Below are positions 1-64,000 of a stretch of 64,000 nt of DNA, piece after piece. Position 1 is the stretch's first letter. Each line of letters opens with the position of its first letter. Source of the stretch: Murdochiella massiliensis (lineage in GTDB: Bacteria > Bacillota > Clostridia > Tissierellales > Peptoniphilaceae); NCBI RefSeq assembly GCF_900059565.1, contig NZ_FIZW01000002.1:124001-188000 (forward strand), given 5' to 3'. Both the position numbers and the translations under genes were made by a program. The notes below the pieces were generated by a model. That model was not told where the DNA came from and did no database searches. It saw nothing but the letters and a program-made list of their open reading frames with translations.

Positions 1-1
1 G

Positions 2-1390
2 GATGCGCAGCTGCGTGAACGTGTTGAGGCGTTTTCCAAAGAGCGTCTGATTCAAGCACTGCGTTCCGACAACAAGACCATTCGCGAAGACGGCATTGCG
101 GACATCAAAAAAGAAACCTTTGAGCTTTTTGAAGCCGCCGATGCGGACATCTTCCCGAGCATTCGCAACGATATTGATGCGATTATGGAAGAAATCGTGC
201 GCAATGAAGTGCGCCGTCTCATCACCGAAGATAAGGTGCGTGCGGATGGACGCGCCATGGATGAAATTCGTCCGTTGAGCGCCGAATGCGGTCTGCTTCC
301 GCGTGCCCATGGATCGGGTCTCTTCAAGCGCGGCCAGACGCAGGTACTTTCCGTGGTTACCCTTGGCGGTCCGCGTGATGTGCTCTACATTGACGGCCTC
401 CATCAGGAGGAAGTGGTGAAGAGCTATTTCCATCAATACAATTTCCCGCCGTTCAGCGTAGGGGACACAAAACCGTTGCGTTCGCCCGGACGCCGTGAGA
501 TCGGTCATGGCTATTTGGCGGAGCGCGCACTTTTGCCGGTTCTTCCCGATTCCACAACCTTTCCGTATACCATCCGTGTGGTCTCCGAGGTTCTCAGCTC
601 CAACGGATCCAGTTCCCAAGCATCGATCTGCGGCTCCACGCTTTCTTTGATGGACGCGGGCGTACCCATCAAAAAGCCGGTAGCCGGCATTGCCATGGGC
701 CTGATTAAAGAGGGCGAACATATGTCCATCCTCACCGATATTCAAGGACTTGAGGATCATTTGGGCGACATGGACTTTAAGGTAGCCGGTACCAAGGACG
801 GCATCACCGCCTTGCAGATGGATATCAAAATCGAGGGAATCGATAAACAAGTTATGGAAATTGCGCTTGCGCAGGCGAAAAAAGCACGTGCGGAAATTTT
901 GACGGTTCTCACCGACTGCATCGCTGAACCGCGCAAAGAGCTTTCAAAATATGCTCCGCGTATTCTGGCTTTGGACATTGATCCCGAGAAGATTCGGGAA
1001 GTCATTGGAAAAGGCGGAAAGACCATTAACGGTATTGTAGAGGCTACCGGCGCAGTGATTGATACCGAAGACGACGGTCACATTACCATCACCTCACCTG
1101 ATGGAGAAAGTGGCGAAAAAGCCAAACAGATGATTTTGGATATTATTCGCGACGTTGAAGTGGGCGATGTGTACGAAGGAACGGTAGCACGCATTATGAA
1201 GTTTGGTGCCTTTGTCGATTTGGGCGGCAATAAAGAGGGCATGATCCATATTTCCAAGCTGGCCAATGAGCGCGTGGAGAAGGTGGAAGATGTCGTTGAA
1301 ATTGGCGATAAGGTCAAAGTCAAAGTCATTGAAATTGATGATAAAGGTCGCATCAATCTTTCCCGTAAGGCACTGCTTCCTCGTCGCTGA
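2..1390 (+). CDS. pnp: polyribonucleotide nucleotidyltransferase (partial, 5' end outside window)
   Basis: PNPase is a phosphorolytic 3'-5' exoribonuclease of mRNA decay. The open frame runs in from the left edge, so the first RNase PH domain is missing. Visible are the end of the helical linker, the second RNase PH domain with the catalytic stretch [14 protein letters not shown] (about 790-830), a KH domain with the GKGG loop (about 970-1085) and a C-terminal S1 domain (about 1160-1375) ending just before the stop. The internal ATG at 185 lies within the domain linker and is not the start, because clear PNPase-like codons continue in frame back to base 2. A strong terminator follows. Identification is secure. 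Confidence 0.97.
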
Positions 1391-1444
1391 TGAGATTGCG
1401 TTGATGCGGAACGAAAAGTAAACGATAGGTTCAAAAATAGAGAC

Positions 1445-1491
1445 GGCGCTGACGAAGATTGGAACACAATCTGTCGTTGGCGTCGCTTTTT
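1445..1491 (+). terminator. intrinsic terminator of pnp
   Basis: A long stem of about 17 pairs with one bulge joins 1445-1461 to 1467-1484, with loop GAACA, and is followed by GCTTTTTG. It ends pnp transcription before the ftsK promoter. Confidence 0.75.
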
Positions 1492-1503
1492 GTACCTGTC
1501 GAT

Positions 1504-1513
1504 ATGGTATACT
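1504..1513 (+). promoter_or_regulatory. extended -10 promoter for ftsK
   Basis: TATACT at 1508-1513 is preceded by TGG, giving the extended -10 pattern TGnTATAAT-like. No good -35 is visible because the terminator T-tract occupies that position. The ATG of ftsK follows 21 bases later behind a GAGGAGG ribosome binding site. Confidence 0.5.
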
Positions 1514-1534
1514 GATTGATGGTGAGGAGGCAGC

Positions 1535-3937
1535 ATGGCGAAGACAACAAGACGGAGAAGAACGGTAATAAAAGACCAAAAAAAACAATATATTCTCGTT
1601 GCGTGCTTCATTGCTCTCATTGTTTGTGCGGCGACGATTTATTTTCGTGCGCAAACGGGCTGGATGGGAAAAGTCATCGGCGGTGGCTTCTTTAAACTTT
1701 TCGGTGTCATGACGTATACGGTTCCGCCGCTGATTTTTCTGTTTCTCCTTGCCGCCGTATCGGGAAATTTGCATGGAAAATTGCTTAAAACACTGTTATT
1801 TCTTTCCGCATTGTTGCTCTGTATCGCGATGATTATCGCGGTTCGAGATCTTCCAACGGCAACGGTTGAAACAACCGTCTCCCTTTCGGCGGAGCGCGGC
1901 GAAAACCTTCGCGGAGCAGGAATTGTAGGAGGAATATTCAGCTTACTGTTTCGGCGTATTATCGGCGAAATCGGCATTTGGCTGCTATTTGTTTTTGTCC
2001 TGTTCTTCTTTATCTTGCATCTATTTGACGTCAAGATGGTGGAATTTTTCACGATTCTCAGTGAATGGATTCGTTCCGGCTGGGATAAAACAAAAGTGAC
2101 CGGAAAAGCGCTGCAGGAAAAAGCAGAAAATCGTCGCAAAGAGAAGCGAGCAGTTCGTGAACAACAGCAGGAGGAAGAGCAGGCGTACGCAAAAAATGCG
2201 TCGTATGACATAAACGAAGAAGAACCGTTGGATCCTGTGTCCGATGAGACCTTTTCCAGACCATATGTACCGAAACCCTATGATGACGAAGAGCCGACCG
2301 AAGTCTTGTCTTTTTCGTCCTCGCATGACAAAAGATTGTCTTCCGAGGAGGATACGGTTTCTTTTTCTCCTTCATCACCACAAGAGGCACAAATGGGGAA
2401 GAAGAACCTGTCGATCTCTCCGCATGAAAAGTCCCCTGCAGCGTCAGAACAGGAACAGTTCAGCATGGAAAATTTTGGGCTCTCCATGGAAGAAGATGGG
2501 GAGCACACGTATATTACGCCACCTATTGAATTACTGAAATCGGGTAAAAAGAATGGCACAGCCCGTGAAACGGATCTAAGTCAGCGTGCACAGAAAATAG
2601 AATCGACGTTGGGTTCTTTCGGTATTGAAGCACGTGTGGTTTCCATCCAACGTGGGCCGACGGTAACGCAGTTTGAACTCCAGCCACAGGCAGGAATTAA
2701 GGTCAGTCGCATCACGAATCTTGCCGATGATCTGGCTCTTGCTCTGGCTGCACAAGATATTCGAATTGAAGCGCCCATCCCCGGGAAGCCCTATGTCGGG
2801 ATCGAGGTTCCTAATCGCATTTCCGATACGGTATCCCTTCGCGATCTGTTTCAAAGTGATGCTTTTCTGCAGGAAAAAGACGGAATACCCATTGCCCTTG
2901 GGAAGAGCATTGATGGCCATCCGGTGATTGCCAAAATCACCAAGATGCCGCATTTGCTCATTGCCGGCGCCACAGGATCGGGTAAATCGGTATGCATCAA
3001 CACTATCATCATGAGCATTTTGTATAAGTATTCGCCATCCGAAGTGCGTCTAATCCTCATTGACCCAAAAGTGGTGGAGCTTTCGGTCTACAATGAAATT
3101 CCGCATTTGATGATTCCGGTGGTTACGGATCCGAAAAAAGCGGCGAAAGCATTATACACACTGGTCAAAGAAATGGAACGACGCTTTAAACTCTTCTCGC
3201 AATTTTCCGTTCGTGATATTGGCGGATACCGCGAGCAGCAGAAGGTGGATGATTCCATGGAGAATTTGCCCTACATTGTGCTCATCATTGACGAATTATC
3301 CGATCTCATGATGGTGGCGTCCAAAGATGTTGAGGCACATATTACACGCCTGGCGCAGATGGCGCGTGCTTGCGGTATTCATCTGATCATCGCCACGCAG
3401 CGGCCGTCCGTGGACGTGATTACCGGAACGATAAAGGCCAATATTCCTTCGCGCATCTCCTTTGCGGTTTCCTCTTCGGTTGATTCCCGTACCATTCTGG
3501 ATCAGAGCGGGGCGGAAAAGCTATTAGGAAAGGGCGACATGCTTTATTATCCCGCTCATTTTCCGAAGCCGAAGCGTGTGCAGGGAGCCTTTGTATCGGA
3601 TGCGGAGGTCTCACAAGTTACGCATTTTCTGACGGATCAGCATGAAGTTTGCTATGACAAGGCGTTAATTGCTTCGTTGGAAAAGACTGCCGATGTGGTG
3701 CAGGAGGATGAAGAATCTCCAAAAGATGCTTTGATGGAGGAAGTGCTGGAATTTATCAGCCATGAGGAAACAACGTCCATCAGTGGCTTACAGCGGCGCT
3801 TCCGTATAGGCTATGCGCGCGCCGGGCGTATTATTGATGATCTGGAGGCAATGGGAGCGATTTCGCCGCAGGACGGCTCGAAACCGCGTGAAGTCTATAT
3901 TCATGACGAGGAGGATGACGATGAATCTGCCCAATAA
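1535..3937 (+). CDS. ftsK: DNA translocase FtsK/SpoIIIE
   Basis: An 800-residue septal DNA pump that moves the chromosome terminus through the division septum. Four membrane helices lie in the first 165 residues (about 19-37, 58-77, 86-103, 142-164), followed by a charged, Gln/Glu-rich linker (about 185-330). The motor domain has Walker A GATGSGKS near residue 478 and Walker B LIIDELSDLMM near 583. The last 65 residues form the winged-helix gamma domain that reads KOPS/SRS-type sequences. The start is set by GAGGAGG seven bases upstream. The gene overlaps pgsA by 17 bases. SpoIIIE and SftA are paralogues; the membrane helices favour the SpoIIIE/FtsK form. Confidence 0.95.
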   Translation: MAKTTRRRRTVIKDQKKQYILVACFIALIVCAATIYFRAQTGWMGKVIGGGFFKLFGVMTYTVPPLIFLFLLAAVSGNLHGKLLKTLLFLSALLLCIAMIIAVRDLPTATVETTVSLSAERGENLRGAGIVGGIFSLLFRRIIGEIGIWLLFVFVLFFFILHLFDVKMVEFFTILSEWIRSGWDKTKVTGKALQEKAENRRKEKRAVREQQQEEEQAYAKNASYDINEEEPLDPVSDETFSRPYVPKPYDDEEPTEVLSFSSSHDKRLSSEEDTVSFSPSSPQEAQMGKKNLSISPHEKSPAASEQEQFSMENFGLSMEEDGEHTYITPPIELLKSGKKNGTARETDLSQRAQKIESTLGSFGIEARVVSIQRGPTVTQFELQPQAGIKVSRITNLADDLALALAAQDIRIEAPIPGKPYVGIEVPNRISDTVSLRDLFQSDAFLQEKDGIPIALGKSIDGHPVIAKITKMPHLLIAGATGSGKSVCINTIIMSILYKYSPSEVRLILIDPKVVELSVYNEIPHLMIPVVTDPKKAAKALYTLVKEMERRFKLFSQFSVRDIGGYREQQKVDDSMENLPYIVLIIDELSDLMMVASKDVEAHITRLAQMARACGIHLIIATQRPSVDVITGTIKANIPSRISFAVSSSVDSRTILDQSGAEKLLGKGDMLYYPAHFPKPKRVQGAFVSDAEVSQVTHFLTDQHEVCYDKALIASLEKTADVVQEDEESPKDALMEEVLEFISHEETTSISGLQRRFRIGYARAGRIIDDLEAMGAISPQDGSKPREVYIHDEEDDDESAQ

Positions 3938-4466
3938 GTTAACCATGCTTCGTGTGGGATTGATTCCGTTTTTTGTGTTGACTTATTTATTGCTGGACGA
4001 GACAAGTCCCATTCCGGCGTTGTTGTTTATCGTAGCCTCCGCCACGGATTTTTTGGATGGCTATATTGCGCGTCGAGACCATCTTGTGACAACATTCGGG
4101 AAATTCATGGATCCTTTAGTGGACAAGGTGCTGACACTGACCGCTTTTATTCTTTTGATCGGGAAGGGACAGATTGCTTCCTGGATAGTGGTAATTATAG
4201 TCGCACGTGAGCTCATGATTACCGGATTTCGCACAGTAGCGGCATCCAATGGGGTAACCATTGCCGCTTCAAAATGGGGAAAATATAAGACAACGTTTCA
4301 GATGATCGCCATCATCGTTCTGTTATTGGAACATAGTTGGTTATCGATGATTCGTCAAACGTTCATTGCGGATCTTTTCGTATGGCTTGCCCTGATCTTT
4401 ACGATCATTTCTGCGGCGGACTATCTGTTGAAAAATCACCAGGTATTGGACCTGAATAATATTTAA
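3921..4466 (+). CDS. pgsA: CDP-diacylglycerol--glycerol-3-phosphate 3-phosphatidyltransferase
   Basis: Makes phosphatidylglycerol phosphate, the committed step to phosphatidylglycerol and cardiolipin in the membrane. The CDP-alcohol phosphotransferase signature DG-x2-AR-x8-G-x3-D-x3-D is complete in DGYIARRDHL through MDPLVDK. The protein has 181 residues and several hydrophobic helices, the usual size. The ATG at 3921 is chosen because AGGAGG (3909-3914) lies six bases upstream and MNLPNKLT is the typical family beginning; ATGs at 3903 and 3915 are too close to that site. It overlaps the 3' end of ftsK and lies 15 bases before recA, so the genes are probably cotranscribed. Confidence 0.95.
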   Translation: MNLPNKLTMLRVGLIPFFVLTYLLLDETSPIPALLFIVASATDFLDGYIARRDHLVTTFGKFMDPLVDKVLTLTAFILLIGKGQIASWIVVIIVARELMITGFRTVAASNGVTIAASKWGKYKTTFQMIAIIVLLLEHSWLSMIRQTFIADLFVWLALIFTIISAADYLLKNHQVLDLNNI

Positions 4467-4481
4467 CATAGAGGAGACATT

Positions 4482-5588
4482 ATGGCCATTGCAAATATGA
4501 AACAGGAAGACAAAGAAAAAGCCCTGAGAATGGCGTTCAACAAGATTGAAAAGCAATTTGGTAAAGGCGCCATTATGAAATTGGGTGAACAGCCGGTGCA
4601 GGAAATTGATGCTATTCCGACGGGGGCAATCAATCTGGACTTAGCGTTGGGCGTTGGCGGATTACCGCGCGGACGCGTCGTGGAGATCTACGGTCCGGAA
4701 AGTTCCGGGAAGACGACGCTCGCGTTGGAAACCATTGCTGAAGCGCAGAAACTGGGAGGCATTGCGGCATTTATTGACGCGGAGCATGCCCTGGACGTCG
4801 GTTACGCTCGTCGTTTGGGTGTTGATACGGATAATTTGGTTCTCTCTCAACCGGATGACGGGGAGTCCGCATTGGAAATCCTGGAGAGTCTGGTGCGTTC
4901 AAATGCTGTCGATATTGTGGTGTTGGACTCCGTTGCCGCTCTGGTACCGCGTGCAGAGATTGAGGGAGAGATGGGGGACACGCATGTCGGTCTACTTGCG
5001 CGCCTGATGAGTCAGGCTTTGCGAAAATTGACACCGATCGTTGCAAAGTCGAACACTACGGTGGTCTTCTTGAATCAGATTCGCCAGAAAATCGGCGTTA
5101 TGTACGGCAATCCCGAAGTGACGACAGGCGGTGTGGCTTTAAAATTTTATTCCACTATTCGCCTGGATATTCGTCGAGGAGATCAGATTAAAGATGGCGA
5201 AGACGTCATCGGCAATCGTACACGTGTAAAAGTAGTTAAAAACAAGGTCGCTCCTCCATTCAAACGAGTGGAGTTTGATATTATGTACGGTACAGGCATT
5301 TCCAAGATCGGAACGCTCCTTGATACCGCTTTGGATTTGGGTATCGTGGAACGCGCCGGCGCATGGTATAGCTATGATGGGGAACGCCTCGGGCAGGGAA
5401 GAGAAAACGCGAAGAACTTTATTGCGGAAAATCTTGACCTGCACAAAAAACTGGAGAAAGAACTACGGGATACTCTCCGGGAAAAAGCTCAACGGGAAGA
5501 GGAAAGCGAAGGCAATGCGAGCGACACACAGAGCAATGCCGGTAAAAACGCTCCTCAAATGGGTAGTGAGACATTCACGTTGGACTGA
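4482..5588 (+). CDS. recA: recombinase RecA
   Basis: The central recombinase and SOS co-protease, 368 residues. Walker A GPESSGKT is near residue 70, and loop motifs such as [10 protein letters not shown] and the C-terminal acidic tail are present. GAGGAG precedes the ATG. It follows pgsA directly, as in many Firmicutes, but cinA and recX, common neighbours in Clostridia, are absent here. No LexA box was seen in the 15-base gap upstream, so any damage control would have to act on a promoter further up the operon or at the ftsK promoter. Confidence 0.98.
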
Positions 5589-5628
5589 TTAAGAATGAGT
5601 AAGGAAAATTTTAAGGAAAGGAGGTACC

Positions 5629-7173
5629 ATGGATAACACATTATTTCCAATTATTGCGTTTCTTATCGGCGGACTGATTTTCTTCTTCGTCGGTAATGCG
5701 TATCGCGCGAAGCAAAATCGAGAAAAGATCGGTTCTGCCAAAACACTGGCAGATAAGATCTTGGATGATGCCAACCGCGATGCCGAAACAGCCAAAAAAG
5801 AAGCTCTACTTGAAGCAAAGGACGAAATTCATCGTTTACGCGACGAGCAGGAAGCACAATATGCGCGTCGTCAAAATGAATTACAGGACACAGAACGTCG
5901 CTTAAATAAACGTGAAGACCTGTTGGATGAAAAATCTTTGCAGCTGGAAAACCAGGAAAAAAAGGTTGCTAAGGATCAGGATCGTGTAAAAAGCAAAGAA
6001 CAGCGTGCCGATCAATTGATGACGCAGCGTCAAAAAGAGTTAGAGCGTATTGCGGATCTTAAACCTGAACAGGCGCGGGAGATGGTATTGGCTAAAGCAC
6101 GTGAAGACGTCGTGCATGAACGTGCACAGATTCTTCGCGAAGAAGAAGCCAAAACGAGGGATGAAGCGGAAAGCCGCGCGCGGGAAATCATTACTCGTAC
6201 GGTTCAACGTTATGCATCCGACTTCGTCGCGGAAAGCACCGTGACGGTTGTCTCTTTGCCGAACGATGAGATGAAAGGACGCATTATCGGCCGCGAAGGG
6301 CGTAATATTCGTGCCTTTGAACAGCTGACGGGCGTTGACCTGATCATCGATGATACACCGCAGGCCGTTGTTCTCTCCTGCTTTGATCCGGTGCGCAGAG
6401 AAAAAGCGCGCGTTGCCCTCGAAAAGCTAATTGTTGATGGGCGTATTCATCCGACACGCATTGAAGAACTGTACCAAAAAGCGGAGCAGGAAGTAGAGCA
6501 CACGATTCGTGAGGCAGGTGAACTTGCTGTAGACGAGGTAGGGATTCGAAATATTCATCCCGAAATCGTTCGAACACTGGGTAAGCTGAAATATCGAACG
6601 TCTTACGGACAGAATGCTCTCGGACACACTATTGAAGTCGCACAGCTCGCCGGTATGCTGGCTTTAGAGCTGGGCGCAAATGTGAAGATTGCCAAGCGCG
6701 GTGCATTATTGCATGATCTGGGCAAGGCGATTGATCATGAGATTGAATTGCCACACGTTGAACTCGGTGTTCGTTTGGCTAAGAAATACAACGAGAGCAA
6801 AGAGGTCATTCACTGTATTGAGGCGCATCATAACGATGTGGAGCCGACAACTTTAGAAGCGTTTATTGTCAAAGCTTCAGATGCGCTGTCTGCTGCACGA
6901 CCGGGAGCCAGAAGAGAATCTACCGAAAACTACATCAAACGCCTGGAAGATCTTGAAGCAATTGCCAAGTCCTTCCCGGGAATTGAGCAGTGCTATGCGA
7001 TTCAAGCAGGCCGCGAGGTTCGTATTGCGGTTAAGCCGGAAGAAGTTTCGGAAGACAAGATGGTGGTGCTCGCACATGACATCGCCAAAAAAATTGAGAG
7101 TGAACTCGAATATCCTGGTCAAATCAAAATCAATATCGTGCGTGAAACGCGTGCGAGTGATGTAGCAAAATAA
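5629..7173 (+). CDS. rny: ribonuclease Y
   Basis: Membrane-anchored endoribonuclease that starts mRNA decay. One N-terminal membrane helix ([18 protein letters not shown]) is followed by a long charged coiled coil (about 25-205), a KH domain with GREGRN (about 208-275) and an HD domain with [12 protein letters not shown] near residue 361. The length of 514 is normal. AAAGGAGG precedes the ATG. It sits 40 bases after recA and ends at a strong terminator, so it closes the ftsK-pgsA-recA-rny group. Confidence 0.97.
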
Positions 7174-7194
7174 CCAAGAATACGAACGAGAAGC

Positions 7195-7236
7195 GAAACC
7201 CCATCAGGACATGGTCTTAATGGGGTTTTGCTTTTT
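7195..7236 (+). terminator. intrinsic terminator of rny
   Basis: Stem GAAACCCCAT (7195-7204) pairs with ATGGGGTTTT (7220-7229), followed by GCTTTTTG. Confidence 0.8.
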
Positions 7237-7322
7237 GCCTAAAAGTTGTTAAAATGGACGAAGTACGTGTCTTAAATACCGACGCATGCACATTTCGAAT
7301 GAAAGAGCGGGCAGGAAAAGAA

Positions 7323-8237
7323 ATGGGTGCTTTTTTTCAACAATTTCTAGTGTTCACCTTCTTAGCCGGATTCGGCTTTATGCTTGCCCGTAAAGGGACA
7401 CTCTCCGAAGAGACGACCAATGAAATGAGTCATATCCTCATTCGTTATATTCTTCCTCTTACGCTCTTTCAGTCGTTTCTACGTCCGTTCGATGCACAGG
7501 AAGCGCTTTGGCTTGCAGGAATCATGCTTTTTACGGCAGTTGTTCAGGTTATTTATATTATACTTTCCCGTGTCCTTTTCGGCAAAGACCATCCGATCGA
7601 TCGCTATGCTGTGATTTTTAATAATAAGGCTTTTGTTGGGATTCCGATCGCGACATCTTTATTTGGTCCGTCATGCACTTTCTATATATCGCCTTCTGTT
7701 GTCATGTCGACCCTTCTTATTATTCTTTATGGTTCTCCACTTTTGAACAAGAAAGAAAAACTATCCTGGAAAGCCATTACAACCCTCTATAAACAACCCA
7801 TTTTTCTTGCCTTTTTTTTCGGCTGGGTTGTCTATCTGTTGCAGATTCCTATTCCACCCTTTCTTACTTCTCTTTTATCGGCGCTTGCCGGCATCAATTC
7901 AACCCTTGCGATGATTATCCTTGGCGCTTTTATTGCACAAAAGCCGCTCACTGGATTGTTCAATACGAAGCGCGTCTGGTGGGTATCTTTTGTTCGCCTT
8001 GTTCTTTTTCCACTCATTCCGATTGTCCTGCTGGTTCTTTTTCCTTTCGGATCTGTAGAATTGCGTATGGTTACGATTGTGGCTTGGAGTTGTCCTACAG
8101 CCATCAATCTGGCATTGCAGGCAAAGATATACGATTATGATCCGTACTATGCCTCACAAATTATTGTTGTTACCTGTCTTGGCTGTGCTTTGACCATTCC
8201 CGTTATGTTAGGAATTGCCCAACAGGTTATTCATTGA
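7323..8237 (+). CDS. AEC-family (auxin efflux carrier-like) transporter
   Basis: A 304-residue membrane carrier of the AEC family, whose bacterial members often export or exchange organic acids (malate, malonate, lactate). About ten hydrophobic helices are seen in two blocks, with the family's early pattern GFMLARKGTLSEE and a conserved ILPLTLFQSFL. The ATG at 7323 is preferred because AGGAAA (7313-7318) precedes it and the first helix starts at once; in-frame ATGs at 7254 and 7299 would add a charged leader. The substrate cannot be read from sequence. It stands alone between the rny terminator and a convergent gene, overlapping that gene's 3' end by 11 bases. Confidence 0.85.
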   Translation: MGAFFQQFLVFTFLAGFGFMLARKGTLSEETTNEMSHILIRYILPLTLFQSFLRPFDAQEALWLAGIMLFTAVVQVIYIILSRVLFGKDHPIDRYAVIFNNKAFVGIPIATSLFGPSCTFYISPSVVMSTLLIILYGSPLLNKKEKLSWKAITTLYKQPIFLAFFFGWVVYLLQIPIPPFLTSLLSALAGINSTLAMIILGAFIAQKPLTGLFNTKRVWWVSFVRLVLFPLIPIVLLVLFPFGSVELRMVTIVAWSCPTAINLALQAKIYDYDPYYASQIIVVTCLGCALTIPVMLGIAQQVIH

Positions 8238-8589
8238 ATATATTATCTTTCTTCTCTTCATTCTCGGGAAAATTGGCAGATTTTTGCACTTCCTGGTACG
8301 CATAGAATGCTTTTTTGTTCGGCACCTTATCCGTTTTACCTAACCTAAATTGACAGTGCGGACAGGTCGAAGGGAAAGGAAACATGCGTTTTCCCAAATG
8401 ACGGTGGCAATGCGGACAACGCCAATAGCGATAATCCAGACGTGCAGATACACCAAGAAGAAAGAGAGAGAAGAACAAAGGTATCCAAGGGTGTAAACCC
8501 GGAATGGGAACGCAGGCAAGCACGAACAGTGCTCCACCTGCGCATCTTGTGACCAGATTCAGTAAGCGAAGAGCGGAGTACGTCATCAT
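8227..8589 (-). CDS. small membrane protein with zinc-ribbon CxxC pairs
   Basis: A 120-residue protein of unknown function. Two hydrophobic helices (about 8-27 and 35-46) are followed by a cytoplasmic zinc ribbon built from two CPHC knuckles (CPHCHRHL and CPHCQFRL) and a charged tail. The start overlaps the stop of the YfhO-type gene by four bases (ATGA), so the two are translationally coupled. Its 3' end overlaps the convergent AEC gene by 11 bases. The architecture suggests a membrane-tethered metal-binding accessory protein, but no family was recognised. Confidence 0.75.
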   Translation of the reverse strand: MMTYSALRLLNLVTRCAGGALFVLACVPIPGLHPWIPLFFSLFLLGVSARLDYRYWRCPHCHRHLGKRMFPFPSTCPHCQFRLGKTDKVPNKKAFYAYQEVQKSANFPENEEKKDNIFNE

Positions 8590-11381
8590 TGTTCTTTTTC
8601 GGAAAGAAGCGGATGCGTTCGCTTTTTCGCTTTTTTCTCGCCTTGTATGAGGATAATGAGCAAAATAAAACCGGCAATCGTCAGACTGATGCCCGGCATC
8701 AGCAAGGGTGTGCGGAATGTCATCTCCAGGGTGTGCTCACCGGGCGTTACGGGAATTGCCGTAAGGGAGTCTAGGACAGAAATCGTAGAGACATCTTTTC
8801 CGTCCAGTTTTGCACTCCATCCTTCATCGTAGGGAAGAGATAGCAAGAGATAAGGCGTTTCCTGTTTGGCGTTAAACGTTCCGGAAAAGAAGGTAGAAGA
8901 GAACTGTGTCAGCTTCAATCCGTTTTCCCGTTGAAAATCGACCGCCTGTAGAAGCGCATCTTCATCTAAAGTGAAAAGCGCGACGTTATTAAGGGTAAAG
9001 CTGTCTTTATTACGGTGCATTTGAATCGAAAGTTTTTGCGTTTTTTCGCCCTCATTCGCTCCGGAGACATTGAGAACCTGCGAGGTGGTGACGTTACCGG
9101 AACGCTTGTTGCTAACGGGTTGGTCATCCAGGTAAATATTCGAGTTATACGTGTTAAATGTCTCGGAGATCGTGACGTAGGCGGAGCGCTTTCCTGTAGT
9201 GTGCACTTGGTAATTCAAACGTGCCGTTGTGTCCTTGTCCTCAGCGACACGACGATAGACTTTCGGGGCGCCCTCTCCGTCTTCTTGCGTGAGATTTTGA
9301 AGTTTCGGTGCATCCAAGGCAAAATGCTCGAAGTAGTTGATTTCGCTTCCCGGTTTTCCATCTATCATGTTTGCAAGATGATCCTGAAAATCCAAAGGAT
9401 TCATGCGACCGGCGGAAAAGGTGGAAAGACTGTCTTCCGCCAACATCCCCAGCGGCATACACCAGGGATTTTCATACACACGTATATACGAACCGTCAGA
9501 AACGAGTGGCATATCCTGCACATCCGGTCGATGCGACTTGGATTTTAATGCGCTCATTCCTTCGATGAGATCTTCATTGTTCTTGTCGTATTTTCCTTCC
9601 AAATAGTAGCGGATACCAAAAAGCGCATCCGTCAGTTTCGTCGCATTGCCTCCTGCCGTCGAGGCTCTTCCGCGTGAAAAGCCAAGACTGGACAGCAATT
9701 CAATGGTGTTGTATTCATAGGTGGAGTTGAAGTGTGTCAATCCGCTGTAGTTAAAACGCATACCGTCATTGCTGTCATGCATAAAGGTCTTTTCGATGCG
9801 ATAAAAATCGCCATTTTTCGGTCGAATCGGCTCCAACGCTTCACACATCTGTTGATGAAAGAAGGCGAACTCCGTTCGTGTTTCATACGAAAAACAGGCC
9901 GTATAAACTGCTGCATTGGCAGACAGATCAAGCAGAGCGAAAAGGAGAAGAAGAAAAGCCGAGATGGGCATGCCTTTTCTGTTTTTGCTCCACTGTACCA
10001 ATAAAACAAGAAATAGAACAACAGCTAAAGATGTGCCGATCAAGTGTGCATAGGTAACGAAGGGAAAGAGTTTGCTGTCCTGATGTTTTCGCAGAGCGAG
10101 ATAGATCACCAACGCAGCGTAAAAAAGGACAACGACGCCGATTTGGACAACCGTAATGCGTTTCATGCGTAAAAAGCCGCGAAAGGCAATGAGAAGGGTG
10201 AAGAAACTGAACACCCAGGAAAAGCGGTAGTTATACCATATCGGGTACTGCAAGCCGTGCCACAGCACATTGAGTTTTTTAATGTTCATAGAGAGCAGTA
10301 AAAATACAATTATGCCAAGCGAGCACAGTCGTTCACGGACGCTGATTCGCGGGTTGAAAAAGTAAAACAGACCTAATAGGGCAGGAACCATACCGGCATA
10401 GATGTTGGCATAGCCGTTGGAGACCTGATCATAGTCAAATGCCACAGGAATGAGCCGTGAAAACGGATCTGCAAGCGGATAGTTAAAGGCGCTGTCCGCA
10501 ACCACGCTCTCCTGATAAGGTCCTTTGCTGAGCAGGAGTGAATACATATTCGGGAAAATGAGCCACGCGGTCAGTGTGCCGGCGATAAAGGAATACAATG
10601 CAAAGCGGAAAAAAAGGCCGATGCAGTGCTTCAGTCTTTCTTTCGACGGTCCGCGCATCGAAGCTGAGCGACGAACAATGGCCCAGATGGCATAAAGCAC
10701 CAAGAAGAGACAAAGCATATAGGCCATGTAGAAATTGACGATAATAGAGAGGGTAAGCGTAAGAACATAGGGAAGAGGACTTTTCCCGTCCATCATACGT
10801 TCCAGAAACAACACCACCAGCGGGGCCAAATACAACACATCCAACCACATGACATTGAGCATGTTGGCCATGGTAAAAGACATTAAGGCATAGCTGGAGG
10901 AAAAAAGCAACGTTCGCCAATCATAACCATGCTCACGTTTGTTGAGCAAGAGCGCAAACAAGAGGCCGGAAAGACCGATCTTGATGAGCTGAATAAGTTC
11001 CACGGCCAGAGGGAGATGTTGAGCAGGGAAAAGAAAAAAGAGCAAATTTAACGGACTCAACAAATAATAGGCGTCTGTTGCGCTCATCAGTCCGCCCGGC
11101 CCTTTGGTGAAATTATAGAGTAGGCTTCCCGGATCCGCTGTCACACGTCGAAACGCTTCAAAAAAGCCAACATATTGATTGCGTAGATCTACGGCAAGCG
11201 TAGTATGGTCCCCAAAGGGGAAGATGCCGGAATAGATAAATGCCGGCATCAGCAAAAGGATAGGAATAAGAAAACTCATCAGGAGGAGAAAAAACGTGTT
11301 TTGTCTGGGCACGGACGATTTACGGTACGCAAACAGAACATCTCGTTTATCCCGTTGAATTAACACTCGATAGGACGACAT
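8586..11381 (-). CDS. yfhO: YfhO-family membrane protein
   Basis: A 931-residue polytopic protein of the YfhO family, related to GT-C type glycosyltransferases; Gram-positive members are tied to decorating lipoteichoic acid or other glycopolymers with sugars on the outer face. About 12 membrane helices fill residues 25-450, with the motif DLRNQYVGFF after the first helix, a large extracellular domain (about 470-890) and a last helix near the C terminus followed by a basic tail. The ATG at 11381 is chosen because GGAGG stands just upstream; the TTG at 11396 would put that site inside the gene. It lies 11 bases after glnS. The acceptor polymer is unknown. Confidence 0.85.
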   Translation of the reverse strand: MSSYRVLIQRDKRDVLFAYRKSSVPRQNTFFLLLMSFLIPILLLMPAFIYSGIFPFGDHTTLAVDLRNQYVGFFEAFRRVTADPGSLLYNFTKGPGGLMSATDAYYLLSPLNLLFFLFPAQHLPLAVELIQLIKIGLSGLLFALLLNKREHGYDWRTLLFSSSYALMSFTMANMLNVMWLDVLYLAPLVVLFLERMMDGKSPLPYVLTLTLSIIVNFYMAYMLCLFLVLYAIWAIVRRSASMRGPSKERLKHCIGLFFRFALYSFIAGTLTAWLIFPNMYSLLLSKGPYQESVVADSAFNYPLADPFSRLIPVAFDYDQVSNGYANIYAGMVPALLGLFYFFNPRISVRERLCSLGIIVFLLLSMNIKKLNVLWHGLQYPIWYNYRFSWVFSFFTLLIAFRGFLRMKRITVVQIGVVVLFYAALVIYLALRKHQDSKLFPFVTYAHLIGTSLAVVLFLVLLVQWSKNRKGMPISAFLLLLFALLDLSANAAVYTACFSYETRTEFAFFHQQMCEALEPIRPKNGDFYRIEKTFMHDSNDGMRFNYSGLTHFNSTYEYNTIELLSSLGFSRGRASTAGGNATKLTDALFGIRYYLEGKYDKNNEDLIEGMSALKSKSHRPDVQDMPLVSDGSYIRVYENPWCMPLGMLAEDSLSTFSAGRMNPLDFQDHLANMIDGKPGSEINYFEHFALDAPKLQNLTQEDGEGAPKVYRRVAEDKDTTARLNYQVHTTGKRSAYVTISETFNTYNSNIYLDDQPVSNKRSGNVTTSQVLNVSGANEGEKTQKLSIQMHRNKDSFTLNNVALFTLDEDALLQAVDFQRENGLKLTQFSSTFFSGTFNAKQETPYLLLSLPYDEGWSAKLDGKDVSTISVLDSLTAIPVTPGEHTLEMTFRTPLLMPGISLTIAGFILLIILIQGEKKAKKRTHPLLSEKEQ

Positions 11382-11392
11382 GGCTCCTCCGT

Positions 11393-13081
11393 TCAATGTT
11401 GTGTCGGTTCACTGTCCGGTTTATAGCTGTCACGCAGCGTGACGACGCGATTGTAAATATGCTTTTCCGGAGTTGAATAATGGCGATCTTCACAGAAGTA
11501 GCCTTTGCGCATAAATTGATATCGTATTGCGTCGTCATGTTTTTCCGCAAGCCACGGTTCGACAACCGCGTTCGGAATAATGGTGAGCGAGTCCGGATTC
11601 AACAATTCATGGTAATCCGCTTCCTCTCCATCCGGATTTTCCACCGTAAAGAGGCGATCGTAAAGGCGAACCTCTGCCGTTACACCGTTACGCACGGGGA
11701 CCCAATGAATCGTTCCTCGAATTTTACGTCCATCCGCTGCCGTTCCGCCGAACGAGTCCGGATCATATGTGGCATGGACGACCTTAACGTTTCCGCCTTC
11801 ATCCAGCTCATAGTCGGTGGCTTTTACGATATATGCATTTTGCAGGCGTACTTCATTTCCGGGGAACAGACGATAGTACTTTTTCGGCGGATCAATCATA
11901 AAATCTTCGCGTTCAATCCATACTTCCTTACCGAAGGGGATGGTATGTGTTCCCATGGACGGATCCTTCGGATGGTTTGCGATCGTACAAATTTCCGTTT
12001 TGTCTTCGGGATAGTTGTCGATTACGAGTAGGATGGGGTCCAAAACTGCCATGGCTCGAGGAGCATGGTCATTTAAGTCCTCACGCACGCAGTAATCAAG
12101 AAAACGGGCATCGACCATGCTGTCGGTTTTCGTCATGCCGATGCGTTCACAAAAATTGCGAATGCTCTGCGGCGTAAAACCGCGACGTCGTAGGCCCTGA
12201 ATGGTCGGCAGGCGCGGATCATCCCAGCCGTCGACAAGTCCGTCTTCCACCAATGTGCGTAACTTGCGTTTGGACATGACCGTGTGGGAGAGATTTAACC
12301 GTGCAAATTCGATTTGACGCGGTTTATGGGGCATGTCGGTATTGTCCACAACCCAATCATATAAAGGACGATGATTTTCAAATTCTAACGAACAAAGGGA
12401 ATGCGTAATTCCCTCAATTGCATCTTCAAGGGGATGTGCAAAATCGTACATTGGATAAATGCACCACTTATCACCCTGACGATGATGCTGCTGATGGGCT
12501 ATACGGTAAATGACCGGGTCACGCATATTAATGTTTCCGGAGGTCAAATCAATTTTTGCACGCAGGGTCTTTTCGCCATCAGCAAATTCACCGTTACGCA
12601 TGCGCTGAAAAAGATCAAGATTTTCTTCCACGCTGCGATCGCGCCATGGGCTCGGTTTACCGGGCTCCGTTAGCGTGCCGCGATAGGCTCTCATATCTTC
12701 TGCAGATAGGTCATCGACGTAGGCTAACCCTTTTTTTATCAGCACGATCGCAGCTTTATACATCTGCTCGAAATAATCAGAGGCAAAATAGAAGCGGTTG
12801 CCCCAGTCAAAGCCCAACCAGTGGATATCTTCCTGGATGGATTCAACAAAGAGCGTATCTTCTTTCACCGGATTGGTATCATCCATGCGCAAATTGCAGA
12901 TTCCGTCATACTTTTCTGCTGTGCCGAAATCCATGTTGATTGCCTTGGCATGACCAATGTGCAAAAAACCGTTCGGTTCCGGAGGAAAGCGGGTGACGAT
13001 CTGTTGGCCGTGAACGCGTCCGCCGGGCGCGGATTCTTCTTCGATAATCTGGTGGATAAAATTTGTTGTTTCCCAGTCCAT
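11393..13081 (-). CDS. glnS: glutaminyl-tRNA synthetase
   Basis: Charges tRNA-Gln directly. The 562-residue protein has the class I HIGH motif in PPEPNGFLHIGHAKAIN (about residue 31), the VMSKRKL form of KMSKS (about 270) and the two-barrel GlnRS anticodon-binding domain at the C terminus. AAGGAGG precedes the ATG. Most Firmicutes make Gln-tRNA with GatCAB, so a GlnRS points to a lineage that acquired this enzyme, as several anaerobic Clostridia have. It leads a three-gene minus-strand group with the YfhO-type and zinc-ribbon genes. Confidence 0.96.
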   Translation of the reverse strand: MDWETTNFIHQIIEEESAPGGRVHGQQIVTRFPPEPNGFLHIGHAKAINMDFGTAEKYDGICNLRMDDTNPVKEDTLFVESIQEDIHWLGFDWGNRFYFASDYFEQMYKAAIVLIKKGLAYVDDLSAEDMRAYRGTLTEPGKPSPWRDRSVEENLDLFQRMRNGEFADGEKTLRAKIDLTSGNINMRDPVIYRIAHQQHHRQGDKWCIYPMYDFAHPLEDAIEGITHSLCSLEFENHRPLYDWVVDNTDMPHKPRQIEFARLNLSHTVMSKRKLRTLVEDGLVDGWDDPRLPTIQGLRRRGFTPQSIRNFCERIGMTKTDSMVDARFLDYCVREDLNDHAPRAMAVLDPILLVIDNYPEDKTEICTIANHPKDPSMGTHTIPFGKEVWIEREDFMIDPPKKYYRLFPGNEVRLQNAYIVKATDYELDEGGNVKVVHATYDPDSFGGTAADGRKIRGTIHWVPVRNGVTAEVRLYDRLFTVENPDGEEADYHELLNPDSLTIIPNAVVEPWLAEKHDDAIRYQFMRKGYFCEDRHYSTPEKHIYNRVVTLRDSYKPDSEPTQH

Positions 13082-13110
13082 GTTGTCCTCCTTATAGATG
13101 CGATGTCCTT

Positions 13111-13119
13111 ATTATAGCA
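13111..13119 (-). promoter_or_regulatory. extended -10 promoter for glnS
   Basis: On the minus strand TATAAT (13116 down to 13111) is preceded by TGC, a full extended -10. The -35 is poor. It lies 30 bases upstream of the glnS ATG. Confidence 0.65.
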
Positions 13120-13359
13120 TTAAATTCTTTTTCTTTAGTCAGTTCCTCATCTTCAGCCAAATGGCCGATGAAAAAGGCATTTATGTAAGGAAATCGGTTC
13201 CACATAGGAAAACGGATTTTCCTCTTCAGGAATAGAGGAGTAAAGAACTACCATATCTCGTACCCTGTTAGAATTGCGATTTCTGGCAGGCAAAACATAG
13301 GATATTGGCAATATAACGTGTTTTTCTCTGTTTTTACAATGAATCAAAGGCAACTTGTC

Positions 13360-13388
13360 TTTACTTTTTCCGTTTCGGGTCCTATACT
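13360..13388 (+). promoter_or_regulatory. sigma-A promoter for the arginine deiminase operon
   Basis: TTTACT (13360-13365), a spacer of exactly 17 bases and TATACT (13383-13388). The start of transcription should fall near 13395, giving a leader of about 95 bases. Confidence 0.75.
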
Positions 13389-13395
13389 AAATATG

Positions 13396-13419
13396 GCTTT
13401 ACGGGTAATTCTGTAAAGC
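13396..13419 (+). promoter_or_regulatory. inverted repeat at the arcA transcription start
   Basis: GCTTTAC (13396-13402) and GTAAAGC (13413-13419) are perfect inverted repeats around a 10-base centre, placed right at the expected transcription start. It could be an operator or a 5' hairpin of the leader. Confidence 0.45.
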
Positions 13420-13488
13420 GGAAAATCGTTTTTACAAGTTGTCCACAAAGATCTTTATTTAGATCAGCATGGAGAAGAAAGGAATGCT

Positions 13489-14715
13489 ATGAAACCCATT
13501 CAAGTTACTAGTGAGATTCAGCCTCTTAGGAAGGTTCTGGTCCATCGTCCGGGCGAAGAACTGAAATACCTTACACCGGATACGCTCGCGGAATTGCTTT
13601 TTGACGATATTCCGGATTTAGTTAAAGCGCAAAAAGAGCATGATGCATTCACCGATATCCTTCGCAACGAAGGCGTGGAAGTGGTATACCTTGAAGATTT
13701 AATGGCGGAAACCCTTGATGCAAATGAGGGACTTCGCGAGAAATTTATCGACGAATATTTGAACGATGCCGGTATTTATACCGAAACGTATCATAAGATT
13801 TTGAAGGATTTCTTTGCCGGTATTAAAGACACCAAAGAATTTGTCATGAAGACCATGGCTGGTGTTTCCTTCCAGGAATTAGGCGACATTGAAACGAATT
13901 TCTTGATTGACGAATTAGAGCATCCGTATCTGCTCGTGAATCCGATGCCGAACCTCTATTTCACGCGCGATCCGTTCGCATCGGTCGGCAATGGGGCAGT
14001 CATCAACAAAATGTTCTCCGTAACCCGCAACCGTGAGACCATCTATGCGGATTACATCTTCAAATATCATCCGGAATATAAGGGACAGGTCAAAGACCTC
14101 TACGGACGTCACAATCACTTCCACATTGAAGGTGGAGACGTCTTTAACGTAGACGAAAAAACGCTGTTTGTCGGTATTTCTCAGCGCACGACGGCCGACG
14201 CCATCCAGCAGTTGGCGATGAATCTCTTCTTTGAGACGGAAGACAACAAGATTGAACGTATTTTTGCGTTTAATATTCCGGTATCCCGTGCATTCATGCA
14301 CCTTGACACCGTCTTCACCATGATTGATAAAGACGCTTTCACCTATCATCCGGGCATCACGGCTACGCTTCGTGTATTCGAGCTGACGAAAGACGAAGCT
14401 AAACACGACGTCAAAATCGAAGAGCATAAAGGCTCCTTGGGTGAGATCCTTGCCGGCATTCTCGGCATTGAAAAAGTTCGTCTGTTCCCCTGCGGTGGTG
14501 GTGATGAAATGGCTGCTGAACGTGAACAATGGACGGACGGCTCCAATACCTTGACGCTTGCTCCGGGAAAAATCGTGGTGTATAAGCGCAATTTTGAAAC
14601 CAACAAGATGCTGAAAGAAGCCGGATTTGAGGTTCTTGAACTGGATTCCGACAACCTGACGGTCGGTCGTGGCGGCCCGCGCTGCATGTCCATGCCGCTT
14701 GTCCGTGAAAACTAA
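13489..14715 (+). CDS. arcA: arginine deiminase
   Basis: Hydrolyses arginine to citrulline and ammonia, the first step of arginine fermentation, in the cytoplasm. The 408-residue protein carries the family landmarks FTRDPFAS, HIEGGDVF and MHLDTVFTMID, and the catalytic Cys399 in the C-terminal GGPRCMSMPL. AAAGGA precedes the ATG. It is first in an operon with carbamate kinase and a carrier, behind a good promoter. Ornithine carbamoyltransferase, usually the next gene, is encoded about 12 kb away at 27228. Confidence 0.98.
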   Translation: MKPIQVTSEIQPLRKVLVHRPGEELKYLTPDTLAELLFDDIPDLVKAQKEHDAFTDILRNEGVEVVYLEDLMAETLDANEGLREKFIDEYLNDAGIYTETYHKILKDFFAGIKDTKEFVMKTMAGVSFQELGDIETNFLIDELEHPYLLVNPMPNLYFTRDPFASVGNGAVINKMFSVTRNRETIYADYIFKYHPEYKGQVKDLYGRHNHFHIEGGDVFNVDEKTLFVGISQRTTADAIQQLAMNLFFETEDNKIERIFAFNIPVSRAFMHLDTVFTMIDKDAFTYHPGITATLRVFELTKDEAKHDVKIEEHKGSLGEILAGILGIEKVRLFPCGGGDEMAAEREQWTDGSNTLTLAPGKIVVYKRNFETNKMLKEAGFEVLELDSDNLTVGRGGPRCMSMPLVREN

Positions 14716-14737
14716 GAGAATAGAACAGTAATCCATT

Positions 14738-14774
14738 CCGTAGACCGGTACACCTGTGGCGTACCGGTTTACGG
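14738..14774 (+). other. intercistronic hairpin between arcA and arcC
   Basis: A 14-pair stem with one G-U wobble joins 14738-14751 to 14761-14774 around a nine-base loop. No T-run follows, so it is unlikely to be a full terminator. A role in mRNA processing or in protecting the upstream arcA message fits better. Confidence 0.65.
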
Positions 14775-14809
14775 CTTGATGCATTTGCTTATTCAACGAA
14801 GGAGAATGT

Positions 14810-15748
14810 ATGACTAAAAAACGGATTGTGGTTGCTTTGGGCGGCAACGCTCTCGGCAACACGCCGGGCGAACAGCTTGAACTGGTGAAACAAACAGCAA
14901 AGACCATTGTCGATCTGGCTGAAAGCTGCGATGTCATTATCGGACATGGCAATGGTCCTCAAGTGGGCATGATCAACAATGCAATGTCGTTTTCAGCGGA
15001 AAACGGCGGAAAAACACCGGCGATGCCTTTCCCGGAATGCGGTGCGATGAGCCAGGGTTATATCGGCTATCATCTTATGCAATCCATTCAGGCGGAATTG
15101 GCTGCTCGTAAGATGAACGAGCGAAAGGTTGCTTGTGTCGTCACTCAAGTTGTCGTCGATGAAAAAGATCCGGCGTTCCAGAAACCGAGCAAGCCGATCG
15201 GCAGCTTTATGGATAAAGAAACAGCCGATAAACTGGCTGCGGAAACCGGCTATACGTTTGTTGAAGACGCCGGACGCGGTTATCGTCGTGTCGTAGCCAG
15301 TCCTCTTCCGAAGAAGATTGTCGAGTTGGACGTTGTCAAACAGCTTGTTGAGCTCGGCGATATCGTCATCACGGTTGGCGGCGGCGGTATTCCGGTGGTG
15401 GAAGAGCAGGGAGCCTATCGCGGCGTTCCGGCGGTTATTGATAAAGATCGTTCCTCTTCCCGCTTAGCGCTGGATATTGATGCGGATATGCTCGTTATTC
15501 TTACCGCGGTTGACCAAGTTGCGGTAAACTTTAATAAGCCGGATCAAAAGGCGATCGACACGATGAATGTCGAGCAAGCTAAAGAGTACATTTCGCAGGG
15601 ACAGTTTGCACCCGGCTCAATGTTGCCGAAGATTGAAGCATGCTTAGATTATGTTCAACAACGTGAAGGCGGCAAGGCGCTGATCACGTCTCTCGCGAAA
15701 GCAAAAGATGCATTGGAAGGAAAGACGGGCACGGTTATTACGCGATAG
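14810..15748 (+). CDS. arcC: carbamate kinase
   Basis: Transfers phosphate from carbamoyl phosphate to ADP, the ATP-yielding last step of the arginine deiminase pathway. The 312-residue protein begins with the amino-acid kinase motif VVALGGNAL and has GHGNGPQVG, TVGGGGIPVV and DKDRSSSRLAL, all typical of ArcC. GAAGGAG precedes the ATG. It lies between arcA and the carrier gene and is most likely cotranscribed with both. Confidence 0.97.
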   Translation: MTKKRIVVALGGNALGNTPGEQLELVKQTAKTIVDLAESCDVIIGHGNGPQVGMINNAMSFSAENGGKTPAMPFPECGAMSQGYIGYHLMQSIQAELAARKMNERKVACVVTQVVVDEKDPAFQKPSKPIGSFMDKETADKLAAETGYTFVEDAGRGYRRVVASPLPKKIVELDVVKQLVELGDIVITVGGGGIPVVEEQGAYRGVPAVIDKDRSSSRLALDIDADMLVILTAVDQVAVNFNKPDQKAIDTMNVEQAKEYISQGQFAPGSMLPKIEACLDYVQQREGGKALITSLAKAKDALEGKTGTVITR

Positions 15749-15800
15749 TCCGTCAGCAACCGAACCTCGGTTCGAAAGAAAGAATTGAAAGGAGTTTATT

Positions 15801-17348
15801 ATGGCTGAAACGAATAAACAGCCGAATGCCGAAACAATGCCGGCGAAAAAGAAACGTCATTCTCTATCGGCTTTCACCATCCTTGTCATTATTCTTGCCG
15901 TTCTTTGTTTGATTTCGGTTTTCTTGAACGGCGCAGAGATCAGTGATTCGATCATCCAATCGCTTGATCCGGAAACATATGGGGACTTATTGGAAACGGT
16001 GGAAGGCGGCGAACATGTATCCGTGGTTGCCGCAAAATTACAGGACTTCGTTATGGCGATTCCAAACGGCTTTACGGATGCTTCCGACCTCTTGATGTTC
16101 ATCATTGCTCTCGGTGGCTTCCTGAACGTCGTGATGAAGACTGGGGCATTGGAAGCCGGAATCAATGCTTTAGTGCATAAGATGCACGGAAAAGAAGAAG
16201 TATTGATTGTTGTTCTGATGTTCCTGTTCTCCTTAGGTGGAACGACATACGGTATGGCGGAAGAGACCATCGGTTTCTATGCCTTTATCACCTCGGCTAT
16301 GGTTATCGCCGGATTTGACTCCATCGTTGCGTTAGCCACGGTTCTTGTCGGTTCGGCATCCGGTTGCCTTGGTTCGACGATTAATCCATTTGCTACGGGC
16401 GTTGCCATCGGCGGTCTGAATGCCATCGGTATTGAACCGAACAGTGGTCAGATTTATCTCATCGGTGCGATTCTCTGGCTTGCTGTTGTAGCAATTGCTA
16501 TCGCGTTCACCTTGCGTTATGCCAAGAAGGTAAAAAGAGATAAAGGATCGACGATTCTTTCCCTTCAGGAGCAGGAAACGATGCGTGAACATTTCGGCGA
16601 AGAAGATCCGAATGCGAAGATTGAATTCACGGGACGTCATAAGGCTATCCTTTGCGTCTTTGCATTAATGTTCGTCGTGATGATTGCGTCCCTGATTTCG
16701 TATCAGGACCTCAACTTCGGTGGTGACGAAGCTGCTTATCTGGCTGCTTTTGGATGGTCTGATTTCCTTACGGGCCAACCGCTCGGCTTGTGGTACTTCT
16801 TGGAACTGGCTGCCTGGTTCATCATCGGATCCATTGTAATCGCCCTTATCGGCGGCTACAGCGAACACAGCTATATCGAGACATTCATTGATGGTTCAAA
16901 AGACCTTCTTTCCGTCGGTATCATTATCGCGGTTTCCCGTGGTATCACTGTGGTCATGGGTCAGACGCACATGGACTTCTGGATTCTGGATCAGTGCACA
17001 CGCATGCTTCAGGGTGTTCCGGGCGCAGTCTTTATTCCGCTGTCCCTCGTTGTTTACATCCTGTTGAGCTTCCTGGTTCCGTCGACTTCCGGCCTTGCCG
17101 GTTTGTCCATCCCGGTTATGGGCGGACTCGCTGCTCAGCTTGGCTTTAACCCGAACATCATGGTCAATGTTTTCACCGCCGGTTCCGGTGTCGTCAACAT
17201 GGCAACGCCGACCTCCGGTGTTGTTATGGGCGGTGTCGCCGCGGCACGTGTTGAGTACGCCACCTACCTTAAGTGGGTATTCAAGCTGCTCATCATCATT
17301 GCGATTGCCTGCGCGATTATCTTGACCGTTGCGGAAATGATTTTCTAA
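15801..17348 (+). CDS. YfcC-family carrier, probable arginine/ornithine antiporter
   Basis: A 515-residue protein with about 12 membrane helices, of the YfcC/DcuC-related family. Landmarks are the glycine-rich LFSLGGTTYGMAEETIGFY, GSTINPFATGVAIG and a C-terminal LVPSTSGLAGLSIPVMGGLA that form the substrate site in this superfamily. Members beside arcA and arcC have been shown or proposed to exchange arginine for ornithine, so that job is inferred from position, not from residues. GAAAGGAG precedes the ATG. It is the last gene of the operon and ends at a terminator. Confidence 0.85.
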   Translation: MAETNKQPNAETMPAKKKRHSLSAFTILVIILAVLCLISVFLNGAEISDSIIQSLDPETYGDLLETVEGGEHVSVVAAKLQDFVMAIPNGFTDASDLLMFIIALGGFLNVVMKTGALEAGINALVHKMHGKEEVLIVVLMFLFSLGGTTYGMAEETIGFYAFITSAMVIAGFDSIVALATVLVGSASGCLGSTINPFATGVAIGGLNAIGIEPNSGQIYLIGAILWLAVVAIAIAFTLRYAKKVKRDKGSTILSLQEQETMREHFGEEDPNAKIEFTGRHKAILCVFALMFVVMIASLISYQDLNFGGDEAAYLAAFGWSDFLTGQPLGLWYFLELAAWFIIGSIVIALIGGYSEHSYIETFIDGSKDLLSVGIIIAVSRGITVVMGQTHMDFWILDQCTRMLQGVPGAVFIPLSLVVYILLSFLVPSTSGLAGLSIPVMGGLAAQLGFNPNIMVNVFTAGSGVVNMATPTSGVVMGGVAAARVEYATYLKWVFKLLIIIAIACAIILTVAEMIF

Positions 17349-17400
17349 TTGGTGTAAAGTGAATATTGTGCTGAGGAAACCTTGCCATTTCTCAGCGAAG

Positions 17401-17430
17401 GGGGAGACTTCTGTCTCCCTCTTTTCTTTT
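17401..17430 (+). terminator. terminator of the arc operon
   Basis: GGGGAGAC (17401-17408) pairs with GTCTCCCT (17413-17420) around a TTCT loop, then CTTTTCTTTT. Confidence 0.85.
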
Positions 17431-17486
17431 GTACGAAAAGGGGTATCTAATTAACGAAAATTGTGGGGAAATGATAGGGGGTTGAG

Positions 17487-18602
17487 ATGACCGGACACTA
17501 TGACGATTTTTGGCGATTAAAAACGGACACCAAAATTATGAAAGAAAAAGACGGTGCGTATACCTTTGAAGATACCGTTTTTTGGGGTGAAAAGGGTGGA
17601 ATGCCGGGCGATTCGGGAACCATCAACGGCTTTTTGGTGACCGATCTTTTCTGGGAAAACGGCGAGCTTTGGCATCGTGTAGACGGAAAACTAACGGACC
17701 CCATTCATATGGAAGTGGACGAAGACACTCGCCTTACCAACACCGCTGCACAAAGCGCCCTGCATCTCTTTGACGGATATTTTCGCCGCTTGGGACACAT
17801 TATGATTGCCGTGGGGGTACATGAAGGCAATCAATGGTTTGAAGTGGATCGCGGAGAATTTACGGAGGAGGAAATGGCCGATATGCAAGCGTATATCAAC
17901 CAGGCCATTCGTGATGCCGTTCCTCTTTCACTGGAGTATGTAAAAGGGGAAGATTATCCGGATCCGGACTATCAGCAGTTTGATACGGTTCGCGTCGTCC
18001 GCTACGGTGATTTGGATGAGCAACCCTGCGGAACACCGCACCTTCACAATACGGTAGAGATCGGTAGTTTCGTCCTTTTGGAACAGGAAAAAACCACGCG
18101 CGGCGTACGCGTACATGTGGTCATCGGTCCGGCTGTTGGCCGCGCCTTAAAAGAAAAGTACGATCTGTTGCGTATATTAGAACGCAAACTTAAGGTCAGC
18201 GAAAAGGAGCTGGTAGAACGTGTTACAGCCATGATCGACAACGAACAGCAACAAAAAGAGCATATAAAGGAACTGGAAGAAGCCCTTGCAGAGGCGAAGG
18301 CTAGAACGCTGGCAGTGTCTTCCGATTTAGTGATTTGCCTCTCTGCATCCGATGCCTCTATGCTGCGCAACATTGGACAAAAGCTGCTATCGGAGGAGAA
18401 TTGTTCCAAAATTTTATTAGCGGAAAAGCAGGGAGGCTGCGCCTTGGTGTTTGCATCCGTTGAAGGAAAAGCGCGCGATTGGCTCGCTTCCGTTAAGGAC
18501 GCGGGACAGGTGCGTGGCGGTGGTTCGCCGCAACTTGTTAACGGTCAGTCCTCTTTGCCTATGAAAGAACTGGCGGAGATCGTAAGAAAGGCGCTGTCGT
18601 AG
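17487..18602 (+). CDS. AlaX-like alanyl-tRNA editing domain protein with DHHA1 domain
   Basis: Related to the editing half of alanyl-tRNA synthetase, which hydrolyses Ser- or Gly-tRNA-Ala. The first 230 residues hold the beta barrel (FWGEKGGMPGDSG, close to the family's GGQPGDxG) and the two zinc motifs; then come a coiled coil (about 232-275) and a DHHA1 domain ending with RGGGSPQLVNGQ. The first zinc motif, normally HxxxH, reads Q89-S-A-L-H93, while C181-x3-H185 is kept. One metal ligand is therefore changed, and the motif before H185 is CGTPH where CGGTH is usual. Editing activity is uncertain. The gene is alone between two terminators. Confidence 0.8.
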   Translation: MTGHYDDFWRLKTDTKIMKEKDGAYTFEDTVFWGEKGGMPGDSGTINGFLVTDLFWENGELWHRVDGKLTDPIHMEVDEDTRLTNTAAQSALHLFDGYFRRLGHIMIAVGVHEGNQWFEVDRGEFTEEEMADMQAYINQAIRDAVPLSLEYVKGEDYPDPDYQQFDTVRVVRYGDLDEQPCGTPHLHNTVEIGSFVLLEQEKTTRGVRVHVVIGPAVGRALKEKYDLLRILERKLKVSEKELVERVTAMIDNEQQQKEHIKELEEALAEAKARTLAVSSDLVICLSASDASMLRNIGQKLLSEENCSKILLAEKQGGCALVFASVEGKARDWLASVKDAGQVRGGGSPQLVNGQSSLPMKELAEIVRKALS

Positions 18603-18654
18603 ACCTCGAGATCTTCCATTAGGTATCATTTTCAGAACGAAGAGATTCGTAATA

Positions 18655-18689
18655 AAAATACGGTGCATCCTTTGGTTGCACCGTATTTT
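18655..18689. terminator. bidirectional terminator
   Basis: A perfect 13-pair stem AAAATACGGTGCA / TGCACCGTATTTT with a nine-base loop serves both the AlaX-like gene (+) and the AraC-type gene (-). Confidence 0.85.
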
Positions 18690-18724
18690 CATACTCTTGT
18701 ATTACAGGAAGAAGCAGATTCTTC

Positions 18725-20047
18725 TTATTGTTTGTCCTCTTCTTCCACACTTCCGTCCTCCTGTTGAAAATGAACCTGCTGACGAAATTCAGTGGGGGAG
18801 GTGCCGAAGGTCTTGCGGAAGTAGCGATAGAAAGTTTTAAGCGTTTTAAACCCGACGATCATAGCGATCTCCGTTACGGGCAGTTCGGAACGTAAAAGCA
18901 GTTCAGAGGCGCGATTAATACGCAACGAAGCGATGAATTCCGTAGCGGATCGCTCGACATAATAAAGGGTGATGCGATTAAGCTCCACCAGCGAAAGCTG
19001 ATGCTTTTCAGCAACGGATTGCGGTGTAAGCATGGGATTTTGATAGTTGTTCAGAATGTCATTGATCACTTCCAGCGCAGAGGAGGACTCCGAGGCCTTC
19101 AGATGCGTCTTGCGCTCAATGGATGACGTAAAATTGGTACGAAATTCGTTGGGCGTCATGTCCTCCATGGCTTCAAAGGAATGAACAAGATGCGCCGCAT
19201 CATTCATGCCCACGAGTTTGGCAATCTCCTGAAGGCTGAAATCGGTATAGGTCAATAAGTCCATCGCTTTATAGATGCGCATGGATGTAATCAACTCCTG
19301 AAAGGTATAGCCCAAGGTTTCTTTCAAGCGTTTGGAAATGGTGGATTGACTGACAAAGAAAATCTTATTGAGCCGATCCAGCGTAATTTTTTCCTGTAAA
19401 TGGCTGTAAAGGAAGTTGAGCAGATCGCCGATAAAGAAGGAAGAACCGCTTGCGTCGGCGAGTTGCGTCATTTCGGATTCACTCTTTTCCTCGTCGGTAT
19501 CATCCAGCGCACGAACAAAAAGCACAAGCAGTTCAATAATCAGTGACACGGTATACATTTCACTGAATGTCTCTTTTGGAGTTTCCTTCTGCTGATCCGA
19601 AAACACACTTTCTACACCGACTTCATTTCGCACTCGTTCAATGGCACACTGAATGCGTCGCGCCTCTTCTTTATTGGCGTGAATAACCGGGTTTTGTCGT
19701 ATACGATGCCACAGCGCAAAAAATTGTTTATTCGGGTTGTAGTCCGAGCGCAAATAAAGATTGATAAAGTTCAAATTGTAAATGATGCGTTCATAGGTGA
19801 TAGGCTTTTCAATGAAAATAATTTGTGTCACATCCCAGGGGAGAATCGCGATCATCGTGCCAGGCGACATGGAGTAATCAATTCCGTTGATGCGAATGGT
19901 TGCTTTTCCTTCCGTTACGTATAGAAAACGACTCATGCTGTGAATGAGCATCATTGTCGCTTCGCGATTGGTTTCCTGATCGTAGCTCGCGATACGATCG
20001 GGATTGAGCAAAGACGTAAATTTCGATTGAATGAGACTGATACTCAT
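18725..20047 (-). CDS. transcription regulator with two AraC-type DNA-binding domains
   Basis: A 440-residue regulator. The N-terminal half (about 1-190) resembles a small cupin-like sensor (SMSPGTMIAILPW). Two AraC/XylS helix-turn-helix regions follow: residues about 207-305 (SQSTISKRLKETLGYTFQELI, then LQEIAKLVGMND) and about 330-425 (ELPVTEIAMIVGFKTLKTFYR through RKTFGTSPTEFRQQV). The second fits the family consensus best. Its ligand and targets are unknown. The gene diverges from tRNA-Arg and the low-G+C gene set beyond it, which is one possible target. The ORF start is taken at the first ATG; the upstream sequence AGGAGATACT gives an acceptable binding site. Confidence 0.8.
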   Translation of the reverse strand: MSISLIQSKFTSLLNPDRIASYDQETNREATMMLIHSMSRFLYVTEGKATIRINGIDYSMSPGTMIAILPWDVTQIIFIEKPITYERIIYNLNFINLYLRSDYNPNKQFFALWHRIRQNPVIHANKEEARRIQCAIERVRNEVGVESVFSDQQKETPKETFSEMYTVSLIIELLVLFVRALDDTDEEKSESEMTQLADASGSSFFIGDLLNFLYSHLQEKITLDRLNKIFFVSQSTISKRLKETLGYTFQELITSMRIYKAMDLLTYTDFSLQEIAKLVGMNDAAHLVHSFEAMEDMTPNEFRTNFTSSIERKTHLKASESSSALEVINDILNNYQNPMLTPQSVAEKHQLSLVELNRITLYYVERSATEFIASLRINRASELLLRSELPVTEIAMIVGFKTLKTFYRYFRKTFGTSPTEFRQQVHFQQEDGSVEEEDKQ

Positions 20048-20123
20048 AGTATCTCCTGTTTATGGTATTTTACCGATTATTTCTTTTTACAGTATACGTG
20101 TTTTGTCTTCTTCGTTCAAAAAT

Positions 20124-20152
20124 TTGTTTTTTCACGTGAAGTATGCTACTAT
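20124..20152 (+). promoter_or_regulatory. promoter of tRNA-Arg
   Basis: TTGTTT (20124-20129), 17-base spacer, TACTAT (20147-20152) with a TG one base before it. The spacer contains a perfect ten-base palindrome TTCACGTGAA (20131-20140). Confidence 0.65.
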
Positions 20153-20163
20153 GCAATAGACGG

Positions 20164-20236
20164 GTGCCATTAGCTCAGCTGGATAGAGCGTCTGGCTACG
20201 GACCAGAAGGCCTGGGGTTCGAATCCTCAATGGCAC
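20164..20236 (+). tRNA. tRNA-Arg (anticodon ACG)
   Basis: 73 bases. Acceptor GTGCCAT pairs with ATGGCAC, D arm GCTC/GAGC, anticodon arm TCTGG-CTACGGA-CCAGA, T arm TGGGG-TTCGAAT-CCTCA. The loop places ACG at 34-36, which after A34 deamination reads CGN arginine codons. CCA is not encoded. Confidence 0.97.
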
Positions 20237-20241
20237 GTCAT

Positions 20242-20272
20242 GAGTCGCAACGAGTGTTGCGGCTCTTTTTTA
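20242..20272 (+). terminator. terminator of tRNA-Arg
   Basis: GAGTCGCAAC / GTTGCGGCTC, a ten-pair stem with one wobble, loop GAGT, followed by TTTTTTATT. Confidence 0.88.
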
Positions 20273-20404
20273 TTGTTCAATATTTTTCACTCCTCTTAAA
20301 GACGAATCGTTTTCCTTAGATTGAAGAGTAAACCATCATTTATTTCAGTTTGTGAAAACGGATAGCGATAGCAGATTGGTTATGACGAGATATCATGATT
20401 CGAA

Positions 20405-20433
20405 TTGACAGAAAATAAGCCTATAGAAATAAT
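20405..20433 (+). promoter_or_regulatory. possible promoter of the 20.5-25.4 kb gene set
   Basis: A consensus TTGACA at 20405-20410 is followed after 17 bases by AATAAT (20428-20433), with other A/T-rich -10 choices one or two bases on. The short palindrome ATCATGAT (20392-20399) lies just upstream of the -35. Confidence 0.5.
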
Positions 20434-20475
20434 AAATAATGATAAACAATAGGTATTAAAGAAGGAGGAAAAAAT

Positions 20476-21345
20476 ATGGTAAATAGTCAAGCGAAAAAAC
20501 TTCGGAAGCTGCTTTCGGAAAACGAATTCCTGACGCTTCCAGGTGTTTATGATTGCTTGTCGGCAAAGATAGCAGAAGAGTCGCAGTTTCCTGCACTTTT
20601 TCTTTCCGGTGGAGCATTGGCTTACAGCCGTATCGGCAGACCTGATATTGGCTTTTTAAGTTTAGCCGACTTTGCCGACACAATTACGCATATTACGAGC
20701 ACCGTTACAACTCCACTTGTCGCCGATGCGGATGCCGGATTCGGTAACGCGATTCATGCAGCCAACACAGGAAAAATGTATGAACAGCTCGGTTGCGCCG
20801 GTTTGCAAATTGACGATAAGGTTCTGCCTGCGCTTCGTCCGGATAGGGATGAAATCTTAGATTGGAATTTGGTTTCACCGAAAATCAAAGCCATTCGCGC
20901 AGCAGTTAGTGAAGAATTCGTTTTGATTTATCGTACATGCGCAAATCTTTATGGATATGGGATCGATGAATCCATTTCTCGTATTAATGCGGCAAAAGAA
21001 GCGGGAGCAGATTATGCCTACGTAGATGGTATTAAGTCCATGGAAGAGTTGCAACGTGTAGCAAAGGAATCAAAGATTCCGTTGATGGTCAACTTAAACG
21101 AAAAAGGCTATGTAGGAGGAAATATTCCGCCAAAAGATGTTGCGGCGCTTGGGTTCAGCATCGGTTTATTTCCCATTTCTTCTATGTTGGCGGCTTCTGA
21201 AGCGATGTTTGAAGTTTTAGGCGAGCTGGCTCAATCCGGATCGACATTGGCTGTGCGCAATCGAATGACCGATCCGCCTACAAAGGTGCATGCGATGATG
21301 GGACAGTTTTCTTTGGTAGAGGAATTTGCACCGTACTACCAATAA
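20476..21345 (+). CDS. isocitrate lyase / PEP mutase superfamily protein
   Basis: A 289-residue TIM-barrel enzyme related to methylisocitrate lyase, oxaloacetate decarboxylase and PEP mutase. The magnesium-binding DADAGFGN is present (D84, D86), as are LPGVYDCLSA near the start and LMVNLNEKG in the later barrel. The mobile-loop motif KKCGH, which holds the catalytic cysteine of the lyases, is absent: the equivalent segment reads IDDKVLPALRP (about 112-122). It therefore may be a decarboxylase, a hydrolase or a lyase of another substrate. AGGAGG precedes the ATG. It leads a five-gene set with an ESS symporter and a nitrilase-type amidase, so it probably acts in catabolism of an imported organic acid. 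Confidence 0.85.
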   Translation: MVNSQAKKLRKLLSENEFLTLPGVYDCLSAKIAEESQFPALFLSGGALAYSRIGRPDIGFLSLADFADTITHITSTVTTPLVADADAGFGNAIHAANTGKMYEQLGCAGLQIDDKVLPALRPDRDEILDWNLVSPKIKAIRAAVSEEFVLIYRTCANLYGYGIDESISRINAAKEAGADYAYVDGIKSMEELQRVAKESKIPLMVNLNEKGYVGGNIPPKDVAALGFSIGLFPISSMLAASEAMFEVLGELAQSGSTLAVRNRMTDPPTKVHAMMGQFSLVEEFAPYYQ

Positions 21346-21391
21346 GTAATTTATCTCCGGTGCTCTATTATGAAATAGAAGGGACAGTATT

Positions 21392-22729
21392 ATGACAATG
21401 ACACAAGTGCTGAAGGATTTTGCCTATTTAAGCGTGTTGCTGTTGATCGGCTTTGAGATGCGCAGGCGAATAACTTTTCTGCAACGTTTCTTTATTCCTA
21501 CTTCATTGATTGCAGGATTTTTAGGCATGTTACTGAGCAAGAGCTGGCTTGGACAGGTTGCTCCGGTCTATATTCCTTTCAGTGAGGGAATTGGACAATG
21601 GGCGGGTGCTTTGGTTGTATTTATCTGCGCGACTATGTTCTTAGGAATTAAGCTGGACTCCATAGGACGTGACGGAATGGCGACGACGTTCCTCGCCGGT
21701 GCTGCACACCAAGCGCAGATGATTCTTGGCTTGGGCATTACCGCTATTTTCTGTTTATTTATGAAAGATCTGCCTTATCAGTTCGGCTACATGGGAGTAT
21801 GGGGATTCTATGCTGGGCATGGTAATGCAACAACCGTCGGAACGATTATTCAAGAAGCAGGATTCTGGGATGATGCTTTAGGTGTTGGCGTAACGTTTGC
21901 CACCATCGGCATCTTAACCGGTGTCATTGCAGGAATGATTCTGATCAACCTTGGTGCAAAAAAAGGCCTTACGCATGTAAAAATGTCTTTTGATGAGATG
22001 CCGAAAGAACAAAAAACCGGTTATGTGGAACCTGCAGATCGGCGTTCACTAGGGAACGGTGTAACGAATGCTTCTTCTCTTGATCCTTTAGCTTTTTCTT
22101 TAGCAATTGTAGGTGCCGTCGTTGTCGTCGGAGTCATAATTCGTGAACTTCTTATCCAGATTCATCCAATCATGAAACGCTTCCCACTGGTTGGGGCTGT
22201 ACTTCTTTCCAGTATGATTATTGGCGGTGTGATCAGTAAAACGAAATTTAATGATTACATTGATCGTAAGACAATGAGTCGTATTACAGGGACGGCGTTG
22301 GAGTATATGATTACTGCAGCTATTGCCACAACCTCCATGCATATATTCATTGCCTACGGCATACCGCTTCTGGTCGTATCTTTGGCTATGGGGCTGGGAA
22401 ATTATCTGATCTGTGTCAAACTCGGTCGTCGTTGGCTACAACATGACCAGTTTGAAACCGGCGTAGGACTTTTCGGTATGGCTTGCGGTGTTTTAGCGAC
22501 AGGTCTTATGCTGATCAAGGTAATGGATCCTGATTCGGATACAGCAGCTTCTTCCTGTATTTCCACCTCCAGCACATTGGGCTATGCATGGCAAATTCCT
22601 TATATGGTTGTTGGATCCTTGGCAATCTTTACAGCGCCGATGATTACCACGGTAGTTTCGGTATTATTATTCCTCTTTTTCCTTATTGGCGGCCATTTGC
22701 TGTTTGGGCGCAAGAAGAAAAAAGCGTGA
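21392..22729 (+). CDS. ESS (GltS-type) sodium:glutamate symporter family protein
   Basis: A 445-residue protein with about ten membrane helices. It matches the GltS family in overall plan, with GFYAGHGNATTVGTI in the first half corresponding to the family's GGHGTA loop, and a second glycine-rich repeat FGMACGVLATGLML. GltS proteins take up glutamate with sodium, but this member differs enough that another dicarboxylate or amide is possible. It starts 46 bases after the lyase-like gene and is followed at 24 bases by the amidase, so the three are likely one transcript. The exact start is the first ATG; ATGACAATGACA offers a second two codons on. Confidence 0.82.
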   Translation: MTMTQVLKDFAYLSVLLLIGFEMRRRITFLQRFFIPTSLIAGFLGMLLSKSWLGQVAPVYIPFSEGIGQWAGALVVFICATMFLGIKLDSIGRDGMATTFLAGAAHQAQMILGLGITAIFCLFMKDLPYQFGYMGVWGFYAGHGNATTVGTIIQEAGFWDDALGVGVTFATIGILTGVIAGMILINLGAKKGLTHVKMSFDEMPKEQKTGYVEPADRRSLGNGVTNASSLDPLAFSLAIVGAVVVVGVIIRELLIQIHPIMKRFPLVGAVLLSSMIIGGVISKTKFNDYIDRKTMSRITGTALEYMITAAIATTSMHIFIAYGIPLLVVSLAMGLGNYLICVKLGRRWLQHDQFETGVGLFGMACGVLATGLMLIKVMDPDSDTAASSCISTSSTLGYAWQIPYMVVGSLAIFTAPMITTVVSVLLFLFFLIGGHLLFGRKKKKA

Positions 22730-22753
22730 GTAAACAATCAAAAGGAGTAAACG

Positions 22754-23584
22754 ATGACAAATAAATTTATTGCCGCAGCAATTCAAATGGACTCCCAGAA
22801 AAATGTTGACGAAAATCTGCATGTAGCGGAAGCCTTTATACGTGAAGCAGCTGGACGCGGAGCAAAGCTGATTACTATGCCGGAAAATATGAATTATTGT
22901 GGCCCGGACAGTGTCGGACATGCAGAAGAGGTGCCGGGGGGACGGACATTTCAGTTGATGTCTTCTTTAGCAAAAGAACTTTCCGTCTGGTTACATTGTG
23001 GAAGCATCTATGAAATCAACAAAGAAGATGATCGTCCGTATAATTCAACTATGGTCATTAATCCGGATGGTGAGTTTGTGGCAAAATACCATAAGATTCA
23101 TCCCTTTGATATTGTCATCCCTGGTGGAGTAGAGAACAGGGAGTCGGATCGCATTTCACCGGGCAATCACATTGTTACCGTTGATACCAAGGACTGTGGT
23201 ATTTTAGGTTTATCGATTTGCTACGATATGCGTTTTTCTGAGTTATATCGTATTATGGCTCTTGAGGGAGCGCAGATTCTGATGATGCCTGCTGATTTCA
23301 CCATGCCGACCGGTAAGGATCATTGGGAGTGCATTTTGCGTACAAGAGCGATTGAAAATGGCTGCTATGTTATCGCACCGGCTCAAATCGGCCAGAAACC
23401 GAAATTTGCCGCATATGGAAATACCTTGATTGTAGATCCATGGGGGAATGTAATTGCAAGGGCCTCTAATAAGCCTGGCGTGATTACCGCAGAAATTGAC
23501 CTCGACTATATGGATAAGGTTAGAAATCAACTTTTCAGCCTTCAGAATCGTCGACCGGATATTTATACATTAAAGCGTGCTTAG
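22754..23584 (+). CDS. carbon-nitrogen hydrolase (nitrilase superfamily)
   Basis: A 276-residue amidase of the nitrilase superfamily. The Glu-Lys-Cys triad is complete: E44 in TMPENMN, K114 in YHKIHPFD and C156 in LSICYDMRF. The spacing and the KIHPFDI motif resemble the Nit1/Nit2 (omega-amidase, deaminated-glutathione amidase) branch, which hydrolyses alpha-keto amides such as 2-oxoglutaramate. AAAGGAG precedes the ATG. Its neighbours suggest that an amide carried in by the ESS protein or made by the lyase-like enzyme is its substrate; that is inference. Confidence 0.87.
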   Translation: MTNKFIAAAIQMDSQKNVDENLHVAEAFIREAAGRGAKLITMPENMNYCGPDSVGHAEEVPGGRTFQLMSSLAKELSVWLHCGSIYEINKEDDRPYNSTMVINPDGEFVAKYHKIHPFDIVIPGGVENRESDRISPGNHIVTVDTKDCGILGLSICYDMRFSELYRIMALEGAQILMMPADFTMPTGKDHWECILRTRAIENGCYVIAPAQIGQKPKFAAYGNTLIVDPWGNVIARASNKPGVITAEIDLDYMDKVRNQLFSLQNRRPDIYTLKRA

Positions 23585-23595
23585 GAGTAAAGCGT

Positions 23596-23624
23596 AAAGG
23601 GAAAGGCTTAAGCCTTTCCCTTTT
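23596..23624 (+). terminator. 28-base perfect palindrome, terminator or attenuator
   Basis: Bases 23596-23623 read the same on both strands (AAAGGGAAAGGC and its complement) and are followed by one more T. It can form a 12-pair stem with a TTAA loop and a four-T tail. It lies between the amidase and the EamA gene, so it may reduce read-through to the exporter and LysR genes. Confidence 0.6.
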
Positions 23625-23636
23625 AGGAAGGGTATC

Positions 23637-24491
23637 ATGCAGCGTCAAAAATCTATTCTTCTGACTATCCTCGTTGCGTTCATCTGGAGTCTTTCCGGAT
23701 TGTTTGTCAAAGTGATCTCGTGGAATGCCATGGCGATTGCCTGTGGACGCAGCGCTGTGGCAGGGCTATTACTCTGGCCATTTGTACGAAAAAACAAAAT
23801 ACAATTGGACAGAGCTATTTTGGGCTATGCCATATGTTACTGCCTTTTCACCTATAGTTTTATCGGTTCTAACAAGCTGACGACCGCTGCAATGGCGATT
23901 ATAATGCAATATTGTGCACCAATCTATGTTGCCCTCTTTTCGTTTTTCTGGTGGAAAGAAAAATTGAGTCGTGCTGATTTTCTTTGCTTATTTGGCGTGA
24001 TCATCGGGATGGCTCTCTTTTTTCTTGACCAGTTCGGCGGAGGAAGCGTACTGGGCAATCTGATCGCGGTTGGCAATGGAATATTTTTTGCCGGCATTTC
24101 TCTTTTTTTGCGTCAACAGAAAAACAATGATCCTATTGTCTGCGTTTTTATGGGCAACATGTTAACCGCTATAGTAGGCTTGCCTTTTCTTGTACAAGTA
24201 CCTTTTACGTTTGGACTCGACTGGATGCTTGTTCTGCTCAACGGTATTTTTATTGCTTTATCTTATGGTTTATATGCCTATGCAAGTAAAGGTTTGAGTG
24301 CGCTTGAAGCTGTATTGATTCCGATACTGGATCCGATTTTAACGCCGGTATGGGTTTTGTTGCTCATTGGAGAAAAACCGGGAATTAGCGCAATAATAGG
24401 TTCTGCCATTATCCTTACATCCATTACAATGAATGTGTGGTCTAAACGCACATCGGATCCCACACAGAAGGAGGTAGCCACAGGTGTTTGA
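23637..24491 (+). CDS. EamA/DMT-superfamily transporter
   Basis: A 284-residue protein with ten membrane helices in the two-fold EamA plan; the conserved IIMQYCAPIYVALFSFFW in the first repeat and LIPILDPILTPVWVLLLIGE in the second are diagnostic. Members export amino acids, nucleosides or other metabolites. AGGAAGG precedes the ATG. The stop overlaps the LysR GTG by eight bases, so the two are coupled. Substrate unknown; it may remove a product of the amidase or lyase step. Confidence 0.88.
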   Translation: MQRQKSILLTILVAFIWSLSGLFVKVISWNAMAIACGRSAVAGLLLWPFVRKNKIQLDRAILGYAICYCLFTYSFIGSNKLTTAAMAIIMQYCAPIYVALFSFFWWKEKLSRADFLCLFGVIIGMALFFLDQFGGGSVLGNLIAVGNGIFFAGISLFLRQQKNNDPIVCVFMGNMLTAIVGLPFLVQVPFTFGLDWMLVLLNGIFIALSYGLYAYASKGLSALEAVLIPILDPILTPVWVLLLIGEKPGISAIIGSAIILTSITMNVWSKRTSDPTQKEVATGV

Positions 24492-25449
24492 TCGTCGCTA
24501 CTATACGTACGTAAAAGCTGTGGAAAAATCACAAAATTTTACCCGTGCAGCAGAACAACTTTATATTTCTCAACCCGCACTGAGTCGATTTATCAAGCGC
24601 GTTGAAAATGAATTGGGCATTATTCTCTTTGATCGGGATGCTATGCCCACAAAATTGACGGAGCAGGGGAAAATTTATCTATCATACATGGAAAAATTTT
24701 TAGCCATGGAAAAAGAAATGAAAAGCAGGCTGATCGGCCACGAGCAAAATGAAACGGATGTTCTTTCGATCGCTACTATTCCATTATTGGGTGTATACGT
24801 CTTGCCTAAGGTCATCCCTTCCTTTGCCAATCAGTATCCAACGGTTAATCTTGAAGTTTCTGAGGGACCGATTTTTGAATGTCTCGACATGATCCGAAAG
24901 AGAAAAGCGGATATTCTACTGACGAATATGATCCCGGAAGATCCGGATTTGGAACACATGGTATTGGCAGCAGATCCGATTATGCTCGTTGCGAGACAAA
25001 AAGAAGGATTCATTGATAATGAAGCCACGGAATTTTCTCCTTTTAATCCAGAAAAAATCGATTATTCACAATTAATAGATGAGCCCTTCATCGTATTACG
25101 CCCATGGCAGAACATTCGTCTTTTTGCCAATCAGTTTTTTTCCTATTATGGACTGAAACCGAAGGAATTGATTGAAGCACCAAGTTTGGCATCAGCATTA
25201 GGTCTTGTGGAGAGTGGAAAAGGTATAACCTTTCAAACCTTTTCTTCTCTGATGTCTTTGCAACCCTCTTCCAACTTACGGTATTTTTCCGCGGGACAAT
25301 TAGAAAATGTAACTTCGATTCTTGCTGTGTATCATAAAGGAACAAAAAAGAGTACCGTAGAACGTTTCTGTCAACGCGCAAAATTGGTGTTGGCTGAAAA
25401 ATTCTCGATGAAGCAAATGAAAAGCCATCGTTCCGGTGTGGTACAATAG
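24484..25449 (+). CDS. LysR-family transcription regulator
   Basis: A 321-residue regulator with the winged helix at residues 1-65 (KSQNFTRAAEQLYISQPALS) and a substrate-binding-protein-like effector domain from about 95. It starts at GTG (24484) preceded by AAGGAGG; no better ATG exists in frame. Its translation overlaps the end of the EamA gene, so it is the last member of the set and probably controls it in response to a pathway metabolite. LysR sites of T-N11-A type near 20380-20400 would be the place to look. Confidence 0.9.
   Translation: MFDRRYYTYVKAVEKSQNFTRAAEQLYISQPALSRFIKRVENELGIILFDRDAMPTKLTEQGKIYLSYMEKFLAMEKEMKSRLIGHEQNETDVLSIATIPLLGVYVLPKVIPSFANQYPTVNLEVSEGPIFECLDMIRKRKADILLTNMIPEDPDLEHMVLAADPIMLVARQKEGFIDNEATEFSPFNPEKIDYSQLIDEPFIVLRPWQNIRLFANQFFSYYGLKPKELIEAPSLASALGLVESGKGITFQTFSSLMSLQPSSNLRYFSAGQLENVTSILAVYHKGTKKSTVERFCQRAKLVLAEKFSMKQMKSHRSGVVQ
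25439..25447 (+). promoter_or_regulatory. possible extended -10 promoter for argS
   Basis: TGG followed by TACAAT (25442-25447) at the very end of the LysR gene, 70 bases before the argS ATG. No clear -35. Confidence 0.4.
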
Positions 25450-25517
25450 GTACGTTAGTGGTAGTGTTTCATTCTCTTCACAAGGAAAGAGAAAAGCAAA
25501 GGAAAAGGCGGAAAAAT

Positions 25518-27152
25518 ATGACGAATGAAGAAAAACTGAGTAAACTGATCAGCGACGTTCTGGAAGAACACTATTCGTTGAAGCTGGATTTGATTCCGAT
25601 TGAAGTACCGCGCAACACGGACTTTGGTGATTATGCAACCACCGTTTGCATGCAGTTAGCCAAGCAATTACGACGTGCTCCGCGTCAGATCGCTGAAGAG
25701 CTGGCCGAGCTGCTCCTCAAGAAATCAGATTTACTGGAAACAGCAGAAGTTGCCGGACCCGGCTATTTAAATTTCCGTTTAAAGAAAGATTCTTTGGCTC
25801 AGGTTGTTAATAAGGTTTTGGAACAAGGGGAAAAATACGGTCAAAACTACAGTGGGAAACGTCTATCGATTTTGGTGGAATACGTTAGCGCCAACCCGAC
25901 GGGAGATTTGCACCTTGGCCATGCGCGTGGTGCAGTCTGGGGCGATGTCATCTGTCGTTTGCTGAAAGCCAGTGGGTATGACGTGCTTCGAGAATACTAT
26001 ATTAACGATGCCGGCGCCCAGATGACCAATCTCGGTTTGTCGGTATATGCGCGCTATGCACAGTATTTCGGGCGTGACGTGGCCATTCCGGAAGATGGAT
26101 ATAACGCCGATGATGTGAAGCAAATCGGTGAAAATTTGGCCAAAGAATATGGTGATGTATGGCTGGATAAAGAAGAAGGTCGTACCGAGTTTTTCAAACA
26201 AAAAGGCTATAAAGAAGAGCTTGCGAAAATTGAGGATGTATTGCGTGACTTCCGCTGCGAATTTGACTCTTGGGTGAGTGAACAGTGGCTCTATGACACC
26301 GGAAAAGTCGATGAGGCCATTGAAAAGATGAAGGCGCTTGGCATTGTCTATGAAGAAGACGGCGCATTGTGGCTTGAAACCACGCGCTGGGGCGATGATA
26401 AAGATCGCGTCCTACGCAAAGCGAACGGACTTTTGACGTATATGACCCCGGATATTGCAAACCATCTGTACAAGTTTGATCGTGGATATACCAAATTGGT
26501 CAACTTGTGGGGTGCGGATCATCATGGTTATATTAATCGCATGAAGGCTGCATTGATGGCCTTCGGCTATGAGCGCGACGATTTGGAAGTGGACATCATC
26601 CAGATGGTCCATCTGGTCGAAAATGGGGAAGAAGTCAAGATGTCGAAGCGTTCCGGCAACGCCGTAACGATTCGTGAATTGATTGATGAAGTCGGCGTCG
26701 ATGCTGCTCGTTATTTCTTCATTAGCCGAGCTGTGGAAGCGCAAATGGATTTCGATATCGGACTTGCGAAAAAAGCGTCCAATGAGAATCCGGTGTATTA
26801 CATCCAGTATGCCCATGCTCGTGCAACAGCCCTGTTAGAGCGTGCTCCCGAATTCCATGAACAGGATACGTACAGTCATTTAACAAGTGACAAAGAAGTT
26901 GTCTTGCTTAAACTCATGGACTCCTTCCCGGATGTTGTAGCGGAAGCGGCAAAATTACGTCAACCGAACAAGATGACGAATTTCCTGATGCAATTCGCAT
27001 CGGCTTTCCATAGCTTCTATGGGGAAACAAAAGTCGTCGATGAAAACGATCCGGAAGCAACGAATGAGCGTGTCGGACTGGTTTTAGCGGTAAAAAACGT
27101 ATTACACAACGCTTTAGACCTGATCGGTGTATCTTCACCGGACAAGATGTGA
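25518..27152 (+). CDS. argS: arginyl-tRNA synthetase
   Basis: Charges tRNA-Arg. The 544-residue protein has the N-terminal additional domain (about 1-85), the HIGH motif as SANPTGDLHLGHARG near residue 122, VKMSKRSGN as the KMSKS loop near 375 and a C-terminal DALR anticodon domain. The ATG at 25518 is chosen over the in-frame GTG at 25458, whose extra 20 residues are basic and have no counterpart in the family; AGGCGG precedes the ATG. It lies directly before ornithine carbamoyltransferase, so translation and catabolism of arginine are linked in position. Confidence 0.97.
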   Translation: MTNEEKLSKLISDVLEEHYSLKLDLIPIEVPRNTDFGDYATTVCMQLAKQLRRAPRQIAEELAELLLKKSDLLETAEVAGPGYLNFRLKKDSLAQVVNKVLEQGEKYGQNYSGKRLSILVEYVSANPTGDLHLGHARGAVWGDVICRLLKASGYDVLREYYINDAGAQMTNLGLSVYARYAQYFGRDVAIPEDGYNADDVKQIGENLAKEYGDVWLDKEEGRTEFFKQKGYKEELAKIEDVLRDFRCEFDSWVSEQWLYDTGKVDEAIEKMKALGIVYEEDGALWLETTRWGDDKDRVLRKANGLLTYMTPDIANHLYKFDRGYTKLVNLWGADHHGYINRMKAALMAFGYERDDLEVDIIQMVHLVENGEEVKMSKRSGNAVTIRELIDEVGVDAARYFFISRAVEAQMDFDIGLAKKASNENPVYYIQYAHARATALLERAPEFHEQDTYSHLTSDKEVVLLKLMDSFPDVVAEAAKLRQPNKMTNFLMQFASAFHSFYGETKVVDENDPEATNERVGLVLAVKNVLHNALDLIGVSSPDKM

Positions 27153-27165
27153 TATAAAAGGATTG

Positions 27166-27190
27166 ATGCGTTTTTCTACTATAAACGCAT
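27166..27190 (+). other. small hairpin between argS and argF
   Basis: ATGCGTTT (27166-27173) and AAACGCAT (27183-27190) form an eight-pair stem. No T-run follows, so it is not an obvious terminator; it may be an mRNA processing or pausing element. Confidence 0.4.
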
Positions 27191-27227
27191 GACGGTTCTA
27201 ACATTACAACGATAAAAGGAGTTATGT

Positions 27228-28232
27228 ATGCCAATCAATCTGCAAGGAAGAAGTTTTCTCACGTTATCGGACTATACGCCGGCGGAAATTCAGTATTTAA
27301 TCGACTTGGGTCAGAAATTCAAAGATCTGAAGATGACTCATACACCGCATCGCTACCTCGAAGGAAAGAACATCGTTCTTCTGTTCGAAAAAACCTCCAC
27401 TCGTACTCGCTGCTCGTTTGAAGTTGCCGGTCGTGACCTGGGTATGGGCGTAACCTATCTGGATCCGGGTTCGAGCCAAATGGGCAAGAAGGAATCCATT
27501 TCGGATACCGCTAAGGTCTTGGGCCGTTTCTATGACGGTATTGAATATCGCGGTTTTGATCAGAAAATGGTGGAAACCCTTGCTGAAGATTCTGGTGTTC
27601 CGGTATGGAACGGTTTAACCGACGAGTTCCACCCGACTCAAATGATTGCGGATATGTTGACCATTCAGGAAAACTTCGGCTATTTGAAGGGTATTAATTT
27701 CGTCTTCATGGGCGACTGCCGCAACAACGTTTCCAATTCGCTGTTGATTACCTGCGCGAAATTGGGCGTAAACTTCACCGGTTGCGGTCCGAAAGAACTC
27801 ATGCCGACGAAAGAGCTCATTAAAAAGGCAGAAGGTTTCGCGGAAGAATCCGGTGCGACGATCCGTTTCACGGAAGACGTTGAAGAAGGAACGAAGGATG
27901 CCGATGTCATCTATACGGACATCTGGGTCTCCATGGGCGAACCGGATGAAGTTTGGGAATCTCGTATTCATCAGCTCTATCCCTACAAGGTCAACCAGAA
28001 AGTCATCGACAACGCTTCCGAAGATGTCATCTTCCTACACTGCCTGCCGTCCTTCCATGACCTGAAGACCACCATTGGTGTAGATGTAAATGAAAAGTTC
28101 GGCAAAGACTTTGATCTTGACGGTATGGAAGTGAACGACGAGGTGTTCTTGGGCAAACATTCGAAGGTATTTGATCAGGCTGAAAACCGTATGCACACCA
28201 TTAAAGCGGTGATGTTCGCCACCTTGAAGTAA
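27228..28232 (+). CDS. argF: ornithine carbamoyltransferase (catabolic type by context)
   Basis: Interconverts citrulline plus phosphate with ornithine plus carbamoyl phosphate. The 334-residue protein has the carbamoyl-phosphate loop [12 protein letters not shown] (about residue 55), [12 protein letters not shown] and the HCLPSFHD loop with the active-site cysteine. In fermenting arginine it supplies carbamoyl phosphate to ArcC. Anabolic and catabolic forms cannot be told apart by these motifs; the only arginine genes seen here are catabolic, so arcB would also be a fair name. AAAGGAG precedes the ATG. Confidence 0.97.
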
Positions 28233-28293
28233 CACAGAAATCACCTCGACCGTTTGTGTCGGGGATTTCGATAAAAATAAAAAATCTATAAAT

Positions 28294-28331
28294 AAACAGC
28301 AGGGAAATTACCGTTTTCCTGCTGTTTTTTT
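28294..28331 (+). terminator. terminator of argF
   Basis: A 14-pair stem (28294-28307 with 28314-28327, one wobble) and a T-run to 28331. A second hairpin just upstream, built from GAAATC and GATTTC arms (about 28236-28269), may add to it. Confidence 0.88.
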
Positions 28332-28435
28332 GGGTAGAGTAAAAGCAGACGCCGCAAGGTTTCTGTGTTCATTGTTGCCCTGGGAAGAAAGAAGAAAAGG
28401 AAATCTTTTTCCCGAACAGAAGAAAGGAGTGAAAG

Positions 28436-31400
28436 ATGGCTTTACGTAAGCGCATTCCGATGATGCTCAGTCTAAGTCTGGCGCTCAGTCTAAGCGTATT
28501 TTCGCCGCCGGCTATGGCTGCGGAAAACGACTCGACGTCGATCCAGTTGACGGAAGCAGAACAAGGAAACAAACATTTTGCGGACGGCATCCTGGATGTT
28601 GTCGAAGAACCGATGAATGACGCGCAAGACGAAGCCGCCCAACGCCGGAACGGATCTCTTTCCGTTCAGTTGCCAGGCGAAGCCGAAGACGTGGGGGAGG
28701 GAAATGTACAACAACGTGGCGGTAATAGCGCCACAGCGCCTGCAACCGATACCGCACCGGCGGTGACCAAGTCCGATGAGGTTGAACCGCCTCTCATTGC
28801 CCCCCAAAACACGCAGGGGACACACATGTCCATTGTTCGGACGGATGAGGATGCGGACGGTGCAACGGATGTAAAGATCTCCATGACTGAAGAACGCGCG
28901 TTTCAAGCCGTCGTTTCCTTTGATAACCTGACGGAAGACGAGCTGAAACAGGCAAAGATTCAGTGGACGTTGGCACGCGCCAAAGAAGAAGCACCGAATG
29001 ACTGGGCACTTTTCCCGAACCAGTATTTGGGCGCACGCCTCGAAGACTGGAAAACCGTACATACCAAACATAAGCGCACAAATGAAGAATTTCCGTCGGT
29101 TCCTCTATTTAAGGACGTCACGACGGAAGTGAAGACTATTGACGGCAAGCCGAGCATCGTACTGACCTTTAAAAACGAAAAGCTCTTCGGTTTCGATGGT
29201 ATCGATATTCGCGACCGTGCTGTTGTGCGTTCCGCGATGATGGACTATTGGGGAAAATATCACCTGTCCCTGATCATGGATGACAAAGCCGTGACCAGCC
29301 AGGAACTTGATTTTCGTCCCTATGACGTTTTTCGTTCACAAGAAGAAGTGAATGAAGAGCTGCCCAAAGCCGTAGAAGAAGCAAAAGAAAACGGCATTTT
29401 CGCCAAAGTCGTGGATATGGGCAAATCAGCCCAAGATCGCCCGATGCGTGCCGTTTTTGTTTCCGAATCGGAAGACGATCTGGTGAACTATCAGAAGTTG
29501 AAGAAGCGCATTCAGGAAGATCCGCAAGCGGTATTAAAGGAATTGCGCGACGGGACCTTGGAATATAAGGTGCCGGTCATGTACTCCAATATTCATGCCG
29601 ATGAAATCGTCGGTGTGGACGCCGTCATGGAATTTATGCGCAACCTGACACGCAATAAAGTGGTTGACTACCGTACCATTACCGGCCTCACGGAAGAAGG
29701 CAAGAAAGAACTTGCCATTGAAATGGAGAAGGACGGAGCGGTATGGTCGAAGCTGATCGAAGATAAGGTCAGCGGCATCGGCTATATCCGCGGAAACGGC
29801 GGCATGAGCAATGGAAGCAATTACGATGGCGGCATTGATGCTTCTGCCGATTTGAGCGAGGAAGATTTCGAACGCTACTATAACAGCGAAATTCGCCAAT
29901 TCGATCCGCGTCAGATCCTGAAGAAAATGTTTTTCATCCTTGTTCCGTCGGAAAACGTGGATGCCCGTACGGTCAACTCCCGTACCAACGGCAACGGCTT
30001 CGATCTGAACCGCGATAATACGTATCAGACACAGCCGGAGACGAAGGCGATGGCAAGACTCATCAGCCAGTGGAACCCGCTGACGCTGCATGAATTCCAC
30101 GGTTACTATCAGTACTATCAGATTGAACCGTGCAGCCCGACCCATGATCCGAACAATGAGTATGATCTCTTTATCGATACCGCTATGGAACAGGGCGAGG
30201 CCTTTGCGGCCGCTTCCGTGTCGAACAACAAGACCATGAATAGTGCCAAGATTCCGCTAAGAGACTATCTACTTAAACAGGAAGACGGAACAACCTTCTG
30301 GCAATATCCGTTTGATGATATGTCGTCCAGCTACACTCCGCAGTATGCCATGATGCACGGCACCAACGCCTTTACGGTTGAATCCGCTTATGGTCATGCG
30401 GATGGCGTACGCGCATTACAATACGGTTGCATCGGTAATGCTGACTTTGTTCTGAAGAACCGTGACCGCATGTTCGGCAATCAGCTTCTCCGTTATGTGC
30501 GCGGTGTGGAAAACATTGATGCGGATACCATTCGTCCGTATTATGTCGATCAGCATGATAATTTGGGCGCGAATGCCGATGTCTTCCGTCCGAATAACAA
30601 CGAGAACAAGAACTTCTTCCCGGAATATTATGTCATTCCGATGGATGCGAAGAATCAACAGGATCGTAAAGCAGCGCAGGAAACCATCTCGCTTCTGCTT
30701 CACAACGATGTTCAGGTAAATCAGTTAACCAAAGACGTAAAGGTGGGGGACAAAGTCTACAAACAAGGCTCGGTCATCGTCGCTATGCGTCAGGTAAAAC
30801 GCAATATGGCTAACCAGGTTCTTTATCCCAACATGGTGATTTCGGACTGGACGGAAGGCTCACTTTATTCCGAGCCGGTAACAAACTTCTCCGCTTTGCG
30901 CGGATTCTCGATGGATACGATTCGCAAAGCCGACGTCTTCAAGGGAGCGATGGCACCGATCACTACTGCACCGATGCCGCGTACCGTCATTGAAGGAAAA
31001 GGTGATGTCAGCATCATCAAGAACAACTCGCTGGAAGCGGTTCGCGCCGTCAATGCGATATTGGCGAGCAAGGGCGACATTGCCCTCATTACGGATGGTA
31101 AGTGGAAGGGCAGCTTTGCCACCACATCAAAGACGCTTGACAGCGTAAAAGATCGCTTCGTATTGGATGTTGTCCGCCAAGGAGATGTTCCACAAGGTCG
31201 TCTTATCAATACGGATATCCGTCTCTTTGTTCCAAAGGCCTATGATAACGTGCAGACCTTGGATCAACAAGGTAATCCGGTAGGTATGGTAGGGTACAGA
31301 AACCGCCTCAATACCAGCGGAAACTGGGATTTCTTCGCGCTCGCGAAACAGATGGGATTCGGTCTGACCGATACCCTGGATAAGGCTACCGGCATTGTCG

Positions 31401-32080
31401 GTGGACAGTATCCGTATAACAGCGACGATGTTGCCGCACAGATTAAAAAGGGTACACCGTACATCGGTTACTCGTCGGATGCGTTGCAGTTTGTAAAAGA
31501 TTCCGGATTGGCGGACCTTAAGTTCCGTCTTGATGAAGATTGGAAGGGCTTTGACGCACTGAGCAAAGTCGAATTCCCGACAGAAGATCTGGCAACGGCA
31601 ACCTACGTACAGGAAGGCGACCATATCATGTATGGTTTCGGCGGCGATTATTTCCTGGAAGCACCGGACGGATCGCGCATCATTGTTCGCACCATGAAAG
31701 AGGAGATGCCGCTGGAAGGCTTCATGACCGAAGAGTACATGAAAGATTACAAAGGCAGCATTCAAGCCGTTGTGCTGGAAAAAGACGGAAAAATGATGCG
31801 TCTCTTTGCTAATACGTTGACGAATAAAGCGCATCAGCAGGATGATTATCGCTATCTGTCGACCTCCATTTATGCGCAGCACCTGCTCAATACCAATCTG
31901 AAGATCGCGTCGAACGGACAAGCCGGTAAGACGGATAAGGTGGCAACAACGCCGAAAGCGACCGTTGCACCGAAGACGTCGGATATCGGTATCCAGACGA
32001 CCGTATTCATCGGTATGGTTGCGGGAATGTTATACGTGGTAACCATCAAACGTACGCGCAAAGAAGAAAACGCGCGTTAG
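28436..32080 (+). CDS. large exported M14-family metallocarboxypeptidase-like protein with sortase-type anchor
   Basis: A 1214-residue surface protein. A signal peptide (about 1-29, cut after AMA) is followed by a low-complexity acidic/Thr-rich stretch (to about 120) and a unique domain. The M14 zinc carboxypeptidase fold comes next, with zinc motif H387-A-D-E390, NGFDLNRD, second ligand H552 in LTLHEFHG and general base E649 in AFTVESAYG. The next 500 residues are of unknown fold. The C terminus reads APKTSD (about 1178), a hydrophobic helix and a basic tail, the plan of a sortase substrate with a variant PxTS signal. AAAGGAG precedes the ATG. It probably trims peptides at the cell surface, feeding amino-acid fermentation. 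Confidence 0.85.
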   Translation: MALRKRIPMMLSLSLALSLSVFSPPAMAAENDSTSIQLTEAEQGNKHFADGILDVVEEPMNDAQDEAAQRRNGSLSVQLPGEAEDVGEGNVQQRGGNSATAPATDTAPAVTKSDEVEPPLIAPQNTQGTHMSIVRTDEDADGATDVKISMTEERAFQAVVSFDNLTEDELKQAKIQWTLARAKEEAPNDWALFPNQYLGARLEDWKTVHTKHKRTNEEFPSVPLFKDVTTEVKTIDGKPSIVLTFKNEKLFGFDGIDIRDRAVVRSAMMDYWGKYHLSLIMDDKAVTSQELDFRPYDVFRSQEEVNEELPKAVEEAKENGIFAKVVDMGKSAQDRPMRAVFVSESEDDLVNYQKLKKRIQEDPQAVLKELRDGTLEYKVPVMYSNIHADEIVGVDAVMEFMRNLTRNKVVDYRTITGLTEEGKKELAIEMEKDGAVWSKLIEDKVSGIGYIRGNGGMSNGSNYDGGIDASADLSEEDFERYYNSEIRQFDPRQILKKMFFILVPSENVDARTVNSRTNGNGFDLNRDNTYQTQPETKAMARLISQWNPLTLHEFHGYYQYYQIEPCSPTHDPNNEYDLFIDTAMEQGEAFAAASVSNNKTMNSAKIPLRDYLLKQEDGTTFWQYPFDDMSSSYTPQYAMMHGTNAFTVESAYGHADGVRALQYGCIGNADFVLKNRDRMFGNQLLRYVRGVENIDADTIRPYYVDQHDNLGANADVFRPNNNENKNFFPEYYVIPMDAKNQQDRKAAQETISLLLHNDVQVNQLTKDVKVGDKVYKQGSVIVAMRQVKRNMANQVLYPNMVISDWTEGSLYSEPVTNFSALRGFSMDTIRKADVFKGAMAPITTAPMPRTVIEGKGDVSIIKNNSLEAVRAVNAILASKGDIALITDGKWKGSFATTSKTLDSVKDRFVLDVVRQGDVPQGRLINTDIRLFVPKAYDNVQTLDQQGNPVGMVGYRNRLNTSGNWDFFALAKQMGFGLTDTLDKATGIVGGQYPYNSDDVAAQIKKGTPYIGYSSDALQFVKDSGLADLKFRLDEDWKGFDALSKVEFPTEDLATATYVQEGDHIMYGFGGDYFLEAPDGSRIIVRTMKEEMPLEGFMTEEYMKDYKGSIQAVVLEKDGKMMRLFANTLTNKAHQQDDYRYLSTSIYAQHLLNTNLKIASNGQAGKTDKVATTPKATVAPKTSDIGIQTTVFIGMVAGMLYVVTIKRTRKEENAR

Positions 32081-32130
32081 TTCTAATGGTATAAATGAAA
32101 CAAACGAAGCGCTTTACTATGCGCTGAAAG

Positions 32131-32170
32131 GGGGAGCCCGGTAACGAAAGTTGCCGGGTTCCTCTTTTTC
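32131..32170 (+). terminator. terminator of the M14 peptidase gene
   Basis: A 15-pair stem (32131-32145 with 32150-32164, three wobbles) capped by a GAAA tetraloop, followed by TTTTTC. Confidence 0.88.
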
Positions 32171-32201
32171 TTATACAGTCCGTTTTCTGAAATGTATTTT
32201 A

Positions 32202-32227
32202 TGTCACAAAATCAATATTTTGTGACA
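32202..32227. repeat. 26-base palindrome between convergent genes
   Basis: Perfect 11-base arms TGTCACAAAAT and ATTTTGTGACA around CAAT. No T-run on either side and no gene starts nearby, so its role is unknown. Confidence 0.7.
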
Positions 32228-32265
32228 AACGAGGGCGAATTAAAAAACGCGAATAGGTTGCGATC

Positions 32266-32308
32266 AAAAACAAATAAATAATGGAGACGCCTTCTTTTGC
32301 GCCTCCAT
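32266..32308 (-). terminator. terminator of the MoxR-DUF58-transglutaminase operon
   Basis: On the minus strand ATGGAGGCGC and GCGTCTCCAT form a ten-pair stem with one G-U, followed by a T-rich tail (32280 down to 32266). Confidence 0.75.
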
Positions 32309-32376
32309 CCTATTCTTTATTTTTTATTGCGCTCGTAACAGCCTGTCGCGATGTTGACCTACATTGATTTCTCTGT

Positions 32377-34848
32377 TTATTTCCACGGTTTCCCTTTTAT
32401 CGACCAGACATCATTGACGAACCATTTCCATCCGGAACAATTTACTTTATAGTTCTTTGTTAACACCACGTATGCCTGATGCAACGTTCGCAAGATCTCT
32501 TCATCGGGCTCCTGATGTCCAAAGCGAATCGCTTCAAGAGCTGCTATCCATTCCTTTTCGTTTATGGTCGTCATATCCTGAATATTGGCCAGTGCGAATA
32601 CCAGATCACGCAAGGTATCGTTTGGCGCAAGAAGAATACCATTTTGTTTTGCCAGACGATGAATGTGCCACCAGACGATGGCAAAGCGTTCTGACGGATT
32701 TTGGCCGGCTAAGGCCAATTCATGATCATTCAAACGCTTTTTCCAAGCCTCATATCGACGAAACGCTCGTATTGCGACGAGAAGCGCGAATACGGCGATT
32801 ATGGCTAAAACAGATAGAATGATACCTGTTTTGCTTTTTTCATCGCTTGTAGACGATTCTGTGGCCTTGCCATTGTCCGATCCAACGGATGACATCTCCT
32901 GTTCCTCGGATTTCTCTTTCTCTTCAGCCGATGAAGACGACATTGCGGCATTTTCCGAAGAAGACGCTTCGGAAGAAGATTCCACAGAGGAGCTTTCCTC
33001 CGTATTTTCCGATGAAGAATTCTGCGGTTGCATGACATCCAATTCGGTCGGCGGAACGAATTCAGGCGGCGCCTGTTGAGCGGAATTTTTATCCAAACCG
33101 CTGATTTCTGCCACATGAGACGAAGGTGTGGCTTCAACCGGAACCCAGCCCATGGAATTCAAATAGATTTCCGTCCAAGCATGGGCTTGTTTTGCTGTGA
33201 TTTGGCGTGCGGTAATTTTTGTGGTAGTTTCTTTCGCTTGTGGAATGATGAAACCTTCCGCATAGCGCGTGCTGTATCCGATATCACGAAGCAATACACT
33301 GTACGCCGTTGCAAAGTATACACAGTAACCTTCTTTATTTGTTAAAAAATAGTCAAGGAATCCGGTTTGATCATCGATTTCGTCTACATCCAAGCGATAT
33401 CGATAATTTGCGTCAAAGTGTGCGCGCATTTGCTGGATAAGCGTAGGAAAATCTTTTTGCTGGTTGTCGTATAGTATTGTTGCTAATTCCGGATCACGTG
33501 AACGCACAAGCTCACGGTACTTTTCTTTTCCCTTCCCTTTTGCAGGGTTGATACTCTCCTGGATCTGTCCTTTCCAATAATTAGCCACTAACGGCACAAA
33601 GTCGAGATTGACAATACCGTGGTCATTATAGTCGGTAGCACTGGCAATCATTCCGGAAGGACTGTAAAAAAATGCTGTGCCCGCATTGTACTTCTTTAAT
33701 AGTTCTTGTGTATCGGTTCCGACGGGCGGCTCAGCTTTTAGATGGACAACCGATGCCGGCTTTCCCCCATGAAAAACGATGCGCGTGGGATTTTCGGTCC
33801 TCAAATAGTATAAGGTGGGACGAAATAGTCCCGTTTGAATGGCGGTATCCCTTGATGCGACATCTGCAAACCAAAAGGTTTTTGCCTGTTGGGTATCAAA
33901 TTCATCATAGTAGTGTTCGGAAAAATGCAGCGGCAATAGAGTCTGCGGCGCAGATAGCGACCAGCTCTTTCCGTCAAAAGCGTCAAAAGAGGAACCGCGC
34001 AGGTAAAAAGCGGGCGCTTCCGCATGGATAGTCATGTAGGGCGCATCCTTCAGCACAACAGGTCCGCCAATACGCAATTTTCCTTGTGGATAAAAACCGA
34101 GATCCGCCAAAGAGAACGTGGATATTTCCGTTCCAGTTTGCGCAGGCATCATTTGACGAAGGCGTTGCGAAATGGACTCATGAAAAAACAACTCCGGTGG
34201 AAAAATAAGCTGCAAGGCCATAGTAGCGCCGAGCAATACGGCAGCAAAGAGTAACGGAGGCCGTTGATCGCGACGTTGCGGGTCCTGACGAAACGCATAA
34301 GACGCATATACACAAAATAAACCAGCCATCAACCACAAGAGCCAAAACGGGTCATTTGTGAGATCATCGAGGTAAAAAAGGGGCGCTATCAGGAAAAACA
34401 TATTCAGAATCGGAATCGGGAGTGCCCAATTGGACAGTACGGATATAAATGCAACCAGGATGGCGAACACCGATGGAAAAAGAGCGGGCATGGGGCCTTT
34501 TTCGGCATTCAGTGTAACCGCCCAACGAATCGCCTCTTTTCCTCCGTGCCAGAAGTCCATCCACCACTCTGCGCTCAATACGGGAAGCGATAGCGACTGA
34601 TGAAAAAGCACTTGCCCGACAATAATGACCGCCAGCACGCCCACCGTTCCCAGCGTGATCTTCCAGAAATGCAGAGCGAGAATCATCACCAAAACCAGGC
34701 CGAGATAAAGAAGACTTTTCGTCAGTAAGGCACTATCCTGTTGTCCAAGCAGTAGCAACGTAAAATGGCTGACCACGACAGCAAACAGACTCGTCGTCAA
34801 CCAGGATTGCAAACGCTGTATGATCTCTTGTCGATTTATTTGTTTCAT
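32377..34848 (-). CDS. TgpA-like membrane protein with transglutaminase domain
   Basis: An 823-residue protein. Six or so membrane helices (about 15-220) precede an extracellular part with a transglutaminase/papain-like core: C509 in GYCVYFATAY, H556 in QAHAWTEIY and E572 in WVPVEATP in the place of the usual aspartate. A Ser/Glu-rich linker (about 600-670), one more helix (about 680-700) and a C-terminal DUF4129-like segment follow. It is third in an operon with MoxR and DUF58, the standard trio in which the enzyme may cut or crosslink cell-envelope proteins. The ATG lies eight bases after the DUF58 stop, with AGGAGT upstream. Confidence 0.87.
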   Translation of the reverse strand: MKQINRQEIIQRLQSWLTTSLFAVVVSHFTLLLLGQQDSALLTKSLLYLGLVLVMILALHFWKITLGTVGVLAVIIVGQVLFHQSLSLPVLSAEWWMDFWHGGKEAIRWAVTLNAEKGPMPALFPSVFAILVAFISVLSNWALPIPILNMFFLIAPLFYLDDLTNDPFWLLWLMAGLFCVYASYAFRQDPQRRDQRPPLLFAAVLLGATMALQLIFPPELFFHESISQRLRQMMPAQTGTEISTFSLADLGFYPQGKLRIGGPVVLKDAPYMTIHAEAPAFYLRGSSFDAFDGKSWSLSAPQTLLPLHFSEHYYDEFDTQQAKTFWFADVASRDTAIQTGLFRPTLYYLRTENPTRIVFHGGKPASVVHLKAEPPVGTDTQELLKKYNAGTAFFYSPSGMIASATDYNDHGIVNLDFVPLVANYWKGQIQESINPAKGKGKEKYRELVRSRDPELATILYDNQQKDFPTLIQQMRAHFDANYRYRLDVDEIDDQTGFLDYFLTNKEGYCVYFATAYSVLLRDIGYSTRYAEGFIIPQAKETTTKITARQITAKQAHAWTEIYLNSMGWVPVEATPSSHVAEISGLDKNSAQQAPPEFVPPTELDVMQPQNSSSENTEESSSVESSSEASSSENAAMSSSSAEEKEKSEEQEMSSVGSDNGKATESSTSDEKSKTGIILSVLAIIAVFALLVAIRAFRRYEAWKKRLNDHELALAGQNPSERFAIVWWHIHRLAKQNGILLAPNDTLRDLVFALANIQDMTTINEKEWIAALEAIRFGHQEPDEEILRTLHQAYVVLTKNYKVNCSGWKWFVNDVWSIKGKPWK

Positions 34849-34856
34849 AGCACTCC

Positions 34857-36029
34857 TCAGACTTCCTCATCCAGCCAATATACATCCAGACTGGAACGGG
34901 ACAAAGCGGAAAGAATTTCTTCCGTCTGTTGTGCGCGTTCACTCAGAACGAGAAAATCAATGCCTAGGCTTTCATACTGTAAAAGGCTTCCTAATGTGGA
35001 TTCATCGATTACTTGTATCCAGATCAATTGACGACGATCCGGTGTTTGACTCAATCGCCACGGACGTGAACTTCCGGAAAAAGGAAGATGCGCAATCCAT
35101 ACACCTAACGCTTCCGCCTCAGCTGGAGACTGCAAATGAATGAGTTGGGAGTATCGGTCGCCGGCATCGATGTAAATCCCTTTTTCCAAAAAGGTAATCG
35201 CCGTGGTATAAAAGCGGTCTAAAAAAGCGGTGCGTAAGGCAAGAGCCTCTTCAACCTTTGAATCGCTCTTGCTCTTCATGCCGATAAAGCGCGCGGAACC
35301 GTCATAGGCAACGGGCTGAACATCCACTAACAGACGAATCGGTTGTTGCTCCACATCCGAATAGTGCTTGATCATCCATTTTTGCAAACGGCTGCTCAAT
35401 TTCCAGTGGGTATGCGAAAGCGGTTCCCCTTCTTGAAGCGGATCGACGGAAAAAAGCTCGTCCGTCACCAATGTTAACGACCGGCGCTCAACCACATTGC
35501 CCTCTTCCTCTTCGGATGAACGGAGAAAAGGGAGATCTTCCACTCTTTTCGGAAGCGCAAAGCATTCCGCTGTGCGAATGCCGCGTCCTGAAAATTGCAA
35601 CTTGAAGAAGCCGAGCAGATCCTCAAAAATGGGCTCGCCGGAAGAGAAGGTATAAGTTCCGATGTACGGCGCATAGAACGGAAAAGATAAACGCTTATCC
35701 TCGCCCGGAGCAATGATGACTTCCGTTGTTGCTTTTCCCTGCGGAGAAGGAAAAGGAAAATGTAGAAAAAAGGGCAGCAGAGAAGAATCATTGCGCAATT
35801 CCAAAATCCATTCTCCCTCTTCCCCATACTGCAGACGAAGCGGATTCAACTCTTCCTTACGCGAAATATGTCGTCCCGAAAAAAAACTGAATGTCACAGA
35901 AAGAATGGGCAACAGCAACCAGAAGAGAAACAGAATATGCGGAAAGGGGCGCAATTTTGTATTGGCCAGTAAAAAAAGAGCCACTGCACCGATGAGCCAA
36001 AAGAAAAAGCGCGGGCGAACGCCTTTCAT
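34857..36029 (-). CDS. DUF58 domain protein
   Basis: A 390-residue protein with two N-terminal membrane helices (about 10-50), a beta-rich middle and the DUF58 core, whose signature begins DPLQEGEPLSHTHWKLSSR (near 195), a form of the family's DP(x)R..GD....W..SAR. DUF58 proteins partner MoxR ATPases and are thought to resemble von Willebrand A domains. The start overlaps the MoxR stop by four bases (ATGA). Its function here is inferred only from the conserved trio. Confidence 0.87.
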   Translation of the reverse strand: MKGVRPRFFFWLIGAVALFLLANTKLRPFPHILFLFWLLLPILSVTFSFFSGRHISRKEELNPLRLQYGEEGEWILELRNDSSLLPFFLHFPFPSPQGKATTEVIIAPGEDKRLSFPFYAPYIGTYTFSSGEPIFEDLLGFFKLQFSGRGIRTAECFALPKRVEDLPFLRSSEEEEGNVVERRSLTLVTDELFSVDPLQEGEPLSHTHWKLSSRLQKWMIKHYSDVEQQPIRLLVDVQPVAYDGSARFIGMKSKSDSKVEEALALRTAFLDRFYTTAITFLEKGIYIDAGDRYSQLIHLQSPAEAEALGVWIAHLPFSGSSRPWRLSQTPDRRQLIWIQVIDESTLGSLLQYESLGIDFLVLSERAQQTEEILSALSRSSLDVYWLDEEV

Positions 36030-36982
36030 CGCGGAACCACCGTATTGTTCATGATATCGGCAATGACTTCATGCGTAGTAATACCGCGACCGCGACTTTG
36101 TGGCTTTAAGATGATGCGATGATCCAGAACATCATGAACGAGCGCCTGCACATCTTCCGGAATGACATAGGTTCTCCCGTTAAGCAGTGCGAGCGTTTGT
36201 GCAGCGGAAAACAGCATTTGTCCCGCACGTGGGCTTACGCCCAATTCGATGAGATCTTCTTCACGCGTTTTTCGCGTAATCGCAAGCATGTAACGCTTCA
36301 CTTCATCTGTAACGTCCACTTGCGGAATCTGTTCACGAAGCCAGCTGATGACTTCTTTCTCCGCGACAACATTGACGTCTTTTTGAATGCGGCGCATGGC
36401 ATTGGTGGAAATAATTTCCATTTCTTCTTCCATGGACGGATAGCCGATGGAAATGCGCATCATAAAACGGTCCATTTGCGCTTCCGGCAATGGATAGGTA
36501 CCGACGTTTTCTACAGGGTTTTGTGTGGCCATTACCATGAACGGCTTCGGCAACGCATACGTTACACCTTCAACGGTTACCTGCCCTTCCTGCATAGCTT
36601 CCAGAAGAGCGGATTGCGTACGCGGTGACGAACGGTTGATTTCATCCGCCAATAGAATTTGCGTATTCACCGCACCTTCGCGAAATTCAAATTCGGCCGT
36701 TTTCGGATTGTACATATTAAAACCGGTGACGTCGGATGGCATCAGATCTGGCGTAAACTGAATGCGCTGAAAATCAAGGCGAACGGATTTCGCTAAGGCA
36801 TGAACCAGCGTTGTTTTTCCAATACCGGGCACATCCTCCAGAAGAACGTGTCCACCGGCTAAAAGGCAGATCAGCATTTTTTTTGCCGGTATCTCTTTGC
36901 CGATCACGACACGGCCGATACTGGCTAATACATCATCCCCGAGTTTGCGGCAAATGGACGCCGCCTCTTGGTGTAAACTCAT
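36026..36982 (-). CDS. MoxR-family AAA+ ATPase
   Basis: A 318-residue AAA+ ATPase that likely works as a chaperone for the DUF58 and transglutaminase partners. Walker A LEDVPGIGKTT is near residue 48, Walker B LLADEINRSSPRTQSALLEAM near 110, and sensor MATQNPVENVGTYPLPEAQMDRF follows in pieces. The ATG at 36982 is chosen because AAGGAG stands just upstream; the longer reading from 37039 begins without a binding site. It is first of the trio and diverges from the recombinase gene at 37111. Confidence 0.93.
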   Translation of the reverse strand: MSLHQEAASICRKLGDDVLASIGRVVIGKEIPAKKMLICLLAGGHVLLEDVPGIGKTTLVHALAKSVRLDFQRIQFTPDLMPSDVTGFNMYNPKTAEFEFREGAVNTQILLADEINRSSPRTQSALLEAMQEGQVTVEGVTYALPKPFMVMATQNPVENVGTYPLPEAQMDRFMMRISIGYPSMEEEMEIISTNAMRRIQKDVNVVAEKEVISWLREQIPQVDVTDEVKRYMLAITRKTREEDLIELGVSPRAGQMLFSAAQTLALLNGRTYVIPEDVQALVHDVLDHRIILKPQSRGRGITTHEVIADIMNNTVVPR

Positions 36983-37110
36983 TTTATTCTCCTTCTGTAG
37001 GTGCTTTAAACACGCGCACCAATAGGAATCGTGTTGCATTGAAGCAAATGTAACCTTTTTGTATTATATTATGTAGGAGATGGCTTTGCAATTTTCCTGA
37101 GGAGGAAGAC

Positions 37111-38094
37111 GTGGAATTACCGATCATACTTGAGGACTATATCAACTATATAAAAACGGTACGCGGACTTTCTCCTCGCACCATTCGAGAATATGAATAC
37201 GATCTGGTGCGCTTTCTGCGCTTTCATCTTCGTCGACACGGTCAGGGGGCCTCACGCAAAGCCCCTTTAGAGACCATCGATATCTCCTCCGTGGATGTTG
37301 CCACGTTAAAAGCAGTGGATATCAACGATTTATTGGCTTTTCTCGCCTACTCGGAACAGGAAGAAGGCCTCTCGGGCAGTCGCCGCGCTCGCATGTCGTC
37401 CGCAATACGTTCTTTTTTTAAATATCTGGTGAACATACAAGAATACTTTGAAAAAAATCCGGCAGAAAAGCTGACGACACCCAAACGGAAGAAGCGCCAT
37501 CCCGTCTACCTGACGCTGGATGAAGCGTTGCGTCTCATTGAAGTGGCGGCAAAAGAGGAAAATCCCTTCTTTCGCTCTCGCGATGTCGCAATGGTCGTCA
37601 CGTTTTTAACCACCGGAATGCGTTTGAGCGAATTATGCGGACTCAATATCACGTCGCTTCGAGAAGGACGTTTTCATGTCGTCGGCAAGGGCAACAAAGA
37701 GCGCGTCATTTATTTGACGGAATCCTGCGAGGCTGCAATTCGCGCCTATCTGTCTCGACGCCCCATTGTCCCCGGAGAAGAAGCGCTTTTCCTTTCGACC
37801 CATCAACAACGCATCTCACCGCGCGCGGTTCAGCATCGCATAGATGCCTTATTGCGTGAAGCCGGTTTTGACACATCCGTCTACTCTACGCACAAGCTTC
37901 GTCATACGGCGGCGACATTAATGTATCGAGAAGGCGTGGATATTCGTACCTTACAGCGCATCCTCGGTCATGAATCTTTGCAGACGACGCAAATCTATAC
38001 CCATGTGGAAGACGAAATGGCACGTGATGCGGTATCTCGCAATCCCCTTGCCCGTCTTCACTTCTCCGATGAAAAAAGCGCACCGAAAGAATAA
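37111..38094 (+). CDS. xerD: tyrosine recombinase, XerC/XerD type
   Basis: A 327-residue tyrosine recombinase that resolves chromosome dimers at dif with FtsK. A SAM-like core-binding domain (about 1-115) precedes the catalytic domain. The six-residue catalytic set is visible: TGMRLSEL for the first arginine, GKGNKER for the lysine, HKLRHTAAT, LGHESLQTTQIYTHV for the last histidine and tyrosine. AGGAGG precedes the start (GTG at 37111). Housekeeping neighbours and the lack of att sites or phage genes argue against an integrase. XerC and XerD cannot be separated from the sequence, so the symbol is tentative. The terminator overlaps its last codons. Confidence 0.85.
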   Translation: MELPIILEDYINYIKTVRGLSPRTIREYEYDLVRFLRFHLRRHGQGASRKAPLETIDISSVDVATLKAVDINDLLAFLAYSEQEEGLSGSRRARMSSAIRSFFKYLVNIQEYFEKNPAEKLTTPKRKKRHPVYLTLDEALRLIEVAAKEENPFFRSRDVAMVVTFLTTGMRLSELCGLNITSLREGRFHVVGKGNKERVIYLTESCEAAIRAYLSRRPIVPGEEALFLSTHQQRISPRAVQHRIDALLREAGFDTSVYSTHKLRHTAATLMYREGVDIRTLQRILGHESLQTTQIYTHVEDEMARDAVSRNPLARLHFSDEKSAPKE

Positions 38095-38116
38095 CTTCTT
38101 CCGTGCGCTTTTTTTT
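38072..38116. terminator. bidirectional terminator
   Basis: AAAAAAGCGCAC (38072-38083) pairs with GTGCGCTTTTTT (38103-38114). T-runs exist on both strands, so it can end the recombinase gene (+) and the exporter group (-). Confidence 0.85.
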
Positions 38117-38143
38117 GATACGTATGTTGTATACGATCTCTCG

Positions 38144-38404
38144 TTATCCCTTTAATCCCCGTGCCTGACGATCCATGTCCTCAACGACAATGTCGAAAAT
38201 CTCTCCTAAAGTGCGGCAGTATTCCAATACTTTCCACGGTTCATTGGTATGGTAGTGGATTTTAATCAGGTTCTCATCCCCTACCGCCAGTAGGCAATCG
38301 CCGTCAAAATGCTCCACAAAATAGTCGTTGATTCGATCTTCATCCAGGTTTTCCCCTTCAATGAGCAGCTGTGTGTCATAGCGATACGTGATGGACTGTT
38401 CCAT
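38144..38404 (-). CDS. stand-alone FakA/DAK-like domain protein
   Basis: An 86-residue protein that resembles only the middle domain of FakA (YloV), the fatty-acid kinase. The recognisable segment is GDCLLAVGDENLIKIHYHT followed by NEPWKVLEYCRTLGEIF, close to the family's GDSxxVVGDDxxVKVHxHTxxPGxxLE. The ATP-binding DhaL domain and the FakB-binding part are missing. The ATG at 38404 has GAAGGA upstream; an ATG at 38425 would overlap the stop of the exporter gene. It follows the ThrE genes on one transcript. Such free domains are often labelled kinase to dihydroxyacetone kinase; no activity can be predicted. Confidence 0.75.
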   Translation of the reverse strand: MEQSITYRYDTQLLIEGENLDEDRINDYFVEHFDGDCLLAVGDENLIKIHYHTNEPWKVLEYCRTLGEIFDIVVEDMDRQARGLKG

Positions 38405-38421
38405 AAATTCCTTCTTTCTTT

Positions 38422-38931
38422 TCATTTACTGTATTTGTTTCGTTTCATCTGTTTTAATAACGTCACGACGGTTTCGATCAGGAAAACACCGAGTGCAATG
38501 GATGCGGCCATGATGAAGGTCTGTATGGCGTAGACACTGGCCTGATCCATGCGCTCGTAGAAAAAGGCATGCACACAGCGATAGATGAGCGCACCGGGAA
38601 CCAAAGGATAGAGTGATGGGATGATCACCATAGTAACCGGTGTGCGAAACCATCGTGCGCCGATTTGTGCCGCAACGGCAACGACAAGCGTCGCCAAAAA
38701 GGTGGCCGCAAAATTCGTCCATTCGAAATCCAAAAGGAGAGCGTACGTGTCCCAACTGATAAAGGAGATAACCGAATTGAACAGAGCGATTTTTTTGCCG
38801 GCGCCGAGCATGATGGTAAAGGCGAACACAGCAAGAAAAGCCCCCGCCCCCTGCATAACATATTTCAACCATAGCGGATCATTCAGCGGATTAAACAACA
38901 CGGAGGAAAGCATGGTTGTCGTCGAACTCAT
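38422..38931 (-). CDS. threonine/serine exporter, ThrE_2 (C-terminal half) protein
   Basis: A 169-residue protein with about five membrane helices that matches the second half of ThrE (DUF3815). Landmarks are the ISWDTYALLLD stretch and PSLYPLVPGALIYRC near the C-terminal third. Together with the next gene upstream it makes a two-part ThrE exporter for threonine and serine. Its start overlaps that gene's stop by four bases. Confidence 0.88.
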   Translation of the reverse strand: MSSTTTMLSSVLFNPLNDPLWLKYVMQGAGAFLAVFAFTIMLGAGKKIALFNSVISFISWDTYALLLDFEWTNFAATFLATLVVAVAAQIGARWFRTPVTMVIIPSLYPLVPGALIYRCVHAFFYERMDQASVYAIQTFIMAASIALGVFLIETVVTLLKQMKRNKYSK

Positions 38932-39752
38932 AGAAAGAAACCTCCCGTGAGCGTCAAGGCGAAGAACGTACCGACAGCAAGCGCCATACTGGCAATGATT
39001 GCTGCAAGAAGATTTCCTACGCCTGTTAAATAATCCGCGCGCATCGTATCCCGAATTCCATTGGTTAGTGTAGTTCCCGGGAAAAGGCTGATTAGCGCAC
39101 CGATTGCCATACGATCAATGCGAAGAATCGGAAAAAAGCGCACCGTTACCCCCAAAACAAAGATCATGACAAAGGATTGTAAAAACGAAGGGATAAAACT
39201 TCCGCCCAGACGGTTGCGCACCAATTTATTCGTGAGAATAATGCTGCTCGCTGCCAAGCCGGCAAAAATACTTTCCATCAGATTTGCCCCGGACATCAAC
39301 GCAAAACCGGCGGCAGCGATGGCATGATAACCTTTGGAAAAGCGAATGGGATCATGGTTGTCCGCTAAATCTTTTACCGTTTGGTATGCTTCCTCGACGG
39401 CAAGATCACCATTGGCAAGGCGACGTGAAATGGTATTTACCTCACGAATACGATCCAGACGAAACGTGCGATTTTTAATGCGCCGAACAGCCGTAAGACA
39501 GGTATTGTCCTTTAGCGTCAAGGTGACATAAAGTCCGGTAAGCAGGGCAATCACGTCCATCGATCGATGCTCGCTCAAACTTAAAATGCGCTCCATCGTA
39601 TCTTCTACGCGATAGGTCTCCGCTCCATTCTCCATCAAAATCACGCCGGCATACAAAGCAAGATCGAAAATCATTCGGGTATGTGCGGACTCGTCAGCTT
39701 GTAAAGCGATTCCTGTTGCATTGCTTGTTGCCTGAGCGGTAATGCTTTCCAT
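38928..39752 (-). CDS. threonine/serine exporter, ThrE_1 (N-terminal half) protein
   Basis: A 274-residue protein: a soluble N-terminal domain (about 1-125) with the family pattern ENGAETYRVEDTMERIL, then about five membrane helices including ALISLFPGTTLTNGIRD. It is the ThrE_1 (DUF1212) half of a split ThrE amino-acid exporter. AGGAGGAGG precedes the ATG. It is the first gene after an extended -10 promoter and diverges from tRNA-Leu. Confidence 0.9.
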   Translation of the reverse strand: MESITAQATSNATGIALQADESAHTRMIFDLALYAGVILMENGAETYRVEDTMERILSLSEHRSMDVIALLTGLYVTLTLKDNTCLTAVRRIKNRTFRLDRIREVNTISRRLANGDLAVEEAYQTVKDLADNHDPIRFSKGYHAIAAAGFALMSGANLMESIFAGLAASSIILTNKLVRNRLGGSFIPSFLQSFVMIFVLGVTVRFFPILRIDRMAIGALISLFPGTTLTNGIRDTMRADYLTGVGNLLAAIIASMALAVGTFFALTLTGGFFL

Positions 39753-39778
39753 GCCCCCTCCTCCTTAATCCTTTTGCT

Positions 39779-39787
39779 ATTATAGCA
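39779..39787 (-). promoter_or_regulatory. extended -10 promoter of the ThrE group
   Basis: On the minus strand TGC is followed by TATAAT (39784 down to 39779); a TTGCCA lies 19 bases further upstream. Confidence 0.65.
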
Positions 39788-39839
39788 TAGGGGCATTTTA
39801 GTCTGGCAAAAGAAAAACAGGAATTTTCGATCGAAAAAC

Positions 39840-39868
39840 TTGCGAGTAAGGTAAAATTCACGTATAAT
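39840..39868 (+). promoter_or_regulatory. promoter of tRNA-Leu
   Basis: TTGCGA (39840-39845), a spacer of 17 bases and a consensus TATAAT (39863-39868), 14 bases before the tRNA. Confidence 0.8.
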
Positions 39869-39881
39869 ATTTTTGTTGTTC

Positions 39882-39964
39882 GCAGGTGTGGCGGAACGGC
39901 AGACGCGCTAGTTTCAGGGACTAGTGGGAGCAATCTCGTGGGGGTTCAAATCCCTTCACCTGCA
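39882..39964 (+). tRNA. tRNA-Leu (anticodon CAG)
   Basis: 83 bases with the long variable arm of class II tRNAs. Acceptor GCAGGTG pairs with CACCTGC, discriminator A as expected for leucine; anticodon arm CTAGT-TTCAGGG-ACTAG puts CAG at 34-36 to read CTG. CCA is not encoded. Confidence 0.97.
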
Positions 39965-39971
39965 TTGGAAG

Positions 39972-39997
39972 CGGCCTCGTTAGAGGTCGTTTTTTTA
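39972..39997 (+). terminator. terminator of tRNA-Leu
   Basis: CGGCCTC / GAGGTCG with loop GTTA, followed by TTTTTTT. Confidence 0.85.
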
Positions 39998-40010
39998 TGT
40001 CTTTGTGTGA

Positions 40011-40050
40011 AGAAAAAAGAAGGATACCATGACGGTATCCTTCCTTTTTC
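40011..40050. terminator. bidirectional terminator, end of BMP gene
   Basis: Perfect ten-pair stem GAAGGATACC / GGTATCCTTC (40019-40043), loop ATGAC, with T-runs on both strands. Confidence 0.85.
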
Positions 40051-40072
40051 GCTATTTATTCAACGCAAGGAA

Positions 40073-41296
40073 CTATTTGACGTAATTCAGCGTAATGTTC
40101 GTGAACGGTTCCATGATAAGCGTCGGATCACCCATTTCCGTGAAGCTCAGGCTCGGATCAATTTCCGGCATATTCTTTGCGATGCCGTCTTCATCCTTTT
40201 GAATCTTCTCGAAAATGGCTTTATAATCCTCTTCTTTGAACTGCTTGAAGCGGGAGAAGTCTTCGGAGATCTGCACGCCGTTCTCCGCAGCGGAGAGACG
40301 AGTGACCTCGCCGCCCTTGAACTCGTCGGCTAAGATGGTTTTGCATGTCTGATAAACCGCGCTTTGCAGGTTTTTCATTGCCGAGGTGATTACTTCTTCG
40401 CCCATGTCTTTTTGATCTACATCAACGCCGATCATCTTTCCGTTGTTATCCTGTGCCGCCTTCAACACGGAAGAGGCGATGCCGCCGCCGCAGGAGAAAA
40501 TGATCTCGGTGCCGTTCTTATACCAGGTGGCTGCCATAGTCTGAATTTCCGGCTTCGGTGTAAAAGAACCCGTATAGTTGTACATCATTTCCACTTTGGG
40601 GAGGTTCATTTCTTTTGCTGCATAATCCGCACCGGCGATAAAGCCGAAGCCATAGCGTACAACGGCCGGAACGGCAACGCCGCCCGCAAAGCCGAGTTTG
40701 GTATAGCCGTCTTTAACTGCCGCATAGCCGGCTAAGAAACCTGATTCCTGCTCACGGAAGAGGATAGAAGCGGTATTCTTTTCAAAATAGGTTTCGGTGA
40801 CCGGAGAACCGTCCGGGTTGGTTTTGCCTTCCACTACGCGTTGCGGTTCAAAGTCAACGGCAATAAACTTGACATCCGGATGCTCTTTTTGAGCAACACC
40901 AACAGCGGTTTCAAAAAGGAATCCCGGCGTTACGACAATTTTGGCACCCTTTTGAATGGCCTGCTCAATGGCCTGTAAATAGACCTGATCGCCTTGATCC
41001 TGCGGACGCAGATAGTTGGCTTTCACACCGAGTTCATCCGCAAACTGCTTTAATCCTTCAAACGATCCCTGGTTAAACGATTTGTCATCAATCGTACCCA
41101 AGTCCGTAATCAGGTAGAGGGAATTGTCATCATACTTGACCTCTCCGGCCGTTTCCGATGCTTGTTCGCTTGCCGCTTCCGAGGCTGATTCGGATGCTGC
41201 CGGGGTTTCCGAAGACTTCGTGTCCCCGCCGCCACAAGCGGTGAGAACGAGCGTCAACACGAAAAGCGTACTTAAAAATGTAAATAACTTTTTCAT
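40073..41296 (-). CDS. BMP-family substrate-binding lipoprotein (nucleoside type)
   Basis: A 407-residue lipoprotein that binds substrate for the ABC transporter encoded upstream. The signal ends in LTAC with the lipidated Cys21, then a Ser/Glu-rich linker (about 25-52) leads to the BMP/PnrA fold, marked by ITDLGTIDDKSFNQGSFEGL, a nucleoside-binding signature in Med/PnrA proteins. BMP transporters bring in purine nucleosides. It has its own promoter 107 bases after the permease gene, which would let the binding protein be made in excess over the membrane parts. Confidence 0.93.
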   Translation of the reverse strand: MKKLFTFLSTLFVLTLVLTACGGGDTKSSETPAASESASEAASEQASETAGEVKYDDNSLYLITDLGTIDDKSFNQGSFEGLKQFADELGVKANYLRPQDQGDQVYLQAIEQAIQKGAKIVVTPGFLFETAVGVAQKEHPDVKFIAVDFEPQRVVEGKTNPDGSPVTETYFEKNTASILFREQESGFLAGYAAVKDGYTKLGFAGGVAVPAVVRYGFGFIAGADYAAKEMNLPKVEMMYNYTGSFTPKPEIQTMAATWYKNGTEIIFSCGGGIASSVLKAAQDNNGKMIGVDVDQKDMGEEVITSAMKNLQSAVYQTCKTILADEFKGGEVTRLSAAENGVQISEDFSRFKQFKEEDYKAIFEKIQKDEDGIAKNMPEIDPSLSFTEMGDPTLIMEPFTNITLNYVK

Positions 41297-41357
41297 CGTC
41301 TCCTTCTTTCTTTCTCCTCGTTCGATGGGTTACTTGGTTCGAACTTTACGCAACTTC

Positions 41358-41386
41358 AGTGTAAACGATACCTGCGCTTAACACAA
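41358..41386 (-). promoter_or_regulatory. separate promoter for the BMP lipoprotein gene
   Basis: On the minus strand TTGTGT (41386-41381), a 17-base spacer and TACACT (41363-41358), 62 bases before the ATG. Confidence 0.65.
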
Positions 41387-41403
41387 CTGAAAAGTTTGTC
41401 GCG

Positions 41404-42363
41404 CTAGCGTTGTCCTTTGTCAAACGGCCTCCCTTCCGCCGCCGGCGCGCGAGTTTTCTTGCTGGTAAAGGCCAGCAAAAGTATCGTAATGACATAGGGT
41501 AATATCTGATAAACAAATTGCGGAATACCGAGGTTGTAGAGGAAAGGAATTCCCGAATAGATCGACGATAGTGCTTTCAGCAGGCCGAAGAAAAAAGCGG
41601 CGAGCCCGATTGAAATCGGATTCCATTGTCCGAAGATGAGAACTGCGATGGCTAAAAATCCGTAGCCGGCTACGGTACCGTTAAACTCCGTTGATACCGG
41701 CAAAATATAGGCTAAACCGCCGAGTCCACCGAGAGCGCCCGAAATCAGTACGCCCGCCCAGCGAATACGTGCGACGGACACGCCGGCCGCATCGGTTGCC
41801 TGCGGATATTCACCGGCAGAACGCAGACGAAGACCAAATGATGTCTTATACAAAACGATGGTTGAAACCAGCCAGAGGATAAGAACAAGATAGGTCGTCA
41901 CATAAACATTTTGAAAAAGTATAGGACCGATGAGCGGGATCTTGCTCAATACAGGCACTTCCGTGATCGTAAAATGCCCCGTAAAGGAAATCTGTTGAAT
42001 GCCGATTAACGAACGGGCGACAAAGATAGCAAAGGCCCCGGCAAACATATTAATTGCCGTACCGGAGATGGTCTGATCCGCAAACATATTGATAGACGCG
42101 AAGGCGTGGAAGGCGGAATACACTGTCCCGGCAAGAATGGACAGAGCAATCGCTACCCAGAGGTGAGCCATGGTTACTTCCTGACCGGCATCGTTTACAA
42201 CGTGCAGGTAAAGCGTGCCGGCAAATGCGCCGATGACCATAATTCCTTCCAACCCGATATTAATGACCCCACTTCGCTCGGAAAACATGGCGGCAAGGGC
42301 GACGACCAGAAGAGGAATTGCAAAATTCAGCATCTGTTGAAAGATAAAAATTACAATATCCAT
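41404..42363 (-). CDS. ABC transporter permease (nucleoside type, second permease)
   Basis: A 319-residue permease of the BPD_transp_2 family (RbsC-like), with about eight to ten membrane helices and the family pattern ERSGVINIGLEGIMVIGAFAG in its first third. It pairs with the larger permease encoded just upstream. The start codon shares one base with that gene's stop (TAATG). Confidence 0.92.
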   Translation of the reverse strand: MDIVIFIFQQMLNFAIPLLVVALAAMFSERSGVINIGLEGIMVIGAFAGTLYLHVVNDAGQEVTMAHLWVAIALSILAGTVYSAFHAFASINMFADQTISGTAINMFAGAFAIFVARSLIGIQQISFTGHFTITEVPVLSKIPLIGPILFQNVYVTTYLVLILWLVSTIVLYKTSFGLRLRSAGEYPQATDAAGVSVARIRWAGVLISGALGGLGGLAYILPVSTEFNGTVAGYGFLAIAVLIFGQWNPISIGLAAFFFGLLKALSSIYSGIPFLYNLGIPQFVYQILPYVITILLLAFTSKKTRAPAAEGRPFDKGQR

Positions 42364-43430
42364 TATTTGCCCTCCTCTTTTTCTCTACGGTTCAACAAAC
42401 GACGGAAAAGAACAGAAAGGGCGGAAACATAAAGAATAAAGGAAATGATAATCGTGATCAGTTCCGGTGCGTAGCCAAGCGTTTGAATCGCCTGTCCGCC
42501 CATATTGAGGTACGAAAAGAACAGAGCCGAAAATAAAATACCGATCGGTTCACTAAGACCCAGTAAAGCCACAGCGATGCCGTCAAAGCCTTGCTGAGGA
42601 AGAACATCTACTACGGCAATAGCGGTTCCTGCACCGGAAAGGTAAAAGAGCCCACCGCCGAGACCGGCCATAGCGCCGGAAATCGCCATGGATTTAATAA
42701 TGCTGGCATTTTCATTGATGCCGGCATATTTAGCCGCATGACGATTTAAGCCCACGGCCTGCATTTCAAAGCCGAAGGTCGTCTTTTTAAGAATCAAATG
42801 CAATACCACGACCATTGCCAGTCCGATGAGAAATCCGCCGCCGGCAAAAGTACCAGGAAAAAGAACATCAAAGCCAAAACGCGGTACGGCAGTGTTGATT
42901 GCCATAGTCGTGTTGCGGAAGAGATTATAGATATTCAGCCGTTTAATGAGGTCATTTACCAAATACATCGTCGTGTAATTGAGCATAATGCACGTGATGA
43001 CCTCGTTGACATTGCGATAAGCCTTCAGCATTCCCACGATGGCGCCCAGAAATGCACCGGCAAGAGCCGAGACGAGAAGCGCCACCGGCCACATTACAAA
43101 AGCCGGAATAAAGCGTTCCAGGCGATTGCAGAGCAGGATCACCATGAAGCCGCCGAATAGAAACTGTCCCGAAGCGCCGATGTTAAAGAGACCGGTTTGA
43201 AAGGCAAATCCAACCGCCAGACCCGTCATCAGCAAGGGCGTGGCATAATAAAACAGGTTACCGACGCCGGCCATGCCGTTCAAAAACGGACCGCGGAAGA
43301 AATTCGGAATGGCCTCCCCCGCAGCGGAGGGGTTGGTGAAAAAAATAATGGCAATGCCGACCACTAGCCCGATGAGTATCGCAATAAGAGATGGCAGTGC
43401 TTTTTGGAAACCTAAACGCTTAGTTTTCAT
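42363..43430 (-). CDS. ABC transporter permease (nucleoside type, first permease)
   Basis: A 355-residue membrane permease of the same family. It has the pattern FQTGLFNIGASGQFLFGGF and about nine helices. Its start lies 11 bases inside the end of the ATPase gene, and its stop shares a base with the next permease, so the three membrane-transporter genes are tightly coupled. Confidence 0.92.
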   Translation of the reverse strand: MKTKRLGFQKALPSLIAILIGLVVGIAIIFFTNPSAAGEAIPNFFRGPFLNGMAGVGNLFYYATPLLMTGLAVGFAFQTGLFNIGASGQFLFGGFMVILLCNRLERFIPAFVMWPVALLVSALAGAFLGAIVGMLKAYRNVNEVITCIMLNYTTMYLVNDLIKRLNIYNLFRNTTMAINTAVPRFGFDVLFPGTFAGGGFLIGLAMVVVLHLILKKTTFGFEMQAVGLNRHAAKYAGINENASIIKSMAISGAMAGLGGGLFYLSGAGTAIAVVDVLPQQGFDGIAVALLGLSEPIGILFSALFFSYLNMGGQAIQTLGYAPELITIIISFILYVSALSVLFRRLLNRREKEEGK

Positions 43431-44958
43431 GGTTCACCTCCATGCGCTTTGCTCCGGACATATAGAGACCAAGCTCTTCTTCCGTTGTCTCCTTCGGTTT
43501 TAATTCCGCTACGATTTCGCCATGGTGAATAACTAAAATACGATCGGAAATGCCCAAAACCTCACTCAATTCAAAGGAAATAAGCAATACGCCCTTCCCT
43601 TCATCGCGCTCCGCGATGAGCTGTTGATGAATATACGATATCGCACCGACGTCCAGACCGCGTGTCGGCTGGACGGCGATTAAGAGATCATGTTCCCGTT
43701 CCATTTCACGGGCGACTATGGCTTTTTGTTGATTTCCGCCGGACATGGATCGTGCAATGGTACGCGGTCCGCGACCGGCACGCACATCATACATGGCGAT
43801 TAAAGAATTGGCATACTTATCCGCTTCGTCAAATTGAATCCAACCCTTTTTTTGAAACGGTTCTTCAAAATAATTCTGTAGTACCAGATTTTGGCCAAGG
43901 TCATAATCCAGAACCAGCCCATACCGATGACGATCTTCCGGTACATGCGCCATGCCATGCGTATTACGATAGCGAATAGAACGGTTGAGCACCTCCTCGC
44001 CATTGAGCATAATGGAGCCGTTCACATTATCGATAAGTCCTGTTAAAGCATAGACAAACTCGGATTGGCCATTGCCGTCCACGCCGGCAATGCAGACAAT
44101 CTCTCCCTTCCGCACATCGAGATTGATGTGGGAAAGGGTCTTTTGGCCATCACGCGGTTGATCAAGAGTTAAGTCACGCACGCTAAGAACCGTTTCGCCC
44201 AGGGGCCGTGGCTCAAGAGTGAAAGAAAGATTGACTTTGCGTCCAACCATCATTCGGCTCATCTCTTCGATGCTCACCGCATTTGCCGGTACCGTATCCA
44301 CCACTTTTCCTTTTCGTAGAACCGTTACCGTATCGGCTACCGCCTTGATTTCATTTAATTTATGCGTAATGAAAATGATCGACTTTCCTTCCTGAACAAG
44401 CATTTTCATGATGTCCAGAAGCTCATCAATTTCCTGTGGAGTCAACACCGCCGTAGGTTCGTCAAAAATCAAAATGTCGTTATCGCGATAAAGCATCTTG
44501 ATGATCTCGACACGCTGTTGCTGACCGACGGAAATATCCTCGATCTTATCGTCCGGATCAATCTGAAAGTGGTATTGCTCTGAAAGAGCCATCACTCGTT
44601 TACGCGCTTCGTCCATTTGCAAAAAGCCCATCTTGGTTGTTTCCACGCCCAATACAACATTTTCAAGAACCGTGAAGTTCGGTACCAGCTTAAAATGTTG
44701 ATGGACCATGCCGATGCCGTAGCGCGTAGCATCGTTCGGATCCTTGATCCTGGTCGGCTCGCCGTTGACCAAAATTTCTCCGCTGTCGGCCTCATAGAGT
44801 CCAAAAAGAATGGACATCAACGTAGATTTTCCCGCTCCATTTTCGCCGAGAAGAGCAAGAATTTCGCCTTTATGCAGGGCAATGGACACGTCGCTGTTGG
44901 CTACGACACCCGGGAAGGTTTTGGTAATATGGCTCATTTCGATCACTGTTTGCGCCAT
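43420..44958 (-). CDS. ABC transporter ATP-binding protein (nucleoside type, two ATPase domains)
   Basis: A 512-residue protein with two ABC domains. The first has Walker A LLGENGAGKST (near 37), a signature in the form SVGQQQRVEI and Walker B LIFDEPTAVLTPQE. The second has the degenerate Walker A GVDGNGQSE and signature SGGNQQKAIVARE, with LIAVQPTRGLDVGA, as is normal in the RbsA/NupO type. It is the first gene of the transporter operon, downstream of an extended -10 promoter and a palindrome. GAGGAGG precedes the ATG. Confidence 0.95.
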   Translation of the reverse strand: MAQTVIEMSHITKTFPGVVANSDVSIALHKGEILALLGENGAGKSTLMSILFGLYEADSGEILVNGEPTRIKDPNDATRYGIGMVHQHFKLVPNFTVLENVVLGVETTKMGFLQMDEARKRVMALSEQYHFQIDPDDKIEDISVGQQQRVEIIKMLYRDNDILIFDEPTAVLTPQEIDELLDIMKMLVQEGKSIIFITHKLNEIKAVADTVTVLRKGKVVDTVPANAVSIEEMSRMMVGRKVNLSFTLEPRPLGETVLSVRDLTLDQPRDGQKTLSHINLDVRKGEIVCIAGVDGNGQSEFVYALTGLIDNVNGSIMLNGEEVLNRSIRYRNTHGMAHVPEDRHRYGLVLDYDLGQNLVLQNYFEEPFQKKGWIQFDEADKYANSLIAMYDVRAGRGPRTIARSMSGGNQQKAIVAREMEREHDLLIAVQPTRGLDVGAISYIHQQLIAERDEGKGVLLISFELSEVLGISDRILVIHHGEIVAELKPKETTEEELGLYMSGAKRMEVNHEN

Positions 44959-44977
44959 GGACTCCTCCTCACCACAT

Positions 44978-44989
44978 GATAACGTTATC
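44978..44989. promoter_or_regulatory. perfect 12-base palindrome at the start of the nucleoside-transporter operon
   Basis: GATAACGTTATC lies between the -10 and the ribosome binding site, about 8 to 19 bases after the -10. Position and a CG centre fit a LacI-type repressor operator. Confidence 0.55.
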
Positions 44990-44996
44990 TTTATTT

Positions 44997-45005
44997 ATTA
45001 TACCA
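44997..45005 (-). promoter_or_regulatory. extended -10 promoter of the nucleoside-transporter operon
   Basis: On the minus strand TGG is followed by TATAAT (45002-44997). No good -35 at 16-18 bases. Confidence 0.65.
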
Positions 45006-45038
45006 GACATTCTTGGCAAAACCGTAAAAACTAAGGGA

Positions 45039-45071
45039 AGAAAAAAAAACGAGGAACAACTCGCTCCTCGT
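45039..45071 (-). terminator. terminator of the LysM (yneA-like) gene
   Basis: On the minus strand ACGAGGA / TCCTCGT (7 pairs, 9-base loop) followed by nine T. Confidence 0.75.
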
Positions 45072-45105
45072 CAATGGTGAAGGTAATCAGATCCGCTATT
45101 CGCTG

Positions 45106-45414
45106 TTAGTTCAGTGGAATACGCAACTTTTGTCCCGGATGAATACCGGAAGACGAAAGATTATTGATGCGATAAATATCACGAACAACGTCACGTGTGT
45201 CTCGACCGTTTCGTTTCGCAATCGGTTCCGCCATGTGCCACACAGTATCCCCGGATCGAACAAGGATGGTTTCTTCTTCAACAAAAGAGGCGGCAGAGGA
45301 CGATTCTTTGGAGAAAAAACTGAAAAAGAAGGTTAATGCCAGAGCAAGTATAAGAATACAGATCGTGACAAAGGCATAAAATCGTTTTGGTTGAATAATA
45401 ACGGTGCGTTTCAT
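45106..45414 (-). CDS. yneA: SOS-regulated LysM protein, YneA-like division inhibitor
   Basis: A 102-residue protein with one N-terminal membrane helix (about residues 12-34, FYAFVTICILILALALTFFF) and a C-terminal LysM domain (about 48-101: VRSGDTVWHMAEPIAK through LRIPLN). This is the layout and size of Bacillus YneA, which blocks division at midcell during DNA damage. The ATG at 45414 is preceded by AGGAGG; the earlier in-frame start at 45435 lies inside a LexA box. Two perfect GAAC-N4-GTTC boxes sit in its promoter. It is independently transcribed, with terminators on both sides. YneA-type proteins are poorly conserved in sequence; the name rests on layout, promoter and neighbourhood. Confidence 0.8.
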   Translation of the reverse strand: MKRTVIIQPKRFYAFVTICILILALALTFFFSFFSKESSSAASFVEEETILVRSGDTVWHMAEPIAKRNGRDTRDVVRDIYRINNLSSSGIHPGQKLRIPLN

Positions 45415-45429
45415 AAGCCCTCCTATAAC

Positions 45430-45441
45430 GAACATTTGTTC
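45430..45441. promoter_or_regulatory. LexA box 2 (proximal)
   Basis: GAACATTTGTTC, the Gram-positive SOS consensus (GAAC-N4-GTTC), 15 bases upstream of the yneA-like ATG and 11 bases past the -10, so it covers the first transcribed bases. Confidence 0.85.
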
Positions 45442-45452
45442 TTTCTGTGTTC

Positions 45453-45481
45453 AGTATAGGCGAACATTTGTTCGCTGTCAA
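45453..45481 (-). promoter_or_regulatory. consensus promoter of the yneA-like gene
   Basis: On the minus strand TTGACA (45481-45476), spacer of exactly 17 bases and TATACT (45458-45453). The spacer consists of LexA box 1. Confidence 0.88.
45460..45475. promoter_or_regulatory. LexA box 1 (in the promoter spacer)
   Basis: GCGAACATTTGTTCGC, containing the same GAACATTTGTTC core (45462-45473). It fills the space between -35 and -10. Its centre is 32 bases, about three helical turns, from box 2. Confidence 0.9.
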
Positions 45482-45489
45482 GCTTTTAT

Positions 45490-45521
45490 TTAAAAAAGAG
45501 GGGATGTCTCTCCCCTCTTTT
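45490..45521 (-). terminator. terminator of the ynbB gene
   Basis: Minus strand AAAAGAGGGG / CCCCTCTTTT (ten pairs) with a T-rich tail. It lies between the ynbB stop and the SOS promoter. Confidence 0.85.
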
Positions 45522-45527
45522 CGCTCA

Positions 45528-46808
45528 TTATTTCTTATCTTCTTCCGGTTGCGTCAAGGCTTCCGTACACAAAAGACACGCCAACTTCGCCTGTTCATAA
45601 ACTACACCCCCCTGATAATAAACAATGAATGGTTCGCGCATCGGGCCATCCGCACTGACTTCTATGGACGATCCGTCAATAAACCCGCCGGATGCCATGA
45701 CAACCGGGTCACTGTATCCGGGCATGTCCCAAGGAAGAGGAACCACATCAGCGCCAACGCTTGCAGCCTGCTGAACGGCATGGCAAAATGCCTCTACTTT
45801 TTTGCCTTCACCGAGAGTAATCGCTTCGATAATATCGCTTCGCGGATCTTCGGAGGACGGTGAACAGTGATAGCCCAAATCTTCAAATACCTTGGCAAAA
45901 AGGATCGCTCCTTTAAGTGCCTCAACGGTGACATGCGGCGCAAAGAAAAGGCCCTGCAAGGTGAGACGGGTCGTTCCGAAACTAAGCCCTGTATCCTCGC
46001 CCAGTCCTGGTGCGATGAGCTGATTTCGACAACGTTCAATCCACTCTTTTTTCCCGGCAAGATATCCGCCGCTAACCGCAATGCCGCCGCCTGGATTTTT
46101 GATGAGGGATCCGGCGATAACATCCGCACCGACTTCCAGAGGTTCCCGTTCACCGGTGAATTCGCCATAACAGTTATCGACAAAGATAACAGAATCCGGT
46201 GAATTCGCTTTAATGATCGTAATCGCTTCTTCTAGCTCTTCTACCGTAAAGGCGCGACGATCGGTATAGCCGGTGGAGCGTTGCAACAAAACCAGGCGCG
46301 GATGGCAGGAAAGCGCCTCCGGTAAAGCCTGCAAGTCAATTTTTCCATCCATTAGTGGAAGCATCGCATAGTGCACACCGCGCTCTTTAAGCGTGCCTTT
46401 CTCCTCCCCTTTAATGCCGATTACCAACTGCAAGGTATCATAGGGATGTCCGGTAACCGCCAGCAGCGTATGTCCGCTGTTGGTCAAAGCATACAGTGCG
46501 GTCGCAATGGCGTGTGTTCCGGAGGTAATACCGGCACGCACCAGAGCGTCCTCGGCATGAAAGACGTCACGGAAAATATGCTCCGTCTTTTCACGTCCGG
46601 TATCGCCATAACCGTAACCGGTCGGAGAATAAAAATCGGACTGACTGAGCCCATTTTGTTGCATGGCATGCAGAACTTTTAGCTGATTGGCACTGCGCAA
46701 TTCATCCAGAGCGGAAAAACGTTCAGCCAGCATATTTTCAGCGCGCGTGATGCGCATCAGCGTTTCCGGACGCAGTGCGTAATAACGTTGGTAAATTTGA
46801 TTGTTCAT
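45528..46808 (-). CDS. ynbB: YnbB-type PLP enzyme (aluminium resistance / methionine gamma-lyase-related)
   Basis: A 426-residue PLP-dependent enzyme of the cystathionine/methionine gamma-lyase-related group that includes the so-called aluminium-resistance protein. The cofactor lysine is in ADVIAGSLIKNPGGG (about residue 232), with FVDNCYGEF as the aspartate segment. The ATG at 46808 follows AAAGGAAAACC; the in-frame ATG at 46832 has no site. In many Firmicutes it lies next to miaA/hfq and lexA. Here hfq is absent and the yneA-like gene takes the place of lexA. The reaction in the cell is not known for the family. Confidence 0.9.
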   Translation of the reverse strand: MNNQIYQRYYALRPETLMRITRAENMLAERFSALDELRSANQLKVLHAMQQNGLSQSDFYSPTGYGYGDTGREKTEHIFRDVFHAEDALVRAGITSGTHAIATALYALTNSGHTLLAVTGHPYDTLQLVIGIKGEEKGTLKERGVHYAMLPLMDGKIDLQALPEALSCHPRLVLLQRSTGYTDRRAFTVEELEEAITIIKANSPDSVIFVDNCYGEFTGEREPLEVGADVIAGSLIKNPGGGIAVSGGYLAGKKEWIERCRNQLIAPGLGEDTGLSFGTTRLTLQGLFFAPHVTVEALKGAILFAKVFEDLGYHCSPSSEDPRSDIIEAITLGEGKKVEAFCHAVQQAASVGADVVPLPWDMPGYSDPVVMASGGFIDGSSIEVSADGPMREPFIVYYQGGVVYEQAKLACLLCTEALTQPEEDKK

Positions 46809-46844
46809 GGTTTTCCTTTTTTGTTTATTCATCGTCGGCGGAGA

Positions 46845-47804
46845 TCACGCACGAAGAAAGGTTTGAATCTCCTCTTTTGCGCGTTCGTAGCGTTTTTCCG
46901 CCATTTCTTCCTCTATCCAAACGGCATCGTTTGTTTTTCGATACCACGTATATTGCCGCTTTGCATATTGGCGCGAAGCGCGCTGAATGAGGCGAATGGT
47001 CTCTTCTTTTGTAGTCAAACCTCGAAAATACCAAAGAAATTCGCGATAGCCGATCGCGTGCATGGCTTGGGAATCCGGCGAAACACCGCAAGTTAAAAGT
47101 CTGTGCACTTCCTCCTCGAGACCGGCATCAACCATCCGTATAACGCGTTCGTTGATTTTTTTATAGAGTTGCTCGCGAGGAAGAGAAAGCATAAGAACCA
47201 GACTCTTCCACAAACGGTTTTTCTCATCCTGTCGAAGTGCGGAAGGTGGCCGATCGGTTCGGCGTAAAATCTCAATAGCACGAAGAATGCGGGGCTTATC
47301 TTGCGGAGTAAGGCGACTTGCGGTTTCCATATCACGTTGACAAAGCTCCTGATAAAGCCGAACACCCTGATCGATTTGATACTCTTCCTCCAATGTCTTT
47401 CGCCATTCCGAGGTTGTGTCCATGCCGCTGAATTGATAATTCATCAGAAGCGCATTCAGATAAAGCCCGGTTCCTCCGACAAAAAAGGGAAGTTTCCTTC
47501 GCGCAAGAACATCTTCCTGTTTTTTTTGTGCATCGCGCTGGTAATCGGCCACCGTATAGCGCGTTCCCGGATCCGTCAGATCCAAGAGATGATGCGGCAT
47601 CACCCGCTGTTCCTCCGGTGTCGCCTTGGCCGTTCCGATGTCCATACCGCGATAGATCTGCATGGAATCCATGGAAAGAATTTCGCCGTGAAAGTCTTTT
47701 GCCAAACGAATAGCTAAGGCACTTTTGCCGACGCCGGTCGGTCCCACGATAAAAATGCGCTTTTTTTCCTTTTCCGGATTCTCTATTTCACCCGCATAAA
47801 CCAT
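46845..47804 (-). CDS. miaA: tRNA dimethylallyltransferase
   Basis: Adds a dimethylallyl group to A37 of tRNAs reading codons that start with U. The 319-residue protein has the P-loop IVGPTGVGKSALA near residue 19, SMDSMQIYRGMDIGTAK, the VGGTGLYLNAL loop and GYREFLWYF, all standard for MiaA. It overlaps the mutL 3' end by 22 bases. MiaB, which modifies the same base further, is encoded upstream in the same run. Confidence 0.97.
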   Translation of the reverse strand: MVYAGEIENPEKEKKRIFIVGPTGVGKSALAIRLAKDFHGEILSMDSMQIYRGMDIGTAKATPEEQRVMPHHLLDLTDPGTRYTVADYQRDAQKKQEDVLARRKLPFFVGGTGLYLNALLMNYQFSGMDTTSEWRKTLEEEYQIDQGVRLYQELCQRDMETASRLTPQDKPRILRAIEILRRTDRPPSALRQDEKNRLWKSLVLMLSLPREQLYKKINERVIRMVDAGLEEEVHRLLTCGVSPDSQAMHAIGYREFLWYFRGLTTKEETIRLIQRASRQYAKRQYTWYRKTNDAVWIEEEMAEKRYERAKEEIQTFLRA

Positions 47805-49696
47805 TTTTCAAAATCCTTCTTTTCCCGTCGAATGACGGTGGGTCGTCCATGCGGACAGGTTAAAGGGTAGCGACAGGAACTAAGCTGATCATAGAGCGAA
47901 GCGACTTCGGCATCGCTTAAACGATCACCCTGCTTTACGGAGGCCTTGCAGGCCTTCATGGCCATCTGATCGAGGAGAAGATCGTATTCGTCCGCATGAT
48001 CTACCGGCATATCCAGCAAATCCAAAAGCAACTGTGCATCGTTTGCCGAACGAAATAGCGTCGGCACGGCGCGAAGCACAACTCTCCCCTCTCCGAACGA
48101 CGCCAAATCAAAGCCAAGTCCGATAAGCGCCTCGTGACGCGATGAATAGGCCGCTTCCTGTTCATCGGTTAGTGAAAGGATAATCGGCTTTAAAAGACGT
48201 TGTTGAACGATGGTGCCGGCAGTCGCCTGTTTGAGGAATCGCTCATAATTCACCCGTTCATGCGCCGCATGTTGATCCACAATGAGTAGAGCGTCTCTTC
48301 CCCGTTCTTCAAAGAGCAGGTAAACTCGAAACAGGCTGCCAAGATAGCGCAAAGCAGAAAAAGCGGGAAGTAGTCCGTCTTCCTCATGAGAAGAAAGGAA
48401 ACTGGACTGCTCACGCTGATCTTCTTCATCGGAGGAGAATAGAGATCTCTTTTTCTCCTGTACGAGGAAGGCGGACTCGTCCGAAGATAGCGTAAATTCC
48501 TGCGTTTCTTTTCGTGAATCTTTATTCTCGTCTACCGTACTATCAGTATGCTTTTTCTCCATTCGTTCCTCTTGTTGAGGAAAAAGCGGTTCCTTCTTCG
48601 AAAGCATTTCCGCCGAATCGACCGATTTCGTCGGCCAAGCATACTGTTCGATAATGCGTCGATAACTCTCCTCCGGCGTCGAGAAGAGGTCCTTTTCTTC
48701 CTCTCCGGGGATAGACGGCTTACGATGAAGTGCTTCCTGAACGGTTTGACGAATCATTTCCTGCAGCTTATCCGACTCCGTAAACTGAATGGTCATCTTG
48801 TTGGGATGTATGTTCACATCGATATTCTCCGGATTCGTCTCCAGAAAAAGTTGAAAGGCCGGATAGCGTCCGTTGGGAATGAGCGAACGATAGCAGGATT
48901 CCACACTTTCACGAATCACATCCGCCATGATGGCGCGTCCGTTCACAAATAAAAACTGCATTTGTCGATTTGCACGATAATAGGTATTATTGCCGATCAC
49001 ACCGGAAAGGCGATACTTTCCTTCCCCTTGAACAGGAACAATGGCATCCTGATAGCTTCGTCCATAGAGGACGAGCAGCGTTTCCTCCAGCGTCTGCTGT
49101 TTTCCCGTCTGCAAAATACGTTTTTCATCGCGATAAAAGCGAAAGGCAATCTCCGGATGACCGATCGCCATCGTATAAAGAAAGCGCGAGATAGCGTTAC
49201 TTTCAGCCACGTCGCTTTTCAGAAATGTGCGGCGAACAGGAATGTGTGAAAAAAGATTGGATACAACAATGCGCGTTCCCGTACCCATGGCGACGGTTTT
49301 GCGTTCTACAAGTTTTCCCTCCGCATAGCGAAGTGCGATTCCTGTCGTCTCCTCCGCCGTTTTCGACTGTGCTTCCACATCCGCAACCGCTACGATGGAG
49401 GCCAACGCCTCACCGCGAAAGCCCAGCGAATGCAGACGATAGAGATCGGAAAAGGAAGAAATTTTTGATGTCGCATGCGGTAAAAAAGCGGTTTCTATCT
49501 CTTCCTTTGCAATTCCGGATCCGTTATCCGTAACGGAAATGAGCGACTTTCCTCCGTCACGAATTTGCACCTGAATCTCATCCGCGCCGGCATCGACAGC
49601 ATTTTCGACCAGTTCTTTTACCACAGATACAGGGCGTTCAATGACTTCGCCTGCAGCAATGCGCTTGATGGTTTCTTCGTCCAATTGGCGAATCAC
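47783..49696 (-). CDS. mutL: DNA mismatch repair protein MutL
   Basis: A 637-residue mismatch-repair ATPase. The N-terminal GHKL domain has ELVENAVDAGADEI and DNGSGI, with FRGEALASI; a Glu/Ser-rich linker (about 330-430) leads to the C-terminal domain. That domain holds the endonuclease motif DQHAAHERVNYE (DQHA-x2-E-x4-E), ACKASVKQGD and CPHGRPT, so MutL itself nicks DNA, as expected without MutH. It starts at GTG, whose GTGA overlaps the mutS stop. Confidence 0.97.
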   Translation of the reverse strand: MIRQLDEETIKRIAAGEVIERPVSVVKELVENAVDAGADEIQVQIRDGGKSLISVTDNGSGIAKEEIETAFLPHATSKISSFSDLYRLHSLGFRGEALASIVAVADVEAQSKTAEETTGIALRYAEGKLVERKTVAMGTGTRIVVSNLFSHIPVRRTFLKSDVAESNAISRFLYTMAIGHPEIAFRFYRDEKRILQTGKQQTLEETLLVLYGRSYQDAIVPVQGEGKYRLSGVIGNNTYYRANRQMQFLFVNGRAIMADVIRESVESCYRSLIPNGRYPAFQLFLETNPENIDVNIHPNKMTIQFTESDKLQEMIRQTVQEALHRKPSIPGEEEKDLFSTPEESYRRIIEQYAWPTKSVDSAEMLSKKEPLFPQQEERMEKKHTDSTVDENKDSRKETQEFTLSSDESAFLVQEKKRSLFSSDEEDQREQSSFLSSHEEDGLLPAFSALRYLGSLFRVYLLFEERGRDALLIVDQHAAHERVNYERFLKQATAGTIVQQRLLKPIILSLTDEQEAAYSSRHEALIGLGFDLASFGEGRVVLRAVPTLFRSANDAQLLLDLLDMPVDHADEYDLLLDQMAMKACKASVKQGDRLSDAEVASLYDQLSSCRYPLTCPHGRPTVIRREKKDFEKWFMRVK

Positions 49697-52371
49697 GCGT
49701 TATCCCCTTCCTGTTTCGCTTCTCGAATTAAAGCATCCAATTCCATAAATGCTTCCAGTGGAGAAAGCGTATTGATGTCCAGTGTTCTCAGTTTTTTCAC
49801 CACCGGATTCTCCTGATTCATCGCGTTCTTCTCTTCTCCGGCGCTAGGCAAGACCGCGTCTTTCCCGACAAAGGACAACGAAGAACGAAGAACCACCCCT
49901 TCTTGTGACGTTGACTCAATTTTTTGTTGATCCAAATGAAGCAGAAGCGCGTTCGCACGGGTAAGAATCGTCTCCGGCATGCCCGAAAGCCGAGCCACCT
50001 CAATGCCGTAGCTTCGATCTGCCGCTCCTTCTTCCACACGATGAAGAAAGACCAACTCTCCCGCTTCTTCTTCAATCTGGACACGACGGTTGGATAAATT
50101 GGGCAAAACATCGGCCAATTCCGTCAGTTCGTGGTAATGTGTGGCAAAAAGTGTCTTTGCCGGAAGCGTGTGCGATAAATATTCCAAAATGGCACAGGCG
50201 ATGGAAAGACCGTCATTGGTGCTTGTCCCCCGGCCGACTTCATCTAAAACCAAAAAGCTGTTCTCCGTCGCTTCATGAAGAATATCCGCCATTTCTTTCA
50301 TTTCCACCATAAAGGTGGATTCCCCCTTTGCGAGGTGATCTCTGGCACCAATGCGTGTGAAAAGTTGATCGACAATGGGCAAGCGACACGATTTTGCCGG
50401 TACAAAAGACCCCATTTGCGCCATGACAATTAATAGAGCATTTTGTCGAATGTACGTAGACTTTCCGGCCATGTTCGGACCGGTAATGACCTGTATGCGA
50501 TTATTGTCTTCACCGATGTCAAGATCATTGGGAATAAAGTCGACATTCGGTTGTGCGGAAACCACCGGATGGCGTCCTTCCACAATCTGTATCGGGTCCA
50601 CCTCTGAAACAAACTCAGGCCGGACATAGTCGTAATCATCCGCCACCTGAGCGAGTGAAAGCAAGGCATCCAAATCGGCAAGCGTATCCGCCACACGTTG
50701 AATACGCACCGCTTCGGTCGCCACTTCGTCGCGTAGAGCTTCGAATAAGGCAAATTCCATCGCCTCCACCTGTGCAGAGGAACCAATAATACGGTTCGCC
50801 TGCATTTCGAGGTACGGTGTACTATAGCGTTCGGCATTTTTCAACGTTTGTCGGCGCTGGTAATCGTCAGGAATTTTATCCAGATTCGATCGTGTAACTT
50901 CTATAAAGTAGCCCTGATTCTTCCGGAAAATGATGCGCAGATTACGAATCCCGCTGCGCTGTCTTTCCTGCTCTTCATAGGCGACAAGCGCTGAACGCGC
51001 TTCGTCTCCCCCGCATTTCAGGGCATCGAGTTCTTTACTGTATCCGTCGCGAATCATGCCCCCTTCGTTAACGGCAATGGGCGGTTCATCCACGATGGCG
51101 GAAAGAATATGCTCACGAAGCGCAGTCAGCGGGTCCAATCCTTCCAGCAAAAGCGCTACACACGGTTCATGCAGGGAGGAAAGGGTGGAAATCACCTGCG
51201 GAAGTGTCGAAAGCGATTGGGCAAAACGTAGCAAATCGCGAGCATTGCCACGACGAAAGCTCAGTTTGCTGAGCAGGCGTTCCAAATCGTAAACATTATT
51301 CAAAGCCTCACGAAGCAGTAAACGCGAAGAAAGATCGTGAACAAAGCATTCAACAACGTCTAAACGTGCCTGAATGGTATGTGGATCGAGAAGAGGAAAT
51401 GCAAGCCAATCCGCTAATTTTCGTGACCCCATTGCGGTTTTTGTGCGATCTAAAACCGAAAAAAGCGTATGGCGTCTTGTGGCATCTTCCAAATTACGCG
51501 TTAGTTCCAGATTCTCACGCGTAGCGGCATTCAACCGAAGATAGCGATGGGGCGTCACCCAGTTCACACTGGAAAGATGCTCCAAGGGGCTATCCTGATA
51601 GGCATATACTGTTTCTAAAAGACTATAGAGAGCAATCTGCGCTACCAAATGGCGACGAAACACCGATGGTACACCACCGGGAAGTCGTTCGCTCAGCCCT
51701 TGATGTAAATCGCGAATATGAATCGTCCCGCGCTGCTTACGTGAAAGGAACAGTTTTCGACCGGATAAAAAATTCTGAACGGCATCATTCGTCTCATGAT
51801 TTTCTTCGTCATCCAAAAGTATCACTTCCGAAGGTTGAAGCGATTCCACCCAGTCCAAAACGGTCATTCCCCAGCGTTTTACGGGAGAGATCTCCGTCGC
51901 TTCCAACCGTCCGGTAGAAAGATCGACGTAGCATAAGCCCAGCGTTTGACGATAGGCATAGACGAGCAGAAGGTAATTATGTTCGGAACGATCAAGATTT
52001 TCCGCATCGGTTACCGTACCCGGCGTCACAATGCGCGTGATACCACGTTTAACAAGTCCCACTGCTTTTTTGGGGTCTTCCATCTGCTCGACCAGACAAA
52101 CTTTATAACCGGCATGAACGAGTTTTGCTGTGTAGCTGTCCACCACATGATGGGGAACCCCGGCCATGGGACAACGCTCATCAAGACCGCAATCCCGACC
52201 GGTTAGGGTGAGTTCAAGTACGCGTGAACCGACCAATGCATCATCAAAAAACAGCTCATAAAAATCGCCTAAGCGATACAGAATGAGACAATCCGAATGC
52301 TGTTCTTTGATTTGCACATAATGTTGCATCATCGGTGAAAGTTTTGACCGATCAATGTACTCCCAAACCAT
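49693..52371 (-). CDS. mutS: DNA mismatch repair protein MutS
   Basis: An 892-residue mismatch sensor. The N-terminal mismatch-binding domain has LYRLGDFYELFFDDA, with the Phe-x-Glu-like FYE stacking motif. The C-terminal ATPase has Walker A GPNMAGKSTYIRQ (near 622), Walker B LVLDEVGRGTSTNDG and the signature segment FATHYHEL. The C-terminal tail differs from the usual beta-clamp motif. GAGGAA precedes the ATG. It is coupled to mutL. Confidence 0.98.
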   Translation of the reverse strand: MVWEYIDRSKLSPMMQHYVQIKEQHSDCLILYRLGDFYELFFDDALVGSRVLELTLTGRDCGLDERCPMAGVPHHVVDSYTAKLVHAGYKVCLVEQMEDPKKAVGLVKRGITRIVTPGTVTDAENLDRSEHNYLLLVYAYRQTLGLCYVDLSTGRLEATEISPVKRWGMTVLDWVESLQPSEVILLDDEENHETNDAVQNFLSGRKLFLSRKQRGTIHIRDLHQGLSERLPGGVPSVFRRHLVAQIALYSLLETVYAYQDSPLEHLSSVNWVTPHRYLRLNAATRENLELTRNLEDATRRHTLFSVLDRTKTAMGSRKLADWLAFPLLDPHTIQARLDVVECFVHDLSSRLLLREALNNVYDLERLLSKLSFRRGNARDLLRFAQSLSTLPQVISTLSSLHEPCVALLLEGLDPLTALREHILSAIVDEPPIAVNEGGMIRDGYSKELDALKCGGDEARSALVAYEEQERQRSGIRNLRIIFRKNQGYFIEVTRSNLDKIPDDYQRRQTLKNAERYSTPYLEMQANRIIGSSAQVEAMEFALFEALRDEVATEAVRIQRVADTLADLDALLSLAQVADDYDYVRPEFVSEVDPIQIVEGRHPVVSAQPNVDFIPNDLDIGEDNNRIQVITGPNMAGKSTYIRQNALLIVMAQMGSFVPAKSCRLPIVDQLFTRIGARDHLAKGESTFMVEMKEMADILHEATENSFLVLDEVGRGTSTNDGLSIACAILEYLSHTLPAKTLFATHYHELTELADVLPNLSNRRVQIEEEAGELVFLHRVEEGAADRSYGIEVARLSGMPETILTRANALLLHLDQQKIESTSQEGVVLRSSLSFVGKDAVLPSAGEEKNAMNQENPVVKKLRTLDINTLSPLEAFMELDALIREAKQEGDNA

Positions 52372-52429
52372 GGTTCCTCACTTCTACCCGGCGGAATTTT
52401 TTCACACCGCATCGTTCGCGTTCGATATC

Positions 52430-53731
52430 TTATTCCACCTGCTCTCCGAAAAGAGCAAACGAATTTGCTTCCTGAATACGAATCGCAATCATTTTTCCAA
52501 TTAGGGAACGTTCGCCTTGAAAATGGATCAACCTTCCCTGTGCATCGCGCCCGGAAAGGCGTGTTGCATCCGTCTTGCTGACGCTTTCCACCAATACCTG
52601 AACGGTATCTCCGATCGCTTCACGGTTCTTGCGCAGGAATATCGGATAAAGGACATCCAACAACTCCCGAAATCGTCGGCTCTTCGTTTCTTCATCCACG
52701 TGATCCTGACGTTCAAAAGCCCGGGTTCCCGGACGAGGGGAATAAAGGAACGTAAAGGCGGTCGTAAACTCCACTTCTCGACAAAGCGCAAGGGTCTGTT
52801 TGTGATCTTCTTCCGTCTCCCCCGGAAAGCCGACAATAATGTCCGTCGACAAGGCAATATCCGGCATGGCCTCACGCAAACGCGTAACCAGATCCATATA
52901 ATGCTCACGCGTGTAATGACGGTTCATCTCCTTAAGAACCTTGTTAGAGCCGGATTGCAAAGGAAGATGAAAATGGCGTTCAATGGTCGGATGCTGCGCC
53001 ATGACGGCGATCAGACGATCTGAAAGATCCTTCGGATGCGAGGACATAAAGCGAACGCGCAAAATTCCCGGGACCTCCGCCACTTCTCCCAACAAAACGG
53101 GAAAATCCATCACGCAATCTGCATAGGAATTGACATTTTGTCCCAACAGCATAATTTCTCGGTATCCTCTTGCGGCCAGGGCACGTACTTCGTTAAGCAC
53201 TTCCTCAGCAGGACGACTTATTTCTCGTCCACGCGCGTAAGGAACGATGCAATAAGAACAAAAGTTATTGCATCCCGTCATGATGTTGACATAGGCAAAA
53301 GCGGAATCGTTACGCACATAAAGCGCATCCCGATCTTCTTCATCGGAAGAAATATCGACAATTCGCTCTCCCGTTTGTTGCACTTGGTCGATCAGCTGAG
53401 GCAAACGACCGATATTGTGCGTTCCGAAGATCAGATCCACCTGCGGATAGGATTTTAAAATCACATCCTTTGCGCCGCCTGTCTGCATCATGCAACCGCA
53501 TAAGGCCAACATTCTTCCTGGTCGATCGGCTTTCCACTTTTTCAGGGCGCCAATTTGGCCGAAAACTTTCTGTTCGGCGTTTTCACGAACAAGACAGGTA
53601 TTCATGGCAATGAAATCCGCCTCGTTTGTATCCTCCGTCGCCTGATAGCCCATGCTCTCTAAAAGATAAGCCATGCGCTCGGAGTCATGTTCATTCATTT
53701 GGCAGCCGTGTGTAATAATTTTATACTTCAT
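52430..53731 (-). CDS. miaB: tRNA-2-methylthio-N6-dimethylallyladenosine synthase
   Basis: A 433-residue radical-SAM methylthiotransferase that adds a methylthio group to i6A37 made by MiaA. The UPF0004 N-terminal domain has three cysteines (THGCQMNEHD, NTCLVRENAE, ALCGCMMQ). The radical SAM motif CxxxCxxC is in TGCNNFCSYCIVPYARGRE, and a TRAM domain closes the protein. It precedes mutS and is followed at a distance by miaA. A terminator upstream separates it from ispH-S1. Confidence 0.97.
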   Translation of the reverse strand: MKYKIITHGCQMNEHDSERMAYLLESMGYQATEDTNEADFIAMNTCLVRENAEQKVFGQIGALKKWKADRPGRMLALCGCMMQTGGAKDVILKSYPQVDLIFGTHNIGRLPQLIDQVQQTGERIVDISSDEEDRDALYVRNDSAFAYVNIMTGCNNFCSYCIVPYARGREISRPAEEVLNEVRALAARGYREIMLLGQNVNSYADCVMDFPVLLGEVAEVPGILRVRFMSSHPKDLSDRLIAVMAQHPTIERHFHLPLQSGSNKVLKEMNRHYTREHYMDLVTRLREAMPDIALSTDIIVGFPGETEEDHKQTLALCREVEFTTAFTFLYSPRPGTRAFERQDHVDEETKSRRFRELLDVLYPIFLRKNREAIGDTVQVLVESVSKTDATRLSGRDAQGRLIHFQGERSLIGKMIAIRIQEANSFALFGEQVE

Positions 53732-53775
53732 ACTTCTCCTCTGCGTTCTCTGCTATTGTATCAAAGAGTGCGCAT

Positions 53776-53809
53776 AAAAAAGAGGCCTTTCTGCGAAAGG
53801 CCTCTTTTT
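53776..53809. terminator. bidirectional-looking terminator after ispH-S1
   Basis: GAGGCCTTT / AAAGGCCTC (nine pairs, loop CTGCG) with A- and T-runs on both sides. Confidence 0.88.
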
Positions 53810-53826
53810 GAAATTGAATCGAAAAC

Positions 53827-56052
53827 TTATTCTTCCGGTTGCTCTTCCGGCTTTTCTTCCACCGATTCATGGAGTAAATCACCGATTTGTGCCTTTTCCG
53901 GCGCTTTTTCTTTCGGTTCTTCCTCGTCGGCAATCGGCGATTCGTCGACCAAATTCATCTGTGCGGCAATCAGATCGCCCAAGTTGGTTCCGATATCATC
54001 ACTCTGATCGAAATCAAGCGTAGCCTGCGGTTTACGGCGCTCACGCGGCTGTTTCGGCTGTTTTGCCTTCGGTGCGGCTTCACGACGCTCAAACTTGGAC
54101 GCATCAATATGACGCGGTTCAGCTTTCTTTTCTTCGCCTTCACCGTCCTGTTTCGCTTCTACCGTCGGCTCTTCAAGCGCGCGAGTCGAAAGAGCGATGC
54201 GCTGACGTTCTTCATCGATTTCCAGAATCTTCACATCGAGCTCTTGGCCAATATTGTATTCGTCAGAAGGTTTTTCCACATGATGATGAGCAATCTGTGA
54301 AACGTGGATAAGTCCCTCCACACCATCGTCCAGACGAACAAACGCGCCGAAATCAAGCAAGTTGACAACCGTACCCTTGAGTACGTCACCCGGCTTATGA
54401 TTCTGCTTGAAAATCTCGAACGGTTTGGGCATAAGTTGTTTTAAGCCGAGCGAAATACGATTGCGATCGCGATTGGCCTTCAAGACAATCGGCTCGACTT
54501 CCTGACCGATCTCCAGAACATCGGAGGGCTTCTCAATGCGCTGCCAGGAAATGTCGGAAACATGAATCAATCCGTCTACACCGCCCAAATCGATAAATGC
54601 GCCAAAATCGGTCATGCGAACGACTTTTCCCTTAATGGTCTCGCCCACAACGATTTTTTCCCAAACGCTGTCTAATTGTTCCTCTAAAACGGCACGAGCG
54701 GAAAGAACCACACGGCGTTTGCGTTCATCAACCGACAGGAACTTGCATTCCAGTGTCTGGCCGATGTATTGTTTGAAATTTTTCACAAAGTACGTGGCAA
54801 TCTGAGATGCGGGAATGAATCCGTTGATGCCCATAACATTGGCAACCAAACCGCCATTGTTGTCTCCGGTGATTAAAGCTTCCACGGTCTCACCGGCTTC
54901 GTACTTCTCCATTAATTTCGTCCAGTTCTTGAGACCCTCTACACGACGCGTAGACAGCATAACGTTCCCTTCGCCATCATCCAGCTTAATCACATAGACA
55001 TCGATCTCTTCCCCTTCATGGAAGTGCTCGTGCGTGTTACCACGCTCCTCATCCGTCATTTCATCGGTCTTGATGATTCCATCTGCGCGATAGCGAATAT
55101 CGACATATACTTCATCGTCTTTCACGCTGATAACGGTGCCTTTGACAATATCGCGAGGATAAATCTTCACCATACTGTCTTCGATTTGTTCCATGAAATC
55201 TTCTTTCGTAAAATTCTCCATCCCTCTGACGACCTCCTCAATAATCCAGTCCGGTGTGCTCGCACCGGCGGTTATGCCTATTCTATTCAATATCGGGTGG
55301 TTTTGTAAAGCGAAATCGTTGAAAACTTCTATTTGTTGGACGTTTTTCGTCTCCTTTTCGGCCACCTGACGCAATTTATCGGTGTTGGAAGAGTGTTTCC
55401 CTCCGATGACGATCATGAGATCCACTTCTCGTGCCAGTTTTGCACAGGCTTTTTGGCGTTCCTCTGTTGCGCGACAGATCGTTTTTTGTACCGTTATCTT
55501 TACCTCTTTCGGTATGGCCGCGATGACATCCTCAAAGTAATCCTCGCGATTTGTGGTTTGTGAAACCACAAACAACGGTTTTTTTGACCGCATGGATGCC
55601 GCTTCTTGTGGCGACGATAGAACCAGCGCGTCTTCATCAAGCCTGCTTCGCATGGCAATCACCTCAGGGTGATTTGGATCGCCGACGATCACACAGCGAT
55701 AACCTTCCTCCTGTTTTTTCTGTAGCAAAAGATAAATGTTTAACAGGACGGGACAAGTACCGTCAACAATCTCCGCTCCTGTCGCTTCAAGCTGTTTGCG
55801 CTCCTCCACGGTCACGCCATGTGCGCGCAATAGCAGGATGGACTGTTCATCAAGCTGTTTTGCCTCATTAAGTGAATGCAGAACGTGAATTCCTTCTTTC
55901 TCACGTCGATCGACGTATTGCGCATTGTGCACCAGAGGGCCATAGGAATAGACGCTTCTGCCGTTCGCACGGGCAAGCGCGTCGCTTGCCTTATGATCTA
56001 TTTCACGCACGCCGAAGCAAAATCCGGCGTGATCAGCAACCTGAATGTTCAT
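53827..56052 (-). CDS. ispH: IspH (HMBPP reductase) fused to four S1 RNA-binding domains
   Basis: A 741-residue two-part protein. Residues 1-285 are 4-hydroxy-3-methylbut-2-enyl diphosphate reductase, the last step of the MEP isoprenoid route, with the three iron-sulfur cysteines C12 (AGFCFGV), C100 (VDGTCPVL) and C193 (KTICRAT). From about 305 there are four S1 repeats: near 308-375, 392-460, 477-545 (TDFGAFIDLGGVDGLIHVS) and 562-630 (LDFGAFVRLDDGVEGLIHVS), then an acidic Glu/Pro-rich tail. Such fusions are known in Clostridia and may serve as ribosomal protein S1. It ends the long argR-to-ispH run. Confidence 0.95.
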   Translation of the reverse strand: MNIQVADHAGFCFGVREIDHKASDALARANGRSVYSYGPLVHNAQYVDRREKEGIHVLHSLNEAKQLDEQSILLLRAHGVTVEERKQLEATGAEIVDGTCPVLLNIYLLLQKKQEEGYRCVIVGDPNHPEVIAMRSRLDEDALVLSSPQEAASMRSKKPLFVVSQTTNREDYFEDVIAAIPKEVKITVQKTICRATEERQKACAKLAREVDLMIVIGGKHSSNTDKLRQVAEKETKNVQQIEVFNDFALQNHPILNRIGITAGASTPDWIIEEVVRGMENFTKEDFMEQIEDSMVKIYPRDIVKGTVISVKDDEVYVDIRYRADGIIKTDEMTDEERGNTHEHFHEGEEIDVYVIKLDDGEGNVMLSTRRVEGLKNWTKLMEKYEAGETVEALITGDNNGGLVANVMGINGFIPASQIATYFVKNFKQYIGQTLECKFLSVDERKRRVVLSARAVLEEQLDSVWEKIVVGETIKGKVVRMTDFGAFIDLGGVDGLIHVSDISWQRIEKPSDVLEIGQEVEPIVLKANRDRNRISLGLKQLMPKPFEIFKQNHKPGDVLKGTVVNLLDFGAFVRLDDGVEGLIHVSQIAHHHVEKPSDEYNIGQELDVKILEIDEERQRIALSTRALEEPTVEAKQDGEGEEKKAEPRHIDASKFERREAAPKAKQPKQPRERRKPQATLDFDQSDDIGTNLGDLIAAQMNLVDESPIADEEEPKEKAPEKAQIGDLLHESVEEKPEEQPEE

Positions 56053-56638
56053 CTTCCTCTTTCTCCTCTACCGAAATACCGTAAATCGTTTCAAAAATCA
56101 GGCGAAGCATATCTTTTCGCTGCGTACGTGAGGAATAGACGGAAAGGTCTTCCAGAGCAAGCTCGGGACGAACCGTTACCCGAAAAGTATGGCGAAAACG
56201 ATAATCGGAATCAAGATATAGACAATATACCGGCACCTTCGCTTTTTGAACCAAATAGGCAATGCCATCCTTCATATGCGAAAGATCCGCTTCTTGATAG
56301 CGATGTCCTTCAGGAAAAATGCCCAATACACTTCCCTCTTTCAGTACGGAAAGCATATGACGCAATGCGCCAATATCGTTGGCCTCCCGATCAATCGGAA
56401 TCAACTGAATCCGACGAAGAAATGCGCCAATGACGGGAAGGTCGGATAACTCTTTTTTTCCAACAATATAGGTATCGTCCGGTGCAACAGCATACATCGC
56501 AAGCGCATCCCAGTTGGAACGATGATTCGCGCAAAGTATGTATGGTCCCTCGGTATGACGCAGATCCCCATCAGTTTCAAAGCGGAAAACCAGACGAAGG
56601 ATGAAGCGAGCGAGATGTTTAGTCCATCGGATGAGCAT
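56033..56638 (-). CDS. plsC: 1-acyl-sn-glycerol-3-phosphate acyltransferase
   Basis: A 201-residue membrane-bound acyltransferase of phospholipid synthesis. The H-x4-D catalytic motif is in ANHRSNWDAL (about residue 38) and the second motif reads FPEGHR, a common variant of FPEGTR. The ATG at 56638 follows GAGGAA; the TTG at 56653 overlaps the cmk 3' end. Even the chosen start lies 20 bases inside cmk, and the gene overlaps ispH-S1 by 20 bases. Confidence 0.93.
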   Translation of the reverse strand: MLIRWTKHLARFILRLVFRFETDGDLRHTEGPYILCANHRSNWDALAMYAVAPDDTYIVGKKELSDLPVIGAFLRRIQLIPIDREANDIGALRHMLSVLKEGSVLGIFPEGHRYQEADLSHMKDGIAYLVQKAKVPVYCLYLDSDYRFRHTFRVTVRPELALEDLSVYSSRTQRKDMLRLIFETIYGISVEEKEEDEHSGC

Positions 56639-57278
56639 GATACCATTCCTCAATAATTCGTTCGACTACTTCTTCAAGAGCCATGTTGCTGGAATCAATA
56701 TGCACGGCGTCTTCCGCCGGGTGTAGAGGAGAAATCAGGCGCGTAGAATCGTATTGATCGCGACGGCGAATGTCTGCCAACACTTCCTCATAAGCCATCG
56801 TAGACATCGATTTTTTATCCTGTAGGCGGCGTCTTGCCCGTTCTTCAGGAGTGGCATCAAGAAAGATCTTCAAGTCCGCATTCGGCAAAACGACAGTGCC
56901 AATGTCCCGTCCATCAAGAATCACATCCGCAGAAGAGGCAATAGCCTGCTGCATAGCCACCATTTTTTCGCGCACGGCACGATATCCGGAAACCACGGAT
57001 ACGTTTCGCGTCACGTCATCCGCGCGAACACGAGCGGTTACATCGCGATTGTCCAAAAATACACGATTATCTTCCATTTTCAAATTCAATTGATTCAGTC
57101 TATCGTCGACGGCCTGTTCATCGTTGACATCAATCCCCTGCTCCAAAAGATCCAACGTAATCGCCCGATACATTGCTCCCGTATCCAGATGAGCCATGTG
57201 CAGCGCATCCGCTAAGCGATCGGCTACGGAGCTTTTGCCCGAGCCCGATGGGCCGTCAATGGCAATGGTTCTCGTCAT
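56619..57278 (-). CDS. cmk: cytidylate kinase
   Basis: A 219-residue CMP/dCMP kinase with P-loop IDGPSGSGKSSVA at residue 7 and the conserved DTGAMYR, ILDGRDIGTVVLPNADLK and RRRDQYDSTR-like segments. Starts within the ATGA overlap with the flavoprotein gene upstream. Confidence 0.97.
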   Translation of the reverse strand: MTRTIAIDGPSGSGKSSVADRLADALHMAHLDTGAMYRAITLDLLEQGIDVNDEQAVDDRLNQLNLKMEDNRVFLDNRDVTARVRADDVTRNVSVVSGYRAVREKMVAMQQAIASSADVILDGRDIGTVVLPNADLKIFLDATPEERARRRLQDKKSMSTMAYEEVLADIRRRDQYDSTRLISPLHPAEDAVHIDSSNMALEEVVERIIEEWYHAHPMD

Positions 57279-58552
57279 CTCTCTTCCTCCTTTTTCAGAT
57301 TGTCTTCTTCTAATGAAGTGGCAGCGCCTAAACCGGCAGTATAGCCCGTGGAAAAGGCAATTTGCAAATTATAGCCACCCGTTAATCCGTCGACATCGAT
57401 CATCTCACCGGCCAGAAATAAACCGTTCTGTTTTCGGGAAGCCATCGTAGCGGGCCAGATTTCTTTTACCTCCACACCGCCTCGTGTGACCACAGCCTGT
57501 GAAAAAGATGACAGGCCGGCGTAGGAAAGCGGAAACGCCTTCAGCATTCGGATAAAGCGTTCCTCTTCGGCTCTGGTCCAGCTGTGAAAAGGCGAATTGC
57601 CGTCCCATTCCCCCTTCTGAAGAAAAACGTCCACACAACGTTTAGGCAGAAATGCTGCAAACAGATTTTTCAGCGAACGATTCGAACCGGCTTGACGTTC
57701 ACGAAGCAATCGACGTCGCAGCATCTCATCCTCCATAGCCGGCTTCCAATCCAGCAAGAGAGAGACCTCATCTTTCGTTTGCCCGCTAAGAAACGAAGAA
57801 AGCGTCAATACTACCGGCCCGGAAATTCCGTCATGCGTAAAGAGCATCTCGCCGAAAAAGCGCTCCTTCTTCTTTCCCCATTTTGCTGTGAGGGTGATGT
57901 TTTTGAGCGACAAACCTTCCCACGAAGAGATAAAGTCATCTTTCACGTTGATCGGCACCAATGACGGTGATGGGGGCACAATGGTATGACCGAACGCTTG
58001 CGCAAAGCGATACCCGTCACCCGTCGAACCTGTTGACGGATAGGATTTTCCTCCGCAGGCAAGAATCAGGCGAGAGGCATAAAAAGGCGCTTTATCGGAA
58101 AAAGACAAGCAAAATAAACGTTTCTCCACATCGAAGGAAATGCCCTTTACACAGTGATGGAAATAGAGTTCCGCTCCATTCTCTCTTAAAACCTTCTCCA
58201 GTATCCGGTTGATGTCGCTTGCATGATCCGAAACCGGAAAAACACGATCTCCCCGTTCTACTTTCAATGGCTGACCATTTGCGGTAAAGAAATTCATGGT
58301 GTCCTGATTATTCAAGCGATTAAAAGCGGAATGGAGAAAACGAGGATTTCGAATAATGCCGTTAAAAAATTCCGGAAAGGGTGTTGCATTCGTTAAATTG
58401 CAGCGTCCCTTGCCTGTGATATATATTTTTTTCCCCACTTTCTCGTTGCGATCAAAAAGCGCAACGCGCTTTCCGACGGAAGCGGCAGCGATGCCGGCCA
58501 TACATCCGGCTGCTCCCATACCGAGGATGGCAATGTCCGCAAAGCGATTCAT
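57275..58552 (-). CDS. HI0933/YhiN-family flavoprotein
   Basis: A 425-residue FAD-binding protein of the HI0933 (YhiN/BaiN-like) group. It has the Rossmann ILGMGAAGCMAGIAAA at the start, GKGRCNLTN and a C-terminal ATMASRKQNGLFLAGEMIDVDG with GGYNLQIAFSTGYTAG. Substrate unknown for most members; BaiN-type relatives act on bile acids, but the position between rluB and cmk is the usual housekeeping one. ATGA overlap with both neighbours. Confidence 0.92.
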   Translation of the reverse strand: MNRFADIAILGMGAAGCMAGIAAASVGKRVALFDRNEKVGKKIYITGKGRCNLTNATPFPEFFNGIIRNPRFLHSAFNRLNNQDTMNFFTANGQPLKVERGDRVFPVSDHASDINRILEKVLRENGAELYFHHCVKGISFDVEKRLFCLSFSDKAPFYASRLILACGGKSYPSTGSTGDGYRFAQAFGHTIVPPSPSLVPINVKDDFISSWEGLSLKNITLTAKWGKKKERFFGEMLFTHDGISGPVVLTLSSFLSGQTKDEVSLLLDWKPAMEDEMLRRRLLRERQAGSNRSLKNLFAAFLPKRCVDVFLQKGEWDGNSPFHSWTRAEEERFIRMLKAFPLSYAGLSSFSQAVVTRGGVEVKEIWPATMASRKQNGLFLAGEMIDVDGLTGGYNLQIAFSTGYTAGLGAATSLEEDNLKKEEER

Positions 58553-59286
58553 CCTTTCCCCTTTCCGTCAATCAAACGATACTCTCCAACAGGAATATCT
58601 TCCAGAAAAATGTTATCAATCCGTACACGAATCAAACGAAGTACCTGATAATGAAGCGTAGCAAACAGACGGCGAATTTCACGTTTATGCCCTTCATGCA
58701 GCGTAACACGAATGATACAGGAAGACGCACAGGAAGGTGGCCACGCCGAAAGCACACTCTCCCATAAGGCGTCTTTCTTTCCGCCCACATACCTTTGCAC
58801 AGCATCCATACGCATGCGCGTGCCGTCCACATTTATTCCGCGGACAAGCGCATCGGCATCAGAAGCTACGAACGGGCGGTGCAACACAACGACATATTCT
58901 TTCTCCGTCTCACCGGAAGGATGGGCAATGCGTTGTGCAAGTTTACCGTCATTAGTCACCAGAAGCAGTCCCTCCGAGTCGCGATCGAGGCGACCGATAC
59001 TGAACAAGCCTTTATTTTTCGGCAACTGGTCGTATATCAGCGCAGCACCGAAGGGATCATGATGACTGCAGATAAACCCTCGAGGCTTATGATAAGCCAA
59101 TACCAAGCGTTCCGACAACGGGTACACAACCTTTCCATCCACGCAGACCTGATCGGTCTCCAGAATGTCCGTCGCCAGATCATGAATCGTTTCCCCGTTT
59201 TTTGTGACGCGTCCGTCGAGCACCAGCGCTTCCGCTTTTCGTCTGGAAGCGACACCGCATTGTGCCAAAAATCGATTAATCCGCAT
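58549..59286 (-). CDS. rluB: 23S rRNA pseudouridine synthase RluB type
   Basis: A 245-residue RsuA/RluB-type synthase. An S4 RNA-binding domain (MRINRFLAQCGVASRRKAE) is followed by the catalytic domain with the aspartate in GRLDRDSEGLLLVTNDG. The ATG at 59286 is the normal beginning; an upstream in-frame extension to 59427 would add 47 basic residues with no family match, and it runs through scpB. Overlaps the scpB stop by 11 bases. Confidence 0.94.
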   Translation of the reverse strand: MRINRFLAQCGVASRRKAEALVLDGRVTKNGETIHDLATDILETDQVCVDGKVVYPLSERLVLAYHKPRGFICSHHDPFGAALIYDQLPKNKGLFSIGRLDRDSEGLLLVTNDGKLAQRIAHPSGETEKEYVVVLHRPFVASDADALVRGINVDGTRMRMDAVQRYVGGKKDALWESVLSAWPPSCASSCIIRVTLHEGHKREIRRLFATLHYQVLRLIRVRIDNIFLEDIPVGEYRLIDGKGKG

Positions 59287-59821
59287 CCGACTTCTCCCAC
59301 ATCGCCTCAACCTCAGCGCGAGAGGGCAATTCGTCAAGAGAAGAGAGCGAAAACGCACGTAAAAATGCTTTTGTGGTGCGATAAAGAATCGGACGTCCGA
59401 TTTGTTCAAGACGCCCCGCTTCTTCAATCAAATCTCGTTCCAGAAGAGTATCCAGCGCACTTTCACTGCGAACGCCGCGAATGGCATCAATTTCTACACG
59501 CGTTACCGGCTGTTTATAAGCGATAATCGCCAGCGTCTCCCGTGCAGAATTGGATAAACGTCGATTTTTCGTTTCTCCAAAGAGCTGTTCAAAATATGCG
59601 GCATGTTCCTTTCGCGTGGTCAGTTGCACAGCATCGTCCAGAAAGCGAAGAACCAGCCCGCGACGTTCGTGTTCCATCTCCGCCTGCAGTTCCTCCGACA
59701 AACGTCGAACATCTTTTACCGAAAGCGAAAGCAGTTTCGCGATATCGGCAAGCGGAAGCGGGTCACCCCATACATAGAGCAGCCCTTCGAGAATGGACTT
59801 GTATTCACGATCCGTAGTCAT
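59276..59821 (-). CDS. scpB: segregation and condensation protein B
   Basis: A 181-residue winged-helix partner of ScpA and SMC in chromosome condensation. Typical start SILEGLLYVWGDPLPLADIAKLL and middle ARETLAIIAYKQPVTRVEIDAIRGV. Its ATG shares one base with the scpA stop. Confidence 0.95.
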   Translation of the reverse strand: MTTDREYKSILEGLLYVWGDPLPLADIAKLLSLSVKDVRRLSEELQAEMEHERRGLVLRFLDDAVQLTTRKEHAAYFEQLFGETKNRRLSNSARETLAIIAYKQPVTRVEIDAIRGVRSESALDTLLERDLIEEAGRLEQIGRPILYRTTKAFLRAFSLSSLDELPSRAEVEAMWEKSDAD

Positions 59822-60618
59822 TATGCCTCCGTTTCGGTTAAGGAATCCTGTCCATCGTCAAGAGAAGAGGAATCAACGTCATCGAGAATGCGATTTAAGG
59901 TCTCACGATTCTGCATCTGAATGGCAATCACCTTGCTCTCCGGGTCCTGCACCAGTTGCAGGGCATGACGACGAGTAAGTTCAAGCATCAATAAAAAAGT
60001 GACAATCACATTTCCTTTCTTGACGTCTGTCGGATCAAAGAGATCAAAAAAAGTAAAGCGTTCGCCCTTTGCCAATTTTTTACGAATCCTTCGGGCAACA
60101 ACATCTTCACGATATTCCTCCCGTACCATGACCGCCTGCGGAGAAAAAGGGATATGTTGTGCATTTCGCCGTTCACCCAGTTCGCGAAGCACATCCAAAA
60201 GATCTTCCTTCGTTCCGTGCAGTACTTCTTTCGGTTTGGCTTGATATCGCGCAGGATCTTCCCCAAGCTTAACGAAAATGCCGAATCCTTCTTCCTCAAG
60301 TATGGCCAGGCGTACCGACAGTTCTTTAAACGTACGATATTCAAGCAAACGACGAATCATTTCCTCACGAGAAACCGCTTCATCGTCTTCCTCCTGATCC
60401 TGAATGAGCATACGTACTTTCATTTGAACCAGCAACGAAGCCATGCGAATAAAATCGCTGAGTTCATCCGGAGGAATTGCGCTGTTTTGCATGACCGCTA
60501 AGAAACGTTCCGTAATCAGTGAAATTTCAATATCATAAATGTCAATTTTCGCCTGCTTCAGGAGCTCAAGCAAGAGATCCATCGGGCCGGAAAACGGCTG
60601 AACGTCAACTTGAATCAC
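59821..60618 (-). CDS. scpA: segregation and condensation protein A
   Basis: A 265-residue kleisin that bridges the SMC heads. It has the N-terminal FSGPMDLLLELLKQAKIDIYD stretch and an acidic middle, and ends with a winged-helix region (VIVTFLLMLELTRR). Forms the SMC-ScpAB complex with the next gene. It follows the M50 peptidase gene by 18 bases. Confidence 0.96.
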   Translation of the reverse strand: MIQVDVQPFSGPMDLLLELLKQAKIDIYDIEISLITERFLAVMQNSAIPPDELSDFIRMASLLVQMKVRMLIQDQEEDDEAVSREEMIRRLLEYRTFKELSVRLAILEEEGFGIFVKLGEDPARYQAKPKEVLHGTKEDLLDVLRELGERRNAQHIPFSPQAVMVREEYREDVVARRIRKKLAKGERFTFFDLFDPTDVKKGNVIVTFLLMLELTRRHALQLVQDPESKVIAIQMQNRETLNRILDDVDSSSLDDGQDSLTETEA

Positions 60619-60636
60619 AGTTCCCCCTTTCCGGTC

Positions 60637-61251
60637 TTACAATAATCGAAAAGACAGATCCAGCATTCCGCGCAGAAGCGCTTCAGTCATGGGCTGTGCA
60701 ATACGACTGAACAGGCCGCTGAACACCAGGATGGGAAGGATCCACTGCGAATAGTGCTCAAAACGGTAGAGCTCATATTGCCATTTTTTCGGTAAAAACG
60801 TAATAATTACCTTTGATCCGTCCAGAGGCGGAATGGGCACAAGATTAAATACGCAGAAAAACACGCCATAGGTCATGATCTGCATGAGCAGGAGTTGTAG
60901 GAGTGTATTGCTTACACGTGGCAAAAAAATGGCGGCCAGGACAGCACTTAAAAAATTAACCGTTACACCGGCCAACGAGGTGGAAAGCATCCCCAATCGC
61001 TCATGATGAAATCGATTCGGATTGATGGGAACAGGTTTTGCCCAGCCGAAACGAAAAACAAATAGGGAAATCAACCCGATGGGATCAATGTGCGGCAACG
61101 GGTTTAGCGTAATCCTTCCGGCCTCTTTTGCCGTCGAATCTCCATTCCAGTACGCCACAAGACCATGAGCGCACTCATGAGAAATGATGGTATAGGTAAT
61201 AGCGATAACCGATGTAATTGTTTGCATCAAGGAGATGTTTTCCCCAAACAT
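60637..61251 (-). CDS. site-2-protease-family (M50) membrane metallopeptidase
   Basis: A 204-residue protein with about five membrane helices. HExxH is present as SHECAHGLVAY (about residue 25) and the third zinc ligand motif as VPIPPLDGSKV (about 140). This short form is common beside scpA in Firmicutes; its substrate is not known. It lies 12 bases after the NUDIX gene. Confidence 0.93.
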   Translation of the reverse strand: MFGENISLMQTITSVIAITYTIISHECAHGLVAYWNGDSTAKEAGRITLNPLPHIDPIGLISLFVFRFGWAKPVPINPNRFHHERLGMLSTSLAGVTVNFLSAVLAAIFLPRVSNTLLQLLLMQIMTYGVFFCVFNLVPIPPLDGSKVIITFLPKKWQYELYRFEHYSQWILPILVFSGLFSRIAQPMTEALLRGMLDLSFRLL

Positions 61252-61263
61252 AAGCGTTCCGTT

Positions 61264-61821
61264 CTATTTCGATCCCGTCATACGCAGCTGACGGGCGTAA
61301 AGGATAGCAATAATCGTCTTCGCATCCACAACTTCAAAATTCAGCACCATGCGATAAAGATCATCCAGATTATGTTCCTCAACCGTCAAAAACTCAGTAG
61401 AATCTAACGGTAGCTTGGATTCTTCCAGATCTTGGGCAAGAAAAAGACTCAGTTTTTCATCGGTAAATCCGGGCGATGCATAGGCATCCATAAGGTAGTC
61501 AAGTCGCTTAGCCTTTACTCCCACTTCTTCCTGTAATTCACGCTGTGCTGCGTCCTGCGGGGATTCACCCGGCTCGACCAGTCCGGCCGGAATTTCCAGC
61601 AAAGCCTGACGTACCGCAATACGATACTGGCGAACCATGAGCATGGTATTTTCATCTTTTAACACAATCATGCCCACGCCACGCTGATGCGAAACGATCT
61701 CCCGTTTGGCATAGACCATATTGGGTAACTCAACCGTTTCGACACGAAGATGCACGATTCGTCCGTCATAGATTTCTTCCGTTTTGATCGTGCGTTCGAT
61801 ACTATTGTTCTCGTCACTCAT
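61264..61821 (-). CDS. NUDIX hydrolase, ADP-ribose pyrophosphatase type
   Basis: A 185-residue hydrolase with a complete Nudix box (G-x5-E-x7-REUxEExGU) in GLVEPGESPQDAAQRELQEE near residue 77. The flanking IPAG and the beginning TIKTEEIYDGRIVHLRVE fit the ADP-ribose pyrophosphatase group. Its start overlaps the recN stop by four bases. Confidence 0.93.
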   Translation of the reverse strand: MSDENNSIERTIKTEEIYDGRIVHLRVETVELPNMVYAKREIVSHQRGVGMIVLKDENTMLMVRQYRIAVRQALLEIPAGLVEPGESPQDAAQRELQEEVGVKAKRLDYLMDAYASPGFTDEKLSLFLAQDLEESKLPLDSTEFLTVEEHNLDDLYRMVLNFEVVDAKTIIAILYARQLRMTGSK

Positions 61822-63524
61822 GATCTGCCCTTTCGTTCACGCTTCCACTGTTTTGCCTGCTCAATCATTTCTCTTGCCCCCTTACGGGTAACGTCTGTAA
61901 TATGCACACCTCCGAGAAGCCGTGCCTGTTCGTCTATTCGAGCCCGGTCATCCAGTTCTTTCAAAGAAGATACCGTCTCCGTTTTTTCGGTATCTTTTGT
62001 CATCGCATAATGCGCATCCGCCAAAGCGGCAATCTGCGGAAGATGGGTGATAACAATGATCTGGTGTTTGTCCGTGAGACGGAACAATTTCTCCGCTACA
62101 ACTTGCGCGGTACGACCGCTTATACCGGTGTCAATTTCATCAAAGATGAGCGTCGGCATAGCGGTAATTTCCGAAGCGATGATCTTCAGTGCCAACATGA
62201 AACGGGACATCTCCCCGCCGCTGGCAACCTCCGAAAGCGACTGCATAGGTTCTCCGGGATTCGTGGAAAGCTGAAAATCAACGATATCTTGTCCGTTAGG
62301 TCCGATGACATCCGCCTTCGTCAGCGGGATGGCAAAGGCAATTTGCGCGATAGCCATTTCCAACAGTTCTTCTTTTACCCGCTTTTCCAGTTTTACCGCA
62401 GCGGAAACACGAAGCGCATGAAGGTTATCCGTTTTTTCATTAAGGATTAGACGAAGCGAATCCAGTTTTTCCTGAAGCGTTTTTCGCTCCTGCTCAATAT
62501 GCTCGAGCTGTTGAAAACGAATATCCGCCTGCTCCCGAAACGCAAGAATTTCGTCATTTGTTTGTCCGTATTTTCTTCGTAAAGTCTGTAAAAGCTGGAA
62601 AATGGCATCCACTTCCTCAATGCGCTGCGGATCAATGACGATGGTGTTTCGGTAATTCTCCAAATCTTCCTGCATCGCTTCCGCTTCCGCTTCCATCTGC
62701 CACATCCGGTCACGAAGCGAAGAGGCGTCATTATCTTTGTGCGCAAGCTGATCAAAGGTCTGCGCGCAGCTCATCAGTCCGTCGCGCAATCCACGATCAC
62801 CGCTCAGGGCGCCGTAAAGACGATTGGCCAATTGCAAACGCTCTGTCGCCGATATAAGCGCACGGTACTCCCGTTCCAGCTCCTCTTCATCCAGGTGCGG
62901 AAGGTCCGCCTCATCAATTTCTCCAATTTGATAGCGAAGGAGATCTTTTTCGCGCAGCACTTCATCCGGAGAAAGAGCAAGTCGATCCAGTTCATTTTGT
63001 ACTTTCTGTAATTGAGCGAGTACATCGCGCAAGGCCTTTTTCTCTTTTTCGGCAGGCACTCCGATAAAGCTGTCCAGAAGCGGAAGATAGGTACGAGGCG
63101 TCTTGAGCAGGCTCTGTGCATTTTGGGCATGAATGTCCAGGAGAAGCTCCATGATCCGACGATGCGATTGAAGCGTTACCGTAACATCATTTAGACGTTG
63201 ACGAGAACCTTTGGATGAAAACTCGCGACGTACAATGATCAGGCGCTCCTCCAACGGAATGCCCAACTCCGACATTTCTTTTTTAAGCATCGAATCGGTG
63301 CGCATTTCCTCCGCTGTCCAAGTAAAACAGGCCTCTACAACGGCAGTTTCGTCGCCATGCAAAATTCGTTTATCGGCACGTGCACCGCGGAGAAAATCGA
63401 GCGCGTCCACAAATAGGCTCTTTCCGGATCCGGTTTCTCCGGTTACTGCGGATTCCCCGGAAGGAAAAGAAACCTCTACGGTATCCAGCAGCGCAAAATG
63501 TTGAATCCGCAGTTCGGTAAGCAT
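61818..63524 (-). CDS. recN: DNA repair protein RecN
   Basis: A 568-residue SMC-like protein that acts early at double-strand breaks. It has Walker A VTGETGSGKSLFVDAL near residue 29, a long coiled coil (about 150-360), the signature EVASGGEMSRFMLALK and Walker B TLIFDEIDTGISG. The start shares one base with the argR stop. RecN is a classic SOS gene in many bacteria, but no LexA box can be seen because its promoter lies upstream of argR, outside the window. Confidence 0.97.
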   Translation of the reverse strand: MLTELRIQHFALLDTVEVSFPSGESAVTGETGSGKSLFVDALDFLRGARADKRILHGDETAVVEACFTWTAEEMRTDSMLKKEMSELGIPLEERLIIVRREFSSKGSRQRLNDVTVTLQSHRRIMELLLDIHAQNAQSLLKTPRTYLPLLDSFIGVPAEKEKKALRDVLAQLQKVQNELDRLALSPDEVLREKDLLRYQIGEIDEADLPHLDEEELEREYRALISATERLQLANRLYGALSGDRGLRDGLMSCAQTFDQLAHKDNDASSLRDRMWQMEAEAEAMQEDLENYRNTIVIDPQRIEEVDAIFQLLQTLRRKYGQTNDEILAFREQADIRFQQLEHIEQERKTLQEKLDSLRLILNEKTDNLHALRVSAAVKLEKRVKEELLEMAIAQIAFAIPLTKADVIGPNGQDIVDFQLSTNPGEPMQSLSEVASGGEMSRFMLALKIIASEITAMPTLIFDEIDTGISGRTAQVVAEKLFRLTDKHQIIVITHLPQIAALADAHYAMTKDTEKTETVSSLKELDDRARIDEQARLLGGVHITDVTRKGAREMIEQAKQWKRERKGRS

Positions 63525-63976
63525 TATTGAATGAACTCCTCAATGTCTTTTACAAGCTGATCCAGCTGTTTTATGTCGGTTGGAGCAATAAAGAGCGTAT
63601 CAACGCCGGCCACAATACCTGCGACGTGATCCAATTTTGCGTTGGTGATGGTCATAGACACGACGGGAGCACAGTAGATGACGGTTTCAATGATCACCAT
63701 ATTGCCGTTGTGATAAACGCTGAGGATTGCCGAGCGAAGAATTTTGTGCAGACGCTCATTTAGCGAATCGTGTACGGAATCCAACACCGTATACTTATAA
63801 TCGCCTTTAACGGTTTGCACCTTGGAAATACGTAGCTCTTTGATATCACGAGAAATCGTTGCCTGTGTGGCATGAACGCCGTGTTCACGCAAGAGTTCCG
63901 CCAATCCTTCCTGTGTCTGCACCTCCTGTTGCTCAATCAGATCGAGGATCAGACGTTGCCGATTATATTTTTTCAT
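63524..63976 (-). CDS. argR: arginine repressor
   Basis: A 150-residue ArgR/AhrC regulator that senses arginine and controls its synthesis and breakdown. The winged helix (about 1-70) has HATQATISRDIKELRI, and the C-terminal hexamerisation and arginine-binding domain ends with AGVDTLFIAPT. The binding motif GDDT of Escherichia coli ArgR is GVDT here, keeping one aspartate. The ATG at 63976 is chosen over the in-frame TTG at 63997, which would place the AGGAGG inside the gene. It leads the operon with recN, a common pairing in Firmicutes. Confidence 0.95.
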   Translation of the reverse strand: MKKYNRQRLILDLIEQQEVQTQEGLAELLREHGVHATQATISRDIKELRISKVQTVKGDYKYTVLDSVHDSLNERLHKILRSAILSVYHNGNMVIIETVIYCAPVVSMTITNAKLDHVAGIVAGVDTLFIAPTDIKQLDQLVKDIEEFIQ

Positions 63977-64000
63977 TTCTTTCCCTTCCTCCTTCAACCT

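Follow-up and report, generated by a model that had tools for sequence, protein, structure and literature searches.

A YneA-like LysM gene of Murdochiella massiliensis, its paired LexA boxes and an apparently contracted SOS regulon

We analyzed a stretch of 64,000 nucleotides of the Murdochiella massiliensis genome (the window) that carries a gene for a 102-residue membrane-LysM protein. We consider it highly probable that this protein is the YneA of its lineage, a DNA-damage checkpoint protein that is silenced by LexA at two operators in one promoter. A preliminary description had proposed an SOS division checkpoint, and the proposal is supported by the profile match, the gene neighbourhood, the conserved promoter and the presence of lexA, all of which were read from sequence. 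The locus is of further interest because the LexA regulon around yneA appears to have contracted.

The YneA-like protein and the relocated lexA gene

The gene, its direct neighbours and the lexA gene of the same genome are listed below.
45106..45414, minus strand: yneA-like gene, 102 amino acids, with a hydrophobic helix at residues 9-40 followed by LysM
45048..45072, minus strand: terminator-like hairpin with a T run, 3' of the yneA-like gene
45528..46832, minus strand: ynbB-like gene of the methionine gamma-lyase family (PF06838, E 6e-158), directly upstream
C2:363799-364431: lexA, 211 amino acids, PF01726 at 40.1 bits (cut-off 23.7) and PF00717 at 109.9 bits (cut-off 23.3)

The list of open reading frames starts the frame of the LysM gene at ATG 45435 (109 amino acids). 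We favored the 102-residue form because its ATG at 45414 is preceded by the ribosome site AGGAGG. The Pfam LysM domain (PF01476) was detected at residues 52-100 with an E value of 9.7e-8, above the Pfam cut-off. The top NCBIfam match was YneA (NF010723; E 6.2e-16), with 58.1 bits against a 60-bit cut-off that is an annotation threshold and not a biological definition, and the second-best NCBIfam family reached an E value of 3.7e-4. The earlier statement that sequence search would miss the protein thus holds for Pfam, which gives LysM only, but not for NCBIfam, where YneA ranks first at 1.9 bits under the cut-off.

AlphaFold2 modeled the protein with a pLDDT of 79.8 and a pTM of 0.49. The predicted layout consists of a helix (residues 9-40), a strand (47-51), two helices (58-69 and 73-84) and a second strand (96-100), and membrane insertion of the first helix is predicted from the sequence by eye. 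About 100 residues with a single N-terminal helix and one LysM domain is the layout of YneA proteins, and by Pfam and AlphaFold2 it is present here; the preliminary description had suggested this comparison. A Foldseek comparison with solved LysM domains gave moderate matches, the best with an E value of 5e-3 and none at or below 0.001. In our reading, D56 and T57 of a GDT motif probably correspond to D46 and T47 of Bacillus subtilis YneA. The hairpin that follows the gene suggests a single-gene transcript; four terminator-like sites were found in the region, compared to 1.0 expected in shuffled sequence.

We searched 121 relatives for yneA. A match was obtained in 81 of them (85 matches in total), and 80 loci were examined. 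lexA was identified in 68 of the 80; in all 68 it was divergent and 135 to 291 bp away from where the yneA match starts, and mutL-miaA-ynbB commonly lay on the far side. YnbB was identified in 70 loci, MiaA in 63 and MutL in 55. Within the examined stretch, 18 of the 80 loci had no identified lexA, YnbB or both. The 12 stretches without lexA comprised ten members of the lineage described below, G030, in which the contig ends, and a second LysM gene of G102. This last gene (G102:C1:1351720-1351998, L129) again encodes a helix and LysM, and it has neither lexA nor LexA boxes nearby. The same divergent lexA-yneA pair occurs in the Bacilli Brevibacillus gelatini, Paenibacillus agilis and Peribacillus tepidiphilus.

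In the window genome, ynbB still adjoins the yneA-like gene, and lexA lies 194 kb off. This genome (G000), which falls in one genus with G003 and G004 by genome grouping, belongs to a detached lineage of 11 members (G000-G004, G010, G018, G038, G040, G047 and G066). In all 11, lexA is elsewhere and yneA was left behind ynbB. Taken with the profile match and the lineage-wide conservation of the promoter (see below), the neighborhood in relatives strongly supports the assignment of the gene as a YneA orthologue.

LexA could control this gene while its LysM product remodels or protects the cell wall during damage rather than arresting division. LysM proteins have many roles, the NCBIfam score falls just under the YneA cut-off, and identity among the lineage proteins drops as low as 34%. 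However, the size, the helix-LysM layout, the profile match and the adjacency of lexA in 68 of 80 loci all suit YneA, and in Gram-positive bacteria, the small membrane proteins known to be under LexA are cell division inhibitors (PMC13396833, PMC6851548). We therefore regard another role as unlikely.

The preliminary description relied on the presence of a lexA gene. We found one whose product contains both the LexA DNA-binding domain (PF01726) and the S24 peptidase domain (PF00717), each above its Pfam cut-off, and whose own promoter has a LexA-type box, weaker than the boxes of yneA. Using a score matrix, a box was detected at the relocated lexA promoters of all 11 lineage genomes. An Ala-Gly pair, a serine and a lysine of the Murdochiella LexA presumably sit at the self-cleavage positions of Escherichia coli LexA, as aligned by eye.

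In a YnbB tree, the lineage stands beside G016 and G033 (support 98/94), nested among lexA-linked genomes, which indicates that the lexA-yneA linkage was lost once. In a LexA tree, the relocated LexAs cluster together at the end of a long branch (1.0 changes per site), which attaches next to the LexAs of G016, G033, G044, G007 and G064; this 16-member group is separated from the other 91 rows with a support of 99/89. The tree program flagged long-branch attraction for the LexA tree, which may lie behind this grouping. A foreign origin of lexA was also considered, on the basis of a class-wide search in which LexAs of other families reached 49% identity and 177.6 bits, compared to 42% and about 150 bits for the lexA-linked LexAs of the own family among the matches listed. 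We rejected it since both trees place the lineage beside the same relatives, G016 and G033. Relocation of lexA combined with fast change appears to fit better than replacement.

Paired LexA boxes in the yneA promoter

Two exact copies of GAACATTTGTTC are present in the window, at 45430-45441 and 45462-45473, 32 bp apart. The elements of the promoter are given in the direction of transcription.
45476..45481, minus strand: -35 element TTGACA; CTTGAC in 11/11 lineage promoters
45462..45473, minus strand: candidate LexA box 1, GAACAAATGTTC on the gene strand, within the 17-nt spacer; GAACAWWTGTTC in 11/11 lineage promoters
45453..45458, minus strand: -10 element TATACT; TATACT in 8/11 and TATTCT in 3/11 lineage promoters
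45430..45441, minus strand: candidate LexA box 2; GAACAAATGTTC in 10/11 lineage promoters, AAACAAATGTTC in G040

Read on the minus strand, TTGACA and TATACT, separated by the 17-nt spacer, match the consensus at 11 of 12 positions. Such a promoter is no proof in itself, since shuffling the same 801-bp region already yields 1.0 comparable promoters. Transcription would start about 7 nt 3' of the -10 element, which places box 2 at roughly +5 to +16. The preliminary description had claimed two identical LexA-type cores, one in the spacer of this promoter and the other 32 bases away on the first transcribed bases. Both copies proved exact and correctly located, the second with respect to the start site deduced here.

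When the 11 lineage promoters were aligned, CTTGAC, a box, TATWCT and a second box were constant, and the flanks, spacer and leader varied. The last base of the -35 hexamer differs in two promoters. The boxes are 32 bp apart in ten genomes and 30 bp apart in G040, where box 2 carries one change.

By itself, the core GAACNNNNGTTC is not enriched. The window contains three matches versus 1.11 expected, and at least three were obtained in 9 of 100 shuffles. In the genome-wide search that had been proposed, GAACNNNNGTTC occurred at 14 places, compared to 32 for the reversed control pattern. The pairing of the boxes is beyond chance: any exact pair within 60 bp appeared in 2 of 400 simulated windows, and two identical copies appeared in none of the 400. 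For the relatives, we employed a looser pair test, in which boxes lie 25 to 40 bp apart with at most one mismatch in total. The test was positive for each of the 11 promoters of the lineage and, among the other yneA-side regions, for 39 of 70, compared to 0 of 1,314 random 350-bp stretches from the same loci. When one mismatch was allowed per box, 60 of the 70 non-lineage loci had a pair. Two boxes (one mismatch each) or a suitable spacing were lacking in 20 of these 70 loci, or in 10 by the looser count.

The genome encodes two further S24-type proteins, at C2:572360 and C2:1038990, the latter with S24 and Cro/C1-type domains. A prophage-like element of about 35 kb adjoins tRNA-Pro, and the 3' part of the tRNA is repeated at its far end. 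The element carries an integrase-like gene as well as one for an S24-type repressor, and GAACATTTGTTC is located just within both of its ends (G000:C2:1036224 and 1071314; L369 box 1025 and L371 box 1315).

The boxes at yneA might thus serve another repressor of the same site, such as an S24-type phage repressor, and the gene might obey the prophage. The two further S24-type proteins and the GAACATTTGTTC copies at both ends of the element around C2:1038990 speak for this idea. Yet G001 and G003, with one LexA/S24-type match each, have kept the yneA pair, and the site at yneA matches the LexA box at lexA. Control by a phage repressor is, in our view, very improbable. That the palindromes are chance or RNA structure only, which the lack of genome-wide enrichment of the core would allow, is already refuted by the pairing and by box letters that are kept where spacer and leader vary, and its probability is negligible.

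Extent of the LexA regulon

The window also includes recA.
4482-5588: recA, upstream region without a LexA-like box

Within 350 bp of this recA, no site was found even when one mismatch was allowed. In the window up to recA, the single site at this threshold is at 716, inside a coding frame. The top matrix score upstream of recA was 6.7, below the 95% shuffle level of 7.2. In the seven lineage genomes read, no box was found within 350 bp of recA; one-mismatch sites lie at -156 in G002 and at -319 in G010. Outside the family but within the order, 15 genomes were compared: recA has an exact box in 14 and a box with one mismatch in the fifteenth. As just 4 of 17 other family members have the exact box, it was lost in much of the family, not in the lineage alone. 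In some bacteria, recA lies outside LexA control.

An exact box at uvrB was found in 0 of 10 lineage genomes, with a one-mismatch site in G040, compared to 8 of 11 other genomes (G076, one of the 11, has only 99 bp upstream). uvrB overlaps the upstream PDZ-S41 peptidase gene, of the CtpA family, by four bases (L222:230-3486), and its promoter may therefore sit beyond the roughly 1.5 kb read. Y-family polymerase genes (dinB) had an upstream box in 0 of 11 lineage loci and an exact box in 6 of 16 loci elsewhere. The comparison of SOS genes covered recA, uvrB and the Y-family polymerase genes.

Perfect GAACAWWTGTTC occurs twice each in G001, G003 and G004, solely at yneA. The window genome has four copies, two at yneA and one at each end of the prophage-like element. 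With up to one mismatch, GAACAWWTGTTC was found at 23 places in this genome, compared to 8 for the control pattern. A larger regulon was rejected, since these places, assigned by longest-frame reading, fall within coding sequence or on a start codon, save for the two at yneA, one at lexA, the two prophage ends and a weak intergenic site, C1:31046. In three congeners, the corresponding counts were 14 versus 10, 11 versus 11 and 19 versus 10, hardly above the control. Weak targets may be missed, as this whole-genome review covered sites with one mismatch or fewer.

Two further intergenic sites are among the 14 exact matches to GAACNNNNGTTC, at window 15762 and at C1:190285. The former (15762-15773) is GAACCTCGGTTC, between carbamate kinase-like and transporter-like genes. 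This palindrome also occurs in G001 and G004 and is absent among the exact sites of G003; its center is GC-rich, unlike the boxes of lexA and yneA.

Given no recA box and no good uvrB or dinB box in the lineage genomes examined, the SOS regulon has apparently shrunk to little more than lexA and yneA. We give an even chance to the fuller proposal that the SOS response contracted to a division checkpoint: lexA moved and changed fast, LexA kept lexA and yneA (and here the prophage-like element), and recA and the repair genes were freed. If so, damage would halt division, repair capacity would not be raised, and of all LexA targets in the genome, the yneA promoter, with a perfect operator in duplicate, would be bound most tightly. 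With a regulon of lexA and yneA, nature would have uncoupled the division brake from induced repair, and one could ask how much the brake is worth by itself and why selection retains it while operators vanish elsewhere in the SOS network. With this work, the known range of the LexA-YneA checkpoint comes to include a lineage whose automated annotation likely records a LysM protein only. A limited literature search found no paper linking Murdochiella and LexA, and none of the papers listed in connection with SOS named Peptoniphilaceae.

Proposed mechanism and known systems

LexA generally undergoes self-cleavage triggered by RecA on single-stranded DNA. According to our model, one LexA dimer would sit between the -35 and -10 elements and another would cover the beginning of the transcribed region. 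The two dimers, on the same face of the helix and separated by about three turns, would shut out RNA polymerase, at promoter recognition as well as in early elongation. Upon damage, RecA on single-stranded DNA would induce self-cleavage of LexA, and the promoter would open. A short-lived transcript would then give the 102-residue protein, whose helix may anchor it at the division site while LysM grips peptidoglycan, so that septal wall synthesis would be blocked.

CtpA degrades YneA in B. subtilis. Work on YneA in this species (PMC13396833) employed a CtpA deletion and attributes the division block to FtsW: the helix directs localization to FtsW, and LysM is needed for peptidoglycan binding. 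In the same source, D46 and T47 are required for peptidoglycan binding, and D46A, T47A and I81A abolish activity. Three FtsW/RodA/SpoVE family proteins are encoded in the Murdochiella genome.

Division inhibition has been described as a key part of the Gram-positive SOS response from comparative genomics (Cornish 2012, cited in PMC3998124). The candidate operators belong to the same family, GAACnnnnGTTY, as those of LexA in Clostridioides difficile (PMC4234289), where a lexA mutant is filamentous (PMC4689574). LexA of C. difficile binds at recA, uvrB and ruvC (PMC4234289), and its targets include recA, uvrBA and ruvCA (PMC4234289, PMC4689574). Thus, recA and uvrB are under LexA in C. difficile, whereas in the Murdochiella genome both are without a box.

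DivS is an SOS-induced division inhibitor of Actinobacteria. SosA is not known to have a LysM domain, and ChiZ has one. By description, SosA of Staphylococcus and ChiZ/DivS of Actinobacteria are likewise small SOS-induced membrane division inhibitors, as reported for SosA and ChiZ in PMC6851548 and PMC13396833.

The closest likeness is to YneA of B. subtilis, with about 100 residues, an N-terminal membrane helix, one LysM domain and LexA boxes in the promoter. The neighborhood mutL-miaA-ynbB-lexA-yneA, which we take to be the gene order of B. subtilis, is kept in most relatives. LexA control of yneA is established in Bacillus. Compared to that system, the Murdochiella gene differs in that lexA is not adjacent, two perfect boxes occupy one promoter and the NCBIfam score lies under the cut-off.
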